Notes under the pieces: generated by a model
Databases searched by the model: none
What the model was told of the DNA's origin: nothing
Seen by the model: the letters and a program-made list of their open reading frames with translations, nothing else
Part shown: positions 1 to 64,000 of the stretch, one piece after another
Layout of the letters: each line of letters begins with the position of its first letter
How positions within the stretch are numbered: the stretch's first letter is position 1
Source: Natronolimnobius baerhuensis
GTDB lineage: Archaea; Halobacteriota; Halobacteria; Halobacteriales; Natrialbaceae
Reading direction: 5' to 3'
Length of the DNA stretch: 64,000 nucleotides
Assembly: GCF_002177135.1 (NCBI RefSeq)
Contig: NZ_MWPH01000001.1
Location: 372,001-436,000 of the forward strand
Program-made: the position numbers and the translations under genes

Positions 1-1
1 C

Positions 2-427
2 AGCGCCTTCTCGCCGGGCACCCTCGATGCGATTGGGCGGGCAATCGACTCGCGTGAACGCCGTGGCTCCTCGTTGATTGCAAGCGTCGGCGTCACCGGC
101 GAAACGGACGCTCTGCCACAGGCGGCGGACTATTTGCTCAATCTTGAGGGCGTCGACACCGTGCTGGCCTACGGCATCGTCGGCGATGCGATCCGACTGA
201 GTGCTCGGTCGATTGATCCACGCGTCCACATCGGCGAGACGCTTGACGACGCCTTCGGCGAACTCGGTGCAGTTGGCGGGCACCACGATATGGCAGGCGG
301 CCGAATCGAACTCGGCCTGTTCGCAGATTCGGCTGACGACGACGACGCACTGCTCGAGTTCGTCGGTCACCGGATCACGAACCGCTTTTTCGAGACGCTA
401 AATCTCGACGATGAACACGACCGATAA
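2..427 (+). CDS. DHH-family phosphoesterase, C-terminal part (cut by window start)
   Basis: The reading frame is open from base 2, so the true start lies upstream of the window. The visible 141 residues match the DHHA1 substrate-binding half of DHH phosphoesterases (RecJ-like, nano-RNase or bifunctional oligoribonuclease/PAP phosphatase types). The diagnostic segment is GGHHDMAGG near the end, the DHHA1 glycine/histidine motif. The catalytic DHH half would be upstream and is not visible, so substrate (short RNA, pAp, cyclic dinucleotide, ssDNA) cannot be assigned. The family is known; the exact role is inferred. The gene runs toward the minus-strand hsp20 gene, and the short gap between them holds a hairpin repeat. 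Confidence 0.75.
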   Translation, partial: SAFSPGTLDAIGRAIDSRERRGSSLIASVGVTGETDALPQAADYLLNLEGVDTVLAYGIVGDAIRLSARSIDPRVHIGETLDDAFGELGAVGGHHDMAGGRIELGLFADSADDDDALLEFVGHRITNRFFETLNLDDEHDR

Positions 428-455
428 GAGCGTTTTCTCAGACGAATCACTGTAA

Positions 456-517
456 CAATGTACCGGCGTAACCGCCGCCCGGGTCGCGGTTACGCCGGCA
501 ATGACGTACAGTAAACC
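456..517. repeat. 62-bp hairpin-bearing repeat, copy A
   Basis: Lies between the ends of two convergent genes. It contains a perfect 13-bp inverted repeat, CCGGCGTAACCGC (463-475) and GCGGTTACGCCGG (486-498), around a 10-base loop. A second, diverged copy is at 11969-12031. The shared block runs from AATGTACCGG to the CAGTAA-CCGT tail. Position and hairpin suggest a transcript 3'-end structure or a small dispersed element; this is inference. Confidence 0.7.
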
Positions 518-520
518 GTC

Positions 521-1024
521 TCAGTCGATATCAATCGTCGTCGAGTCGTCTCCGGACGCGTGTGCTCGTTTTGGAAGTTGAACCGTGAGAATCCCGTTGT
601 TCACGGTTGCATGTACCTCATCCGACTCGACCGCTGCAGGAAGTGTGACCTGCCGGGTGAACGATTGGACGTGTCGTTCCTGGCGGACGTACTCTGTCGC
701 TGACGCTGTCTGTGTTGTCTCTTGCTCATGGTCGCCACTGATGAGCAACGACGGTCCATCGAGTCGAACCTCGAGGTCGGTCGTGTCGTAGCCGGGGACA
801 TCGACGGTCACAACGAACTCGTCTCCCTCATCGGTCAGATCGAGACTCGTCATTCCCGACCCCTGTGAGGGCATCGATGGCATCTCCCACGCTGGGAGAC
901 CGAGTCGTCGATCAGCGTGGTCATCGTCGCCGCGCTCGAGCGAGCGAGTGACGGGTTCGAAGTGCTCGGTGAGTCGGTCAATGAACCGCTCGAGGTCGTC
1001 GAGCGGGCCTGATCGGTCAGTCAT
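521..1024 (-). CDS. Hsp20/alpha-crystallin family small heat-shock protein
   Basis: A 167-residue cytoplasmic chaperone that would hold unfolding proteins in a refoldable state. The N-terminus is variable and acidic. The alpha-crystallin domain spans about residues 58-155 and ends with the family signature NGILTVQLPK. A short C-terminal tail carries an I-D-I-D sequence that fits the I-x-I motif used for oligomer assembly. Length is normal for archaeal Hsp20. The promoter side has a TTTTT-containing stretch near 1047-1055 that could be the TATA region, giving a very short leader. It converges with the DHH gene. The specific paralogue cannot be named because haloarchaea carry several. Confidence 0.9.
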   Translation of the reverse strand: MTDRSGPLDDLERFIDRLTEHFEPVTRSLERGDDDHADRRLGLPAWEMPSMPSQGSGMTSLDLTDEGDEFVVTVDVPGYDTTDLEVRLDGPSLLISGDHEQETTQTASATEYVRQERHVQSFTRQVTLPAAVESDEVHATVNNGILTVQLPKRAHASGDDSTTIDID

Positions 1025-1165
1025 AGCGTATCGTAGGCGTGCAAGCGCGAAAAAGCCACTGTGGGAGTGACCTGACTCTCATGAGGGCCGACGCGTTCGC
1101 CGAACCTTCCGGCAACATCGATGGCAGGGCCGGGAGTTTTCACCTTGCCGTTCGTAGCTGGAACT

Positions 1166-1846
1166 ATGACGAACGCACTGTTTGTTGTCAGCGAGGAAGG
1201 GTATTGGGGAGAAGAGTGTATCGAACCGCTCGAGACGCTCTCTGCTTCCGGGTTCGAGATTACGGTTGCGACGCCATCGGGTGGGCCACCGAAACTCGAC
1301 GAAACGTCGGCCGATCCGGACGAAGTTGGCGAGGAGACCGCTGAACACGTTCGTGAGGTCCACGAGAACGACGAGCGACTGAATGATCCGATTCCGACCG
1401 CTCGAGCGGACGCAACGGAGTACGACGCGGTCGTCTTCCCCGGCGGCCACGGCACCGAGTGGGACGTGAATCAGGACCACGATGCGCGGCGACTCCTCCG
1501 AGACGCCGTCGAGGGCGACGACGGCAAGGCGCTCGTCGTCTGTCACGCCGTCGGCATCCTTGCGTTCGCCCGCGACAGCCAGGGCGCGTTCATCGTCAAC
1601 GGCCGCGACGTGACCGGCTTCCCCAACGAGTGGGAAGAGGGCATCGTCGACGAGGACGGCGTGATGCCAACCGGTCGGAAGCTCCCCTACTGGGTCGAAG
1701 ACGAGGTTATCACCGCCGGCGGTAACTGGGACGCCGAACTCGAGGCCGACACGAGCGTCACCGTCGACGGCGACCTAATCACCGCCAGAGGGCCGGAATC
1801 CTCGAGCGCCGCGGCCGAGACGCTGCTCGAGGAGTTGGGCGTATAG
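1166..1846 (+). CDS. DJ-1/PfpI family protein (type 1 glutamine amidotransferase fold)
   Basis: 226 residues. The nucleophile elbow is VVCHAVG, with Cys at about residue 126 followed by His, and an early Glu-Glu pair (SEEGYWGEE) fits the acidic residue that tunes the cysteine in Hsp31/DJ-1 proteins. The family includes glyoxalase III, chaperones, deglycase-like proteins and proteases; the sequence does not decide among these. An in-frame ATG at 1121 exists, but the protein proper begins MTNALFVVSEEG at 1166, with a TTTTCAC stretch about 30 bases upstream, so the downstream start is preferred. No operon partner is evident, although a neighbouring Hsp20 suggests a stress context. Confidence 0.85.
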   Translation: MTNALFVVSEEGYWGEECIEPLETLSASGFEITVATPSGGPPKLDETSADPDEVGEETAEHVREVHENDERLNDPIPTARADATEYDAVVFPGGHGTEWDVNQDHDARRLLRDAVEGDDGKALVVCHAVGILAFARDSQGAFIVNGRDVTGFPNEWEEGIVDEDGVMPTGRKLPYWVEDEVITAGGNWDAELEADTSVTVDGDLITARGPESSSAAAETLLEELGV

Positions 1847-1918
1847 GGCTATTTCGGGGCGACTCGAACGTATTTCGGGCAAAGAACTATCCGTTCAATC
1901 GCGCATTCCAACGGACGA

Positions 1919-2890
1919 ATGACGCTTTCGGTTGGACTCATCGGCGCTGGCGGTATCGGCAAGACGCACGCGACGAACATCGAAGCACATCCTGACGCGA
2001 CGTTGCGAGCCGTCTGCGACCTCGAGCGTGACCGTGCCGAGTCGGTTGTGGAGGCGACCGGTTCGGAGGCCGCTGTCTACACGGACTACCGGGATGCACT
2101 CTCGGAGGTGGCGCTCGACGCGGTGTACATCACGATTCCGCCACAGAGTCGCGTCGACGTGATCCGGGACGTTGCAGCGGCGGGTGCAGCGATCTTCTGT
2201 GAAAAACCGCTTGCGACGACGCTCGAGGACGGCCGCGAGATTGTCGATATCGTCTCAGAAGCCGAAATACCGTTCATGATGGGCTTTTGCCTTCGCTTTG
2301 CGACACCGTTGCAGGACCTTCGCTCGCTCGTCGCAGACGGTGCAGTCGGCGACCCGATCTGTCTGTTCAGCACGCGGCGGGGCTGGGGCGTCCCAGACGG
2401 CGATAACTGGCGGACGAACCCCGAGCAGGCCTGTGGCATTACTATCGAGTCCACCTCTCACAACATCGACCTGCTGCGCTGGCTCGGCGGCGACATCGAG
2501 ACCGCCGGTGGCGCAACGACCAACGTCACACACCCCGAACTCGAGGCGTTCGACGACACCATGGTTGCCCATGTCACCTTCGAGAACGGCGCGATTGGAA
2601 CGATACTCAACAGTTGGACGGCCCACGTCGAGACGTTCCGCCACGGCGTCATCGGCACCGAGGGAACGGCCGTTGTCTCAGGCGACGGCTGGTGGCAACT
2701 CGACCGCCTCGAGTACGCGCGCGGAGCAGAATCAACGATGACCGAGTACGACGACGCCGTTGCGACAGCAATGGGATATCAGGGCGAAACTGACGCGTTC
2801 CTCGAGTCGGTCGCCGCCGGAACGGTGCCGCCAGTCGGACTCGAGGACGGACTGCGCGCGCTCGAGGTTTCACACGACATTCTCGAGTGA
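1919..2890 (+). CDS. Gfo/Idh/MocA family NAD(P)-dependent oxidoreductase
   Basis: 323 residues. The N-terminal Rossmann fold has the dinucleotide-binding motif GAGGIGKTH at residues 8-16, and the family hallmark CEKPLA (EKP) is near residue 94. The C-terminal half is the mixed alpha/beta substrate-binding domain typical of glucose-fructose oxidoreductase, inositol dehydrogenase and MocA proteins. Substrate is probably a sugar, sugar acid or cyclitol, but it cannot be read from sequence, and no neighbouring sugar kinase, aldolase or transporter helps. It appears monocistronic; a dispersed repeat lies just downstream. Confidence 0.87.
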   Translation: MTLSVGLIGAGGIGKTHATNIEAHPDATLRAVCDLERDRAESVVEATGSEAAVYTDYRDALSEVALDAVYITIPPQSRVDVIRDVAAAGAAIFCEKPLATTLEDGREIVDIVSEAEIPFMMGFCLRFATPLQDLRSLVADGAVGDPICLFSTRRGWGVPDGDNWRTNPEQACGITIESTSHNIDLLRWLGGDIETAGGATTNVTHPELEAFDDTMVAHVTFENGAIGTILNSWTAHVETFRHGVIGTEGTAVVSGDGWWQLDRLEYARGAESTMTEYDDAVATAMGYQGETDAFLESVAAGTVPPVGLEDGLRALEVSHDILE

Positions 2891-2918
2891 GCATGGCTCA
2901 GCGGTCGCGCACATATAT

Positions 2919-3071
2919 CGTAGCCACTGCAGGTCACTGCAGACCTGATCGCACGACAGGAGCGCGGTTCGGAGTAAGCGAAGCGAACGAGAACCGCGGA
3001 CAAGCGAACGGGCACGATGTGCCCGTGAGTCGGCTGTGCGATCAGTGTGTCACTCGTTGCAGTTGGTACTC
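2919..3071 (+). repeat. Dispersed terminal-inverted-repeat element, copy 1
   Basis: About 153 bp. The left end (GTAGCCACTGCA, then ACCTGATCGCAC) is the imperfect inverse of the right end (GTGCGATCAGTGTG, then TGCAGTTGGTAC). The core includes GCGGTTCGGAGT and GAACCGCGG. Two other copies in the same orientation lie at 49991-50150 and 51322-51507. No convincing coding content; it resembles a MITE or a structured intergenic repeat. A further right-end-like fragment, GATCAGTGTGTACATCG, follows at about 3119-3155. The rest of the gap to 3269 holds nothing recognisable. Confidence 0.75.
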
Positions 3072-3269
3072 TAGTCGCATCTTGAAAGTCAGGACAAACA
3101 ATCGTAGGATGGCGTTTCGATCAGTGTGTACATCGTTTCAAGCAGTATTATACGGCTGCCTTTTTCCTGGGTATCTCTGGCCTACCGCGACCACAGGCGG
3201 CCGAGATGGAATTGGGATGGCCTCGAGGCACAGTCGTGAATCATCCGAACACGGGGGGTGCGTTGTGAG

Positions 3270-3578
3270 TTACCAGCGCGGCGGCTCGAGGCCCGCTCGC
3301 TCGAGAATGTCCTTCCAGCGCTGTTGGATCGAGAGCCGTGAGACGTCGGCCGCGTCGGCGACGGAACGCTGGGTGCGTCCGTCGCCAGCGACGAGCGAGC
3401 CGGCGTAGACGCTCGCCGCGAGGACGGCGCGTTTGGATCGGTCGGCGTCGGGGACGTCCGTCAGAAAGAGATCAACGGCACATGAACGAGCGTCAGCCTC
3501 GAGGTTGAGTTCGTCGGCGACTGTCTCGAGTTCCTCGAGCCAGAGTTCGTACTCGAGGCGGTCGCGTGCGCTATGCAT
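3270..3578 (-). CDS. TFB-like single cyclin-fold protein
   Basis: 102 residues resembling the C-terminal cyclin-fold/HTH repeat of archaeal transcription factor B: a helical protein with ADRSKRAVLAASVYAG (the TFIIB repeat signature region) followed by an HTH-like QRSVADAADVSRLSIQQRWKDI. It lacks the zinc ribbon, B-finger and second cyclin repeat of real TFB, so it should not recruit polymerase alone. It may be a regulator or a TFB decoy (inference). An ATG at 3605 exists, but GGTTTATG at 3604-3612 looks like the TATA box, 27-30 bases upstream of the ATG at 3578, and GGAG precedes that ATG, so 3578 is chosen. Confidence 0.75.
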   Translation of the reverse strand: MHSARDRLEYELWLEELETVADELNLEADARSCAVDLFLTDVPDADRSKRAVLAASVYAGSLVAGDGRTQRSVADAADVSRLSIQQRWKDILERAGLEPPRW

Positions 3579-4111
3579 ATCTCTCCGTAGTCTCCCGGTG
3601 TGCATAAACCCACGTGAGCACTGCTCGATGAGGGCTTATGCTATTGGTTATTAGTAATGGTTTTCAAATCTGGTACTACACATATATGCGTTCGAACACA
3701 GTCTCGAAAACCATCGGCTACAGTTGGCAACAGCGGCCAAACACAGCAGCTGTTTGTTCTCGATAACAGTCATTTCATATCATTTTCAGCAGACAATATC
3801 GTGTTCAATTCGATTTCGTGCGAGTAGGGACACTGATTTAGCGGTTGTGTGAGGACGGTCGACGACTGTCTGACTGGTCGCTCGAGGGAGTCACGACCGG
3901 GGATGAACATATCTCCGTATCTGAACACTGTCTGTGTGTACGCATCCCAGAGGAATGCCCAACACTGTGCTACCGGAGCCAACGTTCAGCTAGTAATACG
4001 TCGGTAAACCGGCCGTTCTCGCTCGATTTCACTAGGAGACGACTACTAAAGCCCCCTGACTCCGAACTGACAATTGACGCCACTGCCCGGCAGTGATCGG
4101 GCCTGTTCGCC
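3579..4111. other. Gene-poor, AT-richer intergenic stretch
   Basis: About 530 bases with visibly lower GC than the flanks. Two overlapping short frames (3845-4096 plus, 3770-3982 minus) have no family resemblance and unlike-haloarchaeal composition (few Asp/Glu). No RNA gene or repeat recognised. The first 35 bases hold the promoter of the TFB-like gene. Confidence 0.5.
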
Positions 4112-4285
4112 ATGAAGGAACCAACCTGCAAACTCGTCTGTACTGGGTGCGGCCTCGAGATGCCGTACCGAGATCGCTCGCTGGCCGAACAGGCCGCGGA
4201 GTTACATCAACTCCGAGATCCTGAGCACATCACGTTTATCGTCCCGCCAGATTGGTCGCCCGAGGAGCCAGTCAAGCATCAGTAA
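4112..4285 (+). CDS. Small cysteine-containing (possible zinc-binding) protein
   Basis: A 57-residue frame beginning MKEPTCKLVC and continuing TGCGLEMPYR. Three cysteines (residues 6, 10 and 13) sit near the N-terminus with two histidines later (LHQL and PEHI), a pattern like the tiny zinc-finger proteins common in haloarchaea. The C-terminus is a proline-rich tail. Codon use and composition fit the genome. No function can be assigned. It lies alone between an empty AT-rich stretch and tRNA-Leu. The frame is short and there is no obvious Shine-Dalgarno, so the call rests on composition and Cys/His spacing. Confidence 0.6.
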   Translation: MKEPTCKLVCTGCGLEMPYRDRSLAEQAAELHQLRDPEHITFIVPPDWSPEEPVKHQ

Positions 4286-4350
4286 TGGGTTGTCGCGGCA
4301 GTAGTGCGGATCGACAGGTTCTTACTCGATTCGTGAAAACGAACAGGTGA

Positions 4351-4435
4351 GCGCGGGTAGCCAAGCCAGGCCAACGGCGCAGCGCTTAGGACGCTGTCCC
4401 GTAGGGGTCCGCCGGTTCGAATCCGGTCCCGCGCA
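4351..4435 (+). tRNA. tRNA-Leu (anticodon UAG)
   Basis: 85 nt type II tRNA. Acceptor stem GCGCGGG pairs with CCCGCGC, with discriminator A and no encoded CCA. The anticodon stem CAGCG/CGCTG holds loop CTTAGGA, giving anticodon UAG. A long variable arm (TCCCGTAGGGGT region) confirms the Leu class. The T-arm is CCGG-TTCGAAT-CCGG. No intron. Confidence 0.95.
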
Positions 4436-4504
4436 TGAGCGAACGAAGTGAGTGAAGAGCAGGCCGGATTCGCGGCCCAGAGGACGAGCGAAGCGAAGTC
4501 CTCG

Positions 4505-4647
4505 CGGTTCGAATCCGGTCCCGCGCACTGAACAAAACTGCGAGCGAAGCGAGCAGTTGCAGTGAAAGAGCAGGACCGGATTCGAACGAGAGAAGGCGCG
4601 CGCAGCACCGCGAGCACGTCTTCACGTTGTTCGAATCCGGTCCCGCA
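4505..4647 (+). repeat. Copies of the tRNA-Leu 3' end downstream of the tRNA
   Basis: The last 23 bases of the tRNA (4413-4435, starting CGGTTCGAATCC) recur identically at 4505-4527. A third copy (GTTCGAATCCGGTCCCGCA) is at 4629-4647. An inverted fragment GGACCGGATTCGAAC lies at 4573-4587. Between copies are GAGCGAAGCGAG-type simple palindromes. No integrase gene is present. The arrangement looks like relic att sites or a retro-copied tail. The remainder of 4286-4829 shows no gene. Confidence 0.75.
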
Positions 4648-4829
4648 CCATAGCCAGTCCTCTGTCTCACTCGAGGCCACCCCAAACTCGAGCATCGGGT
4701 AACCAACTCGAGGTCGATCACTTGCTCCTCGAGCGGTCTACACGGCCACACCAGGGGTCGCTGTCGAGAATCGCCACGGCGTGATAACGGGGCCGAACCT
4801 TTACTTCGCCGGTCGGCAGAGAACGGTGT

Positions 4830-5315
4830 ATGGCCGTACTCGTTCCGTTTGATGCCTCGAAACTCGCGACGACTGCACTCGAGCGTGCTGTGACCTTCGG
4901 ATCGGTGCTCGACGAAGAGATTATCGTTCTGACTGTGATTCCGGATGATCCAGACTACGCGCGTGAGCGCGGGTGGATCACGGAGGGAGAGCCGTTCGAC
5001 GAGGATGCGATTGAGTCGGGGCTCACGGAGCGAGCGCAAACTGTCGCACCGGCGGCGACGATTCGGACGGTTCGAGTCAGTGCGGACGAGCCAACGGCAA
5101 CGGCGACGACGGAGGTCGTGCGAGAGATTCGCCGCGTCGCGGCTGAGGTTGATCCAACGGTGCTGTTTATTGGCTCGGAAAACGCTGGCTCGGTCATTGC
5201 ACCACAGTCGAGTGTCGGCAATTCGGTGGCGAACGACCAGCGATACGATGTGTACGTCGTCCGCGGCGAACGCGATGAGGCGACGTCTGATCTCGAGTCG
5301 ACCGCGGAGTTCTGA
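4830..5315 (+). CDS. UspA-family universal stress protein (degenerate nucleotide motif)
   Basis: 161 residues with the Usp alpha/beta fold: MAVLVPFDASKLATTAL at the start (strand plus the conserved Asp), a variable middle and a C-terminal strand VYVVRG. The ATP-binding signature G-2x-G-9x-G-(S/T) is not intact: the usual GSHGRSG-like stretch reads GSENAGSVIAPQSS, so ATP binding is doubtful. Compare the intact Usp at 16555-17013. A TTTACTT stretch at about 4799-4806 gives a short or absent leader. The downstream antiporter also carries Usp-like domains, so the pair may be functionally linked (inference). Confidence 0.82.
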   Translation: MAVLVPFDASKLATTALERAVTFGSVLDEEIIVLTVIPDDPDYARERGWITEGEPFDEDAIESGLTERAQTVAPAATIRTVRVSADEPTATATTEVVREIRRVAAEVDPTVLFIGSENAGSVIAPQSSVGNSVANDQRYDVYVVRGERDEATSDLESTAEF

Positions 5316-5477
5316 GTACCGACTCGAGGGGGTCGAGCGGCGATAGGCGGTGCGTATCGGCTGCAACCGTCGGCTGCATTTTTCTACGGCGGTGTGAAAG
5401 CGACGGTGACCGTGGTCGGGAACACTCGTGAACAGCGACCGTCGGGGACGACTGGCACGGAGCGTGTCCAATAACTG

Positions 5478-7520
5478 ATGCTGTCGGCGTTGACACGTCC
5501 CGTCGAGGATCCGATACTCGTTTTCGGACTTGCGATCCTCGTTTTTTTGACGGCACCGCTGGTGATACGGCGGTTTCGACTTCCGGGGATTATCGGCATC
5601 ATCGTCGTCGGCGCAGCCATCGGCCCGAACGGTGTTGGCTTACTCGAGCGCGATGAGACGATTATCTTGCTCGGCGAGGTCGGGATCGTCTATCTGCTCT
5701 TTCTTGCCGGCCTCGAGATCAATCTCTCGCAGTTTATTCGCTACACGGACCGGAGCGTCGTTTTCGGTCTGCTCTCGTTTCTGGTTCCCCAAGCAGTCGG
5801 AATGGTTGTCGGCTACAGCCTGCTGGGACTCTCATTGGGTGCGGCTTCGCTCTTTGCTGCGATTTTCGCCTCGCATACGCTGCTTGCGTATCCGGTCGTC
5901 GCACAACTCGGAATCGCAACCCGCGAGAGCGTCACGGCGACGATTGGCGGGACAATCATTACTGATACGCTCGCGTTGCTCGTACTTGCGGTCGTGATTG
6001 CGGCCGAACAGGGGGAACTTGGGCCGACGTTCTGGCTCGAGTTAGCTGGCGGCCTGGCGCTCTTTTTCGCGGGGATCTGGCTACTGGTGCCACGACTTGG
6101 CCGGTGGTTCTTCCGGACGGTCGAACGCGAGAGCTACGTCGAGTTTCTGTTCGTGATGGCGGTTCTGTTCGGCTGTGCGTATCTTGCGGAACTTGCCCGT
6201 GTCGAGCCCATCATCGGTGCGTTTCTGGCCGGGCTTGCGCTCAATCGCTTGATTCCGGAGCACGGGACGCTGATGAACCGTATCGAGTTCGTTGGCAACG
6301 CGCTCTTTATTCCGTTTTTCCTGCTGTCTGTTGGCATGCTCGTCGATGTTCGCGTGCTCGCAGCGGGCCTCGAGACGATTGTGTTTACCGTCACCCTCAT
6401 CGTTCTCGTCGTGACGACGAAGTACGCTGCAGCGTGGCTGACGGCTCGGCTGTACGGCTACTCACACGCCGAGACGATGACGATGTTCGGCCTTTCGGTC
6501 GGGCAGGCCGCAGCAGCGCTGGCGATTGTCCTCATCGGGTTCGACGTAGGTCTGCTCGGTGAGGCGATGCTCAACGCCGTCGTGCTCATGATCCTCGTCG
6601 TGAGCGTGCTCAGTCCAACCGTCGTCGACCGCTACGGCACCGTCATCGCCCACACGTCCAAACGCACCGCGTACGACCGACGGACTGCCCCACAGCGCGT
6701 CCTGATTCCGTTCTCGAGTGCACTTCCAGACACAGACCGAGACCGGCTCCTCGAGTGTGGAATGTTCATCCGCGATCACGGCGAAGAGCAACCACTGATA
6801 CTCGTCAGCGTTGCGCGGCCGGGGGCTGAGACCTCGAGTGAGTTGGCTGCCATTGCGGCAACGTTCGAAGACGTCGAAGCCATCGCTGCGGGTGCTGAGG
6901 TTCCAATTGAGCGCGAGACGCGTATCGACGAGAGCCGTGCATCGGGAATCGTCCGTGCAACCTACGAGAATCGGGCGACTACGGTCGTCGTCCCCTGGGA
7001 CGGCTCACCACCGACCCGTGGGCGCCAGATCGGGTCTACTATCGATGACGTGCTCGCTCGAACGACCCAGCAGGTAGTGGTGACGACGCTCCGCCAGCCG
7101 CTCAATACGACTCGAGAGATCGTCGTTGTCTTGCCGCCAGGGGTCGGCCAGATTGACGGGTTCTACGAGGCGATTCAGACGGTCGAGCACCTCGCGAGTA
7201 GCGTTGGCGCGTCGATCCGTGCCATCGCCGTTGGCCACGAGACGGAGCGCTACGAGCGGCTGTTCGATCTGGTCGAACCGGACGTGTCGGTGACTGTCGA
7301 GCGCGTCGATGGGTGGCCTGCACTCGATACACAGCTACGGTCGCTCGAGGAGACGACGTTCGTGAGTGCAATCAGCCCGCGTCGTGGAGCGGTGGGTTGG
7401 CATCCCGAGTTGCGCGGTCTGCCAGTTCGACTTACACAGCAGGTCCCTGGCTCCGTCGCTATCGTCTATCCCGCCCGGAGTGACCGCGACGACGACAGAC
7501 AGTTCCTGCAGTTCGGGTAA
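5478..7520 (+). CDS. CPA2-type cation:proton antiporter with C-terminal Usp-like domains
   Basis: 680 residues. Residues 1 to about 390 form the 12-13 membrane helices of the Na+(K+)/H+ exchanger fold (KefB/NapA-like), including [19 protein letters not shown] and the half-helix region with [15 protein letters not shown]. Residues about 400-680 are cytoplasmic and resemble two tandem universal stress protein domains ([12 protein letters not shown] and [12 protein letters not shown] start them), which usually bind nucleotides and gate the transporter. This layout is established in haloarchaea. It likely moves Na+ or K+ against H+ for osmotic and pH homeostasis; the ion is not decidable here. 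Confidence 0.9.
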
Positions 7521-7602
7521 TTCGCGCCAAAACCGCCCGCCGACATGGCGGTTCCGGCGGAGGAACGTTTATTCGGCTGACTCCCGTCGGTTCGAACGAG
7601 AC

Positions 7603-9576
7603 ATGGTTGATCGGAGCGGGTGGGGTCGAGATCGAGCCGTCCCGACGGGGTCACCACACAGCCCGCCAGCGTGGTTTACCGAGCAGGCAAACGTCACTGA
7701 CTCGAGCGTTTACGAGACGTTCGAGACGGACTGGCCGGCGTGTTGGGAGCGTGCCGCGGACTTGCTCTCGTGGGACCAGCCATACGATACCGTCCTCAAC
7801 GACGACGAGCCGCCGTTCTACGAGTGGTTTACCGGCGGGAAACTGAACGCTGCCTACAACTGCGTCGACAGACACCTCGAGTCCGGGCGGAAGAACCACG
7901 TCGCGATTCGCTGGGAGGGCAAACACGGCGAGCGCCAGACGTACACGTATCGGGATCTGTACGTCGAGGTCAACGAGTTCGCTGCGGCACTGCGTGGACT
8001 CGGTGTCGAGGAGGACGATGTCGTCACGATCTACCTGCCGATGATCCCGGAGCTGCCGATTGCGATGTTAGCCTGCGCTCGTATCGGCGCGCCACACAGC
8101 GTCGTCTTCGCCGGACTCTCCGCAGACGCGCTCGCGACGCGCATGGATGCCGCAGACAGCGAGTATCTCGTCACCTGTGACGGCTACTACCGCCGCGGCG
8201 ATGCGTTCAACCAGAAAACGAAGGTCGACAACGCACGCCTCGCACTCGAGGCCGACATCGAAACGGTCGTCGTTGACCGACTCGGTGATGACCTGCCCCA
8301 CGTGCTGGGTGAGAACGAACACGACTATCACGACCTCCGAGACCAGCACGCAGGCGAAACCGTCGATCCGGTCGCTCGAGATGCGGAGGATATGCTCTTT
8401 CTGATGTACACGTCGGGAACGACGGGCGAGCCGAAAGGCGTTGTCCACACGACCGGTGGCTATCTCTCCCACGTTGCCTGGACGAGCCACGCCGTTCTCG
8501 ATATCGAGCCCGAGGACACCTACTGGTGTGCGGCCGACATCGGCTGGATTACCGGCCACTCCTACATCGTCTACGGCCCGCTCGCACTCGGGACGACGAC
8601 GGTGATGTACGAGGGGACGCCGGACTATCCCGACCGGGATCGACTCTGGGAGATCGTCGACCGAAACGCCGTCGACATCTTTTACACCGCACCAACCGCG
8701 ATTCGTGCGTTCATGAAGTGGGGAACAGAATATCCCGAACGCCATGATCTGTCATCACTGCGCCTGCTCGGGACGGTCGGCGAACCGATCAGTCCTCGGC
8801 CGTGGCGCTGGTATCACGAGCACATCGGCGGCGGTGAGTGTCCGGTTGTCGACACCTGGTGGCAGACCGAAACGGGGGCCGTCGTCATCTCGACGCTCCC
8901 CGGTGTCGACGAGATGAAACCCGGTGCAGCGGGGCCGGGCCTGCCAGGAATCGAAGCCACTGTTGTCGATGACACTGGCACTCCCGTCGAACCCGGCGAA
9001 ACAGGCTATCTCGTCCTCGAGCAGCCGTGGCCGGGGATGGCTCGGACGCTGTACGACGGCAATGAGCGCTATCGTGAGGAGTACTGGACGCGGTTTTCGG
9101 ATCCCGATGAAGACGTGTGGCGCTACGCCAGCGGTGACGCCGCGACAGTCGACGACGACGGCTACATCACCGTTCTCGGCCGGATCGACGACGTGATTAA
9201 CGTCTCCGGGCGGCGACTGAGTACGATGGAAATCGAGAGCGCGGTCACTGACGTCACTGGGGTCGCCGAGGCCGCCGTTGTCGGCCGCTCGAGCGAGACT
9301 GGAAACACCGAAATCTACGCCTACGTTAGCACCGAAGGTGGCTACGATCCGGGGACGTCGATCCGTGAGGCGATCATCGACAGCATCGATGCGACGATTG
9401 GCCCCATCGCCAAACCAAGCGAGGTCGTCTTCACGCCGGAACTGCCAAAGACGCGTTCGGGCAAGATCATGCGCCGCCTCCTCGAGGATATCGCAAACGG
9501 GGCGGAGTTAGGCGATACGAGCGCGCTCCGAAACCCCGAAATCGTCGGCGAGATTCAAGCCGAACGCGGCGACTAG
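7603..9576 (+). CDS. acs: Acetate-CoA ligase (AMP-forming acetyl-CoA synthetase), first copy
   Basis: 657 residues, a normal Acs length. Converts acetate, ATP and CoA to acetyl-CoA, AMP and PPi in the cytoplasm. The P-loop-like motif YTSGTTGEPKG, the acyl-adenylate motif DTWWQTETG and the C-terminal PKTRSGKIMRRLL (catalytic and acetylatable Lys) are all present. The start is set at MVDRSGWGRD because the upstream frame back to 7366 overlaps the antiporter, and GTTTATTC at 7568-7575 sits about 30 bases before this ATG. It shares most of its sequence with the acs at 12313-14289, and the two flank a Bat-like regulator. Substrate could be propionate or another short acid. Confidence 0.93.
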   Translation: MVDRSGWGRDRAVPTGSPHSPPAWFTEQANVTDSSVYETFETDWPACWERAADLLSWDQPYDTVLNDDEPPFYEWFTGGKLNAAYNCVDRHLESGRKNHVAIRWEGKHGERQTYTYRDLYVEVNEFAAALRGLGVEEDDVVTIYLPMIPELPIAMLACARIGAPHSVVFAGLSADALATRMDAADSEYLVTCDGYYRRGDAFNQKTKVDNARLALEADIETVVVDRLGDDLPHVLGENEHDYHDLRDQHAGETVDPVARDAEDMLFLMYTSGTTGEPKGVVHTTGGYLSHVAWTSHAVLDIEPEDTYWCAADIGWITGHSYIVYGPLALGTTTVMYEGTPDYPDRDRLWEIVDRNAVDIFYTAPTAIRAFMKWGTEYPERHDLSSLRLLGTVGEPISPRPWRWYHEHIGGGECPVVDTWWQTETGAVVISTLPGVDEMKPGAAGPGLPGIEATVVDDTGTPVEPGETGYLVLEQPWPGMARTLYDGNERYREEYWTRFSDPDEDVWRYASGDAATVDDDGYITVLGRIDDVINVSGRRLSTMEIESAVTDVTGVAEAAVVGRSSETGNTEIYAYVSTEGGYDPGTSIREAIIDSIDATIGPIAKPSEVVFTPELPKTRSGKIMRRLLEDIANGAELGDTSALRNPEIVGEIQAERGD

Positions 9577-9699
9577 TTTCGCTGTTTCAATTCTTCCGAA
9601 ACAGACACTCGAGTGTTGTTTGCTGATATGACTGTACTAACGCAGCTATGGGTGTTTTGGTCGGTACTATTATGTTCGTCTCTATAGAATTCGCGAAAC

Positions 9700-11952
9700 A
9701 TGGCGCTCGAGAAGATGGATGGGCGGGGGGCAGGGCTCTCGAGTCGGCAGTTCGAATCGGTACTCGAGGCTGCAGAAACCTATCGTGAAGCGCTCGTTGT
9801 TCGACTTTGTGGGGCTGTTGGCCTTCGGCCGGCCGAGTTGGCACGGCTCACAATCGGTGATATTGAGCAGGTTCGGATGGATCCGCCGCGGTATCTCGTT
9901 CGCGTTCCCGGCGTGGACGACCGCGAGGACCGGACGGCGTACCTGCCGACACACGTCGAACGGGAACTGCGCCGGTATGCTCGGAGCAACGACCTCGCTG
10001 CTGGCGACCGAATCTTTCCTGTGACGCCGCGGCGACTCCAGATGCTCGTCTCAGAGGTCGGTGACCGGGCGAGTGACCTGTTCGACGAGCCAGCACTGGC
10101 CGATATCTCGAGCAGTGACCTTCGCCAGTACTTCGCCGCTCGAGCGCTCGTCGAGCACGATATCAACCCGCGCGTTGTCAAAGCGGCGGGTGGGTGGCAG
10201 AGCTTCGAAGCCCTCGAGTCGTATCTCGAGACGCCGACTGACACGACAATCGTTGATGCGTTCGCGGCTGTCGAACGTCCGGGGCCGGGCGGCGAACGCG
10301 GCCCCGGCGAGTCGCCAACGGAACACGTCGTCGGCGATAGTGTGATCCGCCTGCTGTTGGCTGCAAGCGAACGATACGCACTCGTTCGTCTCGATGCGGA
10401 GGGCTACGTCGAACGCTGGAATCGCAGCGCTGCGACCCTCTTTGGGTATCGAGCCAGTGAAATCGTCGGCACGCATATTTCGACGTTTTACCCGGACAAC
10501 GCGGTCGAAACAGGCGATCCTGACCGAACCCTCTCGGCTGCACTCGAGGAGTCCGGGACCGAAGTCGAGGGCTGGCGGCTCCACAAGGACGGCACTCGAT
10601 TCCGCGCGACGGAGGTCGTCTCGCCGCTTCGGGATGATAGAGGCCGTCACCGCGGCTTCGTCGTGTTCATTCGTGATCGAACGCCCACACAGGAGGAACT
10701 CGAGGAGGTTCGTCGCGAGCGCGATGCGCTCGCACAACAGGTAACACTCACACACCGTTATCGCGCGCTCACGCGTGGACTTCTCGAGGCGTCCGATCAC
10801 GAGGCGGTGGAACGACAGGCTTGCGAGGCGCTGGCAGACGGCGAGCCGTACACCTGCGCCTGGATTGACCGGGCGACGATTGCACAGCGCCAGGGGAAAC
10901 GGACTGCGAGTGGTATCGCAGCCGATGCGGTCGATGACCTCGTTCCCGAGGCATGGGCCGCGACTGAGTGGACTGACAGCGACTCGGACGCCGAACCACA
11001 GGTCGTCGTGACACACGACGTACACGCGACTATCGGCGGCGACCCGTTCACCGGCACGCTCGCGGCCGTCCCGCTGACGTACGGTGATACCACCTACGGC
11101 ACGCTCGCCGTTGCAACCGACCGTGAGGAGGCGTTCGATGTCGATGAGCGTGCGTGGCTCGAGACCATCGGCCGCCACGTCGGCGCAGCAATCGCGGCTG
11201 TCCGACGGCGTAACCTCTTGCTCTCGGATCGAGTCGTCGAACTCGAGATCGTCTGCAAAGACGCCGGATCGTTCTTCGTCGAGACGTCCCGAGAACTCGA
11301 CTGCCGGTTCGAACTCGATACGCTGGTGCCCGTCGCCGAGTCGACACAGCTGTACTACGTCCGACTCGAGGGGAGTTCACCCGCAGCGGTCTTCGAACGC
11401 GCGGAGGCGACGGAGGGCATTGACGACTGTCGATTAGTCGAAACCGATACGGACGGCTGGCGACTCGAGTTCGTCGTCGAGGGCGCTGCGCCGACGCTGA
11501 CGCTGACGGAGTACGGCGTGACCGTCCTCGAGGCAGTTGTCGAGGACGGAACGGCGACGATCACCGGCGAATGCGCCGCTGATACCGAACTTCGGACGAT
11601 AATCGACGGCCTCAGAGCCGTCTTCCCTGCCAGCGAACTCGTCGGCAAGCGCGAAACCGAACGCACTGTCCAGACCGCTCGAGAGTTCCGGACGGGACTT
11701 GCGGATCGGCTGACTGATCGCCAGGAGGCGACGCTTCAGGCGGCCTACTACGGCGGCTACTACGACTGGCCCCGCGAGAGCACGGCCGAAGAAGTCGCCG
11801 ACGCGATGGGCGTTTCCTCGCCGACGCTGCACAATCACCTTCGAAAGGCCCAACACGAGTTGCTTCGGACCTTCTTCGACCGCCCACCCGGTGATGGTCC
11901 AGACGGCGTCGGCCGAACTGAAACGGAAATCGGCGCGGACGAGCAGGCGTGA
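9700..11952 (+). CDS. Bat-type HTH-10 regulator with integrase-like, PAS and GAF domains
   Basis: 750 residues, a cytoplasmic sensor-regulator. Residues 1-195 resemble a tyrosine-recombinase catalytic fold: GLRPAEL (Arg I) at about 41-47, DLRQYFA (Arg II) near 139 and a final Tyr in ALESYLETP near 176. The usual His residues are replaced (SSDLR instead of HxLR; GGW instead of GH), so recombinase activity is doubtful. Residues 220-335 are a PAS domain, 350-505 a GAF domain, 510-660 the bacterio-opsin activator domain and 670-730 the HTH-10 DNA-binding motif (LTDRQEATLQAAYYGGY). It lies between two acs genes on the same strand, so control of acetate activation is a reasonable guess. Confidence 0.87.
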   Translation: MALEKMDGRGAGLSSRQFESVLEAAETYREALVVRLCGAVGLRPAELARLTIGDIEQVRMDPPRYLVRVPGVDDREDRTAYLPTHVERELRRYARSNDLAAGDRIFPVTPRRLQMLVSEVGDRASDLFDEPALADISSSDLRQYFAARALVEHDINPRVVKAAGGWQSFEALESYLETPTDTTIVDAFAAVERPGPGGERGPGESPTEHVVGDSVIRLLLAASERYALVRLDAEGYVERWNRSAATLFGYRASEIVGTHISTFYPDNAVETGDPDRTLSAALEESGTEVEGWRLHKDGTRFRATEVVSPLRDDRGRHRGFVVFIRDRTPTQEELEEVRRERDALAQQVTLTHRYRALTRGLLEASDHEAVERQACEALADGEPYTCAWIDRATIAQRQGKRTASGIAADAVDDLVPEAWAATEWTDSDSDAEPQVVVTHDVHATIGGDPFTGTLAAVPLTYGDTTYGTLAVATDREEAFDVDERAWLETIGRHVGAAIAAVRRRNLLLSDRVVELEIVCKDAGSFFVETSRELDCRFELDTLVPVAESTQLYYVRLEGSSPAAVFERAEATEGIDDCRLVETDTDGWRLEFVVEGAAPTLTLTEYGVTVLEAVVEDGTATITGECAADTELRTIIDGLRAVFPASELVGKRETERTVQTAREFRTGLADRLTDRQEATLQAAYYGGYYDWPRESTAEEVADAMGVSSPTLHNHLRKAQHELLRTFFDRPPGDGPDGVGRTETEIGADEQA

Positions 11953-11968
11953 TACGGAGTGCCGTACC

Positions 11969-12031
11969 AATGTACCGGCACATCCGCTGCTCGGGTCGCG
12001 GGTACGCCGGAAATGACTGACAGTAACCCGT
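11969..12031. repeat. 62-bp hairpin-bearing repeat, copy B
   Basis: Matches copy A at 456-517 over AATGTACCGG, CGGGTCGCG, TACGCCGG and CAGTAA-CCGT. The stem (11975-11987 with 11998-12010) has three unpaired or wobble positions compared with the perfect stem of copy A. It follows the Bat-like gene directly, again at a gene 3' end. The rest of 12032-12276 shows no gene. Confidence 0.65.
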
Positions 12032-12276
12032 ATGAGTGTCAGTAAGTCAGACAGTCCCGCCTCGAGTCAGCTGGATCGGTCGTAGTCTGATACTAATTCT
12101 CTAGAGGCTCGCGTAATCCGAACTTACGCGCCTGAAACAACCGATCTTTGGGAACCAGTGAAACGGCCGCTCGAGCCCGTGGCCGCCTGATTGGCGTTGA
12201 ACTATCTCGAACAGCCCGTTTGAGGCGCAGTTTCACCGCTTCGTTGCTTGCTCGATTTTGTACACCTAGAGCGCCC

Positions 12277-12286
12277 TTTTAGTATC
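12277..12286 (+). promoter_or_regulatory. Probable TATA box of the second acs gene
   Basis: TTTTAGTATC is centred about 30 bases before the ATG at 12313, the spacing of a leaderless haloarchaeal transcript. This supports that ATG over the in-frame TTG at 12298. Confidence 0.55.
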
Positions 12287-12312
12287 ATGGTTCGTCATTG
12301 ACTGTGTGTACC

Positions 12313-14289
12313 ATGACACAGGAGGAAGTCAGTCTCGAGGCCCGACTCGAGGAGCAGGAGTCGTTCGATCCGCCCGAGTCGTTCGTTGAGCAGGCAAACG
12401 TGTCGGATCCGGAGATTTACGCTGAGTTCGAAGACGAGTGGCCCGAGTGTTGGGAGCGGGCTGCCGACCTGCTGTCGTGGGACAGCGAGTACGATACTGT
12501 CCTCGATGACGATGATGAACCCTTCTATGAGTGGTTCACGGGTGGAGAACTCAACGCCTCCGCGAACTGTCTGGATCGCCACGTCGAGGAGGGGGCAAAG
12601 AATCGCGCGGCGATCAAATGGGAGGGTGAACTGGGCGAGACGCGGACGTACACGTATGGCGAGTTGCTGAACGAGGTCGAAGCCTTCGCGGCAACGCTGC
12701 GTGACCGTGGCGTCGAGGAAGACGACGTGGTCACGCTGTACATGCCGATGATTCCCGAGTTGCCGATTGCGATGCTCGCGTGTGCCCGTCTCGGTGCGCC
12801 ACACAGCGTCGTCTTCGCTGGCTTCTCCGCGGATGCGCTCGCAACGCGGATGAACGCCGCAGAAAGCGAGTACCTCGTCACCTGTGACGGCTACTATCGC
12901 CGCGGTGACGCACTTGATCACATCTCGAAGGCCAACGAGGGCCTCGAGGGCGTCGAACACGAGGTTTCGGACGTCGTGGTCGTCGACCGACTGGGCGATG
13001 CGCTTACGCATTCGCTCGCGGACAACCAGCACGATTACGACGAACTGGTCGCGGAACATGCTGGCGCATCGGTCGAGCCAGTCTCCCGGGATGCCGAGGA
13101 CATGCTGTTCCTGATGTACACCTCTGGCACGACGGGCGAGCCGAAAGGCGTCAAGCACACAACCGGCGGCTACCTGTCGTATGCCGCCTGGACGAGCCAC
13201 TCGGTACTGGACATCAAACCCGAAGACACCTACTGGTGTTCCGCAGACATCGGCTGGATTACCGGCCACTCCTACATCGTCTACGGCCCGCTCGCGCTTG
13301 GCACGACGACGATGATGTACGAGGGGACGCCGGACTACCCGACCAAGGATCGACTCTGGGAGATCATCGAGAAGAACCGCGTCGACGTGTTCTACACCGC
13401 CCCAACCGCAATTCGCGCGTTCATGAAGTGGGGCAAGCAGTACCCCGCCGAACACGACCTCTCGAGTCTGCGACTCCTCGGGACGGTCGGTGAACCGATC
13501 AATCCGCGCGCGTGGAAGTGGTACTACAAACACATCGGCAACGAGGAGTGTCCGATTGTCGACACCTGGTGGCAGACCGAAACTGGCGGCATGATGATTA
13601 CGACGCTCCCCGCGATCAACACGATGAAACCCGGCTCTGCCGGCCCGCCGCTGCCAGGAATCGACGCTCAGGTCGTCGATGCAGCAGGCGAGGAAGTCGA
13701 GGCCGGGAAAGCAGGCTACGTCACCGTTGACAAGCCGTGGCCCGGCATGCTTCGAACGCTGTACAACAACGACGACCGATTCCTCGAGGAGTACTGGCAG
13801 GAGTACTCCGACCCCGATGCAGACGAGTGGGTCTACTTCCCCGAAGACGGCGCGAAAATCGACGACGACGGCTACATCACGATTCTCGGCCGTGTTGACG
13901 ACGTTCTCAATGTCTCCGGGCACCGCCTCGGGACGATGGAAATCGAATCTGCTGTCGTCGGCGTCGAGGGAATCGCCGAAGCAGCTGTCGTTGGCGGCGA
14001 CCACGAGGTCAAAGGCGAAGCCGTCTACGTCTACGCGATTCCCGAAGACGGCTACGAGGGCGGCGACGACCTCGAGGCCAAGGCCGAAGACGCAATCAAC
14101 GACTCGATTGGGCCGATTGCCCGACCCGAAAGCGTGATCTTCACGCCTGAACTGCCGAAAACGCGCTCGGGCAAGATCATGCGCCGCCTCCTCGAGGATA
14201 TCGCGAGTGGCAACGACCTCGGGAGTACGTCGACGCTCCGGAATCCGGAGATCGTCGAGGAGATCGCTGGACAGGTCGAGGCGGACTGA
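12313..14289 (+). CDS. acs: Acetate-CoA ligase (AMP-forming acetyl-CoA synthetase), second copy
   Basis: 658 residues. All Acs motifs are intact: YTSGTTGEPKGV, DTWWQTETGG and PKTRSGKIMRRLL with the regulatory Lys. The N-terminal sequence ESFDPPESFVEQANVSDPEIY is the usual Acs leader domain. Compared with the copy at 7603-9576 it is a close paralogue with different N- and C-terminal tails, suggesting duplication and then different regulation. It is followed after 56 bases by the DUF4212/SSS symporter pair, so uptake and activation of acetate (or a related acid) are physically linked. Confidence 0.93.
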   Translation: MTQEEVSLEARLEEQESFDPPESFVEQANVSDPEIYAEFEDEWPECWERAADLLSWDSEYDTVLDDDDEPFYEWFTGGELNASANCLDRHVEEGAKNRAAIKWEGELGETRTYTYGELLNEVEAFAATLRDRGVEEDDVVTLYMPMIPELPIAMLACARLGAPHSVVFAGFSADALATRMNAAESEYLVTCDGYYRRGDALDHISKANEGLEGVEHEVSDVVVVDRLGDALTHSLADNQHDYDELVAEHAGASVEPVSRDAEDMLFLMYTSGTTGEPKGVKHTTGGYLSYAAWTSHSVLDIKPEDTYWCSADIGWITGHSYIVYGPLALGTTTMMYEGTPDYPTKDRLWEIIEKNRVDVFYTAPTAIRAFMKWGKQYPAEHDLSSLRLLGTVGEPINPRAWKWYYKHIGNEECPIVDTWWQTETGGMMITTLPAINTMKPGSAGPPLPGIDAQVVDAAGEEVEAGKAGYVTVDKPWPGMLRTLYNNDDRFLEEYWQEYSDPDADEWVYFPEDGAKIDDDGYITILGRVDDVLNVSGHRLGTMEIESAVVGVEGIAEAAVVGGDHEVKGEAVYVYAIPEDGYEGGDDLEAKAEDAINDSIGPIARPESVIFTPELPKTRSGKIMRRLLEDIASGNDLGSTSTLRNPEIVEEIAGQVEAD

Positions 14290-14345
14290 CGCTGCGGTTC
14301 ATTTTGGTGTATTGCGCAGAAACTGACCGACGGACCGACAAACCT

Positions 14346-14819
14346 ATGACAGACAATAACGCGCAAGGATCAGGCGGGACGACAGAACAGCCACACGAAC
14401 ACGAGGTGAAGACTGACGGCGGCCTCTCCGACGTTGAGCGCGAACAACAGATCGATTACCTCGATGTCGAAATTAACTTATTGCGGCCAGCGACCCCGTT
14501 CATGCGGGATCATCAGCGTGTCATCCTGACGGGCTTTGCCATCTGGGTGGTCGCAACCTTTGGCCCAATCACGGCGACGCGACTCGCGCCGGACCTGATG
14601 ACCACGCCGATTCCGGTGCTCGAGTTCCCATTCCATTACTTCGCGATTGCGATTGTCGCACCCTCGGCGTCGTTGTTGCTTTCGGTCTGGTATGCACGAA
14701 AGCGCGACCAACTCGACGAAAAGTACGGAATCGAACAGGAGGTTCTCGAGCCGGAACCGGCAGGAACGGTCACGGATTCAGAGGATGCTGCAGCGACTGA
14801 CGGTGGTGTTGAGCAATGA
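14346..14819 (+). CDS. DUF4212 small subunit of a sodium:solute symporter
   Basis: 157 residues. A polar, acidic N-terminus of about 50 residues is followed by the DUF4212 core: YLDVEINLLRPATPFM, then two membrane helices (around residues 62-78 and 98-120) and a YARKRDQLDEKYGI cytoplasmic stretch. In bacteria and archaea this protein is encoded immediately before the SSS transporter, as here: its TGA overlaps the ATG of the next gene by 4 bases. An upstream ATG at 14304 is in frame, but the family begins near MTDNN, so 14346 is used. The C-terminal acidic tail is lineage-specific. Confidence 0.88.
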   Translation: MTDNNAQGSGGTTEQPHEHEVKTDGGLSDVEREQQIDYLDVEINLLRPATPFMRDHQRVILTGFAIWVVATFGPITATRLAPDLMTTPIPVLEFPFHYFAIAIVAPSASLLLSVWYARKRDQLDEKYGIEQEVLEPEPAGTVTDSEDAAATDGGVEQ

Positions 14820-16552
14820 TGGACGGCTCTCTGCTGGCCGCGACAGAACTCGCACTCGGTGCGGCCGAGACGCTCCCGCTGCAAGTTGATGAGGGGCTGC
14901 TTCCGGAAGGATTGGACGTTTCGTTCAAGCCACTGCCAGCGATTATCGTCGTCGGCATGATGCTATTGTTCCTCGTTGTTGGCTTCATGTTCAAAGTGGC
15001 CGACACCGATGATATGTGGGTTGCTGGCCGGTCTATCGGAAACATCGAAAACGGAATGGCGATTGGCGCAAACTGGATGTCAGCTGCGTCGTATCTCGGC
15101 ATGGCGGCCCTGATTGCGCTTTCGGGCGTATACGGGCTTGCCTTTGTCGTTGGATGGACGACCGGGTACTTCATCCTCCTCATTTTCATGGCCGCTCAGA
15201 TGCGCCGGTTCGGAAAGTACACCGCGCCGGACTTCGTCGGAGATCGCTTCAACTCCGACGCTGCACGTGCGCTCGCGGCGGTCACGACGTTCCTCATCGG
15301 ATTCGTCTACGCGCTCGGCCAGGCTCGCGGAATGGGACTGGTCGGCATGTACGTGCTGGGCGACATCAACGAAATCGTCGCGATTCCTGGTATTAGCGCC
15401 TACCAGGGCATGATGATCCTGTTCATGGTCATCACAATTGGCTACCTGGCGCTGTCGGGGATGCTCGGTGCGACCAAGAACATGGCGCTGCAGTACACCA
15501 TTCTTATTGCTGCCTTCCTTCTCGGGTTGCTCGCGACCGGTTGGGCTGGTGGCTTCTCGACAGTACTGCCACAACTCGAGTACGGACAACTGATCAGCGA
15601 ACTCGGCAACGAGTTCTCTCAGCCGTTCGCAAACGAGAGCTACTACCTGTGGATCGCGACCTGTTTCAGCCTGATCTTCGGGACCTGTGGCCTCCCGCAC
15701 GTGCTAGTCAGGTTCTACACGGTCCAGAACGAGCGTGTCGCTCGCTGGTCGTGTACCTGGGGTCTGTTCTTCATCTGCCTGCTGTACCTGAGTGCACCGG
15801 CATTCGCCGCCTTCGGCACTGCACTCTACAGCGACCAGATCGGCGCAGCCTACGGCGACCCCGGTATGACCGAGGCTGCAGGTGACGTGATCGTCGTGCT
15901 TGCTTCACAACTTGCTGGCTTGCCGACCTGGTTCGTCGGCTTCGTCGCCGCGGGCGGTATTGCAGCCGCCGTCGCGACGACGGCTGGACTGTTCATCGCC
16001 GCCTCCTCGGCGATCTCTCACGACATCTACGCGAACATCATCAACGAAGACGCAACCCAGCGCCAGCAGGTGCTGGTCGGTCGCCTGAGCATCGTTGCAA
16101 TCGGTGTGCTGACGATCATCTTTGCGATGGACCCAACGGCACCGATTGCCGCGCTGGTCTCGTTTGCGTTCTCGCTCGCCGCAATCGTGTTGTTCCCCAT
16201 GTTCTTCCTCGGACTCTGGTGGGAACGGACCAACCGTCAGGGCGCACTTGCCGGGATGACCAGTGGACTGCTCATCTGGCTGATTCCGATGTTTAACGAG
16301 GGTCACTTCGGTTCTGGCTGGGACATCGGGTTCATTTCAACCTGGGTACCAGCGATTGGATCTGGACTGGTCGGCGTGCCGTTGGTGTTTGCAATCACGA
16401 TTATCGTCTCGCTCGTGACCGATGATCCGCCGCTCCAAACGAAACAGATGGTCCGACAGTGTCATAGCCCGGACCCGATGTCGCGAGACAAGACCGCGGC
16501 GGACGTCGTCGCCGAAAAGAACGGACGCGGAGACGCACCTGCGGATGACTGA
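14816..16552 (+). CDS. Sodium:solute symporter (SSS family), probable acetate/monocarboxylate permease
   Basis: 578 residues with about 13 predicted membrane helices. The conserved SSS core includes DMWVAGRSIGNIENGMAIG and NWMSAASYLGMAA near the start (Na+-site helix) and FGTCGLPHVLVRFYTV in the middle, both typical of the ActP-like (cation acetate symporter) subgroup. The C-terminus is a hydrophilic tail. Located after acs and its DUF4212 partner and before an Usp gene with only 2 bases between, it very likely imports acetate or another short carboxylate with Na+; substrate identity is inferred from context. Confidence 0.9.
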   Translation: MMDGSLLAATELALGAAETLPLQVDEGLLPEGLDVSFKPLPAIIVVGMMLLFLVVGFMFKVADTDDMWVAGRSIGNIENGMAIGANWMSAASYLGMAALIALSGVYGLAFVVGWTTGYFILLIFMAAQMRRFGKYTAPDFVGDRFNSDAARALAAVTTFLIGFVYALGQARGMGLVGMYVLGDINEIVAIPGISAYQGMMILFMVITIGYLALSGMLGATKNMALQYTILIAAFLLGLLATGWAGGFSTVLPQLEYGQLISELGNEFSQPFANESYYLWIATCFSLIFGTCGLPHVLVRFYTVQNERVARWSCTWGLFFICLLYLSAPAFAAFGTALYSDQIGAAYGDPGMTEAAGDVIVVLASQLAGLPTWFVGFVAAGGIAAAVATTAGLFIAASSAISHDIYANIINEDATQRQQVLVGRLSIVAIGVLTIIFAMDPTAPIAALVSFAFSLAAIVLFPMFFLGLWWERTNRQGALAGMTSGLLIWLIPMFNEGHFGSGWDIGFISTWVPAIGSGLVGVPLVFAITIIVSLVTDDPPLQTKQMVRQCHSPDPMSRDKTAADVVAEKNGRGDAPADD

Positions 16553-16554
16553 CC

Positions 16555-17013
16555 ATGTACGAACGCATACTCGTTCCAACAGACGGTAGCAAGGTAGCAC
16601 AGGTCGCGGTTGACAACGCGGTCGATCTCGCCGAGAAATACGGTGCAGAGGTACACGCGCTGTACGTCGCCGATACCGACGCGGTTGCCTACGGATTGGG
16701 CACCGAACAGGTCGACCGTATTCGCCAGGGGAACTTCGAGGGGATGACCGAACTTCGAGAAGATGCAGAGGCCGCAACCGGATACGTACGGGACCAAGCA
16801 GATGCAGCCGACATTCCCGCCGTCGAACACCACGCTGGCGGCCAACCCCATCGCATGATTGCGAACTACGCCGAGGACAACGGTATCGATCTGATCGTGA
16901 TCGGCAGTCACGGTCGATCCGGGGTTCGCCGTGCGCTGCTCGGAAGCGTCACCGAGCGTGTGTTGCGCTCGACGACCACCCCGGTCCTGGTCGTCGACTA
17001 CGAAGACGACTAA
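16555..17013 (+). CDS. UspA-family universal stress protein
   Basis: 152 residues, complete Usp fold: MYERILVPTDGSKVAQVAV with the conserved Asp, and an intact nucleotide motif GSHGRSGVRRALLGSVTERV (G-2x-G-9x-G-S), so it should bind ATP. The final strand is TPVLVVDYE. It starts 2 bases after the symporter stop, so it is almost certainly co-transcribed with it. Usp proteins beside SSS/DUF4212 genes are common in haloarchaea and may sense energy state to adjust transport (inference). Confidence 0.92.
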   Translation: MYERILVPTDGSKVAQVAVDNAVDLAEKYGAEVHALYVADTDAVAYGLGTEQVDRIRQGNFEGMTELREDAEAATGYVRDQADAADIPAVEHHAGGQPHRMIANYAEDNGIDLIVIGSHGRSGVRRALLGSVTERVLRSTTTPVLVVDYEDD

Positions 17014-17104
17014 CGGCAGCCCAGTCGCACAAGACTAACGACTACCCACTTTGTTTTCTGTATATGAACCGAACTCCACTGCATACAACGGGAGGAAACG
17101 CCGA

Positions 17105-17320
17105 ATGAGCATCGTCGACCAACTGCGAGAAAACCAAACAGGGATGCTGTACGATCTGCTGTTTGCCGTCGTCTGGGTCGCGTTCGTAAGTTTCCTCTTT
17201 GATTTCGTCTTCATCGACGCACCCTCGTGGGCATTCTACATGTTCATGCTCGCGGGAATCCCCGCGTACTTTGGCTTTTTCTTCTCGCTCAAGGTGGCCA
17301 AACAACAACAGCGAGAGTAA
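17105..17320 (+). CDS. Small two-helix membrane protein
   Basis: 71 residues: MSIVDQLRENQTGML, then two hydrophobic helices (about residues 18-35 and 40-62) and a basic C-terminal KVAKQQQRE on the cytoplasmic side. The frame extends upstream to 17051, but the ATG at 17105 begins the conserved-looking part and follows GGAGG-like GGGAGGAAACG, a good ribosome site. Position after the acs-symporter-Usp block suggests an accessory to transport, but I do not recognise a named family. Confidence 0.7.
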   Translation: MSIVDQLRENQTGMLYDLLFAVVWVAFVSFLFDFVFIDAPSWAFYMFMLAGIPAYFGFFFSLKVAKQQQRE

Positions 17321-17344
17321 GCGATTGTCAGGGCTAACTAACGT

Positions 17345-17569
17345 TTACTGGCTTTCAGTCGCGCCGAGATATCGCTGTCTCACTCGGAAAAACAGCAGGC
17401 TTGCCCCACCCAAAATCAGTGGCATCGCAATATCACCCGCTGTCCCTGAGAGCGCCGGAAAGACGCTCATACCTGCCATTACCGCAAACACGAGCGCCAG
17501 TAATCCTGCAATCGGCGCGCCGATTCCCTCCGAAAAGACCGCTGCCTTCTCGGTTGATTCGTTACTCAT
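17345..17569 (-). CDS. Small two-helix membrane protein
   Basis: 74 residues: polar start MSNESTEKAAVF, two hydrophobic segments (about residues 16-36 and 42-60) joined by SGTAGDIA, then RVRQRYLG. The 5' extension to 17608 (MHGYLF...) is less likely because it lacks upstream support. It converges with the preceding small membrane gene. Family not recognised; composition and codon use look real for this genome. Confidence 0.65.
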   Translation of the reverse strand: MSNESTEKAAVFSEGIGAPIAGLLALVFAVMAGMSVFPALSGTAGDIAMPLILGGASLLFFRVRQRYLGATESQ

Positions 17570-17635
17570 ATCACGTCTATTGACGTGTGTGAACAAATAT
17601 CCATGCATGTCCGCTGCCTCGAGAGCCCAGAAGTC

Positions 17636-18163
17636 TCACTCACTCTCTGACTCCCGGGCGGAGTCGGAACCCGATTCAGCGCAGTCCCAGTAGTCGACGT
17701 CGTCCTCGAGACGATAGTAGCCCTCGAGCGAGCGCTCATCACGCCCACCCGGTGGCGACCCGACGTAGACGCCAAACGTCTCTTTGTCGGGATACACAGT
17801 GATATCGGGCTCGTTCATCGTCGAGAGCAGCAGGTATTGCAGCGGCCCGTCGCTGTCGTTGACGATTCGATGGCCACCGCGCTCAGTCGCGGGAAACGTG
17901 ACGTAGTCTCCCGCCTCGAGCGGGTGCTCTCCGTCCGCTGCGATCAACAGCCCCTTGCCAGAGAGGACGTACAGTGCTTCCTCGTTCGCCGTGTGATAGT
18001 GATAGGGCCACGACCGCGCTCCAGCTGGCAGTTCGTAGAGGCTGCAGCCGATGTCGGCCGCGTCGACACCGTTCGAGAGTTCTTTCCGGCGAAAGTTCGT
18101 TTCGTCGTCATCGTCGGGATCGTATCGCTGCCACTCGAGGTCGCGTTCGTTGCATTTGTCCAT
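17636..18163 (-). CDS. Cupin-domain protein
   Basis: 175 residues with one cupin barrel. Motif 1 is YHYHTANEEALYVLSGKG (His55, His57, Glu61 or Glu62 as metal ligands) and motif 2 is GDYVTFPATERGGHRIVN (His98). The C-terminal part continues with EPDITVYPDKETFGVYVGSPPG, a signature of a conserved cupin subgroup, then a Ser/Glu-rich tail. It probably binds a metal and a small molecule; enzymatic role (isomerase, dioxygenase) or sensor role is not decidable. No clear operon partner. Confidence 0.85.
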   Translation of the reverse strand: MDKCNERDLEWQRYDPDDDDETNFRRKELSNGVDAADIGCSLYELPAGARSWPYHYHTANEEALYVLSGKGLLIAADGEHPLEAGDYVTFPATERGGHRIVNDSDGPLQYLLLSTMNEPDITVYPDKETFGVYVGSPPGGRDERSLEGYYRLEDDVDYWDCAESGSDSARESESE

Positions 18164-18309
18164 GCAGGATCAATTCGGTGTGGTACCATTGAACTATCGT
18201 CGCTGGTTGCGGTCTGGACTCTCGGTTTTCGAATTCGAAACGCTGTCTCAGACGGTCCGTCTCAGCCCAAAGCGAAACCACCTAACCGCGTCCCCGACTG
18301 CACTCGAGT

Positions 18310-18855
18310 ATGCACACCGAATCGACGGTCGCCGTCCTTCGACTCGGCCACCGGCCCGGCCGGGACGAGCGGATGACGACCCACGTTGGACTCACAGCGC
18401 GGGCACTCGGCGCTGATCGGGTCTGGATCCCGGACAACGCGGGCCAATCACTCGAGACAGTCAGCGATATCACGGACCGATTTGGGGGTCCCTTCGAGGC
18501 GGCGTTGACGGACTCGCCGAAAGGAATCATCCGCAACTGGGACGGCCAGGTTGTTCATCTCACGATGTACGGCGAGCGCGTACAGGACGTCGAAGGCGAC
18601 ATTCGCGACGCACACGCAGGTGGCGAGGACATTCTCGTCGTTGTCGGCTCGGAAAAGGTCTCGTTTGACGTCTACGAGGAGGCCGACTGGAACGTCGGCG
18701 TCACTAACCAGCCCCACTCCGAAGTGGCCGGTTTGGCAGTCTTTCTCGACCGACTGTTCGAGGGCGACGAACTCGAGCGCGAGTGGGAAAACGCGGAGCA
18801 GCAGGTACTCCCGATGGAGACGGGCAAGCGAGTCGAGCCAGTCGACGACGAATAG
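18310..18855 (+). CDS. trm56: tRNA (cytidine(56)-2'-O)-methyltransferase
   Basis: 181 residues. Archaea-specific SPOUT methyltransferase that makes Cm56 in the tRNA T-loop. The N-terminus VAVLRLGHRPGRDERMTTHV is diagnostic of aTrm56, and the knot region contains VVVGSEKVSFDVYEEADWNVGV and TNQPHSEVAGLAVFLDRLF. The length is close to known aTrm56 proteins. It seems independently transcribed, just upstream of the amphi-Trp and tfe genes. Confidence 0.93.
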   Translation: MHTESTVAVLRLGHRPGRDERMTTHVGLTARALGADRVWIPDNAGQSLETVSDITDRFGGPFEAALTDSPKGIIRNWDGQVVHLTMYGERVQDVEGDIRDAHAGGEDILVVVGSEKVSFDVYEEADWNVGVTNQPHSEVAGLAVFLDRLFEGDELEREWENAEQQVLPMETGKRVEPVDDE

Positions 18856-18955
18856 GACGTCGGGTACCGATCACGAGCGACCGTCGACTCCAACCGCCTG
18901 CCGGCCTGCCAGTTCGTAGCCAATCTATTTGTGTCCATCCGGTGGCAGGTATCCT

Positions 18956-19210
18956 ATGGCTGAAACCACGGCAAATACGGAAGACCTCTCGCGCGATGAA
19001 GCAGCGGACTTCCTGCAGGGACTTGCACAGGAACTCCGTGGCACTGGCGATGCAAACATCCGAATCGGAAACAAGACGCTGACGCTCCGACCGAGTTCGA
19101 CAGTCGAATACGAAATCGAAGCCCAAGAGCGTTCGCCGATGCTCGGCGGCCAGCGCGAAGAAGTGACGGTGACCGTCGGCTGGGAACTCGAGGACGACGG
19201 GACAGAGTGA
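18956..19210 (+). CDS. Amphi-Trp domain protein
   Basis: 84 residues; a small cytoplasmic protein of the amphi-Trp family (name from an amphipathic strand ending in a conserved Trp, here VTVTVGWEL). The N-terminal helix LSRDEAADFLQGLAQELR and the central strand NKTLTLRPSSTVEYEIEAQ fit. Function in the family is not known. The ATG at 18956 is preferred over 18929 because TCTATTTG at about 18923-18930 can serve as TATA box for a leaderless message from 18956. Confidence 0.83.
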   Translation: MAETTANTEDLSRDEAADFLQGLAQELRGTGDANIRIGNKTLTLRPSSTVEYEIEAQERSPMLGGQREEVTVTVGWELEDDGTE

Positions 19211-19289
19211 CAGCTACACCCCCGCACGGTGTTTCCGTGCGGGCAGAAGTTGACAAGACTTAATGGCTGCATGGCGTTAGTAGTGGGTA

Positions 19290-19820
19290 ATGGCTTTTGA
19301 GGACCTGCTCGAGGATCCGGTCGTTCAAAAGTATCTTCACGAACTTGTCGGTCCCAAGGGGATGCCCGTTGCGGCGGCACCGCCGGACGGGGAAGTGACC
19401 GACGAGGAGCTTGCAGAAGACCTAGACCTCGAGTTAAACGACGTGCGACGGGCGCTGTTTATCCTGTACGAGAACGATCTCGCCACCTACCGACGGCTGC
19501 GAGATGAGGATTCGGGCTGGCTGACCTACCTCTGGACGTTCCAGTACCAGAACATCCCGGAGAATCTCGAGGAGGAGATGCACCGTCTCCACGACGCCCT
19601 CGATGACCGACAGGAGTACGAACGCACCCACGAGTTCTACCTCTGTGAAATCTGTTCCATCCGCTTCGAGTTCGGTGAAGCAATGGACTTCGGCTTCGAG
19701 TGTCCCGAGTGTGGATCACCGCTCGAGTCGATGGATAACGACCGCCTCGTCACCGCGATGGAAGACCGCCTCGCGGCGCTCGAGGACGAACTCAATCTCG
19801 ATACGAACGCGGACGCCTAA
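19290..19820 (+). CDS. tfe: Transcription initiation factor TFE (TFIIE-alpha homologue)
   Basis: 176 residues. Binds RNA polymerase clamp and the upstream fork to help open promoters. Residues 1-105 form the extended winged helix (FEDLLEDPVVQKYLHELVG, then EDLDLELNDVRRALFILYENDLA and the tip WLTYLWTF). Residues 115-150 form the zinc ribbon, with CEIC and CPECG as the two Cys pairs. A C-terminal helix follows. The next gene overlaps by one base (TAATG), the usual tfe-DUF2110 arrangement in halophiles. Confidence 0.95.
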   Translation: MAFEDLLEDPVVQKYLHELVGPKGMPVAAAPPDGEVTDEELAEDLDLELNDVRRALFILYENDLATYRRLRDEDSGWLTYLWTFQYQNIPENLEEEMHRLHDALDDRQEYERTHEFYLCEICSIRFEFGEAMDFGFECPECGSPLESMDNDRLVTAMEDRLAALEDELNLDTNADA

Positions 19821-20491
19821 TGGTCGTACTCGCAACAAAACTCTACGTCGACGGAGATGCTCAGGACCGAGCGCTCGACTCGCTACGCTCGCTCGTCGGA
19901 AACGAAATCACGGACCTCGATGTCGAATATGAGGTCGGACTACGCCACGATGACTTCCCCACCGTCACTATCGACGGGGACGACGCCGTTGTCGCGCGGA
20001 ACGTCCTCCGCGAGGAGTTCGGCGAAATCGTCCCCGATCTCGAGGATGGTGAGACCTATATCGGGACGCTCACGTCGTGGGACGAAGATGGCTTTGTCCT
20101 CGATGCTGGACAAGCGGTCCAGATCTCGACGGATGACCTCGGCCTTGGACCCGGGACGGGCATCCAGATCCGCGACCGCTACGGACTGGTCCAGCACATG
20201 CCGCTGCGATTCGTCTATCACGAAGACGGTCCGGCAACGCTGGCAGACGAGGAAATCGACCGCTTGTACGAGTGGACACGCGGCGATGGCCGACTCAACG
20301 TCAACAGTGCAACGCGAGCCGAGGTTCGAGCGACGCTGAATCGTGCGGGCCACGCACAGGACTACGTCACCGTCGAACGGATCGGTCTCTTAGAACAGAG
20401 CGTCATCTGTACCGAAGGCACCGATCCGCCGGGGCTGCTCGCAAGTGTCGGCGAGTATCTCCCTGCGGAACTGCGCTGTGTCGTCCCGTAA
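19820..20491 (+). CDS. DUF2110 family protein
   Basis: 223 residues, cytoplasmic. Starts MVVLATKLYVDGDAQDRALDS and contains an OB/S1-like beta segment (TYIGTLTSWDEDGFVLDAG) and a C-terminal helical part with RLNVNSATRAEVRATLNRAG, all typical of DUF2110. The function is unknown, but the gene is consistently next to tfe, here with a 1-base overlap, implying a transcription or RNA-linked role (inference from context). Confidence 0.9.
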   Translation: MVVLATKLYVDGDAQDRALDSLRSLVGNEITDLDVEYEVGLRHDDFPTVTIDGDDAVVARNVLREEFGEIVPDLEDGETYIGTLTSWDEDGFVLDAGQAVQISTDDLGLGPGTGIQIRDRYGLVQHMPLRFVYHEDGPATLADEEIDRLYEWTRGDGRLNVNSATRAEVRATLNRAGHAQDYVTVERIGLLEQSVICTEGTDPPGLLASVGEYLPAELRCVVP

Positions 20492-20492
20492 T

Positions 20493-21266
20493 ATGAATCG
20501 TCGACTCGTTCTCGCAGCGGTTGCGGTCGCTGTGTTGGTCGGGTTAGCCGGCTGTTCGATGATCTTCGGCGGGATCTCCGACGAGGAACTCGATCAGGAA
20601 CAAGAGTACGATGACCTGATCGACAGCGATGCCGACGTCGCAATCGATATCCAGGGCGGCGGCCTCCTCAGCAGCAGTGAGTTCCGCGCCGTTTACGATC
20701 TCAACGAAACGGAAGACCTCTCGCTGTATCGAACCAGTTTCTACCGGGAGGAAGCACTCGACATCCACAGCGTCCGCTACTGGTATCCTGACGGCACCGA
20801 AGTCACTGGTTCGGAGTTAGAAATCGATCAGGGGCGCTCGAGTACAGACATACAGGTGCCGGATGAGAACGGGACGCTTGCGTTCTCCGGCAGCGGCGGC
20901 AGTCAGACGTTCCAACTGCCGGCGTACACGCACGGTTCCTACGAGATCACGCTGCCCGAGGATCATCGAACGTCGAACTTCCTGTTCGGCGACGTAAATC
21001 CGAGTGGCTATGACCGCGAGGTTATCGATAATCGCGAGCACCTGTCCTGGGATCACGTCGACAGCACGATCTCAGTGCGGTTCTACCAGACACGGGATAT
21101 TCCGCTGTTCATCGGGTTGATCGTCACGGCGGTCATCCTCGGTGGAATCGGGATCGCCTACTACTACCGAAAGGTCCAGCAACTCCAAGAAGAGCGAGAG
21201 GAGATGGGCCTCGATATCGATATCGACGACGACTCCGACGATGGGCCACCGCCTGGGCTTCGATAG
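20493..21266 (+). CDS. Membrane-anchored lipoprotein (DUF5803-like)
   Basis: 257 residues. The N-terminus MNRRLVLAAVAVAVLVGLAGC is a lipoprotein signal peptide with lipobox LAGC, so Cys21 should be lipidated and the protein held on the outer face. Residues about 50-205 are a beta-rich extracellular domain (DVAIDIQGGGLLSSSEFRAVY onward). A C-terminal membrane helix (IGLIVTAVILGGIGIAYYY) is followed by an acidic cytoplasmic tail. The ATG lies one base after the DUF2110 stop, so it is co-transcribed with tfe. Function unknown; the haloarchaeal family name DUF5803 is my recollection. Confidence 0.85.
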   Translation: MNRRLVLAAVAVAVLVGLAGCSMIFGGISDEELDQEQEYDDLIDSDADVAIDIQGGGLLSSSEFRAVYDLNETEDLSLYRTSFYREEALDIHSVRYWYPDGTEVTGSELEIDQGRSSTDIQVPDENGTLAFSGSGGSQTFQLPAYTHGSYEITLPEDHRTSNFLFGDVNPSGYDREVIDNREHLSWDHVDSTISVRFYQTRDIPLFIGLIVTAVILGGIGIAYYYRKVQQLQEEREEMGLDIDIDDDSDDGPPPGLR

Positions 21267-21304
21267 CGACCAATAGCGTTGTCCCCGTCCCGTCGAACCT
21301 CTTT

Positions 21305-21763
21305 TCAGTCGTGAATCGCTGTTTCGTCGAGTAACATCGCACTGCCGTCATCGAATTCGAACCGGCCGAGGATAAATCGCGTCGGTGCCTGTGTCGCTTC
21401 GAGCGCCGAGGTGTGTACGGTTCTGGTGACATCAACACCATCGACGAGCCAGCCGAAGTACGCGCCTGAGTCGTCGGATTCGGTCAGGACGAGCAGCATC
21501 GGATCGTCGGTCCGAGCAGTTGTCTGTGTGACACCAGCGACGATTCGCGGAAGGTCGACGACGCGGACGCGAGCGTCACCAACCAGCACCGAGCCAGCGT
21601 TCCACGGGTCGACAGCATCCTCGAGTGGGGCCGTTTCAGCAAGGCCGCGAACGGTTGCGACAGCGTCGGTACGAACGCAGTAGCGGTCGTCAGCGAGTTC
21701 GAATGAGAGGACTGGTACCTGCTCGTCATCAGGAGGAAAATCAGCGTCAGAAGCGGGGGTCAT
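21305..21763 (-). CDS. cheW: CheW-domain chemotaxis coupling protein (divergent copy)
   Basis: 152 residues of a single CheW SH3-like fold: VPVLSFELADDRYCVRTDAVATV at the start and RVRVVDLPRIV plus MLLVLTE in the core. CheW couples transducers to CheA. It is more diverged than the CheW at 21895. The frame extends to 21901, but a TATA-like TTTATTTT on this strand (21793-21800) lies about 30 bases upstream of the ATG at 21763, which fixes the start. Transcribed divergently from the main che operon, it may be an alternative adaptor. Confidence 0.86.
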   Translation of the reverse strand: MTPASDADFPPDDEQVPVLSFELADDRYCVRTDAVATVRGLAETAPLEDAVDPWNAGSVLVGDARVRVVDLPRIVAGVTQTTARTDDPMLLVLTESDDSGAYFGWLVDGVDVTRTVHTSALEATQAPTRFILGRFEFDDGSAMLLDETAIHD

Positions 21764-21779
21764 CGTTTCCGAAAACGGG

Positions 21780-21809
21780 AACGAGGCGCCCCAAAATAAA
21801 CACCTCGTT
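21780..21809 (-). promoter_or_regulatory. Inverted repeat around the TATA box of the minus-strand cheW
   Basis: AACGAGG (21780-21786) and CCTCGTT (21803-21809) are a perfect 7-bp inverted repeat enclosing the TTTATTTTGG element of the minus-strand cheW promoter. A regulator bound here would block TBP access. Candidate operator (inference). Confidence 0.5.
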
Positions 21810-21894
21810 TTGGCATGTTGGGTGGGAAACTCACACATGCGGCCACTCGAGGGGATCAATGTTTTATCGCTGGACTTGGATACTCGAACAGAAC

Positions 21895-22599
21895 ATGGCA
21901 CCGGATCTCCCCGATAAACTGCTCGGCATCGACCTCAACGACGAGCAATCGACGCGCAAGACGGACAGTAGCGATGAGTCAGCCGATGAAGAACACGTTC
22001 GCGTCGTTCGCTTCCAGGTCGGCGACCACCGCCTCGCGGTGCCGGTCGATGACGTTCGAACGACGACTGACGTTCCAGGCGACCTCACAGCTGTTCCACG
22101 AACTCCCGACGCAGTCGAGGGACTGACCGACCTCCGCGGTGAGATTACGGCTGTTATCGACCCGACTGTCCACTTCCCGACGGAGACCACAGACGCCGAC
22201 CAGGACCAACTACTCGTCTTTGACCGCTCGAGTGAGGGCCAGCCAGCGGCGATTCGCGTCGACGAAATCCAGCAGGTCGTCCCAATCCCAGAACGGGACA
22301 TCCTCGACGAAGACGGCGCAACAGACCGTGACCTCTCGAGTGACGCCCTCAAGCACCCGCTCGTTGAGTCGCTCGTCGTCCAGGAGCATCGGCGAACGCG
22401 TCGATTCAGTTCGACAGTGGTCTCGCCAACGGCAGCCGACAACTCAGACACAGCAGCGACAGACTCGAGTCGCAGTGATAGCGATGGCGAGACGGCACGC
22501 GCCAACAGACAGGGACCACAGACGGTCATCGAGGTGACGCCGCTGATCGATACCGACCGGTTACTCGCAGCGGCCGGTCCAACGGCGACCACTCGATAG
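21895..22599 (+). CDS. cheW: CheW-domain chemotaxis coupling protein
   Basis: 234 residues. After a short acidic leader (MAPDLPDKLLGIDLNDEQ) comes the CheW fold: VRVVRFQVGDHRLAVPVDDVRTT, VEGLTDLRGEITAVIDPTVHF and DQLLVFDRSSEGQPAAIRVD. Residues 165-215 are a Ser/Asp-rich disordered insert before a C-terminal strand QTVIEVTPLIDTDRLL. This internal linker makes it longer than a standard CheW. TTTTATCG at 21862-21869 is a probable TATA box 30 bases upstream. Faces the minus-strand cheW and precedes the cheY promoter. Confidence 0.9.
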   Translation: MAPDLPDKLLGIDLNDEQSTRKTDSSDESADEEHVRVVRFQVGDHRLAVPVDDVRTTTDVPGDLTAVPRTPDAVEGLTDLRGEITAVIDPTVHFPTETTDADQDQLLVFDRSSEGQPAAIRVDEIQQVVPIPERDILDEDGATDRDLSSDALKHPLVESLVVQEHRRTRRFSSTVVSPTAADNSDTAATDSSRSDSDGETARANRQGPQTVIEVTPLIDTDRLLAAAGPTATTR

Positions 22600-22649
22600 G
22601 TTGACTCGAATATCCGGGGCTCATTCGGAAGCGCGTGTAGTAACAACCG

Positions 22650-22658
22650 TTTAAAATA
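22650..22658 (+). promoter_or_regulatory. Probable TATA box of the cheY-cheR operon
   Basis: TTTAAAATA lies within CCGTTTAAAATACGG, predicting a start near 22680-22685 and a leader of about 85 bases before the cheY ATG. It is the best TATA match in this gap. Confidence 0.5.
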
Positions 22659-22694
22659 CGGTGTTTCGACGGGGTGTCACGGCTATTCTGCCGC

Positions 22695-22710
22695 TTATCA
22701 CAGGTGATAA
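22695..22710 (+). promoter_or_regulatory. Palindromic operator candidate upstream of cheY
   Basis: TTATCAC-AG-GTGATAA is a perfect 7-bp inverted repeat with a 2-base spacer, placed just after the predicted transcription start of the che operon. Typical size for a dimeric HTH regulator site. Confidence 0.5.
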
Positions 22711-22766
22711 TTGAGAGACAGCATTTATGGTAGTTCTATGGCAATGAGAATTTGGTGTACTAGTGA

Positions 22767-23129
22767 ATGTCGACAGGGGTGCTCATCGTAGACGACTCAC
22801 ATTTTATGCGGAATCTACTGCGTCAGATTCTCGAACAGGACCATCGCATTCTGGGTGAGGCGTCGAACGGGGCTGAGGCAGTCAAGTTGTACAAAGAACA
22901 CGAGCCCGATATCGTGATGATGGACATCGTCATGCCAAAATGCAACGGCATCAAGGCGACGGCGGCCATCAAGAAAATCGACCCGAGCGCACGTGTCATT
23001 ATGTGCACGAGTGTCGGACAGCGCGAGAAAATGAAACTCGCCGTCAAAGCCGGGGCGGACGGCTACGTGACGAAACCCTTTGAGGAGCCAAGCGTCAGGA
23101 AAGCCCTCACGGACGTCGTTGCTGCATGA
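22767..23129 (+). CDS. cheY: Chemotaxis response regulator CheY
   Basis: 120 residues, a stand-alone receiver domain. Acidic pocket VDD at residues 8-10, phospho-acceptor Asp in IVMMDIVMPKCNG, conserved Ser/Thr in MCTSVGQ and Lys in VTKPFEE. It receives phosphate from CheA and, in archaea, acts on the archaellum motor via CheF (not in this window). First gene of the run; its TGA overlaps the cheB ATG (ATGA). Confidence 0.95.
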   Translation: MSTGVLIVDDSHFMRNLLRQILEQDHRILGEASNGAEAVKLYKEHEPDIVMMDIVMPKCNGIKATAAIKKIDPSARVIMCTSVGQREKMKLAVKAGADGYVTKPFEEPSVRKALTDVVAA

Positions 23130-24343
23130 CGCGAGTACTCGTTGTCGACGACTCGCAGTTCTTCCGAACAGTCGTCGGCAACGCGCTCACTGACGCCGGC
23201 TACACAGTCGAAACAGCCGACGACGGCCTCGAGGCCGTTGGCACGGCTGAGACGTTCGACCCGGACGTGATCACGATGGACGTCGAAATGCCCGAACTCA
23301 ACGGCATCGACGCCCTCGAGCAGATCATGCAGACGTCGCCAGTCCCGGTCATTATGGCGAGTGCATACACCGAAGCGAACGCGGATGCGACCTTCGATGC
23401 ACTCGAGGCTGGAGCCGTTGGCGTCCTCAAAAAACCCGACGGCTCGGGCTCGCGCAATATTGCCCACTTCGTCGATGAACTCGAGGAAAAAATCGAACGG
23501 CTCGAGGATGCTGATATTTCGGAACTGGCGCTCACTCGAACGACTGCGACAGCACGGATGACGCGCGCTCGAGCAGAACAGCCAGCAACCGAGAGATCGG
23601 CGACCGCGACACAGACGTCGTCAGTCGGGTCCGGTACCGGGACCACACAGGCCGATATCAGCCCGGCCGGTCCAGCCGGCATTGACACGTCAGTTGAGAA
23701 GCCGACTGTTCCACTCGAGGAGTCGACGACGGCGACATCGACAGCCGACGCCAGCGACGAGGCTGGGCCGACGATTATTATCGGTGCCTCGACTGGCGGC
23801 CCGAAGATCGTCGAGCAAATCTGTTCACACCTCCCCCGATCACTCGGGGCACGGGTGGTTGTCGTCCAGCATATGCCGGCAGATTTCACTGCTCGATTCG
23901 CCGAACGGCTCGATTCACGGAGTGCGTACGACGTGACACACGCCGACGACGGCGACTGGGTCAGTGCCGGCGAGATCATCGTCGCACCGGGCGATGCAGA
24001 CCTCGAGATTACGACCGTTGCAGATGGTTCGTTCCGTGTTCGACTGATCGACAGCGGCGGGACGATTCAGCCAGCGATTGACGTGACGATGAACAGTGCC
24101 GCAGCAGCTATCGACGACACACTTTGTGGTGTCGTCCTGAGCGGCATGGGAAGCGATGGCGCAGCCGGTATCGAGTCGATTGCTCGTGCCGGTGGCCATA
24201 CGATTGCACAGGATGAGTCGACGAGTCCCGTGTTTGGAATCCCCTGTCAGGCAATCGAAACCGGGTGCGTCGAGACAGTCGCACCCGCTTGTGACCTCGT
24301 CGACGAACTCGTAACCGCAACCGCGGGTGACAGCGATGACTGA
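23126..24343 (+). CDS. cheB: Chemotaxis protein-glutamate methylesterase CheB
   Basis: 405 residues. Residues 1-120 are a receiver domain (VVDDSQFFRTVV; Asp in ITMDVEMPELNG; Lys in LKKPDGSG). A Thr/Ala/Ser-rich linker of about 80 residues follows. The C-terminal methylesterase domain has the catalytic Ser in IIGASTGGPK (about residue 220), His in VVVQHMPADFT and Asp in LSGMGSDGAAG. It removes methyl groups from transducer glutamates for adaptation. Its end overlaps cheA by 8 bases. Confidence 0.95.
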   Translation: MTRVLVVDDSQFFRTVVGNALTDAGYTVETADDGLEAVGTAETFDPDVITMDVEMPELNGIDALEQIMQTSPVPVIMASAYTEANADATFDALEAGAVGVLKKPDGSGSRNIAHFVDELEEKIERLEDADISELALTRTTATARMTRARAEQPATERSATATQTSSVGSGTGTTQADISPAGPAGIDTSVEKPTVPLEESTTATSTADASDEAGPTIIIGASTGGPKIVEQICSHLPRSLGARVVVVQHMPADFTARFAERLDSRSAYDVTHADDGDWVSAGEIIVAPGDADLEITTVADGSFRVRLIDSGGTIQPAIDVTMNSAAAAIDDTLCGVVLSGMGSDGAAGIESIARAGGHTIAQDESTSPVFGIPCQAIETGCVETVAPACDLVDELVTATAGDSDD

Positions 24344-27300
24344 CTACTGGTCCGATTTCGTTCGCGAAAGCCGTGATCGTATCACGGAACTAAACAACGC
24401 ATTGCTCACACTTGAGCGCAATCCGGACGACTCCGAGGCGATGGAGGAAGTGTTCCGAATCGCCCACACGCTCAAAGGCAACTGCGGTGCAGCGGGTCTC
24501 GAGGGCGCAAGCGAACTCGCCCACGCGATTGAAGACCTGTTAGACGCCGTCCGCGCCAGCCGACTCGAGGTGTCACCGGAGTTGATGGACGACATCTTCG
24601 ACGCCGTTGACGACCTCGAGACGATGGTCGAACGCGTTGCTGACCACGAAGAGAGCGGCAATATCGATGTCGCTGCACTCCAGACGGCCCCATCAGGGTC
24701 GATTCAGTCGCTTCGGGCGCATCTCGAGGGGCCGGCCCCAATCGAGGTGCCGACCGACGAGGAGATCGAAGACGTCCTCTCGCGGTTCGAGCAGCCAGCC
24801 GGCGACCGAAACGTCTACCTCGTTCGTATCTCGGTCGCCGAGAGCGAAGCCGAGGAAGAAAATGCCGGTATTTTGGTCGTCAAAGCCTTGATCGATGCGT
24901 TTGATCTGATCGGGACCGCCCCGCCACGACACGCAATCGAGGCACACGCATACAACGGCCGATTCGATGCCGTCTTCGCAAGCGCGGTGACGAAAGCTGC
25001 AATCGCCTCCGGCCTCGAGCCGGTTGATGAAGTCGCTGATTTCGAACTGGTCAACGTGACCGAGCAGTTCGAGGCCGTTGCAGCGGCAACTGACGAAGGC
25101 GACGCGGCCGGTGGTCTGTCCGATCCGGATATTAGCGCAGACGAAGCGCAGGATCTCGAGGTCGACGAACTTCTCGGCGAATTTAATCAGTACGACGATC
25201 TCGACAATCTCGTCGAAGAAGTCGAGGACGACGACGACCTCGATGCGTTCGACGAGATGGGCAAAGCCGGGTCGTTCGACGATCTACTGGGTGACGACGA
25301 TGTCGAGATCGAATTCGATGAAACGGACGATGTCGACGCCGAGACGGCTGAAGCGTCACCGGCTGAGGCGAACGACGGCGCTACTGACGACACCGGGTCG
25401 ACAGCAGCAAGCGATGACAGTGACGCAAGCGCTAGTGTCGACGACACTGGTGACGCTGACGACGTTGACGATGCGGAGGCCGTCTTCCAGGAACTCAAAG
25501 ACGAAGTCGAGATGGTCGGCTTCGACGAACTCCAGGACGAACTCGATGAACTCGAGTTCGACGAGTTCGACACCGACGAGGAAGTCGGGATGGACGAGTT
25601 ACTCGGTGATGACTTCGCAGACGACAGCGACGAGGCGTCCCTCGGCGAGGCAGAGTCTATGGCGAGCGCTGCGGAATCGGTCGATACCGAAGACGACGCA
25701 CTCGAGGCCGACCTCGAGGATCTCGTGACTGGCGAGGAGTCGTCAGATGATGATGATGATGAGACAGTCGATGAGGATGATGGCGACACTGACGAGACTG
25801 TGACGCCAGTCCCTGGATTCGAGACGGCTCCCGATGCGGATGCTGAGGCTGAGGCCGAGGCAGAATCCGAGGATGAGGCTGTCGATGCCGACCTCGAAAC
25901 CGACCGTGTCGAGGACGCTCCTGTTGCGAGCGAGACTGGCGACGACGCCGAAGCCGATTCGCTCGAGGAATCTATCGACGAACCTGCTGACGTCGAAACG
26001 GAGACGGACACAGCAGACGATGAGTCGGCGCTCGAGGCCGATGACGACTCTCTCACAGCCGAAACAGACAGCGCGGATCTCGACGACGAGACGGCTGTCG
26101 ATAACACAGCCAGCAGTGCTTCGTCCGACGAGGATGACGAACTCGCTGGTGCTGCGGAGAGTGAATCGGTGACAGCAGACAACGGTGGGGAGGACAGCGA
26201 GTCGGTTACTGAAGACGACGCTGACGAAAGCGAGCCGGATGCTGAAGACGACGTTGTCGAGGTCGCAGACGACTCCCTCGAGCCCGTCGATTCCGAGACG
26301 GATGCAGACTCACTCGAGGCAGATAGTGACCTCGACGCTACGGTCGAAGACAGTGAAGACGACGAAGTCACCGAAGACGACGCGGACACGACCGACGTCG
26401 AGTTCAGTGCCGGCGGCTTCGAGCCAGCGACTGACAGCCTCGAGCCAGCCGATTCGTCGACGACTGATGACACCACTGCAACCGATGCGGACGACGAGTC
26501 GACAGGCGATATTGTCGACTTCAGTACGTTCGGGAGCGAGATCGGTGCGGCTGTCGACGAGAGTGCTCGACTCGAGGACAGCGACGCCGACGACGCTGCG
26601 AACGCATCGGCAGACAACGAGTGGACGACACCCGACACAGCCGAAACTGACTCGTTTGCCCCCGTTGGGAGCGACGACGCACCAGCGTTCGACGATGAAG
26701 ACGTCGATGACGTGTCGTTCGAACCCACAGTCGATACTGACGACTCAGCTGCGTTCGACCAGCAACTCGAGGATGAGGACAGTGTCCCACTCGAGGCAGA
26801 CTTCAGTGTCGATACCGATGACAGCGACACTGACTTTGAGACGACGGACGATGAGGCACCAGCGTTCGACCCTGTCACAGACACGGCAGACTCGAACGAC
26901 TTCGACATCGACGACGACGCCTCGTTCGACGCACTCGAGGCGTCGACAAACGTCGAGGCAGACTTTGACAGTGACGAGTCTGTGGCGTTCGATGACTCCG
27001 CCAGCGAGGAGACATCGTTCACCGACGACGCCGGCAGCGAGGACCCGTCGGACGACACGCTGGATGACTCGCTCGATTCACTCGAGCAGACACTCGAGTC
27101 CGACGGCACGGAATCCTTCGAGGATACCTTCGGTGATGACGCGTTCACCGACCTCGAGAGCGACGAGTTCGATAGTATCGATAGCGCCCTCGAGACTGAC
27201 GACACAGACGGGTTCGGCGACTCCGCGGCGGAGACGAGCGACGAGCAGTCCCGGACTGCTCCCGACTCGGACGAACCCGAGATCGTCATCGACGAACCAT

Positions 27301-28598
27301 CGCTCGAGGTTCCGGATATAGAGATTCCTGATGAGTCGCGTACGCGCGACACCGAGGACGATGCATCGGACAGTCAGTCCGTTCGTGTCGATGTCGAACA
27401 GATTGACGACCTTCTGACGCTCGTCGAGGGGCTGGTCACCAGCCGCGTCCGGCTCCGAGACGCCGTCGAAGCCGACGAGGATCGACAGACGCTCGAGACG
27501 GAACTCGATGCCCTCGAGGATCTTACCGGCGACTTACAGGAGACGGTCATGGACGTTCGACTCGTCCCACTCGGAACCGTTACGAACCGACTTCCGCGTG
27601 TTGTCCGAGATATCTCCCGCGAGCAGGACAAGACGGTCGAGTTCAACATCAGCGGCGAAGACGTCGAACTCGACCGCACGGTCTTGGACCGGATCAGCGA
27701 TCCGTTGATGCATCTGGTTCGAAACGCCGTCGATCACGGTATCGAAGCACCTGATGAGCGCGCGGACACGGACAAACCGGAGGAAGGGACAGTCGAGGTA
27801 ACCGCAACGCGGACGCGTGATCGCGTCAAGATCACCGTCGAAGACGACGGCAGCGGTCTCGATCCCGACCGACTCCGCTCGGAAGCACTCGAGGCAGGCG
27901 TCATCGGGGAGGAAGATGCTGCGGCACTCTCGGACGAACAGGTCTACGAACTCGTCTTCCATCCCGGCCTGTCGACCGCTGATGAAGTGACGGATGTCAG
28001 TGGTCGTGGCGTCGGGATGGACGTCGTCAAACGGACTGTGACCGAACTCGACGGCTCAGTCTCAATCGACAGCAGTCCTGGCGATGGAACCACCGTCAAC
28101 ATGCTGTTGCCCGTTTCGATTGCAATTGATGAGGTGTTGTTCCTCGAGAGCAACGGCCAGGAGTTCGGTATCCCGATTGATGTCGTCCACGATATCGAGT
28201 CTGCCAGTTCAATCGAGACGGTCGACGGCGACGCGGTGTTGCCAGTTGGCAATGCCGACGGATTCGGTACCGAGTCGACCACCGGGTCGATCAGTTCCGA
28301 GAGCGCACCAACAGACCACGAACCGACGACCGAGTACTCGGCAACTGTTCCAGTCGTCTCGCTCGATGACGTCCTCGAGACGACGGCGGAGCAGTCCGCA
28401 GGTACCGATGGCAGCGTTCTCGTACGGATCCGAGACGACGTTCGCGAGGTCGCATTCCAGTGTGACCAGGTTCATGGCCAACAGGAAGTCGTGGTCAAAC
28501 CCTTCGAGGGCTTTATGACCGGCATTCCAGGCCTCAGTGGCGCAACCGTCCGCGGACGCGGTGCAGTAGTCAATATCCTAGATGTGACCACACTATGA
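24336..28598 (+). CDS. cheA: Chemotaxis histidine kinase CheA with a giant acidic linker
   Basis: 1420 residues, about twice the usual CheA length. Residues 1-120: HPt/P1 domain with the phosphorylated His in AHTLKGNCGAAG. About 150-245: P2-like CheY-binding domain (NVYLVRISVAE). About 250-1010: low-complexity Asp/Glu/Ser/Thr/Ala linker, certainly disordered. About 1012-1080: P3 dimerisation helices (VDVEQIDDLLTLVEGL). About 1085-1255: ATPase domain with LVRNAVDHGIEAPDER (N box), DDGSGLDPD (G1) and GRGVGMDVVKR (G2). About 1260-1420: CheW-like P5. All catalytic motifs are intact, so it should be active; the linker length is the anomaly. The ATG at 24336 is chosen over GTG at 24327. Confidence 0.95.
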   Translation: MTDYWSDFVRESRDRITELNNALLTLERNPDDSEAMEEVFRIAHTLKGNCGAAGLEGASELAHAIEDLLDAVRASRLEVSPELMDDIFDAVDDLETMVERVADHEESGNIDVAALQTAPSGSIQSLRAHLEGPAPIEVPTDEEIEDVLSRFEQPAGDRNVYLVRISVAESEAEEENAGILVVKALIDAFDLIGTAPPRHAIEAHAYNGRFDAVFASAVTKAAIASGLEPVDEVADFELVNVTEQFEAVAAATDEGDAAGGLSDPDISADEAQDLEVDELLGEFNQYDDLDNLVEEVEDDDDLDAFDEMGKAGSFDDLLGDDDVEIEFDETDDVDAETAEASPAEANDGATDDTGSTAASDDSDASASVDDTGDADDVDDAEAVFQELKDEVEMVGFDELQDELDELEFDEFDTDEEVGMDELLGDDFADDSDEASLGEAESMASAAESVDTEDDALEADLEDLVTGEESSDDDDDETVDEDDGDTDETVTPVPGFETAPDADAEAEAEAESEDEAVDADLETDRVEDAPVASETGDDAEADSLEESIDEPADVETETDTADDESALEADDDSLTAETDSADLDDETAVDNTASSASSDEDDELAGAAESESVTADNGGEDSESVTEDDADESEPDAEDDVVEVADDSLEPVDSETDADSLEADSDLDATVEDSEDDEVTEDDADTTDVEFSAGGFEPATDSLEPADSSTTDDTTATDADDESTGDIVDFSTFGSEIGAAVDESARLEDSDADDAANASADNEWTTPDTAETDSFAPVGSDDAPAFDDEDVDDVSFEPTVDTDDSAAFDQQLEDEDSVPLEADFSVDTDDSDTDFETTDDEAPAFDPVTDTADSNDFDIDDDASFDALEASTNVEADFDSDESVAFDDSASEETSFTDDAGSEDPSDDTLDDSLDSLEQTLESDGTESFEDTFGDDAFTDLESDEFDSIDSALETDDTDGFGDSAAETSDEQSRTAPDSDEPEIVIDEPSLEVPDIEIPDESRTRDTEDDASDSQSVRVDVEQIDDLLTLVEGLVTSRVRLRDAVEADEDRQTLETELDALEDLTGDLQETVMDVRLVPLGTVTNRLPRVVRDISREQDKTVEFNISGEDVELDRTVLDRISDPLMHLVRNAVDHGIEAPDERADTDKPEEGTVEVTATRTRDRVKITVEDDGSGLDPDRLRSEALEAGVIGEEDAAALSDEQVYELVFHPGLSTADEVTDVSGRGVGMDVVKRTVTELDGSVSIDSSPGDGTTVNMLLPVSIAIDEVLFLESNGQEFGIPIDVVHDIESASSIETVDGDAVLPVGNADGFGTESTTGSISSESAPTDHEPTTEYSATVPVVSLDDVLETTAEQSAGTDGSVLVRIRDDVREVAFQCDQVHGQQEVVVKPFEGFMTGIPGLSGATVRGRGAVVNILDVTTL

Positions 28599-28644
28599 AC
28601 GTGAAACGACAGCCAGCGATACACTCACACTCACGGAGCAACCC

Positions 28645-29250
28645 ATGACGATGATGGTCGATATTCGAAAGTTGAGCTTTATAAACGAAATGGCAAAAGT
28701 CGGGACGAACGGCGTTGCCGACAACATGAGCAAGCTGACCGGCCAGAACGCCCAGATGGAGGTGACGAAGACGAACTTCGTCGACGTCGCTGACCTCGAG
28801 TCCCAACTCGAGGGTGGCAAGCGTGTTGGTGTCCGGGTCAGACTGCTCAATCCGCCACATGGACACATCCTGATCCTCTTTCCGGAGGCAAGCGCAAAGA
28901 AGATCACCGCGATCATGCTTGACGATGTCGTCGAGGACATGTCCGATGTCTCCGGCAAGATGGCACGCAGCGCCGTCGAGGAGATGGGGAACATGATGGC
29001 CAGTGGCTTCATCGACGGCTGGGCAGACGTTCTCGGCCGTGTGATCGATGTTGCTGCCCCACAGCTCGTCTACGCACCGACCGAGGAAATCGTCACCCGA
29101 ACGGCAAGTCTTGGTGATGACGACCTCGCACTGTTCTTCGATTCGGATCTGTCGGTACCGAGCTATCAGATCGAGGCCGAAATTTATGCCTTCCCCGAAC
29201 TCGAGGAGTTCGTCGAAATGGTTAACCAAACTGACGTCAAACCCGCATGA
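28645..29250 (+). CDS. cheC: CheY-P phosphatase CheC
   Basis: 201 residues, a single CheC fold. The active-site pattern S-x3-E-x2-N is present as SAVEEMGN within RSAVEEMGNMMASGFIDGW, with the downstream Pro in VIDVAAPQ. CheC dephosphorylates CheY-P and, bound to CheD, links adaptation to CheY-P level. GGAG lies 7 bases before the ATG at 28645. Two further in-frame ATGs follow within 9 bases, so the exact start is uncertain by a few residues. The end overlaps the next gene (ATGA). Confidence 0.92.
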   Translation: MTMMVDIRKLSFINEMAKVGTNGVADNMSKLTGQNAQMEVTKTNFVDVADLESQLEGGKRVGVRVRLLNPPHGHILILFPEASAKKITAIMLDDVVEDMSDVSGKMARSAVEEMGNMMASGFIDGWADVLGRVIDVAAPQLVYAPTEEIVTRTASLGDDDLALFFDSDLSVPSYQIEAEIYAFPELEEFVEMVNQTDVKPA

Positions 29251-30494
29251 AACTCGATGTTAACGCACTCGGGACGTTCTACCGGATGGCCCGAGAGGGT
29301 GCTGGCTTAGCCGCTGGCCGACTGACCCACATGACCGATGTCGAAACACGGGTCGGCGTCACGAAACTCAACTTCATGCGCGGACACGAACTCCGCCACG
29401 ATTTCGAGGATTCCGGCGAGAAGGTCGGCGTTCGGGTCGAGCTAACCGGTGCAATCGAGGGCTACTCCGTAATCGTCTTCGACCGGGCGAACGCCTTGCG
29501 GATCGTCGAAACCCTCGTCGAAGAGTCCGATGCCGAGGAGTTCGACGAGATGAATCGCAGCGCAGTCACCGAAGTCGGCCAGATCATGAACAACGGTTTC
29601 ATCGACGGCTGGGCCGACGTCCTCGAGACCGTTATCGACGTCTCGACACCTGAGTTCATCAAGGGCGAGTCCGCTGAACCGTTCATTGGTGACATCGAGA
29701 CGGCGTCGGGCGACGAACTTGCGCTCCTCTTTCAGAGCCAGATCGAAGCCGTCGGCACCGAAGTCGGTTTCAGCCACTATCTGTTCCCGAAACGGGACTC
29801 GATGGCTGACCTGTTAGACCAACTGCGAGCCAGCAACGGGATCGAGTACGACAAACTCGACGGCTTTGACCGCATGGCCGAACGCGGAGCCGAAGAAATC
29901 GCCAAAACGGCGACCACGCTAACCGGTATCGAAACGAGCGTCGATATCCGGCGGCTGAACTTCGTCTCGCTCGAGTCGATTCCCCAGCAAGTGCCAAACG
30001 AAAAACTGGTCGGTGTCGCCTTCGAGTTCGAAGGAACGCCGAGTGGCTTTTTGCTCTTCTTGTTCGACGAGCAGTCGGCCGACGAAATCATCGATGCAAT
30101 GGTCCCGGCGGGAACCCCGGTGGGAGACGACGACACGGACGGCTACGACGAGATGGGCCGCAGTGCAATCACCGAACTCGGGAACATTATGGCCAGTGGC
30201 TTTCTCGATGGCTGGGCGAACGTCCTCGATACGACAATTGACCACTCGACACCGGAGTTCATCCATGATATCGGTGCTGCAGCCGTCGATCCAGTCGTCA
30301 TCCGACTCGGAGAGAGCCAGGAGTTCGCGTTCGTCTTCGATACGGTCATCACTGCCGACGGCCGAGAGTTCGACTGTGAAGTGTATGCGATCCCCGATGA
30401 AGACGATCTCGAGCGTGCGTTGAACGATCTCGATGTCGAACGAATCGAGGAGACGCCGACGACGGCCGACTTCCAGCAAGTGAACAACACATGA
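29247..30494 (+). CDS. cheC: Tandem two-domain CheC-family phosphatase
   Basis: 415 residues formed by two CheC domains in tandem (about 1-195 and 205-390). Domain 2 keeps the full active-site pattern in SAITELGNIMASGF. Domain 1 reads SAVTEVGQIMNNGF, with Gln where Asn is normal, so one site may be weak or inactive. Duplicated CheC proteins occur in haloarchaea. Overlaps both neighbours by 4 bases, strongly implying translational coupling. One domain may be regulatory (for example for CheD binding) and the other catalytic (inference). Confidence 0.9.
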   Translation: MKLDVNALGTFYRMAREGAGLAAGRLTHMTDVETRVGVTKLNFMRGHELRHDFEDSGEKVGVRVELTGAIEGYSVIVFDRANALRIVETLVEESDAEEFDEMNRSAVTEVGQIMNNGFIDGWADVLETVIDVSTPEFIKGESAEPFIGDIETASGDELALLFQSQIEAVGTEVGFSHYLFPKRDSMADLLDQLRASNGIEYDKLDGFDRMAERGAEEIAKTATTLTGIETSVDIRRLNFVSLESIPQQVPNEKLVGVAFEFEGTPSGFLLFLFDEQSADEIIDAMVPAGTPVGDDDTDGYDEMGRSAITELGNIMASGFLDGWANVLDTTIDHSTPEFIHDIGAAAVDPVVIRLGESQEFAFVFDTVITADGREFDCEVYAIPDEDDLERALNDLDVERIEETPTTADFQQVNNT

Positions 30495-31024
30495 AAACGT
30501 ACGGAAGCGAACCGGGCATGCCATCGTCCGTCCAGGTCGGAATCTCCGAACTGGTCGTCAGCGACGGCACCGAAGACGGCGACGAGACGCTCAAATCCTA
30601 CGGGCTCGGCTCGTGTCTTGCGATTGCACTCTACGATCCCGAAACCGGCATCGGCGGGCTTGCTCATGCGATGCTCCCCGATGGCGATACGGCCGACCAC
30701 AGCGACCGCAAACCCGGTAAGTACGCCGATACCGCAATCCGTGCGCTGCTCCGGCGGATGGTCGAACAGGGCGCAAGCTATACCGCCGTCGAAGCGAAAC
30801 TCGCTGGCGGCAGCGATATGTTCGACTTCGATAGCTTCGGTGACGGTGTCGGCCAGCGAAACATCGTCGCCGCCAGAGACGAACTCGACCGGCTTGGCGT
30901 CCCAATCGTCGCCGAAGACGTCGGTGGCGACCGCGGACGAACCGTCGAATTCACTCCCGAGTCCGGAACGCTTCTGGTAAAGACCTCGAGCGATGATGGG
31001 ACAAACGGAGTGACTGAACTGTGA
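30491..31024 (+). CDS. cheD: Chemoreceptor glutamine deamidase CheD
   Basis: 177 residues. The Cys-His catalytic pair is visible in YGLGSCLAIALYD (Cys) and GGLAHAMLPDG (His); a later KLAGGSDMFDF and RNIVAARDEL segment completes the CheD fold. It deamidates receptor glutamines to glutamates and is modulated by CheC binding. Lies between tandem-domain cheC and cheR with 4-base overlaps on both sides. Confidence 0.95.
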   Translation: MKTYGSEPGMPSSVQVGISELVVSDGTEDGDETLKSYGLGSCLAIALYDPETGIGGLAHAMLPDGDTADHSDRKPGKYADTAIRALLRRMVEQGASYTAVEAKLAGGSDMFDFDSFGDGVGQRNIVAARDELDRLGVPIVAEDVGGDRGRTVEFTPESGTLLVKTSSDDGTNGVTEL

Positions 31025-31836
31025 CCGACGAGTCGTTCGACGAACTCCTCGAGTACGTCGAGCACGAACTGAATTTCGCGACGAGCCACTACAACAACAG
31101 CTACCTCGACCGACGGGTCTCCTCGCGGATGCGACGCACGCAAAACGAAACGTACACTGACTACCTCGAGTTGCTACAGGAGGACCCAGACGAACAGGAG
31201 TCGTTGTTGCAGGCGATGAGCATCAACGTCACTGGCTTCTTTCGCAACCCCGATGTCTGGGCGGGCATTCGAGACGTGCTGCGAACCCTCTCAGCTGCAA
31301 ACGACGAGGTTCGAATCTGGAGTGCGGCCTGCGCAGACGGCCGCGAACCCTACTCGCTGTCGATGCTCGCCCACGATGACCCCCAGATCGACGAATCCTC
31401 AGTCTCTATCCTCGGGAGCGACATCAGCGAACCCGCCCTCGAGACGGCCCGAAAGGGTGTCTACGAAGAATCTCGAACCGTTGATTTCGCCGAGCAACTG
31501 TCGTTTCTCGATGCCTACGAACAGTATATCAACACCGACGAACGACAGTATTCCATCGCGGATCAGATACAAGAACGCGTAGAGTTCGAACGCCACGACC
31601 TGATCAACGACGACCCGAAATCCGGCTTTGACCTTGTCGTCTGTAGAAATCTGTTCATCTACATCGACAACGAGTACAAACAGTCGATGCTCAGGGCCAT
31701 CGCCAAATCGCTTCGGCCAAAGGGCTACCTCGTCATCGGCAAAGCCGAAACGATCCCGCCGAACCTTAAATCCGCCTTCGAAGTCGACGACGCCCGACTG
31801 CGGATCTACCAACGAGATTCAGACGTCTCGTTGTAA
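31021..31836 (+). CDS. cheR: Chemotaxis protein methyltransferase CheR
   Basis: 271 residues starting with GTG. The N-terminal helical domain (DRRVSSRMRRTQNETYTDYLELL) is followed by the SAM-dependent domain: NVTGFFRNPDVW, IWSAACADGREPYSLSML (SAM loop) and LVVCRNLFIYIDNEYK. It methylates transducer glutamates with SAM, opposing CheB. Last gene of the tightly coupled run; an 80-base gap follows. Confidence 0.95.
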   Translation: MTDESFDELLEYVEHELNFATSHYNNSYLDRRVSSRMRRTQNETYTDYLELLQEDPDEQESLLQAMSINVTGFFRNPDVWAGIRDVLRTLSAANDEVRIWSAACADGREPYSLSMLAHDDPQIDESSVSILGSDISEPALETARKGVYEESRTVDFAEQLSFLDAYEQYINTDERQYSIADQIQERVEFERHDLINDDPKSGFDLVVCRNLFIYIDNEYKQSMLRAIAKSLRPKGYLVIGKAETIPPNLKSAFEVDDARLRIYQRDSDVSL

Positions 31837-31915
31837 CTCCCGTGTGTTCGTCGGGCCATCGCCCACTGAATAACACCCTGATATTACATATTCCCTGCTC
31901 GAATACACTCGAGTA

Positions 31916-33157
31916 ATGACCGGCCCCGATCTCCGCTCGTTTGTCTCACGAACAACCGCCCTCATTTCTGCCACGCCGCCCTCGACCGGCCGCGAAACGC
32001 GTGCATGGATTGTCGATCCACTCCTCGAGACACTCGGTTGGGATCGCCACGCCGAATCGACGATCACCGATACGACCGTCGAGGATGTCCACCTCGAGTA
32101 CGTCCTCGCCGTTGAATCGGTCCCGGTGCTATTCGTCGCCGTCGAACCGTACGGCCACGACCTCACGGACCAACGCGCTCGCAACCTGCTTGAGGCGATG
32201 GCCTGGACGGGCGTCGACCGAGCGATCTACACGAACGGCCACTCAGTCGCGTTCGTTGCTGGAACGACCGACGCCGACCGCTTGCTGTGTTCACTCTCCT
32301 CGCTTCCCGACCACGAGTCATCCATCGAGCACTACACTCGTGCAGCGGCGACCAAGCGACTCGAGACGAACACAGAAGACGCTGTTGCCCGCCGCCTCGC
32401 AGTCAACCGCTCGAGCGTCACCGAGGCGATGACTGACCAACTCGTCGCTGCTGCGGGTGACTCCTATCGTGATGAATTCGAGACCGCAACAGACCGCCTG
32501 CTTGACCGCCTCGTCGTCTCCTTCGCCGACAACGACTCCGAGCGATTCGAGTCCGTCTCCGACGACGTTGCACTCGAGTTTACGGAGCCGTCTCACGAGC
32601 ACCCGAGCACTGACTCGTCTGCTGTGTCTCGAGCGTCCACTGGAGACGAGTCGGGCGGTGGTTCCGTCGATGAGACACCAATCGAAGCAGACACGAATTC
32701 GGAAGTGATCGAGGGTGAGAACACGGCCGAAACCAGCAGCAGTGAGCCAGAGACCGAACCTGAGACAGACAGCACTGGCGAGGACACCAGCACCAACGAG
32801 ACCGAACCCGATACCGAATACGTCGCCCGATTCTTCAACGACCGCGGCTCAATCGGTGCGGTCGGTCACTCACGATCCGAACAGGCACTCGTCAGTGTCG
32901 CTGAATACCTCTTCGAGCGCGGTCTTTCTGGTATTACTGTCCCCTGGAGCCCTGACGACGACTCTGTCCCAACGCTTCTCAACGACAACCCACAGCGAGC
33001 CACTGGTGAGCCAATGGCCGCCCCTCGAGAACTTTCGAATGGCTACTCCCTCGAGACGGCAGGCGACGCCGACGCTCACGCCCGCATTGCAGAAGCACTC
33101 GCTGCTCGAGCAGGGCTGCGTGTGATGTTGACGGGTGATTGGGAGTCAGCAGAGTAG
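31916..33157 (+). CDS. HsdR-N-like domain protein, probably catalytically inactive
   Basis: 413 residues. The first 120 resemble the N-terminal domain of type I restriction HsdR/virulence-associated proteins: WIVDPLLETLGWD, LEYVLAVESVPVLFVAVEPYG and VDRAIYTNGHSVAFVAG. In active members the core reads D-x-L...E-x-K; here it reads LEYVL and VEPYG (Glu77-Pro-Tyr), so the Lys is missing and nuclease activity is unlikely. Residues 220-300 are an acidic disordered linker. The C-terminal 110 residues (YVARFFNDRGSIGAVGH onward) are a separate small domain I do not recognise. It has its own TATA-like ATATTACATATT about 30 bases upstream, between the che and pil loci. Confidence 0.7.
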   Translation: MTGPDLRSFVSRTTALISATPPSTGRETRAWIVDPLLETLGWDRHAESTITDTTVEDVHLEYVLAVESVPVLFVAVEPYGHDLTDQRARNLLEAMAWTGVDRAIYTNGHSVAFVAGTTDADRLLCSLSSLPDHESSIEHYTRAAATKRLETNTEDAVARRLAVNRSSVTEAMTDQLVAAAGDSYRDEFETATDRLLDRLVVSFADNDSERFESVSDDVALEFTEPSHEHPSTDSSAVSRASTGDESGGGSVDETPIEADTNSEVIEGENTAETSSSEPETEPETDSTGEDTSTNETEPDTEYVARFFNDRGSIGAVGHSRSEQALVSVAEYLFERGLSGITVPWSPDDDSVPTLLNDNPQRATGEPMAAPRELSNGYSLETAGDADAHARIAEALAARAGLRVMLTGDWESAE

Positions 33158-33166
33158 TCGGATTGA

Positions 33167-33928
33167 TTAGTAGTCGATTTCGGCTTCGACGACTGTCACG
33201 AGTGTTCGGTCAGCATCCTTTCCGGAATCCCAACCTTCTTCGTCGAGGTATGTCTCCCAAACATCATTCTCGTCGCCACCTGAAACGGTTATTTCCACGT
33301 CGTCTTCGAACATTTCGGTCGTTCGGTTCACAACCGATATGCTCAAGCCTTGGCTCCCATCGGTCTGAATTGATCGCCGATCTCCGTCAATTTTAACGAG
33401 CGAAACAACAGCGACGTTTTCACGGTTGTCGTGTTCGTTGTACCGGAACTGCGGATCTGAAACGACAAGTCCACCACCACTATCCATCTTGCGGGTCACG
33501 GCACCGCCTTCGTAGCTGATCGTCTCTGAGCCGGATTCGTACGTCAGTGAACCGAGGGTGATTGAATCATCACTGTTCTCAAGGTGTTCAAACTCGTCTC
33601 CATTACCGACGTCGATAGCAAGATCTGGACCGCCGTCACCATCAACCGTTACCGTCCCACCACGAACCGTCAATTCACCGTAGCGCTCCTCGAGACCGTC
33701 GTACCGAAGAACGTCGTTAAAGTTGTCCGCGAGCGTTTGCATCGCTCGGTCGGCGTTCCGCTGCTGCTCGTTCTCCTGGTAGCTGTCCATCGCCTGGAAG
33801 CCAGTCATCGAGAGAATCGCAACCGAGGTGAGGATAATTCCGAAGACGAGGACGAACGCAAGAACTTCGGAGACACCACGATTATCCCGCTGCAACGGAC
33901 TCGAGAGTTGAATTCGTTTGTCTCGCAT
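33167..33928 (-). CDS. Type IV pilin-like protein, last gene of the pil operon
   Basis: 253 residues. The N-terminus RDNRGVSEVLAFVLVFGIIL is an archaeal class III-like signal: a charged stretch, Arg-Gly, then a hydrophobic helix, as processed by the prepilin peptidase PibD. The remaining 200 residues form a beta-rich extracellular domain with several NxS/T sites. Overlaps the next pilin-like gene by one base. Its larger size suggests a minor pilin or tip/priming subunit (inference). Confidence 0.78.
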   Translation of the reverse strand: MRDKRIQLSSPLQRDNRGVSEVLAFVLVFGIILTSVAILSMTGFQAMDSYQENEQQRNADRAMQTLADNFNDVLRYDGLEERYGELTVRGGTVTVDGDGGPDLAIDVGNGDEFEHLENSDDSITLGSLTYESGSETISYEGGAVTRKMDSGGGLVVSDPQFRYNEHDNRENVAVVSLVKIDGDRRSIQTDGSQGLSISVVNRTTEMFEDDVEITVSGGDENDVWETYLDEEGWDSGKDADRTLVTVVEAEIDY

Positions 33929-34443
33929 TAGTTTGCCCCCTCGAGTGTGATACTGCTGCCGTCGTAGCTAATCTCGACGCTTCCGCCGGTTGCTGTGCTC
34001 CTATCGTCGACATCCGTCTCGACAGCAACCGGCACGTGGACGACTGCATCGTGATCGTACGTTTCTAACTCGAGACAGGGAAGATCATCTCCGATCAGTG
34101 GCGCGTCGTGGTCTCCGTCTTCGTTACAGTCCTCGAGTAACGTGACTGAATATCCCGAATTCGAAACTGTACGCGGATGATCGACAGTCAGGGTCACGTC
34201 GTTTGTCCCCTCGGTGCTCGCGATCTGATCGACGTTCCCGATCTCACCTGCAATTCGTTCGCCAACCGTCTCGAGTGAGGTATCCGCTGAGCGGTCGGTC
34301 TCTGACTCGAGGAGCGTACTTCCGCTCATCAACAGCATGGCGATGAGAATCGTCGTGATGCCGATAGTCAGGACGTGGGTGATTGCAACGGAGACGCCCC
34401 GGTCCTGCATTCGATTGTGCGATTTGGTTTGCGGGCCGATCAT
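33928..34443 (-). CDS. Type IV pilin-like protein
   Basis: 171 residues. The hydrophobic helix follows QDRGVSVAITHVLTIGITTIL, again the Arg-Gly type signal. The extracellular part is short and contains a Cys pair (EDCNEDGDHD and LPCLELE) that could form a disulfide. An upstream in-frame ATG at 34461 exists, but the ATG at 34443 overlaps the preceding stop as ATGA, the pattern seen across this operon, so it is preferred. Confidence 0.76.
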   Translation of the reverse strand: MIGPQTKSHNRMQDRGVSVAITHVLTIGITTILIAMLLMSGSTLLESETDRSADTSLETVGERIAGEIGNVDQIASTEGTNDVTLTVDHPRTVSNSGYSVTLLEDCNEDGDHDAPLIGDDLPCLELETYDHDAVVHVPVAVETDVDDRSTATGGSVEISYDGSSITLEGAN

Positions 34444-34916
34444 GAGTCCACACCCGGACAATCTTCAGGTTCGATTTCCTCGAGTTCTTGTTCATAACTG
34501 AGGTCATGTGAGTCGTAGACGATAGTGACGGTGGCATCCTCGATTGCACCGTCACTGAGAGAGATATCCGACTCATCAACAATGATTGATGAAATAGCAG
34601 GTGTTGATTGAGTGTTTGCCTCTTGATAGTGATCACCTAATATCTCAATTTCCTCCTCGATGTCAGATTTATCATCATCATCAAATTCCTCACCTTCTTT
34701 CTCTTCATTAAGCGTATGGAGCAAGCATGCAACACTCTGAGTCACTTCCGCGTTTGTCACATCGGCCGTACTGGCACTCTGACTCGAGGATCCCGACGAC
34801 ACGGTCTCCGTGTAGAGCACGCCGTTAAAGACGACGACGACACCGAGTATGATGAACGCGAGCGCGATGGCTCCGATGAGGATGACTTGCCCGCGGGACC
34901 GGTCTTCAGTTACCAT
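34440..34916 (-). CDS. Type IV pilin-like protein
   Basis: 158 residues. Signal EDRSRGQVILIGAIALAF with Arg-Gly-Gln before the helix, similar to archaellin/pilin precursors. The domain after the helix is acidic with two Cys residues (VACLLHT and EDCPGVDS). A 30-residue stretch around residues 70-100 is AT-richer in DNA and Glu/Asp-rich in protein. Co-transcribed with the neighbours by 4- to 7-base overlaps. Confidence 0.76.
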   Translation of the reverse strand: MVTEDRSRGQVILIGAIALAFIILGVVVVFNGVLYTETVSSGSSSQSASTADVTNAEVTQSVACLLHTLNEEKEGEEFDDDDKSDIEEEIEILGDHYQEANTQSTPAISSIIVDESDISLSDGAIEDATVTIVYDSHDLSYEQELEEIEPEDCPGVDS

Positions 34917-35521
34917 AGGATCACCCGAACCTCGACGACAGCATAGAGTTGTTCGTCTTCGTTCTCGCGTGGGATTGTCCGATCATCTGAATCGATATTT
35001 TGCAGTTCTTCGTTCGAACCCGAGGTTATCTCCTGATTGTCATAGAGTGACACTGTATAACTCGCTGTCACAGCATCAGACGGTGGGCTACCTTGGTAGA
35101 CGAGCGTCCGGTTCTCACCGTCAGCAGTATGGAGTTCAACGTTGTAACTCCAGCCTCGATCAGCGAAGCGCTCTTCTAACACGCCACCGAGGACGGACTC
35201 GTTGAATTCGGCGACCGTGTACGTGTCGTGATCTTCGCCAGGTGCCGATGGACCGTTCGCCCCGACAAATCCACCCTCCTCGTCCCAGTCCCTAATCGTC
35301 GCAGACAGATCGCCATCCTGCGTTGAGACGACCAATGCATCCTGCACCTCCTGCTGGATCTGTTCCTGAACGGTCCGATCAGCTAACCCACCGGTCGTCG
35401 GCGTAATAACGACCGACTGCAGCGCAAACAGCAGCGCCATCAAGACGATCATTGCGCCGATAAATCCCTCGAGGGTGTAGGCCTGTCCTCGCTCGTCATC
35501 TGTCTCTGTGTTAGTTCGCAT
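34910..35521 (-). CDS. Type IV pilin-like protein
   Basis: 203 residues. Signal DDERGQAYTLEGFIGAMIVL, with Arg-Gly-Gln then a long hydrophobic helix; the Glu in LEGF recalls the conserved Glu5 of mature type IV pilins. The extracellular domain has segments such as GWSYNVELHTADGENRTLVY. Overlaps the next gene by 7 bases. It resembles conserved haloarchaeal DUF families that always occur in this same pil gene order (recollection). Confidence 0.76.
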   Translation of the reverse strand: MRTNTETDDERGQAYTLEGFIGAMIVLMALLFALQSVVITPTTGGLADRTVQEQIQQEVQDALVVSTQDGDLSATIRDWDEEGGFVGANGPSAPGEDHDTYTVAEFNESVLGGVLEERFADRGWSYNVELHTADGENRTLVYQGSPPSDAVTASYTVSLYDNQEITSGSNEELQNIDSDDRTIPRENEDEQLYAVVEVRVILW

Positions 35522-35525
35522 GTGT

Positions 35526-36083
35526 TCACCACACCCTCACAACGAGTCGGTAGGCATCCTCTTCGCCCCCATCAACAGTAACGATTCGAGCCGAACTTGC
35601 AGCTGGCTGGTCGTCGTACGTATCACCGAATTCCCAACCTGCTTCTGCGGGCTCGTTATCATCGTTATCGAGTTCCTGTATCCGAACGTTCAGCCGATCA
35701 ATACGAATGTCTCCGTCATCAGCGGTCCGCAGACCGAACGTGTCGGCGAGATTATTGTCTTCGAGCGAGCCCGTCCCAATCAGCCCCGGATCGATTTCGT
35801 TTGGACCTCCATCAACTATCAACTCCTCGAGTACCTTGTCTGAAATCCGATCTGCCTGTGCCGTCTCCGCGCCGCCGACAGCCGAATCGTAGGGCGTCAC
35901 TATCGAGGGCAAAAACGAAAAGACGAACGCGACTGCGAGGATGAAGATCCCGATTCCGACGGCGAAATCTTGAGTTGTCTGCCCGCGGTCGCCACTGACT
36001 GGCGTCGAAATCGAGATCGTCGCGCTTCGTGCTCGGTCAGTGTTGGTGTTCTCGTCTCGAGTGTCGAATCGATCTCGGAGCAT
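35526..36083 (-). CDS. Type IV pilin-like protein, first after pilC
   Basis: 185 residues. A charged leader of about 35 residues is followed by GDRGQTTQDFAVGIGIFILA, the Arg-Gly-Gln processing site and hydrophobic helix. The rest is a compact extracellular domain ending AYRLVVRVW. The frame is open further upstream to 36260, inside pilC, but the ATG at 36083 sits at the pilC stop as in the rest of the operon. It is the first of five consecutive pilin-like genes. Confidence 0.76.
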   Translation of the reverse strand: MLRDRFDTRDENTNTDRARSATISISTPVSGDRGQTTQDFAVGIGIFILAVAFVFSFLPSIVTPYDSAVGGAETAQADRISDKVLEELIVDGGPNEIDPGLIGTGSLEDNNLADTFGLRTADDGDIRIDRLNVRIQELDNDDNEPAEAGWEFGDTYDDQPAASSARIVTVDGGEEDAYRLVVRVW

Positions 36084-36084
36084 C

Positions 36085-38160
36085 TTAGGCCACCAGTACC
36101 CAGCCGACGAGAGCGATTGTCGAGAGCGCAACAGCGTATTTGAGCCCGCTGAGGACGTCTGCATCACGGATGTAGCCACAGATAAATCCGGAGAGGATGC
36201 CCTGCATTGCGACGGCATGGAAGAACAACACCGACAGCATGTCGACGTTGATGTTCTCACTCAGATCGGCGTCGGCCATTCCACCGGCACCACCGCCTGC
36301 GGCATCCGCATCGATGTCACCGCCGCCTGCCTCGAGGCCGGCCATCGTATCGATGAACTGGGTTTTGAGGATCGCGATGACGGCGAGGACGGTCATGAAC
36401 GTCATGATGATGATGACGACCTGCATCCGGGTGCGGGACTTGCGCTCGCGTTCGATGTCGTCGTGATTCTCACTGGCTCGAGCAGCTGTCCGCAGGACGT
36501 CGGTGATCTGGTTCGACGCTTCTTGTGCTTCGGTGATCAGGCGCGTCGAGCGGGCGAGTCGTGGAATGTGATACTTGTTGTTGAACTCGATGAGTGCCTC
36601 TTTCAGGCTCATGCCGTAGTTGACCTTCGTGTGCATCTGTTCGAACTCACGAGCCAGTTTGCCGTTCGTTGTATCCGAGACGGATTTCAGCGACTCGAGC
36701 AAGGTTAGTCCGGTGTCGTTGGCGCTGCCAAGCTTTCGGAGGTTCTCCGAGAGGTTGTTGACGACCGCGTTTCGGTGTCGAACGTTCCACTCGCGGAAGA
36801 TCGAGAGCGGAATCGCGATACAGTACAGCGGAATATAGAGGTAGATGAACGTCCCCCAGATCGGATTCTCGAGGAGTTCGTTCCACGACAGCGGTGCCGA
36901 GTCGGTTACCATCGCGGTTGTCACGATAACCAGGGAGACTGGGACTGTGATCGCAAGCGTGTACAGTGGGTTATCCCGGAAGAAGATGTGTGGCTCTTTG
37001 AGCACTTTCATCGTCTCGTAGGTCCCCTCGCGGTTTTTGATGCGGTCGAACACGCTTCGCTCGCCGGTGAACTGTTCGACGAGTCCGAGGTTGAGCAGGC
37101 CGCGCTCCTGGGCGCTTTTGATCCGCTTGTCGTTCCCACCCATCGTCAGGTAGCCATCGCCCGGTTCGTCGTGTTTGACCGTCGAAACCAACACGAGAAA
37201 GGCGATGCTGGTGAGCGGAATCAGCCCGTAAACGGTCAGATACAGCATCTCGTTGGACACCTCCGCGTCCGGGATCATCTGCATGACGACCATGATGATG
37301 ATCAACAGCAACGGGAACAGCGACAGCGTCATGTACATCTCGCCGAACAACTCGAGCGTCTCGAGGGTGATTTCCTGTTCCTGCTTGGCCGTCCGCATGT
37401 GCTTTTCTTTCTTATCCTCGAGGAAACTCTCCATATCACCGCCGCTGTTGACGATTGAGAGCATATCCGTCAGGAACTGGGACAGTTCGTCACTCGGTGT
37501 CTCGAGTGCTTGCTTGCGGATCGCGTTCCGGTAGTCGACGTCGAAGTACTCGGTCTCTTTGACGATGCTCTGGAACTCCTTCGAGACTTCGCCGTAGGTG
37601 TCGTCGGCCTGTGCCATCGCGTCGATGATCTCGAGTTGGTTGAGGCCACCGACCGACAGTGCGTACATGAACGAGACGGAGTCGGTCAGGAGCATGTTGA
37701 TCTCGCGCTTGCGAGCCGACGCTCTCGAGTACGGAATCGCGACGAGTGAGCCGAAGCCGGCGGCAAATCCAATGGTTCCGAAGACGAGTCCTGTGATGAA
37801 CACGAGCGCTGGCACGCGAAGCGTTTCGAACGCCGTAATGAGTGTCTCGTTCTGCAGGGGCATACCGAACGCGCCGACGGTGATGAGCCCGGTTGCAAAG
37901 AGCGCGTAGCCAAGGGTCAACCCGAGAAGCCACAGCGCGAGGCCAGCGATGAATCCGATGCCGAGTGCGCGTGAGAGATAGAGTTCGACCGGATCCGTCA
38001 TCCGGGCCTGTGCGAGTTTGATTTCGACGTCAGCTGTAAACTCGCTTCCCTCGCCGAACAGTCGGCTGTACAGTGGGTAAAATGCGTTTCCGAGCGCGTC
38101 AGAGTCAGACCCAAGACCGCCAGTTCCGCCACGCCCACTGTCGTCGGTCTGAAGGCTCAT
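36085..38160 (-). CDS. pilC: Type IV pilus assembly membrane protein (PilC/GspF/ArlJ-like)
   Basis: 691 residues, polytopic membrane platform. It contains two GspF-type domains: MEKEINML-like cytoplasmic helices followed by membrane segments in each half, for example the stretch with TDSVSFMYALSVGGLNQLEI in the first and GLTLLESLKSVSDTTNGKLA in the second. About eight or nine membrane helices total. This is the expected size of haloarchaeal PilC. It overlaps the pilB stop by 4 bases, so PilB and PilC are translationally coupled and form the pilus motor. Confidence 0.9.
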   Translation of the reverse strand: MSLQTDDSGRGGTGGLGSDSDALGNAFYPLYSRLFGEGSEFTADVEIKLAQARMTDPVELYLSRALGIGFIAGLALWLLGLTLGYALFATGLITVGAFGMPLQNETLITAFETLRVPALVFITGLVFGTIGFAAGFGSLVAIPYSRASARKREINMLLTDSVSFMYALSVGGLNQLEIIDAMAQADDTYGEVSKEFQSIVKETEYFDVDYRNAIRKQALETPSDELSQFLTDMLSIVNSGGDMESFLEDKKEKHMRTAKQEQEITLETLELFGEMYMTLSLFPLLLIIIMVVMQMIPDAEVSNEMLYLTVYGLIPLTSIAFLVLVSTVKHDEPGDGYLTMGGNDKRIKSAQERGLLNLGLVEQFTGERSVFDRIKNREGTYETMKVLKEPHIFFRDNPLYTLAITVPVSLVIVTTAMVTDSAPLSWNELLENPIWGTFIYLYIPLYCIAIPLSIFREWNVRHRNAVVNNLSENLRKLGSANDTGLTLLESLKSVSDTTNGKLAREFEQMHTKVNYGMSLKEALIEFNNKYHIPRLARSTRLITEAQEASNQITDVLRTAARASENHDDIERERKSRTRMQVVIIIMTFMTVLAVIAILKTQFIDTMAGLEAGGGDIDADAAGGGAGGMADADLSENINVDMLSVLFFHAVAMQGILSGFICGYIRDADVLSGLKYAVALSTIALVGWVLVA

Positions 38161-41100
38161 TCGTCACGCTCCTCGGCAGTGTCGTCCGTTTCATTTGTCT
38201 CGTTCAACTCAACGGTGTCGTCCGTTTCGCTCGTCTCATCCGACTCGACAGTGTCGTCGGTTTCATCTGTTCCGTCTGTCTCGTTTGACTCGTTTGTCTC
38301 CGCGTTCGCAGGACGCTCGTCGTCATTTCCCTCGTCATTGTCGCCTGCAGAGTCACTAAAGATGGACTCGTCAGCGTCCTCGGGGTCATCGAACATCGAG
38401 CCGGAGTCGTCGGCCTCGTCCTCATCGGGGTCGCTGAACACCGAGTCGGATCCCTCGCCAAATATCGAGGCTTGAGCGGACGGGGATTCTGTCTCCGTTG
38501 TTGGGTCTGTCTCGTCTCCGCTGCCGTCGTCTAGGGCTTCTTTTTCGTCACGATCACCGTCCACGTCGGCCATCTCTCCAGACTCGACACTGGATTCGTC
38601 GCCAGATTCGTCAGCTGCTGACTCGAGGTCCCCCTCGTCGAGTTCGATTGTCGGTGGATCACGCTCTGTGACTGTCTCTCCATCCGTGTCATCGCCGCCG
38701 TCGTCCGTTGCCGTGTCCTCATCGGCAGCGGCCGACTCGGTGGTCATCGACTCGTCGATTTCGATTGTTGGAACGTTCTGTTCCCTCTCATCGGTCGAGC
38801 CCTCATCATCGTCCGTTGTCGCTGATGTGGATGCGGGGTCAGGTGCTGGCTCTGCATCCGGTTCCGAATCTTGCGGTTCGTCTGGACTCGAGTCGTCGGC
38901 TGGTGCTTGCTTCGATGTAGAGTCGGACGAGGAGGCCGATGTTTGGTGGTCTGTGTTGGTCTCCCACGCATCCGACGCTGACCCCGAAGACTGCTCCGCT
39001 GGCGATGCTGAATCGCGTTCGACATCGGAGAGATGTGCGGTGAAATCGCCGGAACTGGCACCCTCACTCGAGTCCGGATCGAAAATCGACCCTGTAGACT
39101 CCTGAGCGAAAACGGGAGAGTCGTCGGCCGCCGTCTCTGCGCTTGCCTCATCGGCGGGCTGTTCGGGGTCCTCGAGTTCTGCAAGCGCCTCACCCATGTT
39201 ATCGAACAGCCCCCCGAGGTCGTCGCTGTCGTCGGGGGCGACGGACGACGTGTCTGCACCAAGTTGCTCGGCGACCGCATCTCCCGTCGAGAGTTCTGCA
39301 GCGTCTGCAGAGTCGATTGGGTTCATATCGAATTGGCCAGTCGACGCGTTCGAACTGGTGCTACTCGAGTCGCTTCCGGTACTCGAGAACGGATCGCTAT
39401 CGTCGCCACCACTTGGTGATCCGAACCCGCTTTGGGCTGGTGGGTTGGCAGTCTGTCCAGCCGACTCGCTCGCAGTTGCGCTTGTCGTTGTCCCACTCAC
39501 GCTCGAATCGGACCCAGCCTGTGCTGTTGCCGTGTCAGCATCGGATGCCGACGCTCCGAATCCAACATCGAAATCGGTGTCGTCAGTGATCCAGGAGGGC
39601 TGGTCGCTGCTTCCATCCGATCCGAGAGTGAAGCCGCTCGCATCGTCCCAGGAGTCGTTTCCGGTCGCAACCGACTCACTGAAGCCGAACTCCTCACCAT
39701 CGTCAGCGTCATCGGCAGCACCCTCGACATCGATTGTGCCCGCGTCTTCGACGTCGCCAAGCGCACTCGCGAGGCCGCTTGGAACCTTCCCGCGGTACTG
39801 CTCGAACAAGGACTCTTCTGCTCGCTCGAGGATGTCCATCGACGTGTTGTACGTCTCCGTCGTCGGATCTGGCCGCGGGACGAGTTCTTCTTTGTCCTGA
39901 TCAACATCGATCAGCACACTCTCCATTTCGCGGAGGTCTTCGAGACTGTCCTCGAGTTGCCCGTTTGCGATGAGCGTCAGAATCGTCTCTGGATCGTTGA
40001 TAAACGCCTGTGCGGTCGCGGCGACTTCCGCGTAGGTGTTCAGTTCGTTCTTGATGAGATAGGCCAGGATGACCTGTCGCTTGAACAGTTCCTGCTGGAG
40101 TTTCTCGTTGTTCCAGCCGCGGTCGAACTGGATTTCCTCTAAGGTGTTCGAGTCCCCCATCTTGAGGTACTCGTCGGTCTCTGCTTGCCACTGATAGACG
40201 TCTTGGACGTTGATTTCGTCGTTTTCGGCCTCGTAGTGATTAATCTCCGTCAGGGACTTGTTCCGGCGAACCTTGTTCCCCTGCACGCGTGTCTGGGTCT
40301 GGATCGAAACCAGATCCAGCGCGGTGAACATCGTCTTCGAGACGTTGATCGGGTCCGTCGTGAATCGCTTCAGCACCTCGTCAACGGAGTCCGCGTGGAA
40401 GGTGGTGTATGTGGTGTGACCCGTCGACATGACCTGGAACAGCGTCCGACCTTCCTCACCACGGATCTCACCCATGACGATGTAGTCAGGTCGCTGGCGC
40501 AGTGCTGCCTCAAGCAGGTCGAACTCGTCGACGTCGCCCTGTTCGTCGTCGGAGAACGATGGTCGGGTGATGCTTGCGATCCAGTTTCGCTGTGGCAACT
40601 CGACCTCGCGGGTATCCTCGATGGAGACGATCTTTGCGCTGCTCGGAATAAACAGCGAGACGGCGTTCAGCGAGGTCGTCTTCCCGGATGCGGTACCCCC
40701 GGCGAAGATCAGGCTCTTGTGGTTCTCGATACAGAGCCAGAGGAACGCCATCTCGTCGAGGCTGAAGGTGTTCCAGTTGATCAGGTCGATTGGTGTGAAC
40801 GGGACGTCCTTGAACTGACGGATGGTGTAGTTTGTCCCGTGGTCGGAGACTTCCTTCCCCAGCGTCAACTGCGCACGCGAGCCGTCAGGAAGGGTTGCAT
40901 CGACCTGTGGGAGCCGTTTACTGATCCCTTTGCCCGAGCGCTGGGCAAGTTTGACGACGAAGTCGTCGAGTTCGTCCTCGCCGTGGTAGATGTTCGAGAT
41001 AATCTGCTCGTAGTCGGAGTGATAGACGAAGACGGGCGAGTTGTACCCGTCACAGGACACATCCTCCACATTGATGTCGTGTTTGATGCCATCAATCCGC

Positions 41101-42320
41101 TCGTAGCCGATGAAGTTCCGCTTGAGGAGATAGAGCAGTTTCTCGACCTGGTACTCGTTCAACGTGTCCGGGTCGTCCGCCAGAATAGCGGGTTCGGGGC
41201 GAACCTCGATCCCCTCGAGTTCATCGGGGCCCTCTTCCTCGTCTTCCTCGTCGTCGTCCAGAAGCGACTGGATGGTCTCGATGATCCCAGCGGTTTTGCT
41301 CCCTGCAGTCTTCTCGAACAGATCGTAGCGTTTCAGCAGGCGACGCGTCTCGTCTTCGATGACGTTCCGGCGGCCATCCTCGTTTGCTTTCTCCTTAATG
41401 CCGTCGTCGGAGTACTTGATCGCCGTCCGGAGTTTGCCCGAGAGAAACTCCTGTAGATCGCCCTCAATCTCGTTGATGTAGGGCTCGATCATGTAGTACT
41501 TCTTCTCGTTTTCCTTCTCGGAGTGGAAGATGACGACGTAGGCGTAGGGCTTGTTGACCCAGTAGCGCTCGACTTCCTGATAGTGGGTCTTTTTTTCCAT
41601 CGGCACCGACTTCTCGAGATCGTAGCGATTCGAGAGCGTCGTCGCCCCGTCGGCCGTCGAGAAGAAGTCGTCTTCGTCGATATCGTCTTGAATGTTGACC
41701 GTGCGTTCTTCGACGACATCGTCCAGTTCCATCGCCCGATCTGCACCGACGGTCAGGCGCTCCTCGAGCGTCTCGGGATCGAACCCGAGCGCCTCTTCTT
41801 TGTCGTGGCGGACGATCTCGTCGTCACTATCACGTGGTCGACTGCCGTCTTCCTCGTAATAGTACTCCCATTTGTAGTGCTCCCAGGTCCAGACGTCTTT
41901 GACGACCGGCGTCGTCTCCGGATCGACGTATTTGAGAAACGACTGCTCGAGAATATCCTTGTTCGTCCCTGCAGTTGGCAGCACGTGATCGCGAATATCG
42001 TCCGGATGAGCACCCAGATAGACAGATGGATCGAACGAAACGCGATCCCAGTCCTCACCACGTGGCACCGTCGCCACGCTTGTTTCACCAGTCTCGAGAC
42101 CGAGTTGGTCGTCGTCGTCGGGAGCCGGATCGTCCGGATACAGCGTGGAAATCTCCTCGCTGTAGCCGTATTCGGTCATAAAATCTTCCCACGTATACTC
42201 GCCGACGCGGACCCGGCTCGAGTCCGATGTGCCAGCCCGATTGCCCTCCGACACAGTATCGGACGCGTCACCCGCTGACGTCCCCCCAGCGCCCGATTGT
42301 TTGCCCTCGTCAATAGCCAT
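38157..42320 (-). CDS. pilB: Type IV pilus assembly ATPase PilB with long acidic C-terminal tail
   Basis: 1387 residues, far longer than the 500-900 usual for the family. Residues about 1-300: acidic N-terminal region and N-domain. About 330-800: the VirB11/GspE-type hexameric ATPase core with Walker A AGGTASGKTTS near 535, an Asp-box and Walker B PDYIVMGEIRGEE near 610, and STGHTTYTTFHADS (His box). About 865-1387: a disordered Ser/Asp/Glu/Thr tail ending in near-repeated TDETDDTVE units. The ATG at 42320 is preferred to GTG at 42341 because GGTTTTTG at about 42345-42352 lies 28 bases upstream. Powers pilus assembly with PilC. Confidence 0.92.
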   Translation of the reverse strand: MAIDEGKQSGAGGTSAGDASDTVSEGNRAGTSDSSRVRVGEYTWEDFMTEYGYSEEISTLYPDDPAPDDDDQLGLETGETSVATVPRGEDWDRVSFDPSVYLGAHPDDIRDHVLPTAGTNKDILEQSFLKYVDPETTPVVKDVWTWEHYKWEYYYEEDGSRPRDSDDEIVRHDKEEALGFDPETLEERLTVGADRAMELDDVVEERTVNIQDDIDEDDFFSTADGATTLSNRYDLEKSVPMEKKTHYQEVERYWVNKPYAYVVIFHSEKENEKKYYMIEPYINEIEGDLQEFLSGKLRTAIKYSDDGIKEKANEDGRRNVIEDETRRLLKRYDLFEKTAGSKTAGIIETIQSLLDDDEEDEEEGPDELEGIEVRPEPAILADDPDTLNEYQVEKLLYLLKRNFIGYERIDGIKHDINVEDVSCDGYNSPVFVYHSDYEQIISNIYHGEDELDDFVVKLAQRSGKGISKRLPQVDATLPDGSRAQLTLGKEVSDHGTNYTIRQFKDVPFTPIDLINWNTFSLDEMAFLWLCIENHKSLIFAGGTASGKTTSLNAVSLFIPSSAKIVSIEDTREVELPQRNWIASITRPSFSDDEQGDVDEFDLLEAALRQRPDYIVMGEIRGEEGRTLFQVMSTGHTTYTTFHADSVDEVLKRFTTDPINVSKTMFTALDLVSIQTQTRVQGNKVRRNKSLTEINHYEAENDEINVQDVYQWQAETDEYLKMGDSNTLEEIQFDRGWNNEKLQQELFKRQVILAYLIKNELNTYAEVAATAQAFINDPETILTLIANGQLEDSLEDLREMESVLIDVDQDKEELVPRPDPTTETYNTSMDILERAEESLFEQYRGKVPSGLASALGDVEDAGTIDVEGAADDADDGEEFGFSESVATGNDSWDDASGFTLGSDGSSDQPSWITDDTDFDVGFGASASDADTATAQAGSDSSVSGTTTSATASESAGQTANPPAQSGFGSPSGGDDSDPFSSTGSDSSSTSSNASTGQFDMNPIDSADAAELSTGDAVAEQLGADTSSVAPDDSDDLGGLFDNMGEALAELEDPEQPADEASAETAADDSPVFAQESTGSIFDPDSSEGASSGDFTAHLSDVERDSASPAEQSSGSASDAWETNTDHQTSASSSDSTSKQAPADDSSPDEPQDSEPDAEPAPDPASTSATTDDDEGSTDEREQNVPTIEIDESMTTESAAADEDTATDDGGDDTDGETVTERDPPTIELDEGDLESAADESGDESSVESGEMADVDGDRDEKEALDDGSGDETDPTTETESPSAQASIFGEGSDSVFSDPDEDEADDSGSMFDDPEDADESIFSDSAGDNDEGNDDERPANAETNESNETDGTDETDDTVESDETSETDDTVELNETNETDDTAEERDE

Positions 42321-42710
42321 TACATTCACGCTATCAGTCACCCTTCAAAAACCTCATCCATACATTACCATATCTGATAATCTTCTCTCTTGAAACTGTA
42401 TGAAAATACACAGTATATCACTCGAGTACCGAAACGCTCACTCGCATTTGAGTGAGTTACTCTCGAGACCAAGTGGGGGCAGTTCATTGCCAGTTCACAC
42501 GCCAGCTCCCGACTGCTCGCTCGCTATCTGACAACTTCTGTAGGGTACATGCTACCGGTCAGCATGGCTGGTGCGTGTTCTCCACAGTGATTCGTCTCCC
42601 TCGGGGACGGCGGCAGTAGCGCGACCGATCTTCAAATAGTTCTGCCCGGAAGTGTCAGCTGTATAGTGCGCTCGAGTCGCGCTTGTATCACTCTCGAGTG
42701 AGTGTGTAAT
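42321..42710. other. Intergenic stretch upstream of pilB, AT-rich near the promoter
   Basis: No gene seen. The first 100 bases (42340-42420) are unusually AT-rich for this genome and include the presumed pilB promoter. The remainder contains several CTCGAG-centred palindromes (for example near 42421, 42462, 42672) but no RNA gene or ORF I can support. Confidence 0.5.
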
Positions 42711-42859
42711 GGGAATGTGGGGTTCGAACCACGCGAAGGCGCTCGCATCGTTACGTGCGCCTTCTCTAATCGTGCGCCTTCTCTAATTCGAACCTATCAG
42801 TGGCACTCGCACGGCTCACTGTCGTTCGCCGGCGAGCGGGCGTGACGGGATTCGAACCA
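42711..42859 (-). repeat. Remnants of the tRNA-Arg 3' end downstream of the tRNA
   Basis: The tRNA end as read on the plus strand (42942-42963, GGGCGTGGCGGGATTCGAACCC) recurs with two changes at 42838-42859 and more loosely at 42711-42732. Downstream of the minus-strand tRNA, this mirrors the repeats after tRNA-Leu. No integrase gene nearby. Likely old att sites or duplications. Confidence 0.65.
42754..42787. repeat. Exact 17-bp tandem duplication
   Basis: CGTGCGCCTTCTCTAAT occurs twice with no gap (42754-42770 and 42771-42787), within the remnant zone downstream of tRNA-Arg. A preceding inverted fragment GCGAAGGCGC (42733-42742) could pair with it. Confidence 0.8.
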
Positions 42860-42940
42860 CCTGAACTTCGCTCGCTATCGCTCGCTCGTTCCGTAGTTCG
42901 AACCCGTTCCCGTCCACTCCTCACGTCCGTTCGTCGCGGA

Positions 42941-43013
42941 CGGGCGTGGCGGGATTCGAACCCGCGATCAGAAGGTTAGGAACCTCCTGCCCTCTCCGCT
43001 AGGCCACACGCCC
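42941..43013 (-). tRNA. tRNA-Arg (anticodon CCU)
   Basis: 73 nt. Acceptor GGGCGTG/CACGCCC with discriminator G and no CCA. D-arm GCCT...GGGC, anticodon stem GGAGG/CCTTC around loop TTCCTAA giving anticodon CCU, and T-arm GCGGG-TTCGAAT-CCCGC. No intron. It lies between pilB and tatA on the same strand as both. Confidence 0.94.
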
Positions 43014-43027
43014 CGGCAAAAACCGCG

Positions 43028-43351
43028 TTAGTTGGCTTCCGTTTCAGTGTCCGTTTCAGTCTCTAAGTCGCTCTCAGAGTCTTCGGCGGAGACCGGTTCC
43101 GTGTCGACGAAGTCAGTGTCTGCCTCGTCCTCGTCGAAGTCCCCTTCGAAGTCTCCGTCGCGCATTTCCTCAAGTTCTGTTTCGACCTTTTCACGCCCTT
43201 TCTGGAATTCGCCCATGGCCTCACCGGTCGAGCGAGCCAGCTTCGGGATCTTGTTCGCCCCGAAGAGCAAAATGGCAATGAAAAGGATGATCAAAAGTTC
43301 CGGACCCCCGGGTGCGCCGGGGATGAACAGCGGTGCGATTTCGGCTACCAT
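43028..43351 (-). CDS. tatA: Twin-arginine translocase subunit TatA/E
   Basis: 107 residues. A short N-terminal membrane helix (ELLIILFIAILLFGANKIPKL) leads through the Phe-Gly hinge into the amphipathic helix ARSTGEAMGEFQKGREKV, then an acidic disordered tail. Haloarchaea export many proteins by Tat. The ATG at 43351 is preferred to 43378: GGTTATAATT at about 43377-43386 is a good TATA box 28 bases before it. It is directly followed by tRNA-Arg on the same strand. Confidence 0.93.
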   Translation of the reverse strand: MVAEIAPLFIPGAPGGPELLIILFIAILLFGANKIPKLARSTGEAMGEFQKGREKVETELEEMRDGDFEGDFDEDEADTDFVDTEPVSAEDSESDLETETDTETEAN

Positions 43352-43398
43352 CTCTATGCGTGGGTTACCGGCTGGCAATTATAACCTTTTTGGACCAC

Positions 43399-43563
43399 TT
43401 AGTAACGTACAAGACATCGAAAGTCCGCTTTCGAGGAGCTGCAGGCTGTATCGAACTCGAGTAGACAAAACCCACCAGAGAGTAACGCAAACACTGTTTT
43501 CTTACGTCCCGGCGACTCACGGACCGGGTCTTTGAGTGGCGCTCTCGCCTTGCTGCGTGCCAT
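43399..43563 (-). CDS. Doubtful small ORF in the tatA-peroxiredoxin gap
   Basis: 54-residue frame starting MARSKARAPLKDPVRESPGR and continuing with FALLSGGFCLLEF. It is basic, unlike most haloarchaeal proteins, and has no recognisable domain. The DNA holds several short hairpins (GGCG-AGAG-CGCC, CCCGG...CCGGG), so the stretch may encode a structured RNA rather than a protein. The rest of 43352-43740 contains only promoter sequence of tatA and the peroxiredoxin gene. Low confidence. Confidence 0.25.
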   Translation of the reverse strand: MARSKARAPLKDPVRESPGRKKTVFALLSGGFCLLEFDTACSSSKADFRCLVRY

Positions 43564-43740
43564 AGCACCACCACAGAGACCGCTCGAGCGGGGACGAAAG
43601 TGGTACGATAAGTAAACCGCCCGCTGCTCGAGGCGGAGTCGATTGCGACCGCTGAACCCTGTCACCACCCGCCCCGAAATCAACGGTGAACCCGTCCGCG
43701 AACGAAACAATCTTTCCCGGTTGGACATAAGAGACAGTCG

Positions 43741-44220
43741 ATGGTAGACACTGGCGACACTGCACCCGACTTTACCGCACCGCTCGCAACCGGCGACGTT
43801 GACTCGTTCACCCTCTCCGACCGACTCGCAGACGACGCGCCGATTGTCCTCGCGTTCTTCCCCGGTGCGTTCACAGGCGTCTGTACCGACGAAATGTGTA
43901 CGTTCCAGGACCGCCTGTCGGCCTTCGAGGACGTCGATGCCTCGGTCTACGGCGTCAGCCGTGACTCGCCGTTCTCGCTCAACGAGTTCCGCGACCAGAA
44001 CGACCTCGAGTTTGGACTCATTAGCGACTTCAACAAGGAGATCATCGACGACTACGGGATTGCGATGGACTTCGACGACCTCGGCGTCTACGGCGTCGCC
44101 AAGCGTTCCGTCTTCGTTGTCAACGCCGACGGCGAGGTCACCTATGCGTGGGTCAGTGACGACCCTGGCGTCGAACCCGACTACGACGAGGTCGAGGCCG
44201 CTGTCGAGGACGCAGCGTAA
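43741..44220 (+). CDS. Peroxiredoxin (AhpC/TSA, thioredoxin-like)
   Basis: 159 residues, complete thioredoxin-fold peroxiredoxin. The peroxidatic Cys is in FFPGAFTGVCTDEMCTF (GVCT motif, preceded by Pro-x-x-Thr), with a second Cys five residues later. A conserved Arg lies in VAKRSVFVV. It would reduce H2O2 or organic peroxides using thioredoxin-type donors in the cytoplasm. Starts MVDTGDTAPDF. Opposite strand to tatA. Confidence 0.92.
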   Translation: MVDTGDTAPDFTAPLATGDVDSFTLSDRLADDAPIVLAFFPGAFTGVCTDEMCTFQDRLSAFEDVDASVYGVSRDSPFSLNEFRDQNDLEFGLISDFNKEIIDDYGIAMDFDDLGVYGVAKRSVFVVNADGEVTYAWVSDDPGVEPDYDEVEAAVEDAA

Positions 44221-44303
44221 CGACGCTGACCGGTTCCAGCGCGGGTTACACGCACCGTCGCCCGCGCCGTAGCGCTTTTTTGTACTGCAGTCGACCATCC
44301 ACT

Positions 44304-45137
44304 ATGAGTGATTCTGCCGCCGACGACCTCCCCGAGGAAGATGACGACAACTCCGGACGTATCTACGAACCCGACGCTGCACACCACTTCCCCGACGAAA
44401 AACTCAACCGCGTCCTCGAGTTCATCAAAGCCGACGAAGAGATCCAGACCTATCTCGAGGCCCAGAACGTCAACGCGGTCGACCGAATGCAGTATAACGA
44501 CCACGGCGCAAAGCATATCGAAATCGTCCGCAACCGCGCACTCTGTCTGTACGATCTGCTGAAAGGTGGCGACGTGGAGTTCCACGCCAAACAGCAGGGA
44601 CTCGCCGAGGAAGACGAGGCAGTCATCATTGCACTTGCCGCGACGTTACACGACGTTGGCCACGTCGTCCATCGGAACGATCACGTCTATTACTCAATTC
44701 CACTCGCAGCGGATATTCTGGATCGTGTCCTGCCCGAATTCTATGATCTCGTCGACAGGGTTCGCGTGAAAGGCGAGGTCCTCCACGCTATTCTGTGTCA
44801 CCACACGGCTGAAACGCCGTTGACGAACGAAGCGGGCGTTATCCGCGTCGCTGACGCCCTAGATATGGAAAGTGGCCGCTCACGTATTCCCTACGAACAC
44901 GGCGGACGCGGCATTAACACGCTCTCGAGTCAGGCGATCAAACGTGTGTCGCTCTATGAAGGCGACAGTCGGCCCGTAATGGTCGAGATCGCAATGACCA
45001 ACGCTGCGGGTGTCTATCAGGTCGATAACCTCCTGAAGGCGAAACTGCACAACTCTGGACTCGAGGAGTGTATTCGAATCGTCGCGGTCAACACGAACGA
45101 GAACCACGAGCAGTTAGTCGAACGAATCGAGCTCTAG
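44304..45137 (+). CDS. HD-domain phosphohydrolase
   Basis: 277 residues. After an acidic leader, the metal-binding HD pattern is complete: DHGAKHIE (His), LHDVGHVVHR (His-Asp), HAILCHHTAE (His-His) and VADALDMESG (Asp). HD enzymes hydrolyse nucleotides or phosphomonoesters using divalent metals; the substrate here is unknown. The C-terminal 90 residues (RVSLYEGDSRPVMVEIAMTN) form a small extra domain with beta strands. Start at 44304 is supported by TTTTTTG about 30 bases upstream; the frame extends to 44280. A hairpin cluster follows the stop. Confidence 0.85.
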   Translation: MSDSAADDLPEEDDDNSGRIYEPDAAHHFPDEKLNRVLEFIKADEEIQTYLEAQNVNAVDRMQYNDHGAKHIEIVRNRALCLYDLLKGGDVEFHAKQQGLAEEDEAVIIALAATLHDVGHVVHRNDHVYYSIPLAADILDRVLPEFYDLVDRVRVKGEVLHAILCHHTAETPLTNEAGVIRVADALDMESGRSRIPYEHGGRGINTLSSQAIKRVSLYEGDSRPVMVEIAMTNAAGVYQVDNLLKAKLHNSGLEECIRIVAVNTNENHEQLVERIEL

Positions 45138-45156
45138 AGACAAACTTTTGCGCTGC

Positions 45157-45237
45157 GTGCGGTCGCTTCGCGACCGCACTCGGCAAAATCTCGAGAGAGC
45201 GAAGCTCTCTCGGACCTCGCGGGATCGAAGATCCCGC
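45157..45237 (+). repeat. Three consecutive perfect hairpins after the HD gene
   Basis: Hairpin 1: GTGCGGTCGC-TTC-GCGACCGCAC (45157-45179). Hairpin 2: GAGAGAGC-GAA-GCTCTCTC (45193-45211). Hairpin 3: GCGGGATC-GAA-GATCCCGC (45219-45237). All have 8-10 bp perfect stems and 3-base loops. The stretch 45238-45456 has no gene. The element may stabilise the transcript 3' end or be a repeated genomic module; I have seen the general style in haloarchaeal intergenic DNA. Confidence 0.75.
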
Positions 45238-45456
45238 TTAGCTTTGATGAAAAGCACTCCTCCTTCCGGTCTCTCACTCCTTCCAGTCGTTCGCTCACAT
45301 CAGTCGTCGGCCCGCTCACGACTTCGTCGTTCGCGGTAAGACTCAGCGGTTTCCTGCCCTCCCCCGAATCACGGAATCGCCGCGATTGACGGCGACTCCG
45401 CTCTCGGCCATTCTATCGTCCATACAAGCACTGTACTACCGACTCCGACCGCAAAA

Positions 45457-45681
45457 TCAAACCAGTTCGTAGCGTCCGTTCCGGCGCTCGAGGTGGCCGC
45501 GCTCGCGAAGCGTCCCGGTGATCGAGAGGACGGTACTCTTGTTGACGTCAAGCGCAGACCGGAGCTCGTCGGCCGTTGCGCTGCCGTTCGCTGTGAGATA
45601 GAGATAGACCAACTTCGCACGTGGGGAGGCGAGATCCTCCGGCATCGACACATCGATTCCCTGTACCGTTGTCGCACTCAT
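45457..45681 (-). CDS. Small winged-helix/HTH transcriptional regulator
   Basis: 74 residues; a stand-alone MarR/TrmB-type DNA-binding domain: SPRAKLVYLYLTANGSATADEL (helices 1-2), RSALDVNKSTVLSITGTLRERG (recognition helix) and a wing LERRNGRYELV. No ligand domain, so it may be a simple autorepressor or partner protein. A perfect 10-bp inverted repeat brackets its TATA box. Neighbours (HD hydrolase, SDH) give no obvious target. Confidence 0.82.
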   Translation of the reverse strand: MSATTVQGIDVSMPEDLASPRAKLVYLYLTANGSATADELRSALDVNKSTVLSITGTLRERGHLERRNGRYELV

Positions 45682-45696
45682 ACTTGTGGTTCACTG

Positions 45697-45736
45697 TTTC
45701 GACGATAATAAACCTATGTTTCAACAATCGTCGAAA
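45697..45736 (-). promoter_or_regulatory. Inverted-repeat operator across the TATA box of the HTH gene
   Basis: TTTCGACGAT (45697-45706) and ATCGTCGAAA (45727-45736) are perfect 10-bp inverted repeats separated by 20 bases. The minus-strand TATA box GGTTTATT (45706-45713) sits at the left arm's edge, about 28 bases before the ATG. Likely the gene's own operator. The stretch 45737-46014 shows no gene. Confidence 0.62.
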
Positions 45737-46014
45737 ATTGGGCCACTGTGGCGGGGTGTCTTCGTTGTTTTGGACACGGGAAGAATCGTGGAAATGCTGT
45801 GTTAGCAGTGATTGGGTGCTCTTCCTCGAGAATTCGGGTTTCACTGATCGTCGTGATTGTCGAGTAATGTGACTGGTTCACACACAATGGTGAACTGGCG
45901 CTGTGAACCTCAAAAACGGTATGAACGCTGTTTCAGACGGATCGTGTCCGTCGTTCGGTGTCCCTCCGACCGTTCTGGATCGCACCCGGAACCAGTTGCA
46001 GCGGTCCGTCTCAG

Positions 46015-46209
46015 TTACTCTCTGGCGTCCTCGAATCGAAGTGAGAGTGTGGACATGCCCCAGGCGAACAACAGAAGTCCAACGAACGTCAGGTAGGCAA
46101 CACCGAGCGGGACGGCGATGACTGGGACCCACTCGTAGAACACATAGCCAGCCACCAATAGCAGTGGCACGACGACTAGATTCGCCTTGATGAACCGCTC
46201 GAGACTCAT
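46015..46209 (-). CDS. Small two-helix membrane protein
   Basis: 64 residues: MSLERFIKANLVVVPLLLVA begins helix 1 (about 10-30), WVPVIAVPLGVAYLTFVGLL forms helix 2, and a polar STLSLRFEDARE tail follows. The frame extends upstream to 46236, but the ATG at 46209 begins the plausible protein. It lies just downstream of sdhA on the same strand, 100 bases away, so it might be part of or follow the SDH operon; function unknown. Confidence 0.62.
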   Translation of the reverse strand: MSLERFIKANLVVVPLLLVAGYVFYEWVPVIAVPLGVAYLTFVGLLLFAWGMSTLSLRFEDARE

Positions 46210-46308
46210 AGTCAAATAGCGGCCCTGCGCGTACAAAGTCGTGGTGATGTCACAGGTGGTGCTATGGACGACGCCACTGCAACGAGAAACGAAAATCGGA
46301 GACGGACG

Positions 46309-48144
46309 TTAGTAGCTGCGAACTTTCGGCTCGTAGGTCTTGTCCTGACCCTCGAGGATAACGGGGCGATAGAAGATGTTGGGTTCGCCGTCGTCCCACG
46401 AGATGAGCGTGTGTTTGAGCCACTCCTCGTCCTTGCGTTCCTGGTGTTCCTGACGCCAGTGAGCGCCACGGAACTCCGTGCGGACGAGTGCGCCGAGGGC
46501 AATCGTCTCGGCGACGTCGATCAGGTTGCGCGTCTCGTAGGTCATCTGCAGGTCCGTGTTGAACGTGCGTGATGGATCGTCGACGTAGACATCCTGATAC
46601 TCCTCGCGGCACTCACGAATGAGCTTGAGCGCCTTCTTAATTCCCTCCTCGGTCCGGAAGACGTTGACGTAGTCAGTCATCGCCTTCTGGAGTTTCGACC
46701 GAATCTCGGCGTGCTGGACGCCGCTGTCTTTGTCCATCAGACCGTCGACACGCGTCCGCTCGCGCTCGACAGCACGCTCGAGGAGGCCATCAGCATCTGC
46801 AGTCACGCCGCCATCGGCGGCAACACCATCACTTGTCTCGATCCCGGCTGCACCGGGCTGGACGGGAAGGTCGGTGTCGTCGTCTTCGACGTCGTCGCCG
46901 TAGCCGGTGCGGATCTGTGGCTCGCCCAGGTCGTCGCCGGCAGCGTGGCGACCGGCGCGCTTGCCGAAGACGATCAGTTCCGGCAGGGCGTTGCCGCCGA
47001 GTCGGTTTCCGCCGTGGACGGAGACACAGGCACACTCACCGGCAGCGTAGAGACCATTGATGTTGGTCTGTCCGTTCTCGTCGGTTTCGATGCCGCCCAT
47101 CGCGTAGTGCTGGCCGGGCTTGACGGGCATCGGCTCGACGAGGCCGTCGACGCCCTCGAAGTCCTCCGCGAGGTGGAGAATGTTCTCGAGGCGGTCGAGA
47201 ATGCGCTCTTCGCCGAGATGGCGCATGTCGAGGTGGACGTACTCGTCTTCGACGCCGCGACCTGCGTCGACTTCGTCAAGTTCGGCACGGGCGACGACGT
47301 CGCGGCTCGCGAGTTCGCCGGAGTTGTTCGCATAGCCGTGTTCGAACATGAACCGCTCGCCGTCGTTATTGTAGAGGATGCCACCCTCTCCACGGACACC
47401 CTCGGAGATGAGGACACCCGTGGAGGGGAGCGAAGTCGGGTGGAACTGGATGAACTCCATGTCCTCGAGTGGGACGCCTGCGCGGTAGGCCATCGCGTGG
47501 CCGTCGCCGGTACAGGAGACGGCGTTGGTGGTGTGATCGAAGGCCTGTCCGGGGCCGCCGGTCGCGAGGACGACGCCGTTGTTGGCTTTGAATCCTTCAA
47601 TCTGACCGGACTGGACGTCGTAGGCGACGACGCCGTGACATTCGCGGTCGTTCGGATCGGTATCGTCGCTGGTGACGAGGTTCATCACGTACCACTCGTC
47701 GTAGACCTGAATGCCGTGTTTGACAGCCTGCTCGTACATCGTATGCAGCAGGTGGTGTCCCGTTTCGGCACCGGCGTAGGTGGTTCGCGGATAGGAGAGG
47801 CCACCGAATGGGCGCTGGGAAACGGTTCCGTCCTCTTCGCGCGAGAACGGCATCCCCCAGTGCTCGAGATTCATCGTCTCCTTCGGGGAGTCCTGTGCGA
47901 GAGTCTCGACAGCGGGTGCGTCGCCCAGGTAGTCGGACCCTTTCATCGTGTCGTAGGCGTGGAGTTCCCAGTCGTCACCCTCCTGCAGGGCGGCGTTAAT
48001 GCCACCTTCTGCTGCGCCGGTGTGGCTGCGAACCGGGTGGAGTTTCGTGACGATTGCCGTATCGGCTCCCGCCTCGCTCGCTGCGACCGCGGCTCGGAGG
48101 CCGGCACCGCCTGCGCCGACCACGATAACGTCGTGTTCGTACAT
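46309..48144 (-). CDS. sdhA: Succinate dehydrogenase flavoprotein subunit
   Basis: 611 residues. Oxidises succinate to fumarate on the cytoplasmic side of complex II. FAD-binding GAGGAGLRAAVAASEAG is at the N-terminus; the covalent-FAD His is in VRSHTGAAEGGINAAL. Active-site stretches are QFHPTSLPSTG, ISEGVRGEGGIL and QHYAMGGIETD, with NRLGGNALPEL near the substrate Arg. The length is normal. It is the last gene of sdhCDBA, beginning one base after sdhB. Confidence 0.96.
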   Translation of the reverse strand: MYEHDVIVVGAGGAGLRAAVAASEAGADTAIVTKLHPVRSHTGAAEGGINAALQEGDDWELHAYDTMKGSDYLGDAPAVETLAQDSPKETMNLEHWGMPFSREEDGTVSQRPFGGLSYPRTTYAGAETGHHLLHTMYEQAVKHGIQVYDEWYVMNLVTSDDTDPNDRECHGVVAYDVQSGQIEGFKANNGVVLATGGPGQAFDHTTNAVSCTGDGHAMAYRAGVPLEDMEFIQFHPTSLPSTGVLISEGVRGEGGILYNNDGERFMFEHGYANNSGELASRDVVARAELDEVDAGRGVEDEYVHLDMRHLGEERILDRLENILHLAEDFEGVDGLVEPMPVKPGQHYAMGGIETDENGQTNINGLYAAGECACVSVHGGNRLGGNALPELIVFGKRAGRHAAGDDLGEPQIRTGYGDDVEDDDTDLPVQPGAAGIETSDGVAADGGVTADADGLLERAVERERTRVDGLMDKDSGVQHAEIRSKLQKAMTDYVNVFRTEEGIKKALKLIRECREEYQDVYVDDPSRTFNTDLQMTYETRNLIDVAETIALGALVRTEFRGAHWRQEHQERKDEEWLKHTLISWDDGEPNIFYRPVILEGQDKTYEPKVRSY

Positions 48145-48145
48145 A

Positions 48146-49030
48146 TTACCAGAATTTCAGGTTCTTCTTGACTGCTTCGCGCTTGAGCTCCTGAATGTGC
48201 TCAGTAAGCGGAATGTCTTTCGGACACACCTCGGTACAGGAGAACTGGGTCTGGCACCGCCAGACACCGTGTTCCTGCTCGAGAATGCGGAGTCGGTGCG
48301 CTTTGATGTCCTCGCTTTCGCGGTCGTCCATCGCGAACTTGTAGGCCTTGTTGATCGCGGCTGGGCCGAGATACTCGTTGTCGCCAGCGGCGATGTTACA
48401 ACTAGACATACAGGCAGCACACCAGATACAGCGCGAGGACATCTTGATCTTCTCGCGGTTTTCGGGGGTCTGGCGCTGTTCTTCGAGTTCGTCCGATTCA
48501 GGCGTGTCCTCGTCCTGGAAGTACGGCTCGACGGCGTGCATCTGGTCGTAGAAGTGGTCCATGTCGACGACCAGGTCCTTGACGACCTCCTGATGTGGCA
48601 GCGGTTCGATTCGAACCGGCTGCTCGAGTTCGGAGATTTGGGTTTTGCAGCCGAGTTTCTGCGTGCCGTTGACGAAGAAGGCATCCGACCCACAGACGGC
48701 CTGCCGACAGGAGTGTCGGAAGGTAAGCGAGGAATCGAACTCGTCGCGGGCGTACATGACTGCATCGAGGACGGTCATCCCCTTCTCGAAGGGGACGTGG
48801 AAGTCATCAAAGCGCGGTTCCTGTTTGGCTTCGACTTCTGGGTCGTAACGGAACACTTTGAGGTGGACCGTCTCGTCGGCGGCTTCGGCCTCCTTCTCGG
48901 CGTGTTCGTCGACCATGCCGCTTTCTTTGTCTTTGAGTCGGCGCTGCTGTGGCGACTCCGCCCCTTTCATCTCGGGGTCTTTCGGTGACTCTTGACTCTC
49001 CGGCTCTTGTTGTTGCTGTTGTGTACTCAT
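48146..49030 (-). CDS. sdhB: Succinate dehydrogenase iron-sulfur subunit
   Basis: 294 residues. A Gln-rich acidic leader of about 60 residues precedes the [2Fe-2S] domain: RHSCRQAVCGSDAFFVNG with Asp in place of the third Cys, as in E. coli SdhB, and the later Cys in LGCKTQI. The C-terminal domain has CIWCAACMSSCN for [4Fe-4S] and FSCTEVCPKDIP for the [3Fe-4S]/[4Fe-4S] pair. The ATG at 49030 is used; the frame upstream enters sdhD. Confidence 0.95.
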   Translation of the reverse strand: MSTQQQQQEPESQESPKDPEMKGAESPQQRRLKDKESGMVDEHAEKEAEAADETVHLKVFRYDPEVEAKQEPRFDDFHVPFEKGMTVLDAVMYARDEFDSSLTFRHSCRQAVCGSDAFFVNGTQKLGCKTQISELEQPVRIEPLPHQEVVKDLVVDMDHFYDQMHAVEPYFQDEDTPESDELEEQRQTPENREKIKMSSRCIWCAACMSSCNIAAGDNEYLGPAAINKAYKFAMDDRESEDIKAHRLRILEQEHGVWRCQTQFSCTEVCPKDIPLTEHIQELKREAVKKNLKFW

Positions 49031-49031
49031 A

Positions 49032-49397
49032 TTAGATGAAATCCCCCATGACAAGTGCAACGTAGGTGCCCTGGGCAACGAGTGCTACCCCGGCGATAAC
49101 AAGGACCGCGAGGACGACCTTTTTCTGGGTGCCTTTAAGTCCCTGATTGACCAGCGCGTTGTAGACGCCGTTGACGCCGTGGAACGCCGCGGTGACCAGG
49201 AACAGAACCATCGTGATGAAGTAGCCCACGCTCGACATGCGGGCTTGCGTTCCTGCGAACGTCACGTCTGCGGCGTGGTTAACGAAGTGCAGTTGGAAGA
49301 AGTGGAACGCAAGCACGACGACGAGAAACGCCGCCGTGATGCGCTGGAGCAACCACCCGGTTCCGCCGGGCGTAAACGAAGAGTATCGTTCTGCCAT
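49032..49397 (-). CDS. sdhD: Succinate dehydrogenase membrane anchor subunit
   Basis: 121 residues with three membrane helices (about 15-37, 57-78, 93-117). Candidate heme-b or quinone-site His residues are in LAFHFFQLHFVNHA and in FHGVNGVYN. It anchors SdhA/B to the membrane with SdhC. Overlaps sdhC stop by one base, and one base separates it from sdhB. Confidence 0.9.
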   Translation of the reverse strand: MAERYSSFTPGGTGWLLQRITAAFLVVVLAFHFFQLHFVNHAADVTFAGTQARMSSVGYFITMVLFLVTAAFHGVNGVYNALVNQGLKGTQKKVVLAVLVIAGVALVAQGTYVALVMGDFI

Positions 49398-49825
49398 TAG
49401 AAGCCCACCCCGTCCATGAATGTTGGGACGCTCGCCACGGTGATAAGTCCCGTGAGGATCAGCGAGGCGTAGAAACTCTTATCCTGGGCATCAAGTCCGA
49501 TCCCGAGATCGACCATCAGCAGGCGAAGCCCGTTCAGGATGTGGAAGACGGCCACTGCGAGTAGGCCGACCTCGAGCACCCGGATAATGAACAGGGACTC
49601 GAGACCCTGGATCGTCGTGGTGTAAATGTCTGTTTCCTGTTGGATTGCCATTGGGTCACCGGCTGCTGCACCGATAGCTGTACTCAGCACGGCGATGTGG
49701 GTAAACAGGTAGCCGATCAGCATCCACCCGGTGAATTTGTGAAAAATCCACGCCCACATCCCGGCCGAGAACTCCTTCCACCGCCCGAAGTCCTCTATGA
49801 GGCCGCGATTGTAAGACTGACTCAT
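49397..49825 (-). CDS. sdhC: Succinate dehydrogenase cytochrome b subunit
   Basis: 142 residues with three membrane helices. Helix 1 contains [20 protein letters not shown] (the conserved His of SdhC-type subunits), and helix 2 has [14 protein letters not shown], the classical SdhC His-x-x-N-G-x-R signature. First gene of sdhCDBA. Start 49825 is preferred to 49909 because TTCTATACC at 49853-49862 is a TATA box about 30 bases upstream of it. Confidence 0.92.
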
Positions 49826-49852
49826 ACGCTCATGTGGACCGTTTGACCGTGG

Positions 49853-49862
49853 GGGTATAGAA
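49853..49862 (-). promoter_or_regulatory. Probable TATA box of the sdhCDBA operon
   Basis: On the minus strand TTCTATACC lies about 30 bases before the sdhC ATG, followed by a GC-rich leader. Supports a leaderless or very short-leader operon transcript. Confidence 0.5.
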
Positions 49863-49990
49863 CTTACTTTTATCTCGCCCTGAACGCGTTTCCCCCATGA
49901 ATAATTCATGGAAAAGAAACGGATTCACGGTGGCGCGGGTGCAACCAGCCGCGAATGATCGTCCCTCATTGGCCTATTCGACACGGCCAG

Positions 49991-50150
49991 TATAGTAGCT
50001 ACTGCAAGTCAATGCACACCTGATCGCCAGACGGATGCGCGGTTCGGAGTGAACGAAGTGAGCGAGAACCGCGGAAAAGCGAGCGGCGAACGCAGTGAAC
50101 CGCGAGCAGGATCGGCGATCAGTGTGTAAATAGTTGCAGTTGTTACTATA
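49991..50150 (+). repeat. Dispersed terminal-inverted-repeat element, copy 2
   Basis: 160 bp with the clearest ends of the three copies: TATAGTAGCTACTGCAA (49991-50007) and TTGCAGTTGTTACTATA (50134-50150), which pair at 14 of 17 positions. ACCTGATCGCC and GGCGATCAGTGTG form a second inverted pair inside. The centre contains GCGGTTCGGAGTGAACG and GAACCGCGG. It lies 13 bases after the end of the aspartoacylase-family gene. Confidence 0.78.
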
Positions 50151-50163
50151 TGACAACGCAGAA

Positions 50164-51279
50164 TCACTCCTGTTGTCTCAACTTCGACTGTGACCGTTCT
50201 TCGGTATGTTCGCGCTCGAGGGCAACCTGCGTGTCCGGCGAGAGCCCGACAAGGTGACAGAGCGGGTTCCCGGGGTAGACGACGGGATTCTCGAGGACGC
50301 CGACGACGAGGCCGGTAAAGGGTGCTTCGACGGAGACGATGTCCTCTTCTTCCTTAAACGGGTTTGTGATCGAACAGATCACGTCGCCTTCCCTGACGAG
50401 TTCGCCGCGACCGTGTTTCATGTCGACGATACCGCCCGCGTCGGCGCGAATCCAGGTTTTCTTGCTCGAGTCGTCGATGAGGGTGCGCCAGCCCGGCCAG
50501 TGAACCGACGAATCGGGATGGCAGCCGAACTCGGCAAGGATGCTCGCAACGCCGGTCAGCGCGCGGTCGATGAGGCGGCGCTGGAAGCGGTGGGCCTCAC
50601 CCATTTCGACGGTGATTGTCGGGACGCCGGCGTCGGTTGCTTCGCGCCGGAGGGTTCCGGAGGGACCTTCGCCGCCGATGATGACGTTCGAACTGAACGC
50701 GTTGGCGAGGCGGGCGACCTGGCCATTGTCCATGTTGGCTCGAACGTGGAGCATGTTGGTTCGCCCGCGCGTTGACGTATGAAAGTCGATCCCCAGATCG
50801 CATGGTTCGATGAAGTTCGTAAAGATGCGGTGAGCCATCCGGCGGGCGCTTGTCGAGCCTTCGCGGCCGGGAAACGACCGATTCAGGTCCCGGTCGTAGA
50901 TCGGCAGATACCGCTCTTGGGCGAGAAAGCCCGGGACGTTCATCACGGGCAGACAGACCAGCGTGCCGTGTAACTCGGCGTGATCCCAGTCGTGGGCGAC
51001 CTCGCGGACGACCTCGATCCCGTTGAGTTCGTCGCCATGGGCCGCCGCCGAAAGGAATACTGTCGGCCCAGGGTGTTTCCCGTTGACAATTGTCACCGGA
51101 ATTCTGACAGGGTCGCCCAGATACGTCTCGCTGATCCCATACCGAATATTCGCGGATTCGCCGGGGTCGACCCGCCCACCGTCGTAGGTAAAGGCCTCCT
51201 CGAGGGCATCGGCGTCGGCAGTGGTTCCCCCGTCAGTGACGGGCATCGCACCGTCGACGTCCGAACCGTCGTCGCTCAT
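50164..51279 (-). CDS. Succinylglutamate desuccinylase/aspartoacylase family protein
   Basis: 371 residues, M14-like zinc hydrolase. Zinc-site pattern HGDELNG (His-x-x-Glu) near residue 80 and His in LGIDFHTSTRG; the family's DLNRSFPG stretch is present, and a Glu in ITVEMGEAHRF fits the catalytic base. The C-terminal 100 residues (GGIVDMKHGRGELVREGD to VYPGNPLCHLVG) are a biotinyl/lipoyl-like beta domain common in this family. Start 51279 is chosen over 51333, which would run into the repeat. Substrate (N-acyl amino acid) is unknown. The gene is bracketed by two copies of the same dispersed repeat. Confidence 0.87.
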   Translation of the reverse strand: MSDDGSDVDGAMPVTDGGTTADADALEEAFTYDGGRVDPGESANIRYGISETYLGDPVRIPVTIVNGKHPGPTVFLSAAAHGDELNGIEVVREVAHDWDHAELHGTLVCLPVMNVPGFLAQERYLPIYDRDLNRSFPGREGSTSARRMAHRIFTNFIEPCDLGIDFHTSTRGRTNMLHVRANMDNGQVARLANAFSSNVIIGGEGPSGTLRREATDAGVPTITVEMGEAHRFQRRLIDRALTGVASILAEFGCHPDSSVHWPGWRTLIDDSSKKTWIRADAGGIVDMKHGRGELVREGDVICSITNPFKEEEDIVSVEAPFTGLVVGVLENPVVYPGNPLCHLVGLSPDTQVALEREHTEERSQSKLRQQE

Positions 51280-51321
51280 ACCCACGTCTGGAGGGGGAGC
51301 AATGTGAATCTTGTCGTTAGC

Positions 51322-51507
51322 TATCGTAGCCACTGCACGTCAGTGCACACCTGATCGCCAGCGGGTGCGCGGCTCGGAGCGGACGCGGTTCGGGAGGAAT
51401 ACGCGGTTTGAAACGAACGTAGTGAGTGAGAACCGCGGCGAAGCGAACGGGCGTCCGTGCCCGTGAGCAGTTCAGTCATCAGTGTGTGAAGTATTGCAGT
51501 TACTGTA
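51322..51507 (+). repeat. Dispersed terminal-inverted-repeat element, copy 3
   Basis: About 186 bp. The left end TCGTAGCCACTGCACG, then ACACCTGATCGCC, and the right end ATCAGTGTGTGAAG, then TTGCAGTTACTGTA, match the other copies. The centre carries an extra stretch (GGACGCGGTTCGGGAGG) relative to copy 2, suggesting an internal insertion or duplication. Same orientation as copies 1 and 2; upstream of the aspartoacylase-family gene. Confidence 0.72.
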
Positions 51508-51581
51508 CAAACGCCCGGCAACTGCGGGAGAATCGCTCCCCGTGGGCATACGTTTTGTAGGAGGGCGTGATACGACGTCAC

Positions 51582-52331
51582 ATGGAGATTCGTACCGCGA
51601 CCGATTCAGATATCGACACCATCCGCTCGATTGCCCAGCAGTCCCTGGGTTCGACGTACACGGACTTTCTCGAGGCAGAGACAATCGACCAGGCTATCGA
51701 GCAGTGGTACGGTGATTCGTTCAGCGACGACCTCGATACCGCGGACAGTCTCGTCCTCGTGGTCGAACGAGATGGCGAGGTCGTCGGCTTCTCACAGAGC
51801 GATCTGATTGGCCAGCAACACAGCACCGGCCGCATTCTCTGGCTCCACATCGACCCAGACAATCGCGGCGGCGGGACGGGTGTCCGCCTGCTCGTTCGAA
51901 CCCGTGAACGGCTGCTCGAGGAGGGTGCCGACCACATTCAGGGTCTCGTCCTCGCGGACAACGAGGGCGGGAACACGTTCTACGAGAATCACGGCTTCAA
52001 GCAGGCGGGTCAGCGCGAGGTCGATATCGGCGAGGAAACGTTCACCGAAAACGTCTACGTCGAGGGCGACCTCGAGGACGAGGGCTGGAGCGCAATCGAC
52101 GAACTCGAGATCGACGGCGAGACGGTCTACGTCAACTACGGTGAGGCCGCTCGCGGCTCGAGTTCGCCGTTTTACAGCGCCTACGAGACGGACGACCGCG
52201 AGGAGGTGTACGCCTGGCTGTGTGGCCAGTGTGACTCACTCGATAATACAATGGATACGATGGGGCGGATCGAGTGTAACGTCTGTGGCAATCGGCGGAA
52301 GGCAACCCGGTGGGACGCCTCGTACCTCTAA
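51582..52331 (+). CDS. GNAT N-acetyltransferase with C-terminal zinc ribbon
   Basis: 249 residues. Residues 1-160 are a GNAT fold: MEIRTATDSDIDTI (strand 1), WLHIDPDNRGGGTGVRLL (acetyl-CoA motif A, Q/R-x-x-G-x-G/A variant) and NEGGNTFYENHGFKQAG (motif B). Residues about 175-249 add a small domain ending in CGQCDS and CNVCGNRR, two Cys-x-x-Cys pairs that should bind zinc. It probably acetylates an amine on a protein or small molecule; substrate unknown. The ATG at 51582 starts the fold; the frame upstream begins at 51567. Confidence 0.85.
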   Translation: MEIRTATDSDIDTIRSIAQQSLGSTYTDFLEAETIDQAIEQWYGDSFSDDLDTADSLVLVVERDGEVVGFSQSDLIGQQHSTGRILWLHIDPDNRGGGTGVRLLVRTRERLLEEGADHIQGLVLADNEGGNTFYENHGFKQAGQREVDIGEETFTENVYVEGDLEDEGWSAIDELEIDGETVYVNYGEAARGSSSPFYSAYETDDREEVYAWLCGQCDSLDNTMDTMGRIECNVCGNRRKATRWDASYL

Positions 52332-52617
52332 GCAGGGTTCGGGACGTTACGGCGTCGTTGTTCGCACATTCGAGACCGTAACACGTCCCTAGTGGATGAT
52401 TGAGCAGGGCTGTTGTCCGCCAGTTCCGGAGTAACCGAGAGCTGTTCTCCGGGAACTCCAGTACATCGGTACAACAATCCGTCACAGTGCCTGTCCGCCG
52501 GGACGTGTCCTGTTGTCTCCGCATTACAATTGCCCCTGTCCGTGACCGACAGCGTGGATCGATCAGCCGCTTGCAGTCGGATCAGTATGCGGATCTGTTC
52601 ACCCTCAATCACGTGCT

Positions 52618-54087
52618 ATGAGTTCACAGGACCACATTGTTCGCGGGTTCAAGGCAGCGCTCGTCGCTCGAGCAATCTATATGCTCTCGAGCGCACTCTT
52701 GATGTTCGTTCTCGCGCGCTTCCTGCTTGACCCGGACGGCTACGGCGCGCTGTACTGGGCAATCGGCATTCTGGCCATCGTCCAGTTGTTCGCCGACGTC
52801 GGCCTCGGGAAGTCCGTCGCGAGATACATTTCTGAATACAGCGAGAAAGACCCGGGTCAGATCCCACATCTGCTGCGCTCGACCATCGCGTACAAACTGG
52901 TCATTATCGCCATCGTGGCCTATGCGCTGTTGCTCTTTCACGAAGAGATCGCGGTCATGCTCGGCGAGCCAAGCGCAGCGCCTTTCCTCGCCGCAGGCGT
53001 CCTCTACATCGTCGTCAACTCGTTTAACTCCTTTACGCAAGTCGCGTTTCAGGGATTCAATCACCTCCAGTACAGCGCGGCAACGCAAGCAATCGGCGGC
53101 GCGATGCGACTCATCTTCGCCGTCATCTTCGTCGTTGCCGGCTTTGGCGCACTCGGCGCGCTGTTTGGCTACATCGTCGGCTATGCCATCGCCGCCGCGT
53201 TCGGACTCGGAATCCTCTACTTCAAATTCTATCGCACCTACGACCCAGCCGAGGAGTACGAGGAGGGACTCTCGAGGCGCTTGCTCGAGTACAGTGTGCC
53301 GTTGACGGCGACTCGAAGTGCGAACGTCGTCGACAAACAGATCGACACCGTCCTCGTCGGGGTGTTCCTGACGCCGACGGCAGTCGCGTTCTACACGCTG
53401 GCAAAGCAGATTACGGATTTCGTACTCGCACCCGCCGAATCGCTCGGCTTTACGATCTCGCCGAATTTCGGCGAGTACAAAGCGAACGGCAATCTCGGGG
53501 AGGCGCGCCAAATCTACGAGACGTCGCTGCTGAATACGATGTTGCTGTATATTCCCGCTGCGGCCGGTCTCGCAATCGTCGCCGATCCGTTCATTACGAT
53601 GATCTTCGGCGGCGACTACGCTGGTGCCGTCATCGTCTTGCAGGTACTCTCCGCGTTCGTCGTCCTGCAGGCAATTACGAACCTTACCAGCGACAGTTTG
53701 GATTACCTCGGGCGCGCCCGCGCTCGAGCGATTGCCAAAGGAGTCACCGCCGCGGCGAACCTCGGTCTCAACATCATCCTCATTCCGACGATGGGTGTTG
53801 TCGGCGCGGCACTTGCGACAGTTGCGACGCACTCCGTGTACGTCGCCGTCAATGTCTACATCGTGCACAGCGAACTGTCGCTCCGAGTTGGCTCGCTTGC
53901 CCGCTCGATGGCGGCGATCTGTGTGATTACCGGTCTGATGGCCGTCGCCGTGTTGCTCGTGATGCCGATGGTCTCGAATATTCTGATGCTGTTCGGTGCG
54001 GTTGCACTCGGTGCGGCAATCTGGGCGCTCCTTGCAGTACTCAGCGGACTGGTTGACCCGAACGAAGTTCGATCAGTTGTCGGTTGA
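52618..54087 (+). CDS. Oligosaccharide flippase family protein (MOP superfamily, Wzx-like)
   Basis: 489 residues, 14 predicted membrane helices. The start SSQDHIVRGFKAALVARAIY is typical of RfbX/Wzx and archaeal flippases. It contains the polar loop DLGLGKSVARYISEYSEKDP-type sequence (here VGLGKSVARYISEYSE) and many Arg/Lys at cytoplasmic loops. It likely moves lipid-linked sugars across the membrane for S-layer or pilin glycosylation (inference). No glycosyltransferase genes are adjacent. The gap 52332-52617 holds no gene. Confidence 0.88.
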   Translation: MSSQDHIVRGFKAALVARAIYMLSSALLMFVLARFLLDPDGYGALYWAIGILAIVQLFADVGLGKSVARYISEYSEKDPGQIPHLLRSTIAYKLVIIAIVAYALLLFHEEIAVMLGEPSAAPFLAAGVLYIVVNSFNSFTQVAFQGFNHLQYSAATQAIGGAMRLIFAVIFVVAGFGALGALFGYIVGYAIAAAFGLGILYFKFYRTYDPAEEYEEGLSRRLLEYSVPLTATRSANVVDKQIDTVLVGVFLTPTAVAFYTLAKQITDFVLAPAESLGFTISPNFGEYKANGNLGEARQIYETSLLNTMLLYIPAAAGLAIVADPFITMIFGGDYAGAVIVLQVLSAFVVLQAITNLTSDSLDYLGRARARAIAKGVTAAANLGLNIILIPTMGVVGAALATVATHSVYVAVNVYIVHSELSLRVGSLARSMAAICVITGLMAVAVLLVMPMVSNILMLFGAVALGAAIWALLAVLSGLVDPNEVRSVVG

Positions 54088-54317
54088 TATCCTCCCTGAT
54101 TTAATCGGTGGGGTGTTCTCCTCGACGTTCGTACTAGACTCGCCAGAGTAGGGTGGCACCCACGACGCACTCTCAGACAGAGAACTGCTGACAGCAATGA
54201 TGTCGGTGCTGAGATGGATGTGTCTCAGTCAGGTTTCATTTTAATATCTTATTCTGCTGAAACGCTGTGGCTGGCGTTGTTCGGCAGTATTAACCCCGCG
54301 GTCGATATGTATGACGT

Positions 54318-55664
54318 ATGGCTGTTGCTGATCCCGTCACGGTTGGGGTACTGAGTCTACATACGAGCAAAGAAACCAAGGCAATTCTCAACGCCGTCGA
54401 GGCACTCGGACACGAGACAGAGTGGCTGCGCGCCGAAAATACGTCGATCAGCATCGACGGCGGAACCGTCGTCCTCGAGCCGGATGTCGACGTAATCGCG
54501 AACCGAATGCTACTTTCGAACACCGAACAGCCTGCGGAGGAACTCGGCCTCGCGAATACGTTCGCGCAGTTGCTGCCGATGCTTAACGAGCCAGCGTCGG
54601 TGCTGACGGCGATGCACAAACTCTCGACAGCGACGACACTCGCAGCGAACGACGTTCAGGTTCCCGACGTCACCCTCGCCTTACACAGCGACAAACTCAA
54701 CGCAGTTCGAGACCGCTACGGTGAGGAGGCCGTCTACAAGACCGCAATTGGAACCCACGGCGGCGGCACCTGGAAAGTCGGTCCCGACGACCCGGTTAAC
54801 GCCAAAGTCGGTAACCGCTATGCCTTCTTGCAGGAACTGATCGACCGCGATGACGAACGTCACCGAGACATTCGCGTCTACGTCGTCGGCGGCGAGGTCA
54901 TCAGCGCGATGTATCGCTACGCTCCCGATAACGACTGGCGCACGAACGTTGCACTCGGTGGGAGCGTCGAAAACGCGACCGAGGACCTCCCCGAGGAAGC
55001 CCGTGAGATGGCCCGCCGTGCTGCTGACTCCACCGGCCTCGACTACGCCGGCGTCGACTTAGTCGAAAGCGACGACGGCTGGTTCGTCCTCGAGGTGAAT
55101 CCGACAGCCGGATTCAAGGGACTGTACGAAGCGACTGGCATCAGCCCCGCGCCCATGATCGCAGAACTCGCTATTGAAGCGGCTGGCGGCGAGGTCGACA
55201 CGGACCGCGTCGACGAACTCTCGGCGGTGCTGGATGACTCACAGCCGACTGCACGGCCACCACAGACGATTCAGGACAACAGTGAGCGAAGCATCATTGG
55301 CTACACCGAGGAAGTCGTCCTATCGGGTACCAGCGGCTCGAAATCGGTGCTCTCGAAATCCGACACGGGTGCGACTCGGACGAGTATCGATACATCACTC
55401 GCTGCCGACATCGGTGCAGGACCAATCAAATCGATCACGCGCGTTCGCTCGGGAAGCAGTAAAACGACCAAGAGTCGCCCAGTCGTCGACGTTGTCGTCG
55501 GCGTCGGTGGCAACCAACACACCGTCACCGCAAGCGTCGAGGACCGTAGCCACATGGACTACCCCGTCATCCTCGGTCGCGATATTCTTGGCAACTACCA
55601 GGTCGACGTTAGTCGACGGGCTGACGCCGATATGGAAGATATGCCCGAAGAGGAAGAAGAGTAA
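54318..55664 (+). CDS. RimK-type ATP-grasp ligase fused to a RimB-like protease domain
   Basis: 448 residues. Residues about 1-290 are a RimK-family ATP-grasp ligase: HKLSTATTLAANDVQVPDV, AVYKTAIGTHGGGTWKV (glycine-rich loop) and GVDLVESDDGWFVLEVNPTAGFKGLYE (Mg-binding Asp, Glu, Asn). Residues about 310-435 resemble the RimB/ATP-dependent zinc protease domain, a retropepsin-like fold with the DTGAT motif (Asp near 349) and VILGRDILGNYQVDVS. In other organisms RimK and RimB are separate genes. The protein likely adds glutamates (or other amino acids) to a target and trims or uses them; the target is unknown. Confidence 0.84.
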   Translation: MAVADPVTVGVLSLHTSKETKAILNAVEALGHETEWLRAENTSISIDGGTVVLEPDVDVIANRMLLSNTEQPAEELGLANTFAQLLPMLNEPASVLTAMHKLSTATTLAANDVQVPDVTLALHSDKLNAVRDRYGEEAVYKTAIGTHGGGTWKVGPDDPVNAKVGNRYAFLQELIDRDDERHRDIRVYVVGGEVISAMYRYAPDNDWRTNVALGGSVENATEDLPEEAREMARRAADSTGLDYAGVDLVESDDGWFVLEVNPTAGFKGLYEATGISPAPMIAELAIEAAGGEVDTDRVDELSAVLDDSQPTARPPQTIQDNSERSIIGYTEEVVLSGTSGSKSVLSKSDTGATRTSIDTSLAADIGAGPIKSITRVRSGSSKTTKSRPVVDVVVGVGGNQHTVTASVEDRSHMDYPVILGRDILGNYQVDVSRRADADMEDMPEEEEE

Positions 55665-55753
55665 GACAGCGAACGACGACAATCGTTCTCTCGAGCCAAC
55701 ACGAACTGTCCACCGATTAGTTTATTGACTATTCCGTCGAACGTGACTGTACG

Positions 55754-55999
55754 ATGGTGATGGTCCTCGCATCCACCCTCTCCGGCAAACCAGTGCTGAG
55801 TACAAACGGCGAAGAACTCGGGACGGTCGAAAACATCACGATGAACGTCGACACCGGCGCACTCGAGGCAGTGCGTGTCGCGCCGGCGACTGACACAATT
55901 CGTGGGTTTGACGTAGCCGAGAACGGTTCCCTGCTCGTCCCGGCCGCGTGTCTCTGTGACGTCGACGACTACCTGCTCGTCGAACGCCCGGATCGCTGA
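55754..55999 (+). CDS. PRC-barrel domain protein
   Basis: 81 residues; a single PRC-barrel beta fold: VLASTLSGKPVLSTNGEELGTVENITMNVDTGAL is the signature start, ending CDVDDYLLVE. Family members include ribosome-maturation and photosynthetic reaction-centre proteins and many haloarchaeal stand-alone proteins of unknown role. It lies between the RimK/RimB fusion and katG; another PRC-barrel gene is on the other side of katG. Confidence 0.87.
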   Translation: MVMVLASTLSGKPVLSTNGEELGTVENITMNVDTGALEAVRVAPATDTIRGFDVAENGSLLVPAACLCDVDDYLLVERPDR

Positions 56000-56232
56000 C
56001 CGGCGCGGACAGCGGCATCGAGTCTGCTGGCGATCACGATTCGTCTCCAGTTTTCAGTACGTGGTTGCTCACTGACTCCTCCCCTCGAGAGTGTCGATTT
56101 TGAGGGCAACTCCCGTTCATTCCTCGAGTTCGACGGCGAGAGTACACGGTTCCACACGCACTCTCTGTGAATCGATATTCCCCATTTCAAAAAATACCTT
56201 TTCCGACAGCAAAGAGTTCCTTCGAGAAGTAG

Positions 56233-58452
<2,220 letters not shown>

Positions 58453-58505
58453 GCACCCCTCGAGCATTCGTCTCGTTTCGTTTTCTGGTGGCGATTCCGC
58501 GAGTT

Positions 58506-59876
58506 TCACTCGCCTCGAATAACGATTTCGTCGTCCGTTATCTCGGCGATGTGAGCGGGTTCGACCGGATACTCGTCGCTTCCCTCGTTACCCCAGCCGA
58601 GTCGTGCTTTGAGTCGATCTGCCAGGCCAGCCTCCGGATCGACGTAGACCGTCTCGCCCTCGACGTGTGAGGCGATGCCAATCTCCTGGCCCGTCTCATC
58701 GACGATGACCTTGCCCTGATCATCGGCCGATGGGGAGGCCGTTACTGACGAATCGGTCGGTGGTTCCGACGGGTGGTCATCGCCAGCGTCAGCATCGGCG
58801 TCCATCGCCGATTTCGGAGTCTCGTGAGTTTCGGCTCCTGCCTGCTCGCCGTCCACAGTGGCCGTCTCACCGCTCGTTCGCTCCCCGCGCACCTCAGTCG
58901 CGGTCGCTGCTCGCTCGTCCGACAGCATCGTCTCGTACTCCTCGACGCCAATGATCTCGCTCTCGAGGATGTCGCTGCCGATCACCTCGGAGTCGACGGT
59001 CTGGGTTTCCTCGAGGACGAACGTCGCACGTGTTTGCTCGGAGACTTTTTCGTCCCGCGTCCGTCGTTCGATGAGTTCAGTTCGGACGGTATCGCCCTCG
59101 CCGCGCTTGCTCTCGATAATTTCCCGTTCGATTACCTCATCGGGCGAGACGTCGGCCTCAACGACGTCGCTCTCAACAATCGAGCGCTGAATCGTCTCGA
59201 GTTCGACGTCCGTCTCGAGTTCGTCGCGTTCGACGTGCTCGTCCGACTCGAGGTCGACATCGACCACGCGGCTCTCGATGGTGTAGCGTTCGATCTCTTC
59301 GATTGTCTCGAGGCGAGTTTCGTCGGTCGTCACCTCGATCACGTCGGCGCTTACGAACTCGGTGTCGACGATATCTCTGCTCAGCAGTTCGGTGTCGACG
59401 ACGTGTCGGTCGGCAAGTTCGGTGTCGACGACCTCGCTCTCAATCGTATCACGCTCGACGATCTCGCGTTCGATCACCTGTGTTTCGACGATTTCCGTCG
59501 TGACGGTCTCACCCTGTCGAAGCTGATCCTCGAGTTCGCCCCGTCCGAGGTCGGCTCGTTCGAACGCCATCTCGCGCGCCAAGAGGTCGAAGTCGCCGAG
59601 TCCCTCGCGTTCGCTTGCAGGGTCGTCCTCGTAGACGAAGACCAGTTCCTGTTCCGTGATCGTTTCGGAGAACTCGTCCCAGGTGTGTTCTTCGTGGTCC
59701 TGGCCGATTTCGCCCTGGCGAGCGAAGGTGTGGCCGTGGCCCTCGCCGCCATGTGTGGAGATCGGGACGGCGTCGCGTTCCTCGGCCCACTCCCGAATCC
59801 GATCCGGGTCGGTGGTCATGCGTCGCGTCGTCTGGCTCTCGGTGGAGTCCGTGGGATCGGGTGTATTGTCTGCCAT
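58506..59876 (-). CDS. Acidic repeat protein with 5-residue periodic region and C-terminal PRC barrel
   Basis: 456 residues. Residues about 21-85 match a small conserved domain seen in many prokaryotes (PDRIREWAEERDAVPI ... HTWDEFSETITEQELVFVYED). Residues about 126-183 have a striking 5-residue period: units such as EIVET, QVIER, EIVER, DTIES, EVVDT, ELADR, HVVDT, ELLSR and DIVDT; looser repeats continue to about 315. Residues 320-385 are a low-complexity acidic linker. Residues 385-456 are a PRC-barrel (KVIVDETGQEIGIASHVEG). No enzyme motif. It lies convergent to katG. Possibly a stress-linked structural or binding protein (inference). Confidence 0.8.
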   Translation of the reverse strand: MADNTPDPTDSTESQTTRRMTTDPDRIREWAEERDAVPISTHGGEGHGHTFARQGEIGQDHEEHTWDEFSETITEQELVFVYEDDPASEREGLGDFDLLAREMAFERADLGRGELEDQLRQGETVTTEIVETQVIEREIVERDTIESEVVDTELADRHVVDTELLSRDIVDTEFVSADVIEVTTDETRLETIEEIERYTIESRVVDVDLESDEHVERDELETDVELETIQRSIVESDVVEADVSPDEVIEREIIESKRGEGDTVRTELIERRTRDEKVSEQTRATFVLEETQTVDSEVIGSDILESEIIGVEEYETMLSDERAATATEVRGERTSGETATVDGEQAGAETHETPKSAMDADADAGDDHPSEPPTDSSVTASPSADDQGKVIVDETGQEIGIASHVEGETVYVDPEAGLADRLKARLGWGNEGSDEYPVEPAHIAEITDDEIVIRGE

Positions 59877-60061
59877 CGACCCTACTGCAGTCGGCTCACA
59901 CTTCAGTCGGCAGGGCCGTCTCTGCAATTCAGGCTCCGATTTCTCCGCCCGTCCGACCAGACCGAATCGCGTCGAATCGTAATCAGTGATTGGATCGCCT
60001 GTCCGTGGCACCGATAGCTGTCTGCCGCTGAAACTCGCGGGCAGTGAGTGCTTACCGCCGC

Positions 60062-60652
60062 TCAATCAGACTCGTACGCTGCCCAGATATAGCGCGTCGC
60101 GACGCTCCGGTACGGTCGCCACGGCGCTGCGATTTCGCGCATCTCAGGACGGGTCAGGGATTCGCCATCGGCGTATAACTGCTCGATACCGCGGCGAACC
60201 GCGAGGTCTCCCAGCGGCAGGATGTCGGGGCGCTCGAGAACGAACAGGAGGTACATTCGGGCCGTCCAGTCGCCGATCCCTTTGATTTCGGTGAGCAGAT
60301 CGATAACCTCCTCGTTGGAGTGGTCGGCCAGCCCGGCCCGCGAGTAGTCGCGGTCTTGAAACGCCCGCGCGGCGTTGCGAACGTAGTCGATCTTGCTGCG
60401 GGCGAGTCCGGCCTCGTACAGGGCGTCTTGATCGGCCGCCAGCACAGTTTCGGGTGTGACCTCGCCCTCGAGGACGTCGAAGACGCGTTCGCGGATCGCC
60501 AGCGCGCTCGCGGTCGAGACCTGCTGGTTGATGATCGAAATACAGAGTCGCTCGTACTCGCTCCAGTCGGGTTCCTCGTAAGGGTCGTGGTCGTCAATTA
60601 GCCGCGCCATCACGGGGTCTTCCCGGAGAACGGATTCTGCCTCGTCTCTCAT
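60062..60652 (-). CDS. HhH-GPD DNA glycosylase (3-methyladenine glycosylase, AlkA-like)
   Basis: 196 residues; lacks the N-terminal AlkA extension but has the whole HhH-GPD core. Helix-hairpin-helix LTEIKGIGDWTARMYLLF, then the catalytic Asp in LPLGDLAVRRGIEQL; no 4Fe-4S Cys cluster. It removes alkylated bases for base excision repair; a monofunctional Asp-type glycosylase. The ATG at 60652 fits the domain start; the frame extends upstream to 60697. It is close behind the orphan flavoprotein gene but the two do not obviously share function. Confidence 0.9.
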   Translation of the reverse strand: MRDEAESVLREDPVMARLIDDHDPYEEPDWSEYERLCISIINQQVSTASALAIRERVFDVLEGEVTPETVLAADQDALYEAGLARSKIDYVRNAARAFQDRDYSRAGLADHSNEEVIDLLTEIKGIGDWTARMYLLFVLERPDILPLGDLAVRRGIEQLYADGESLTRPEMREIAAPWRPYRSVATRYIWAAYESD

Positions 60653-60733
60653 GCGATATTGGGTGTCCGAACTACGGGACTGAACCCGGATATGCATCTC
60701 GCTTCCGGCGAGTTGCGAGTGGAACTGATCGCA

Positions 60734-62608
60734 TCACTCGAGGTGATGATAGTCGAGTTCGTACCCTTCATCGAGGGCGTTTTGCACCGGCTCGCTTGGC
60801 TCGCCGACGCCGCGACGCCGAATCTCCGTGCCGCGTTCGCCCGCCGAGAGGAGGAGGTTGACCCGCCAGCCCGCCTCCGTCTTCGGATGGTCTGTTCGGT
60901 AGTGTGCCCCTCTCGATTCGGTGCGCTCGAGTGCGGTTCGAAACAGGGTATCGGCGACCGTGAGGCTGAACGAGAGGTCGACAGCGTACTCGAACGACCG
61001 CGAGGTGCGGTCGCCATCGACTCGCAGTGACCCTGTTCGATCCCGAAGCAATGCGAGGCGCTCGAGGCCCTCCCGAAGCGCCGATTCGTCCCGAAGGATG
61101 CCGGCGTGGTCCCACAGGATCTCGCCGAGTTCGGCGAGCAGTGTTTCTGGTGTGTGGCGACCGTCTGCGGCCTCGAGTTGGGTGAGTGCCCGCAGTTCGC
61201 GTTCGGCGAGTGCTCGTTGATCTGCGGTGACGTTCGGCTCTAGAGTCGCATTAGTTATCGCACCGGCGACGTGCTCGCCGACCAACTTGCCGATGGCGAC
61301 GGTTTCGGCCAGCGAGTTGCCGCCGAGTCGATTCGCACCGTGGACGCCTGCGACGGCCTCGCCAACGGCGTAGAGCCCGTCGACGGCCGTTTCGCCCGTT
61401 TCGAAGTCGATGTCGACCCCGCCCATCGTGTAGTGGGCGGTCGGGGCGACCTCCATCGGCTCGCTGGTGATGTCGACGCCGAGGGAGTCGAACCGTTCGA
61501 CCATCGTCGGCAGGCGCTCGCGGACGTACTCGTCCTCGCGGTGTGAGATATCGAGGAGGACGCCGCCGTTGTCCGTTCCCCTGCCTTCCCGAACCTCCTG
61601 TGCAATTGCGCGAGCGACGACGTCGCGAGCATCGAGTTCCATCTGGTCGGGCGAGTAGCGTTCCATGAACCGCTCGCCAACGGCGTTGTAGAGGCGACCG
61701 CCCTCGCCACGAACCGCCTCCGTGACGAGCCGGCCGTCCCACTCCTCGCCGTAGCGGTCGCCGACCATGCCGGTCGGATGGAACTGGACGAACTCGAGGT
61801 CGAGCAACCGGGCCCCGGCCTCGAGCGCCAGCGCTTGGGCGTCACCGTTGTTCTCATCGTCCCTCGAGGAGTGGCGGTCGTAGACGGCGGAGAAGCCGCC
61901 CGCTGCGAGGACGACGTGGTCCGACCGGAACAGCAGGCCGTTTCCGGTGTCCATATCGAAGCCGACCGCACCCGAGACGCGGTCGCCATCCGAGAGCAAC
62001 CGCGTGATCATCACGTTCTCGCGGTAGGGGATCTCGAGGGCCTGCGCGCGGTCGATCAGCGTCTCGAGAATTGCCTCACCCGTGCGGTCGCCGATAAAGC
62101 AGGTCCGCCGGTACGACTGGGCCCCGAAGTACCGCTGGTTGATCGCGCCGTCGTCGGTGCGGTCAAAGGGCGTCCCCCACTCCTCGAGTTCGTGGATTCG
62201 GTCGGGCATCTCCTGTGCAGTGAGTTCGACCGCTGCCGGATCGTTCAGGTGGTGGCCTTCGTTCAGCGTATCCGCCGCGTGAATCGTCCAGTCGTCGTCT
62301 TCGTCGAGCGAGCCGAGCGCGGCGTTGATGCCGCCGGCCGCCCAGACCGTGTGTGCATCACCGTGGTTTCGCTTGCCGATTACCAGTGGCTCGAGGCCGG
62401 ATTCCGCGAGTTCAATGGCGACTCGCGCCCCGGCCGCGCCAGCGCCGATGACGAGCGCCGGCGTCGTCACGATGTCGTACTCGAGGTCGTTCGCTGACGA
62501 CGAACCGGTGGCGGGACGCCATCGGTTTTCGATGCCGGCCCCGCGCTCGCTCGCCGTGGTCGTCGACCGGTGCCTCTCGCCCGGGTCCGTGTGTTCGTCA
62601 GCAGGCAT
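60734..62608 (-). CDS. Orphan fumarate reductase/succinate dehydrogenase-type flavoprotein
   Basis: 624 residues with a 50-residue polar leader. FAD motif VIGAGAAGARVAIELAESG; then HTVWAAGGINAALG where the His can bind FAD covalently as in SdhA/FrdA (L-aspartate oxidase has Ser/Ala here). Active-site stretches are QFHPTGMVGD, TEAVRGEGGRL, HYTMGGVDIDF and ANRLGGNSLAETV. No iron-sulfur or anchor subunit adjoins it, unlike the sdh operon at 46-50 kb. It may be a soluble fumarate reductase or an aspartate oxidase-like enzyme; the residues favour the former. Confidence 0.82.
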   Translation of the reverse strand: MPADEHTDPGERHRSTTTASERGAGIENRWRPATGSSSANDLEYDIVTTPALVIGAGAAGARVAIELAESGLEPLVIGKRNHGDAHTVWAAGGINAALGSLDEDDDWTIHAADTLNEGHHLNDPAAVELTAQEMPDRIHELEEWGTPFDRTDDGAINQRYFGAQSYRRTCFIGDRTGEAILETLIDRAQALEIPYRENVMITRLLSDGDRVSGAVGFDMDTGNGLLFRSDHVVLAAGGFSAVYDRHSSRDDENNGDAQALALEAGARLLDLEFVQFHPTGMVGDRYGEEWDGRLVTEAVRGEGGRLYNAVGERFMERYSPDQMELDARDVVARAIAQEVREGRGTDNGGVLLDISHREDEYVRERLPTMVERFDSLGVDITSEPMEVAPTAHYTMGGVDIDFETGETAVDGLYAVGEAVAGVHGANRLGGNSLAETVAIGKLVGEHVAGAITNATLEPNVTADQRALAERELRALTQLEAADGRHTPETLLAELGEILWDHAGILRDESALREGLERLALLRDRTGSLRVDGDRTSRSFEYAVDLSFSLTVADTLFRTALERTESRGAHYRTDHPKTEAGWRVNLLLSAGERGTEIRRRGVGEPSEPVQNALDEGYELDYHHLE

Positions 62609-62756
62609 GATACAGTTCGTACTCGGGTGCGAGCGTATTTAGGGCGCTCCCCGAACGATGCAATTCACTCGAGAGGGGCGCTGTAGACCTCATTTGACGG
62701 ACTTGCCGGCAAACCGTTTACGGCGCTCGAGGTCGTACTCGAGACCGAATCGACGG

Positions 62757-63290
62757 ATGCAACCGGTCGTCCACCTCGTCGTCGGCTACATCTGCTACGC
62801 AGCCTATGCGCGCTGGCGTTTCGACGGGCCACCGGCGGATGCGCCTGTACTCGCGGCACTCGTCGGCGCGGCGCTCCCAGACCTGCTCGACAAACCGCTC
62901 GCGGCCGCCGGCGTCGTCGGTGTCGGGCGGACAGTCGGCCACTCGCTGCTGTTCGTCGTCCCGCTCGTCGTTGTGGTCTGGTTCTCCGCGCGCGCTCGAG
63001 ACCGCGAGGTGCTTGGCGTCGCCTTCGCGATTGGAATCGGCTCGCATATCGCGACGGATATTCCCTGGCACGTCCTCGCGGGAGACTACCACGAACTCGG
63101 CTTTCTCCTCTGGCCGATTACACCGATGCCGGAATACAGTGGCGTCAAGGGCCTCGGAACCCTGCCTGCCCTCGAGGTCACGATCACGACGCTGTGGCTC
63201 GAGGCCGTGATTTTCGTCGCCGGGGTGGCGCTCTGGTGGCACGACGGGCGGACGGGACTCGAGGCGATTCGGCGGCGACTCGGACGCTGA
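62757..63290 (+). CDS. Membrane metal-dependent hydrolase-like protein (YdjM/DUF457 type)
   Basis: 177 residues with four or five membrane helices. Starts MQPVVHLVVGYICYAAYARW (His in the first helix), followed by GAALPDLLDKP, VGHSLLFVVPLVV and GIGSHIATDIPWHV. The His/Asp residues in HxxD-like positions (PDLLDK, HIATD, HS) are the metal-site candidates of the YdjM/DUF457 family. Function unknown, possibly lipid or membrane-linked. The frame extends upstream to 62658, but the ATG at 62757 begins the conserved membrane protein. Confidence 0.82.
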   Translation: MQPVVHLVVGYICYAAYARWRFDGPPADAPVLAALVGAALPDLLDKPLAAAGVVGVGRTVGHSLLFVVPLVVVVWFSARARDREVLGVAFAIGIGSHIATDIPWHVLAGDYHELGFLLWPITPMPEYSGVKGLGTLPALEVTITTLWLEAVIFVAGVALWWHDGRTGLEAIRRRLGR

Positions 63291-63366
63291 GACGACGGTT
63301 CGACACACGACGCGAACTGGCTCCAGCCGACGAGAGGCTTTTCGTTTCTGCCATCCTATCTAGCGT

Positions 63367-63522
63367 ATGTCTTTCTCTCCAATCCTGTGCCCGGTCTGTA
63401 ATGAGGAGATGGGCCTCGAGGAAGACCTCGAGCACCATCTGGTATACGAACATAAACCCCGTGAGCTGGCGAAACGACTCGTCGCAGAATGGGAAGCAGA
63501 GGAACTCGGCGACGCGGTCTGA
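63367..63522 (+). CDS. Small zinc-finger protein
   Basis: 51 residues: MSFSPILCPVCNEEMGLEED with a Cys-x-x-Cys at residues 8 and 11, then HHLVYEHKPRELAKRLVAEW with His23, His24 and His29 completing a CCHH-type finger. Similar tiny single-finger proteins are very common in haloarchaea and often affect gene expression; no target is known here. ATG at 63367 has a typical distance to a TTTCGTTTC/TATC region upstream. Not overlapped by any larger gene. Confidence 0.78.
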   Translation: MSFSPILCPVCNEEMGLEEDLEHHLVYEHKPRELAKRLVAEWEAEELGDAV

Positions 63523-63574
63523 GTGTCACGTTCGATCCGCGGCAATCATTTTTCTCGAGACGACAACGAATCGA

Positions 63575-64000
63575 TTACTGGTCGGCGTCGCCACCCTCGA
63601 GTCCGTCGCGCTCGAGCGCAGCCGGCGTTTCGGGTTCGACGTTCGCGAGTCGCATCGCGTTGCCGGTCACGCCGAGGCTCATGCCCATGTCGCCGATGAC
63701 GACCGCGTGGATCACCGTGACGACGCCGAAGGGCGCACCCGCGGCGAGAACGGCCTTCACGGCGAGACTCGCCCAGATATTCTGCCGAATCACGCCGTTT
63801 GCGTTCCCCGAGAGTTCGTAGAGATAGGGCAGTCGAGTAAGGTCGTCGCCCATCAGCGCCACGTCGGCCGTCTCGAGGGCCGTATCGGTCCCTGCCGCGC
63901 CCATCGCGATGCCGACCGTCGCGGTCGCGAGTGCGGGCGCGTCGTTGATGCCGTCGCCGACCATGGCGACGTGGGCCGGATCGTCCCCGTTGCCGTACTC
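63575..64000 (-). CDS. Heavy-metal translocating P-type ATPase, C-terminal part (cut by window end)
   Basis: The visible 141 residues are the C-terminal end of a P1B-type ATPase; the gene starts beyond the window. The P-domain hinge [20 protein letters not shown] is diagnostic, followed by [16 protein letters not shown] and the last membrane helices ([22 protein letters not shown] and [16 protein letters not shown]). The transmembrane metal-site motif and N-terminal metal domains are outside the window, so copper, zinc/cadmium or cobalt specificity cannot be read, although GDMGMSL resembles ZntA/CadA types. Confidence 0.92.

Follow-up and report, generated by a model that had tools for sequence, protein, structure and literature searches.

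Organization of the acs cluster and the fused regulator

In the window, meaning the whole 64,000-nucleotide stretch of Natronolimnobius baerhuensis DNA analysed here, the gene for a Bat-type regulator with a recombinase-like N-terminus (the fused regulator) lies between two acetyl-CoA synthetase genes. The features of the locus, all on the forward strand, are the following:

7366..9576, +: acs1, acetyl-CoA synthetase; the real start is probably 3' of 7366
9700..11952, +: fused regulator, 750 aa, recombinase-like + PAS + GAF + BAT + HTH_10 (open reading frame, Pfam)
9736..10275, +: tyrosine-recombinase catalytic-domain fold, residues 13-192, without core-binding domain (PF00589, AlphaFold, VIA)
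10378..10701, +: PAS domain, residues 227-334 (TIGR00229, 49.2 bits; PF13426, 46.6 bits)
10798..11196, +: GAF domain, residues 367-499 (PF13185, 38 bits)
11227..11691, +: BAT domain, residues 510-664 (PF15915, 156 bits)
11710..11865, +: HTH_10 DNA-binding domain, residues 671-722 (PF04967, 69 bits)
12256..12281, +: conserved promoter element of acs2, TTTTGYACANCTAGA-N7-TTTA, proposed operator of the regulator
12313..14289, +: acs2, acetyl-CoA synthetase; acs lies downstream of the regulator in 74/80 loci
14304..14819, +: DUF4212 protein (PF13937)
14816..16552, +: sodium:solute symporter, of acetate-transporter type by its neighbourhood (PF00474, 174 bits)
16555..17013, +: universal stress protein, the last gene of the cluster (PF00582)

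Synteny was counted over 80 loci of the fused regulator, which are phylogenetically non-independent, and in most of them the regulator sits within an acs-acs-transporter cluster: an acs gene is found upstream in 77 by script (78 counting locus L169) and the symporter downstream in 69. Locus L147 has no acs gene within 3.6 kb upstream of the regulator, and in L154 and L157 the symporter is missing despite more than 5 kb of remaining sequence. Clusters with the fused regulator occur on Haloferax and Haladaptatus plasmids too; judged by gene order, the H. volcanii orthologue would be HVO_A0157, lying between acs8 and acs7. In addition, the symporter is present in 12/12 chosen genomes with the fusion and is absent (E 1e-80) from the 11 genomes more than 90% complete that lack it. 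The H. volcanii operon acs7-HVO_A0155-ssf-uspA28 has been described as acetate-induced, in a paper whose main text nowhere contains the word 'regulator' (PMC7746861).

The first-pass annotation had described the protein as a Bat-type regulator in which PAS, GAF and HTH-10 domains are fused to a recombinase-like N-terminus, and the Pfam scan matched all of these. BAT and a C-terminal HTH_10 are present along with the sensory PAS and GAF domains, and the recombinase fold stands where the usual Bat-type architecture has an N-terminal REC, which the protein lacks. Phage_integrase is matched over residues 14-176 with 37.3 bits against a cut-off of 27.1 (E 3.1e-9). Among nine fused homologues scanned, five score below the Pfam cut-off for Phage_integrase, seven lack a PAS match, so that PAS is not universal in the family, and two lack a GAF match; across the family the recombinase domain is weaker by sequence than by fold. 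The stop-to-stop frame opens at 9688, just 12 bases 5' of the ATG, and the protein therefore has no N-terminal core-binding domain.

A recombinase fold with a decayed active site

The recombinase-like domain (residues 13-192) is modelled by AlphaFold with a pLDDT of 92.6 and carries a recombinase catalytic-domain fold far above chance, with a Foldseek E of 8.6e-7 against XerA and Cre and VIA Z scores of 18.5 over 167 residues against archaeal XerA 5hxy and 17.8 against XerA 4a8e. The fold claimed earlier for the N-terminus is thus borne out by structure prediction and by comparison with XerA, whose two structures are the top solved matches. XerA is an active enzyme with a core-binding domain and a full catalytic set, unlike the fused regulator; its activity and structure are listed in PMC8371274. 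Searching 'phages' with the same domain returned nothing at E 0.001.

Residues were counted over 81 fused homologues, with 18 stand-alone relatives as the comparison set:

9826..9837, +: R43 (Arg I) and E46 of GLRPAEL; R43 in 76/81, E46 in 81/81
9925..9927, +: Glu76, where the catalytic Lys would be (homologue alignment)
10027..10083, +: helix 110-128 with invariant R111, R112, Q114 and M115, probable DNA-recognition helix (alignment, model)
10114..10125, +: Ser139 (former His of HxxR) and R142 (Arg II); His in 1/81, R142 in 81/81
10195..10197, +: Trp166 (His/Trp position); W in 78/81
10222..10224, +: Tyr175 (nucleophile position); Tyr in 63/81

The stand-alone relatives retain a complete set, with R, K, R, W and Y each in 18/18 and H in 17/18, whereas in the fused homologues Lys, His and often Tyr have been lost, which makes an active enzyme unlikely. 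The column of Glu76 is the most variable of residues 13-192 (rank 180 of 180), and no Lys occurs anywhere in residues 68-82 of any of the 81 fused homologues. At position 175, Tyr is found in 52/53 Natrialbaceae rows, which indicates that some constraint persists there, and in 11/28 other rows; the remaining 18 homologues carry L, F, E, D, R, H or G at this position and contain no Tyr within residues 170-182. In 17 of these 18 the regulator is preceded by an acs gene, and in 14 it is flanked by acs genes on both sides. Five of the seven active-site positions tabulated in PMC10516654 are present in the fused regulator; the same table accepts Trp at the second His position (Cre W315), and the paper reports that Cre, XerH and lambda Int are inactivated by replacing Lys or Tyr. 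Judged by the residue pattern, the members of the fused family are very probably not tyrosine recombinases.

Several details of the earlier description can be revised accordingly. The Arg residues in GLRPAEL and DLRQYFA are there as R43 and R142, and so is the Tyr in ALESYLETP, although its number is 175 and not 176. Both usual His positions had been called changed, which is true of the His of HxxR; the second position holds Trp166, a normal active-site residue. The loss of the catalytic Lys had been missed. As for loss of Tyr and Arg in close homologues, which was to speak against the earlier interpretation, it is seen in part for the Tyr (18/81), while the two Args are nearly or fully conserved.

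The probable recognition helix has a different pattern of conservation. R111, R112, Q114 and M115 are each present in 81/81 fused homologues and in 34/34 after thinning to less than 75% identity, and these positions are variable among the solo enzymes. Residues 110-128 are helical in the AlphaFold model, and we take this helix to be the counterpart of the Cre/Xer recognition helix.

A promoter element specific to the cluster

YTAG-N8-YTTA is found in 70/75 acs2 promoters (52/52 in Natrialbaceae, 18/23 in others) against 0.1 in shuffles, and its strict form is missing from the other five. It abuts a TATA-like box and stands 47 nt before the projected acs2 start in 56/70. Upstream of the regulator gene it occurs in 0/78 and upstream of acs1 in 2/77, where the top words are all GC-rich and coding-like in appearance. 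It was likewise found before none of six unclustered acs paralogues and none of the 11 acs genes from genomes without the cluster; 15 of these 17 promoters show another box. In both loci lacking acs2 (2/2), the element stands before the DUF4212-symporter pair. Its long form has a single match in the N. baerhuensis genome, allowing up to 3 mismatches. The shorter form, with up to 3 mismatches allowed, gives 3 matches in the 64-kb window against 2.2 expected, so that only the exact match is meaningful.

Cluster-less genomes were considered as a natural experiment on whether the element is lost at acs2 when the cluster is missing. The acs copies of these genomes group apart from the main acs2 clade, as most unclustered paralogues do, and the missing element therefore reflects a comparison of paralogues rather than a loss at acs2. 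A second, unclustered acs2-like gene is, besides, present in 6/12 cluster-bearing genomes; the idea is weakened on both counts, and the cluster-less genomes serve as paralogue controls. Promoter ancestry can account for conservation of the element between adjacent genes in related genomes, and such conservation does not by itself identify the protein that binds. A possible likeness to the Bat site of the bop promoter was also considered: YTAGN8YTTA does not occur upstream of nine rhodopsin genes (three Halobacterium genomes, one Haloarcula genome), in stretches that may miss the true promoters (one is 8 bases long).

Proposed role and alternative explanations

The fold with its decayed cutting residues, taken with the position in the acetate cluster, suggests a recombinase that has probably been turned into a DNA-binding switch. 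The reading that we favour, and consider probable, is that the N-terminus is a non-cutting, recombinase-derived DNA-binding module in a protein that activates the acetate cluster. The fused regulator would then be the sensor-regulator of haloarchaeal acetate uptake and activation, and its N-terminal domain a domesticated recombinase catalytic domain that has given up DNA cutting and occupies the usual REC position. This domain would retain the fold, an Arg-Glu-Arg-Trp pocket that grips phosphate, and a recognition helix fixed in sequence. Alongside the C-terminal HTH_10 it would probably act as a second head for DNA binding, and perhaps for oligomerisation. PAS and GAF would sense a signal, and the protein would activate, rather than repress, the promoter just 3' of its own gene, which drives acs2-DUF4212-symporter-UspA, by binding YTAG-N8-YTTA adjoining the TATA box. 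Of the earlier proposal that a recombinase fold was recruited as a DNA-binding or dimerisation module of a Bat-type regulator, the recruited fold stands and the role in DNA binding or dimerisation is probable.

It may be, instead, that the recombinase-like domain is purely structural or dimerising and makes no DNA contact, leaving HTH_10, which could do so alone, to read the acs2 element. This is rather unlikely. In its favour, published accounts give Bat GAF and PAS domains and an HTH at the C-terminus (PMC1447603), its N-terminal domain is given as a divergent REC and not a DNA-binding fold (PMC5847659), and in the fused homologues the catalytic positions drift freely and the domain is acidic. 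The solo enzymes are acidic likewise (net charge per 100 aa, -5.4 for the domain and -5.0 for the solo enzymes), however, so the charge is uninformative, and the four invariant helix residues together with the two Args of the phosphate pocket would be needless in a pure dimerisation domain. MrpR, moreover, is reported to bind DNA through a recombinase fold despite lost catalysis (PMC10516654). The acs2 element could also be a basal or general promoter feature, such as a variant TFB/TBP site, unrelated to a fused regulator that acts elsewhere. Its fixed distance beside a TATA-like box fits such a feature, but its absence from 78 regulator upstream regions, 75/77 acs1 upstream regions and 17 paralogue promoters does not, nor do the one long-form match in its own genome and its place before the transporter genes where acs2 is lacking; we regard this account as rather unlikely. 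It concerns the element and is compatible with the favoured reading of the recombinase-like domain.

It is highly improbable that the domain has kept a DNA-breaking activity (recombination, nicking or relaxation) controlled by sensing, even if only in Natrialbaceae, whose proteins mostly combine R43, E46, R142, W166 and Tyr175. Lys is gone from 81/81 and His from 80/81 fused homologues while the nearest solo relatives keep both, and orthologues without the Tyr stand in the same acs cluster; on this pattern of Lys, His and Tyr, the site-specific DNA enzyme suggested by the first-pass annotation was rejected as unlikely. An inversion switch at the acs promoter was rejected too, since the order and orientation of acs genes and regulator are constant wherever they co-occur. 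Neither of the two intergenic stretches searched in the window holds inverted repeats of at least 12, and 15 imperfect inverted-repeat pairs over 9400-12500 lie nearly all within genes. In a further, very unlikely reading, the old active site would have become a sensor pocket. The conserved Arg-Glu-Arg-Trp residues, which formerly gripped the scissile phosphate, would then bind a phosphorylated acetate-activation signal, possibly AMP or acetyl-adenylate from the neighbouring acs enzymes, and DNA binding by HTH_10 and the recombinase-derived head would thereby follow acetate status.

Relatives and comparison with known systems

Of 391 sampled Halobacteriales genomes, 326 contain a match to the recombinase-like domain, solo genes included. 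In the tree, the 49 fused rows are monophyletic with respect to 18 solo rows (support 98/97). The nearest non-fused sequence relatives found are stand-alone haloarchaeal integrases, mostly of ~200 aa, at 27-40% identity, which have the same domain without the core-binding part but with a complete active site; they are separate genes, some of them on plasmids (e.g., WP_012289605 on H. salinarum PHS4). The fused architecture is identical to that of fam30-04 of Badel et al. 2021 (Phage_integrase + BAT + HTH_10, some with GAF_2), and the family is therefore already in print (PMC8371274). It is counted there among the tyrosine recombinases, and neither of the two main-text places that name it touches on its function, its acs synteny or the decay of its active site. 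A function for the fused family was not found in the open-licence papers searched, and PMC3403918 and PMC5847659, in the parts consulted, are silent on the fusion. The gene neighbourhood suggests such a job, namely the regulation of haloarchaeal acetate uptake and activation.

Bat of Halobacterium combines PAS and GAF sensing with a C-terminal HTH (PMC1447603, PMC3184054, PMC5847659). It begins with a divergent REC, and in some Bat-like proteins REC is swapped for other domains (PMC5847659). The Bat-type norm is REC-PAS-GAF-BAT-HTH_10, and the fused regulator departs from it in having a recombinase fold where REC belongs; the target of Bat is bop, whereas the fused regulator adjoins acs.

Another parallel is MrpR/YopR, the SPbeta master repressor, in which a recombinase fold acts as a non-cutting transcription regulator (PMC10516654). 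The fused regulator resembles this kind in joining a recombinase fold with loss of catalytic residues, and its matches to the MrpR/phi3T SroF group (8a0a, Z 12.4; 8bpz, Z 12.9; 9rd5, Z 14.4) connect the two by shared fold only. MrpR keeps Glu, Lys and Tyr, the last apparently crucial for DNA binding, and has lost the Args, His and His/Trp (PMC10516654); the fused regulator, oppositely, has lost Lys and His, kept the Args and bears attached sensor domains. MrpR is, furthermore, a phage repressor with a core-binding domain, whereas in the fused regulator that domain is lacking and the fold begins at residue 13. If the proposed role is true, the family would add another, apparently separate, case in which a recombinase fold has left catalysis for the control of transcription; in this one the fold is linked to sensor domains and has been widely retained.

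Domain architecture and fold of the regulator

The regulator gene and the region preceding it are located as follows.

9640-9699 (approximate), upstream of the regulator: region of the word CGAANATAA or its complement
9700-11952, + strand: regulator ORF, 750 aa encoded

Residues 14-176 of the product match the Pfam model Phage_integrase at 37.3 bits against a cut-off of 27.1, and PAS, GAF, BAT (156 bits) and HTH_10 (69 bits) are also matched; relative to the Bat-type layout, the recombinase fold occupies the REC position. The NCBIfam model of archaeal XerA covers residues 13-181 at 41.9 bits, far under its own cut-off of 220, and the closest relative of solved structure by sequence is 4a8e, an archaeal XerC-like protein (E 3.7e-5). 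In nine fused homologues scanned, BAT and HTH_10 are present in all, GAF in seven and PAS in two, and Phage_integrase is over the cut-off in four and under it in five.

The AlphaFold model of residues 1-195 (input of 81 natural sequences) reaches a mean pLDDT of 92.6 and a pTM of 0.87. In Foldseek it is matched best by XerA, Cre and XerH, at E values of 8.6e-7 or weaker, and VIA-align superimposes it on XerA 5hxy (Z 18.5, rmsd 3.6, 167 aligned) and on 4a8e (Z 17.8, rmsd 2.5, 145 aligned). The recombinase fold in the N-terminus is real. The full-length model (pLDDT 85.6) is confident inside the domains, while its pTM of 0.55 does not fix their arrangement.

In a tree of 49 fused domains, a chosen subset, and 18 domains from stand-alone proteins, the fused rows form one clade (support 98/97), consistent with one fusion event. 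With solo genes counted, matches at E 1e-10 or better occur in 115 of 125 Natrialbaceae genomes, two of which (G003 and G021) match only in short, solo frames, and matches at E 1e-12 in 326 of 391 Halobacteriales genomes. The stand-alone loci (L071-L090 and L173) are mostly haloarchaeal integrases of ~200 aa with the catalytic domain only, the active site being complete in nearly all; on H. salinarum plasmid PHS4, a small gene comes next and overlaps the end of the integrase gene.

Active-site residues and a conserved helix

Conservation was assessed in 81 fused domains, namely the window protein and the best 80 of 87 loci found. Arg II (R142) and the acidic partner E46 are invariant (81/81 each), and Arg I (R43) and W166 are kept in 76 and 78. 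The nucleophile Tyr175 is kept in 63 (52 of 53 in Natrialbaceae, 11 of 28 elsewhere) and otherwise substituted by L (7), F (5), E (2), R, D, H or G; no replacement Tyr occurs in residues 170-182 of the 18 domains concerned. The Lys position (Glu76 in the window protein) is the most variable of 180 ranked columns, and Lys is absent anywhere in residues 68-82 of all 81. In a set thinned to 34 sequences of <75% identity, R142 is found in 34, W166 in 31 and Tyr175 in 24. The 18 solo controls, drawn from the 20 best-scoring stand-alone matches and not the weaker ones, with L079 (deviant start) and L084 (near copy) excluded, carry Arg, Lys, Arg, Trp and Tyr in 18/18 each and His in 17/18. By these alignments, the active site of the fused domain has decayed. 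The first-pass annotation held that both usual His positions were changed: the first (Ser139) is indeed altered, with His in 1/81, but the second is Trp, which is normal there, and the claim is therefore half right.

R111, R112, Q114 and M115 are each present in 81/81 fused domains and 34/34 of the thinned set, whereas their equivalents vary among solo enzymes. They are located on helix 110-128 of the AlphaFold model, which by likeness to Cre and XerD we take to be a putative major-groove recognition helix. Retention of the Arg-Glu-Arg-Trp pocket, together with the locked helix, favours a domain that binds DNA but does not cut it.

The acetate cluster

Over the same 80 loci, which share kinship and do not count as independent events, a script found an upstream acs in 77, a downstream acs in 74 and a downstream sodium:solute symporter in 69; L169, truncated by a contig end, has an upstream acs beyond these 77. 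L147 lacks an acs gene within 3.6 kb upstream of the regulator, in L166 and L167 acs2 is missing and the regulator is followed immediately by DUF4212-symporter, and L154 and L157 have no symporter within >5 kb; the remaining gaps are contig ends. The order acs-regulator-acs-DUF4212-symporter recurs on plasmids in Haladaptatus salinisoli and in Haloferax alexandrinus, the latter with UspA as well. Directly upstream of acs1, window 5478-7520 encodes a cation/proton antiporter whose C-terminus has a universal-stress-like match; nine further Natrialbaceae loci have a relative of it upstream of their acs1.

Twelve genomes of the family lack the fusion; G036, only 55% complete, has a symporter match, and the other 11 were compared. 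All 11 have an acs2-like gene (78-83%), and none has a symporter at E 1e-80 or a match in the acs1-typical range of 66-73%. In 12 genomes with the fusion, chosen for spread, symporter and acs1 are both present in 12/12.

Transcripts of the H. volcanii operon acs7-HVO_A0155-ssf-uspA28 are detected on acetate but not on glucose or casamino acids, and HVO_A0156 and HVO_A0158 are acs genes (PMC7746861). By gene numbering, HVO_A0157 would be the orthologue of the regulator; it is unnamed in the open-licence literature searched.

Elements upstream of the cluster genes

YTAG-N8-YTTA occurs within 110 bases upstream of acs2 in 52/52 Natrialbaceae and 18/23 other loci (shuffled sequences, 0.1 per group), and its longer form TTTGYACANCTAGA in 46/52 and 1/23. 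The five loci without the strict element include L155, where only 43 bp are available, and near variants such as TAG-N8-ATTA. Haloferax and Haladaptatus also carry the element, as read from their sequences, and in L166 and L167 one of the same form precedes DUF4212-symporter. It is found in 0/78 regulator and 2/77 acs1 upstream regions, and the long pattern, at up to 3 mismatches, has a single match in the genome that contains the window, at window 12256-12281. Unclustered acs paralogues (0/6) and acs genes of cluster-less genomes (0/11) lack the element, and 15 of these 17 carry an alternative box, AA[CT]G[TC]TTA. One genome encodes near-identical clustered and unclustered acs proteins (L213 and L219) with differing promoters, pointing to gene conversion or recent copying. 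A more remote acs gene (L196, 40% identity) contains one in-frame TGA.

Upstream of the regulator, CGAANATAA or its complement is present in 38/52 Natrialbaceae (shuffled maximum 8) and is probably the regulator's own TATA region. A second CTAGA lies at window 12101-12105, inside tctctagaggctcgcg and 165 bp upstream of the CTAGA of the acs2 element. Four loci (L141, L143, L150 and L164) have a 12-bp near-palindrome, CTAACTG-N-YTAG, resembling paired TAG half-sites, shortly past the regulator stop and well upstream of acs2.

Interpretation and comparison with known systems

Most simply, the protein would be a Bat-type activator of the acetate cluster, with a retired recombinase domain as its N-terminal head. 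Synteny and the conservation of the acs2 element are pointers to the regulon, short of proof, and the element may be read by the recombinase-like head or by HTH_10. Activation rather than repression is inferred from the position of the element just upstream of a TATA-like box and from acetate induction in H. volcanii.

The domain architecture has already been published as fam30-04 and placed among recombinases (PMC8371274), where the two mentions of it in the main text contain nothing on active site, neighbours or function. Joining recombinase or Bat terms with acs or acetate, our search of the open-licence literature found no paper on the regulator's function. Among the VIA-align matches of the domain model are the phage repressors MrpR/YopR (two structures, Z 12.4 and 12.9) and SroF, a DNA-bound structure (Z 14.4).

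Follow-up and report, generated by a model that had tools for sequence, protein, structure and literature searches.

Two direct copies of a non-coding repeat bracket a predicted zinc hydrolase gene in the 64,000-nucleotide stretch of Natronolimnobius baerhuensis DNA analysed here (the window), and the question raised by this arrangement is what the repeat is, and whether it has anything to do with the gene. The initial annotation of the window described three copies with shared ends and inner inverted arms, and considered a MITE mobilised by a transposase elsewhere, a structured RNA family, and a composite element or recombination cassette. All three copies are indeed present with these ends and arms, and no open reading frame is shared among them, as had been noted. 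The borders given for copy 2 and the start of copy 3 (51322) are exact, those of copy 1 are refined to 2916-3073, and the right end of copy 3 is degenerate; a fourth, decayed copy at ~3071-3153 had been missed. The features are listed below, where the TA duplication assigned to copy 2 is read from the empty sites of its sister copies.

2916..3073, + strand: copy 1, long form, sitting at the left TA of an older copy
~3071..3153, + strand: fourth copy, a decayed 84-bp form abutting copy 1 (nhmmer match 3083-3149)
49991..50150, + strand: copy 2, an intact long-form MITE of 160 bp, with the family model matched fully at both ends
49991..50027, + strand: left arm of copy 2, TATAGTAGCTACTGCAA...CACACCTGATCGC, its outer TA forming one half of the TA duplication
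50035..50110, + strand: extra loop core of copy 2, GCGCGGTTCGGAG...GAACCGCGG, ~76 bp, missing from 84-bp copies
50115..50150, + strand: right arm of copy 2, GCGATCAGTGTGT...TTGCAGTTGTTACTATA, its outer TA forming the second TA
50164..51333, - strand: aspartoacylase/succinylglutamate desuccinylase-type gene between copies 2 and 3 (PF24827, E=3e-49)
51322..51507, + strand: copy 3, an older long form, with a degenerate right end near 51503-51507

The insertions in the window happened independently of one another and differ in age. Contig 2 of the same genome carries a copy with 99% identity to copy 2 (G000:C2:968805-968966), copy 1 has a 94% identical counterpart (G000:C4:65275-65432), and the fourth copy is found in a congener (G096) without copy 1. 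At the site of copy 3 this congener carries the 84-bp form (L409 1418-1501) rather than the long form seen in the window, and the loop core must therefore have been gained or lost in place. Tandem nesting, in which a MITE has used the terminal TA of an older MITE as its target, is seen in two genomes (window 2916-3153; L295 1454-1537).

Anatomy, spread and recent movement of the family

The basic unit of the family consists of two imperfect arms of 36-37 bp and a short loop between them that is sometimes enlarged by a variable core. In its commonest form it appears as an 84-bp imperfect hairpin, 80 bp plus the duplicated TA on either side, with the layout TATAGTAGCCACTG.AAGTCA.TGCACACCTGATCGC - loop - GCGATCAGTGTGT.....GTT.CAGTTGTTACTATA. 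Long forms carry roughly 30-310 additional loop bases, including a GCGGTTC...GAACCGC core that blastn also finds alone, without arms, in the host's own genome; copies 1 to 3 of the window belong to this type, with ~75 or more extra loop bases. The GCGGTTCGGAG...GAACCGCGG core had been taken as a defining part of the repeat, a view that does not hold, because most copies are 84 bp long and lack it.

BLASTN with copy 2 against its own genome and relatives, the check that the initial annotation had proposed, recovers many further copies. The own genome yields 73 matching pieces, with other places at E-values down to 2e-77, and the left-end pattern matches 52 times and the right-end pattern 55 times, against 0 for a reversed control pattern; since a few right-end matches are left ends read backwards, we estimate ~60 sites. 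A chance origin of the similarity is excluded by the blastn E-values and the pattern controls. The family is present in 95 of 125 Natrialbaceae genomes, and plasmids carry it in Natrialba magadii, Natrinema, Natronorubrum, Haloarcula hispanica, Halomicrobium and Halostella; neither end pattern has a match in IMG/VR, and none was found in phages. A short, non-coding repeat (84-bp consensus) with terminal inverted repeats, dispersed in multiple copies, is what a MITE is expected to be, and the family is a MITE, a non-autonomous DNA transposon that encodes nothing.

Movement can be followed directly at individual sites. In one Natrinema genome (G060) many 84-bp copies agree letter for letter while their flanks are unrelated, which indicates a recent burst. 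At four of its sites (L281, L291, L293 and L301) the filled locus reads TA-80 bp-TA, while in close relatives both flanks are joined by a single TA, a clean insertion of 82 bp. The long-form copy at C2:968805 of N. baerhuensis has an exact empty site in G096, again with a single TA, so that the comparison of orthologous loci with and without the element, likewise proposed at the outset, gives a TA target-site duplication at the five clearest sites. Older sites in two further genomes (G071 and G074) show net insertions near 82 bp, the remaining dinucleotide being CA, GA, TC or TA; one site in G060/G061 has CA in the empty state, and two further G060 sites have TG (in paralogues and relatives) and GA. 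Given a local divergence of 5-20% and the avoidance of the target word in these genomes, the deviating dinucleotides, mostly at older sites, are likely later substitutions; the TA model is weakest where CA recurs. A CA target with two bases lost, provisionally adopted from the older G071/G074 sites, was dropped because the youngest G060 sites show TA.

Target preference and IS630-type relatives

CTAG is the site of 40 of the 88 insertions whose ends are well preserved, and it accounts for 1.6% of NTAN across 1.3 Mb from two host genomes; 21 of 27 full-length IS630-family copies in the same genomes also sit in it. The IS630 transposase domain PF13358 is found in 75 of the 125 genomes, and the elements, ~1059 bp long, start with TATAGTAAC and end, as the reverse complement, with TATAGTAG. 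The MITE has the same asymmetry, with TATAGTAG at its left end and TATAGTAAC at its right. The IS630 3' end is identical to the MITE left arm at 21 of 29 positions (shuffle P=5e-5) and the 5' end to the right arm at 18 of 29 (P=0.002), a moderate consensus identity of 62-72%, with 24 of 29 bases (83%) for the best single 3' end. Haloarchaeal IS630 elements (such as the L367 copy) resemble the MITE in their ends and CTAG target, but they encode a transposase and differ in the inner 20 bp of their ends. The TA duplication and the terminal repeats, although the latter are related only moderately, are those of the IS630/Tc1-mariner group. MITE and IS630 also tend to occur together, IS630 being present in 64 of 95 genomes with the MITE versus 11 of 30 in which no MITE was detected (Fisher p=0.005, kinship not corrected).

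The shared CTAG preference and asymmetric ends, together with the TA duplication, are best explained if an IS630-type enzyme mobilises the repeat in trans. A transposase of the IS630 family, supplied from another place in the cell, would recognise the ends TAGTAG.../TAGTAAC..., cut out the unit and insert it at TA, preferably within CTAG, and the insertion would duplicate the TA; this enzyme and its cut-and-paste steps we infer from sequence comparison. We consider it highly probable that the explanation is right as a whole, with MITEs moved in trans by an IS630-type transposase into TA/CTAG and the window copies arising as independent insertions. The proposal that a transposase elsewhere moves the repeat is thereby supported: the copies are many, a burst has left identical ones, empty sites and a TA duplication are seen, and the element has its ends and target in common with IS630.

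The alternative is that the element owes its movement to a transposase of another family (e.g. of IS5/IS427 type) that likewise has TA or CTAG as its target, and that the likeness to IS630 is convergence at the outer bases. Searches for an autonomous element with fully matching ends found none, and no IS630 partner matches the arms throughout, the agreement being poor in their inner parts; in the own genome no autonomous copy was found, all ends examined being paired at a spacing of ~80-400 bp. G060, despite its recent burst, yielded only a dead DDE_3 fragment. With neither a fully matching autonomous partner nor more than this fragment in G060, the identity of the helper is one that we infer. 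At the same time, the asymmetric ends and CTAG preference are the same as those of IS630 copies in the very same genomes, and TA duplication is typical of IS630, so that we regard a helper from another family as unlikely.

Several observations concern the IS630 elements themselves. The own genome contains a full-length 1059-bp copy on contig 5 (L367 933-1991) with two overlapping open reading frames of 179 and 163 codons, the overlap lying just downstream of a run of A; the sequence suggests that programmed frameshifting may operate in this copy. In three genomes (L339, L349, L360) IS630 elements are inserted into CTAG inside MITE arms. All haloarchaeal genomes are poor in CTAG (PMC6471742), and one price of keeping the word may be IS630 elements together with their MITEs.

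Hairpin structure and in-place inversion

The hairpin fold is strong (z -7.5), with 92.8% of cells in the stem paired, 82 compensatory cells versus 34+-4 in shuffles, a clear superiority to slid controls, and a conserved bulge (C30) and internal loop. These features would also suit an element kept by selection chiefly as a conserved structured RNA or a regulatory hairpin (a terminator, or a processing or mRNA-stability element), with mobility as a secondary trait, and they lend some substance to the structured RNA family raised by the initial annotation. An Rfam search of the window, however, returned only two tRNAs, with no match to the repeat above the gathering score; the element is missing from orthologous loci, and old shared copies decay and flip. 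We claim no RNA function, because related active lineages and exchange between their inverted arms can produce covariation without one, and we regard a primary RNA role as quite unlikely.

The flipping is seen at sites that share a junction between two species. Of nine such sites, four (L301/L338, L237/L221, L263/L274 and L268/L269) have the element in opposite orientations between the same flanks in the two species, with identities of 87-98% when one partner is inverted and 62-76% in the same orientation. No copy among ~222 gives a better match than the partner at any of the four, and at L263/L274 the outermost bases keep their orientation. Presumably the element inserted once and was later inverted when its hairpin arms exchanged or a template switch occurred between them; independent insertion in the opposite orientation at the same TA is disfavoured by the partner ranking at all four sites and by the outer bases left in place at one. 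Two further pairs, L074/L178 and L287/L330, were discarded as shared sites when a junction check showed different sites. Small stem-loop inversions are known from chloroplasts (PMC8893999), and inversion is reported for the Correia elements of Neisseria (cited in PMC10969869). As described there, the Correia repeat enclosed elements are likewise small hairpin MITEs that can invert in place, although they differ in sequence and host. A step further would be a reversible hairpin switch that flips in place via arm exchange, with its imperfect, bulged stem under selection and its orientation altering neighbouring gene expression throughout the family; this we hold to be very unlikely. Regardless of mechanism, inversion in place between close species calls for caution when such sites serve as markers.

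The hydrolase gene and related short elements

A composite transposon or recombination cassette with the hydrolase gene as its cargo between copies 2 and 3, a reading suggested by the shared orientation of the copies and their spacing of ~1.2 kb, is contradicted by the data and very improbable: instead of two near-identical copies moving the DNA between them, copies 2 and 3 are 65% identical to each other and differ in age, copy 3 being an old insertion common to G096, where copy 2 is absent, and the gene is conserved in place without them, none of 66 orthologous loci having a flanking pair. The gene, 14 bp from copy 2, is a bystander, not cargo, and the bracket is a coincidence. At one of the 66 loci, in Natrialba swarupiae (L108), a separate MITE copy lies downstream of the hydrolase orthologue.

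Among the closest known systems are other short elements of archaea. The IS630-derived, ISMma9-related MITE of Methanosarcina mazei (89 bp, 5 copies; PMC3852290) is likewise very short and non-coding, with inverted ends and an assignment to IS630; compared by description only, it differs in its few copies, its other archaeal class and the absence of any family-wide spread reported in that paper. Haloquadratum walsbyi has MITEs and short mobile repeats (SMRs), including the 80-bp HqIRS41, and, as in G060, MITEs have been reported there to be mobile although the genome offers them no functional helper (PMC3119063); these elements too are short, non-coding and mobile, with inverted ends and in some cases no functional transposase. 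SMRs, however, are described as lacking target duplication and having ends unrelated to transposons, a description from which the present family is set apart by its TA duplication and IS630-like ends. Its terminal inverted repeats and TA duplication likewise separate it from PATE/IS200-IS605 elements, which have subterminal palindromes, no terminal inverted repeats and no duplication. The family is new and clearly delimited, and it belongs to a known kind; as a class it is ordinary, while its spread, CTAG targeting and flipping are above average. A MITE that extends across the Natrialbaceae is thus defined with its recent mobility, exact borders, target and probable helper. Near the MITE at C2:968805, a further short repeat around TCTGGTCACAAGG recurs several times in both congeners (L398; G000 contig 2, ~968-974 kb).
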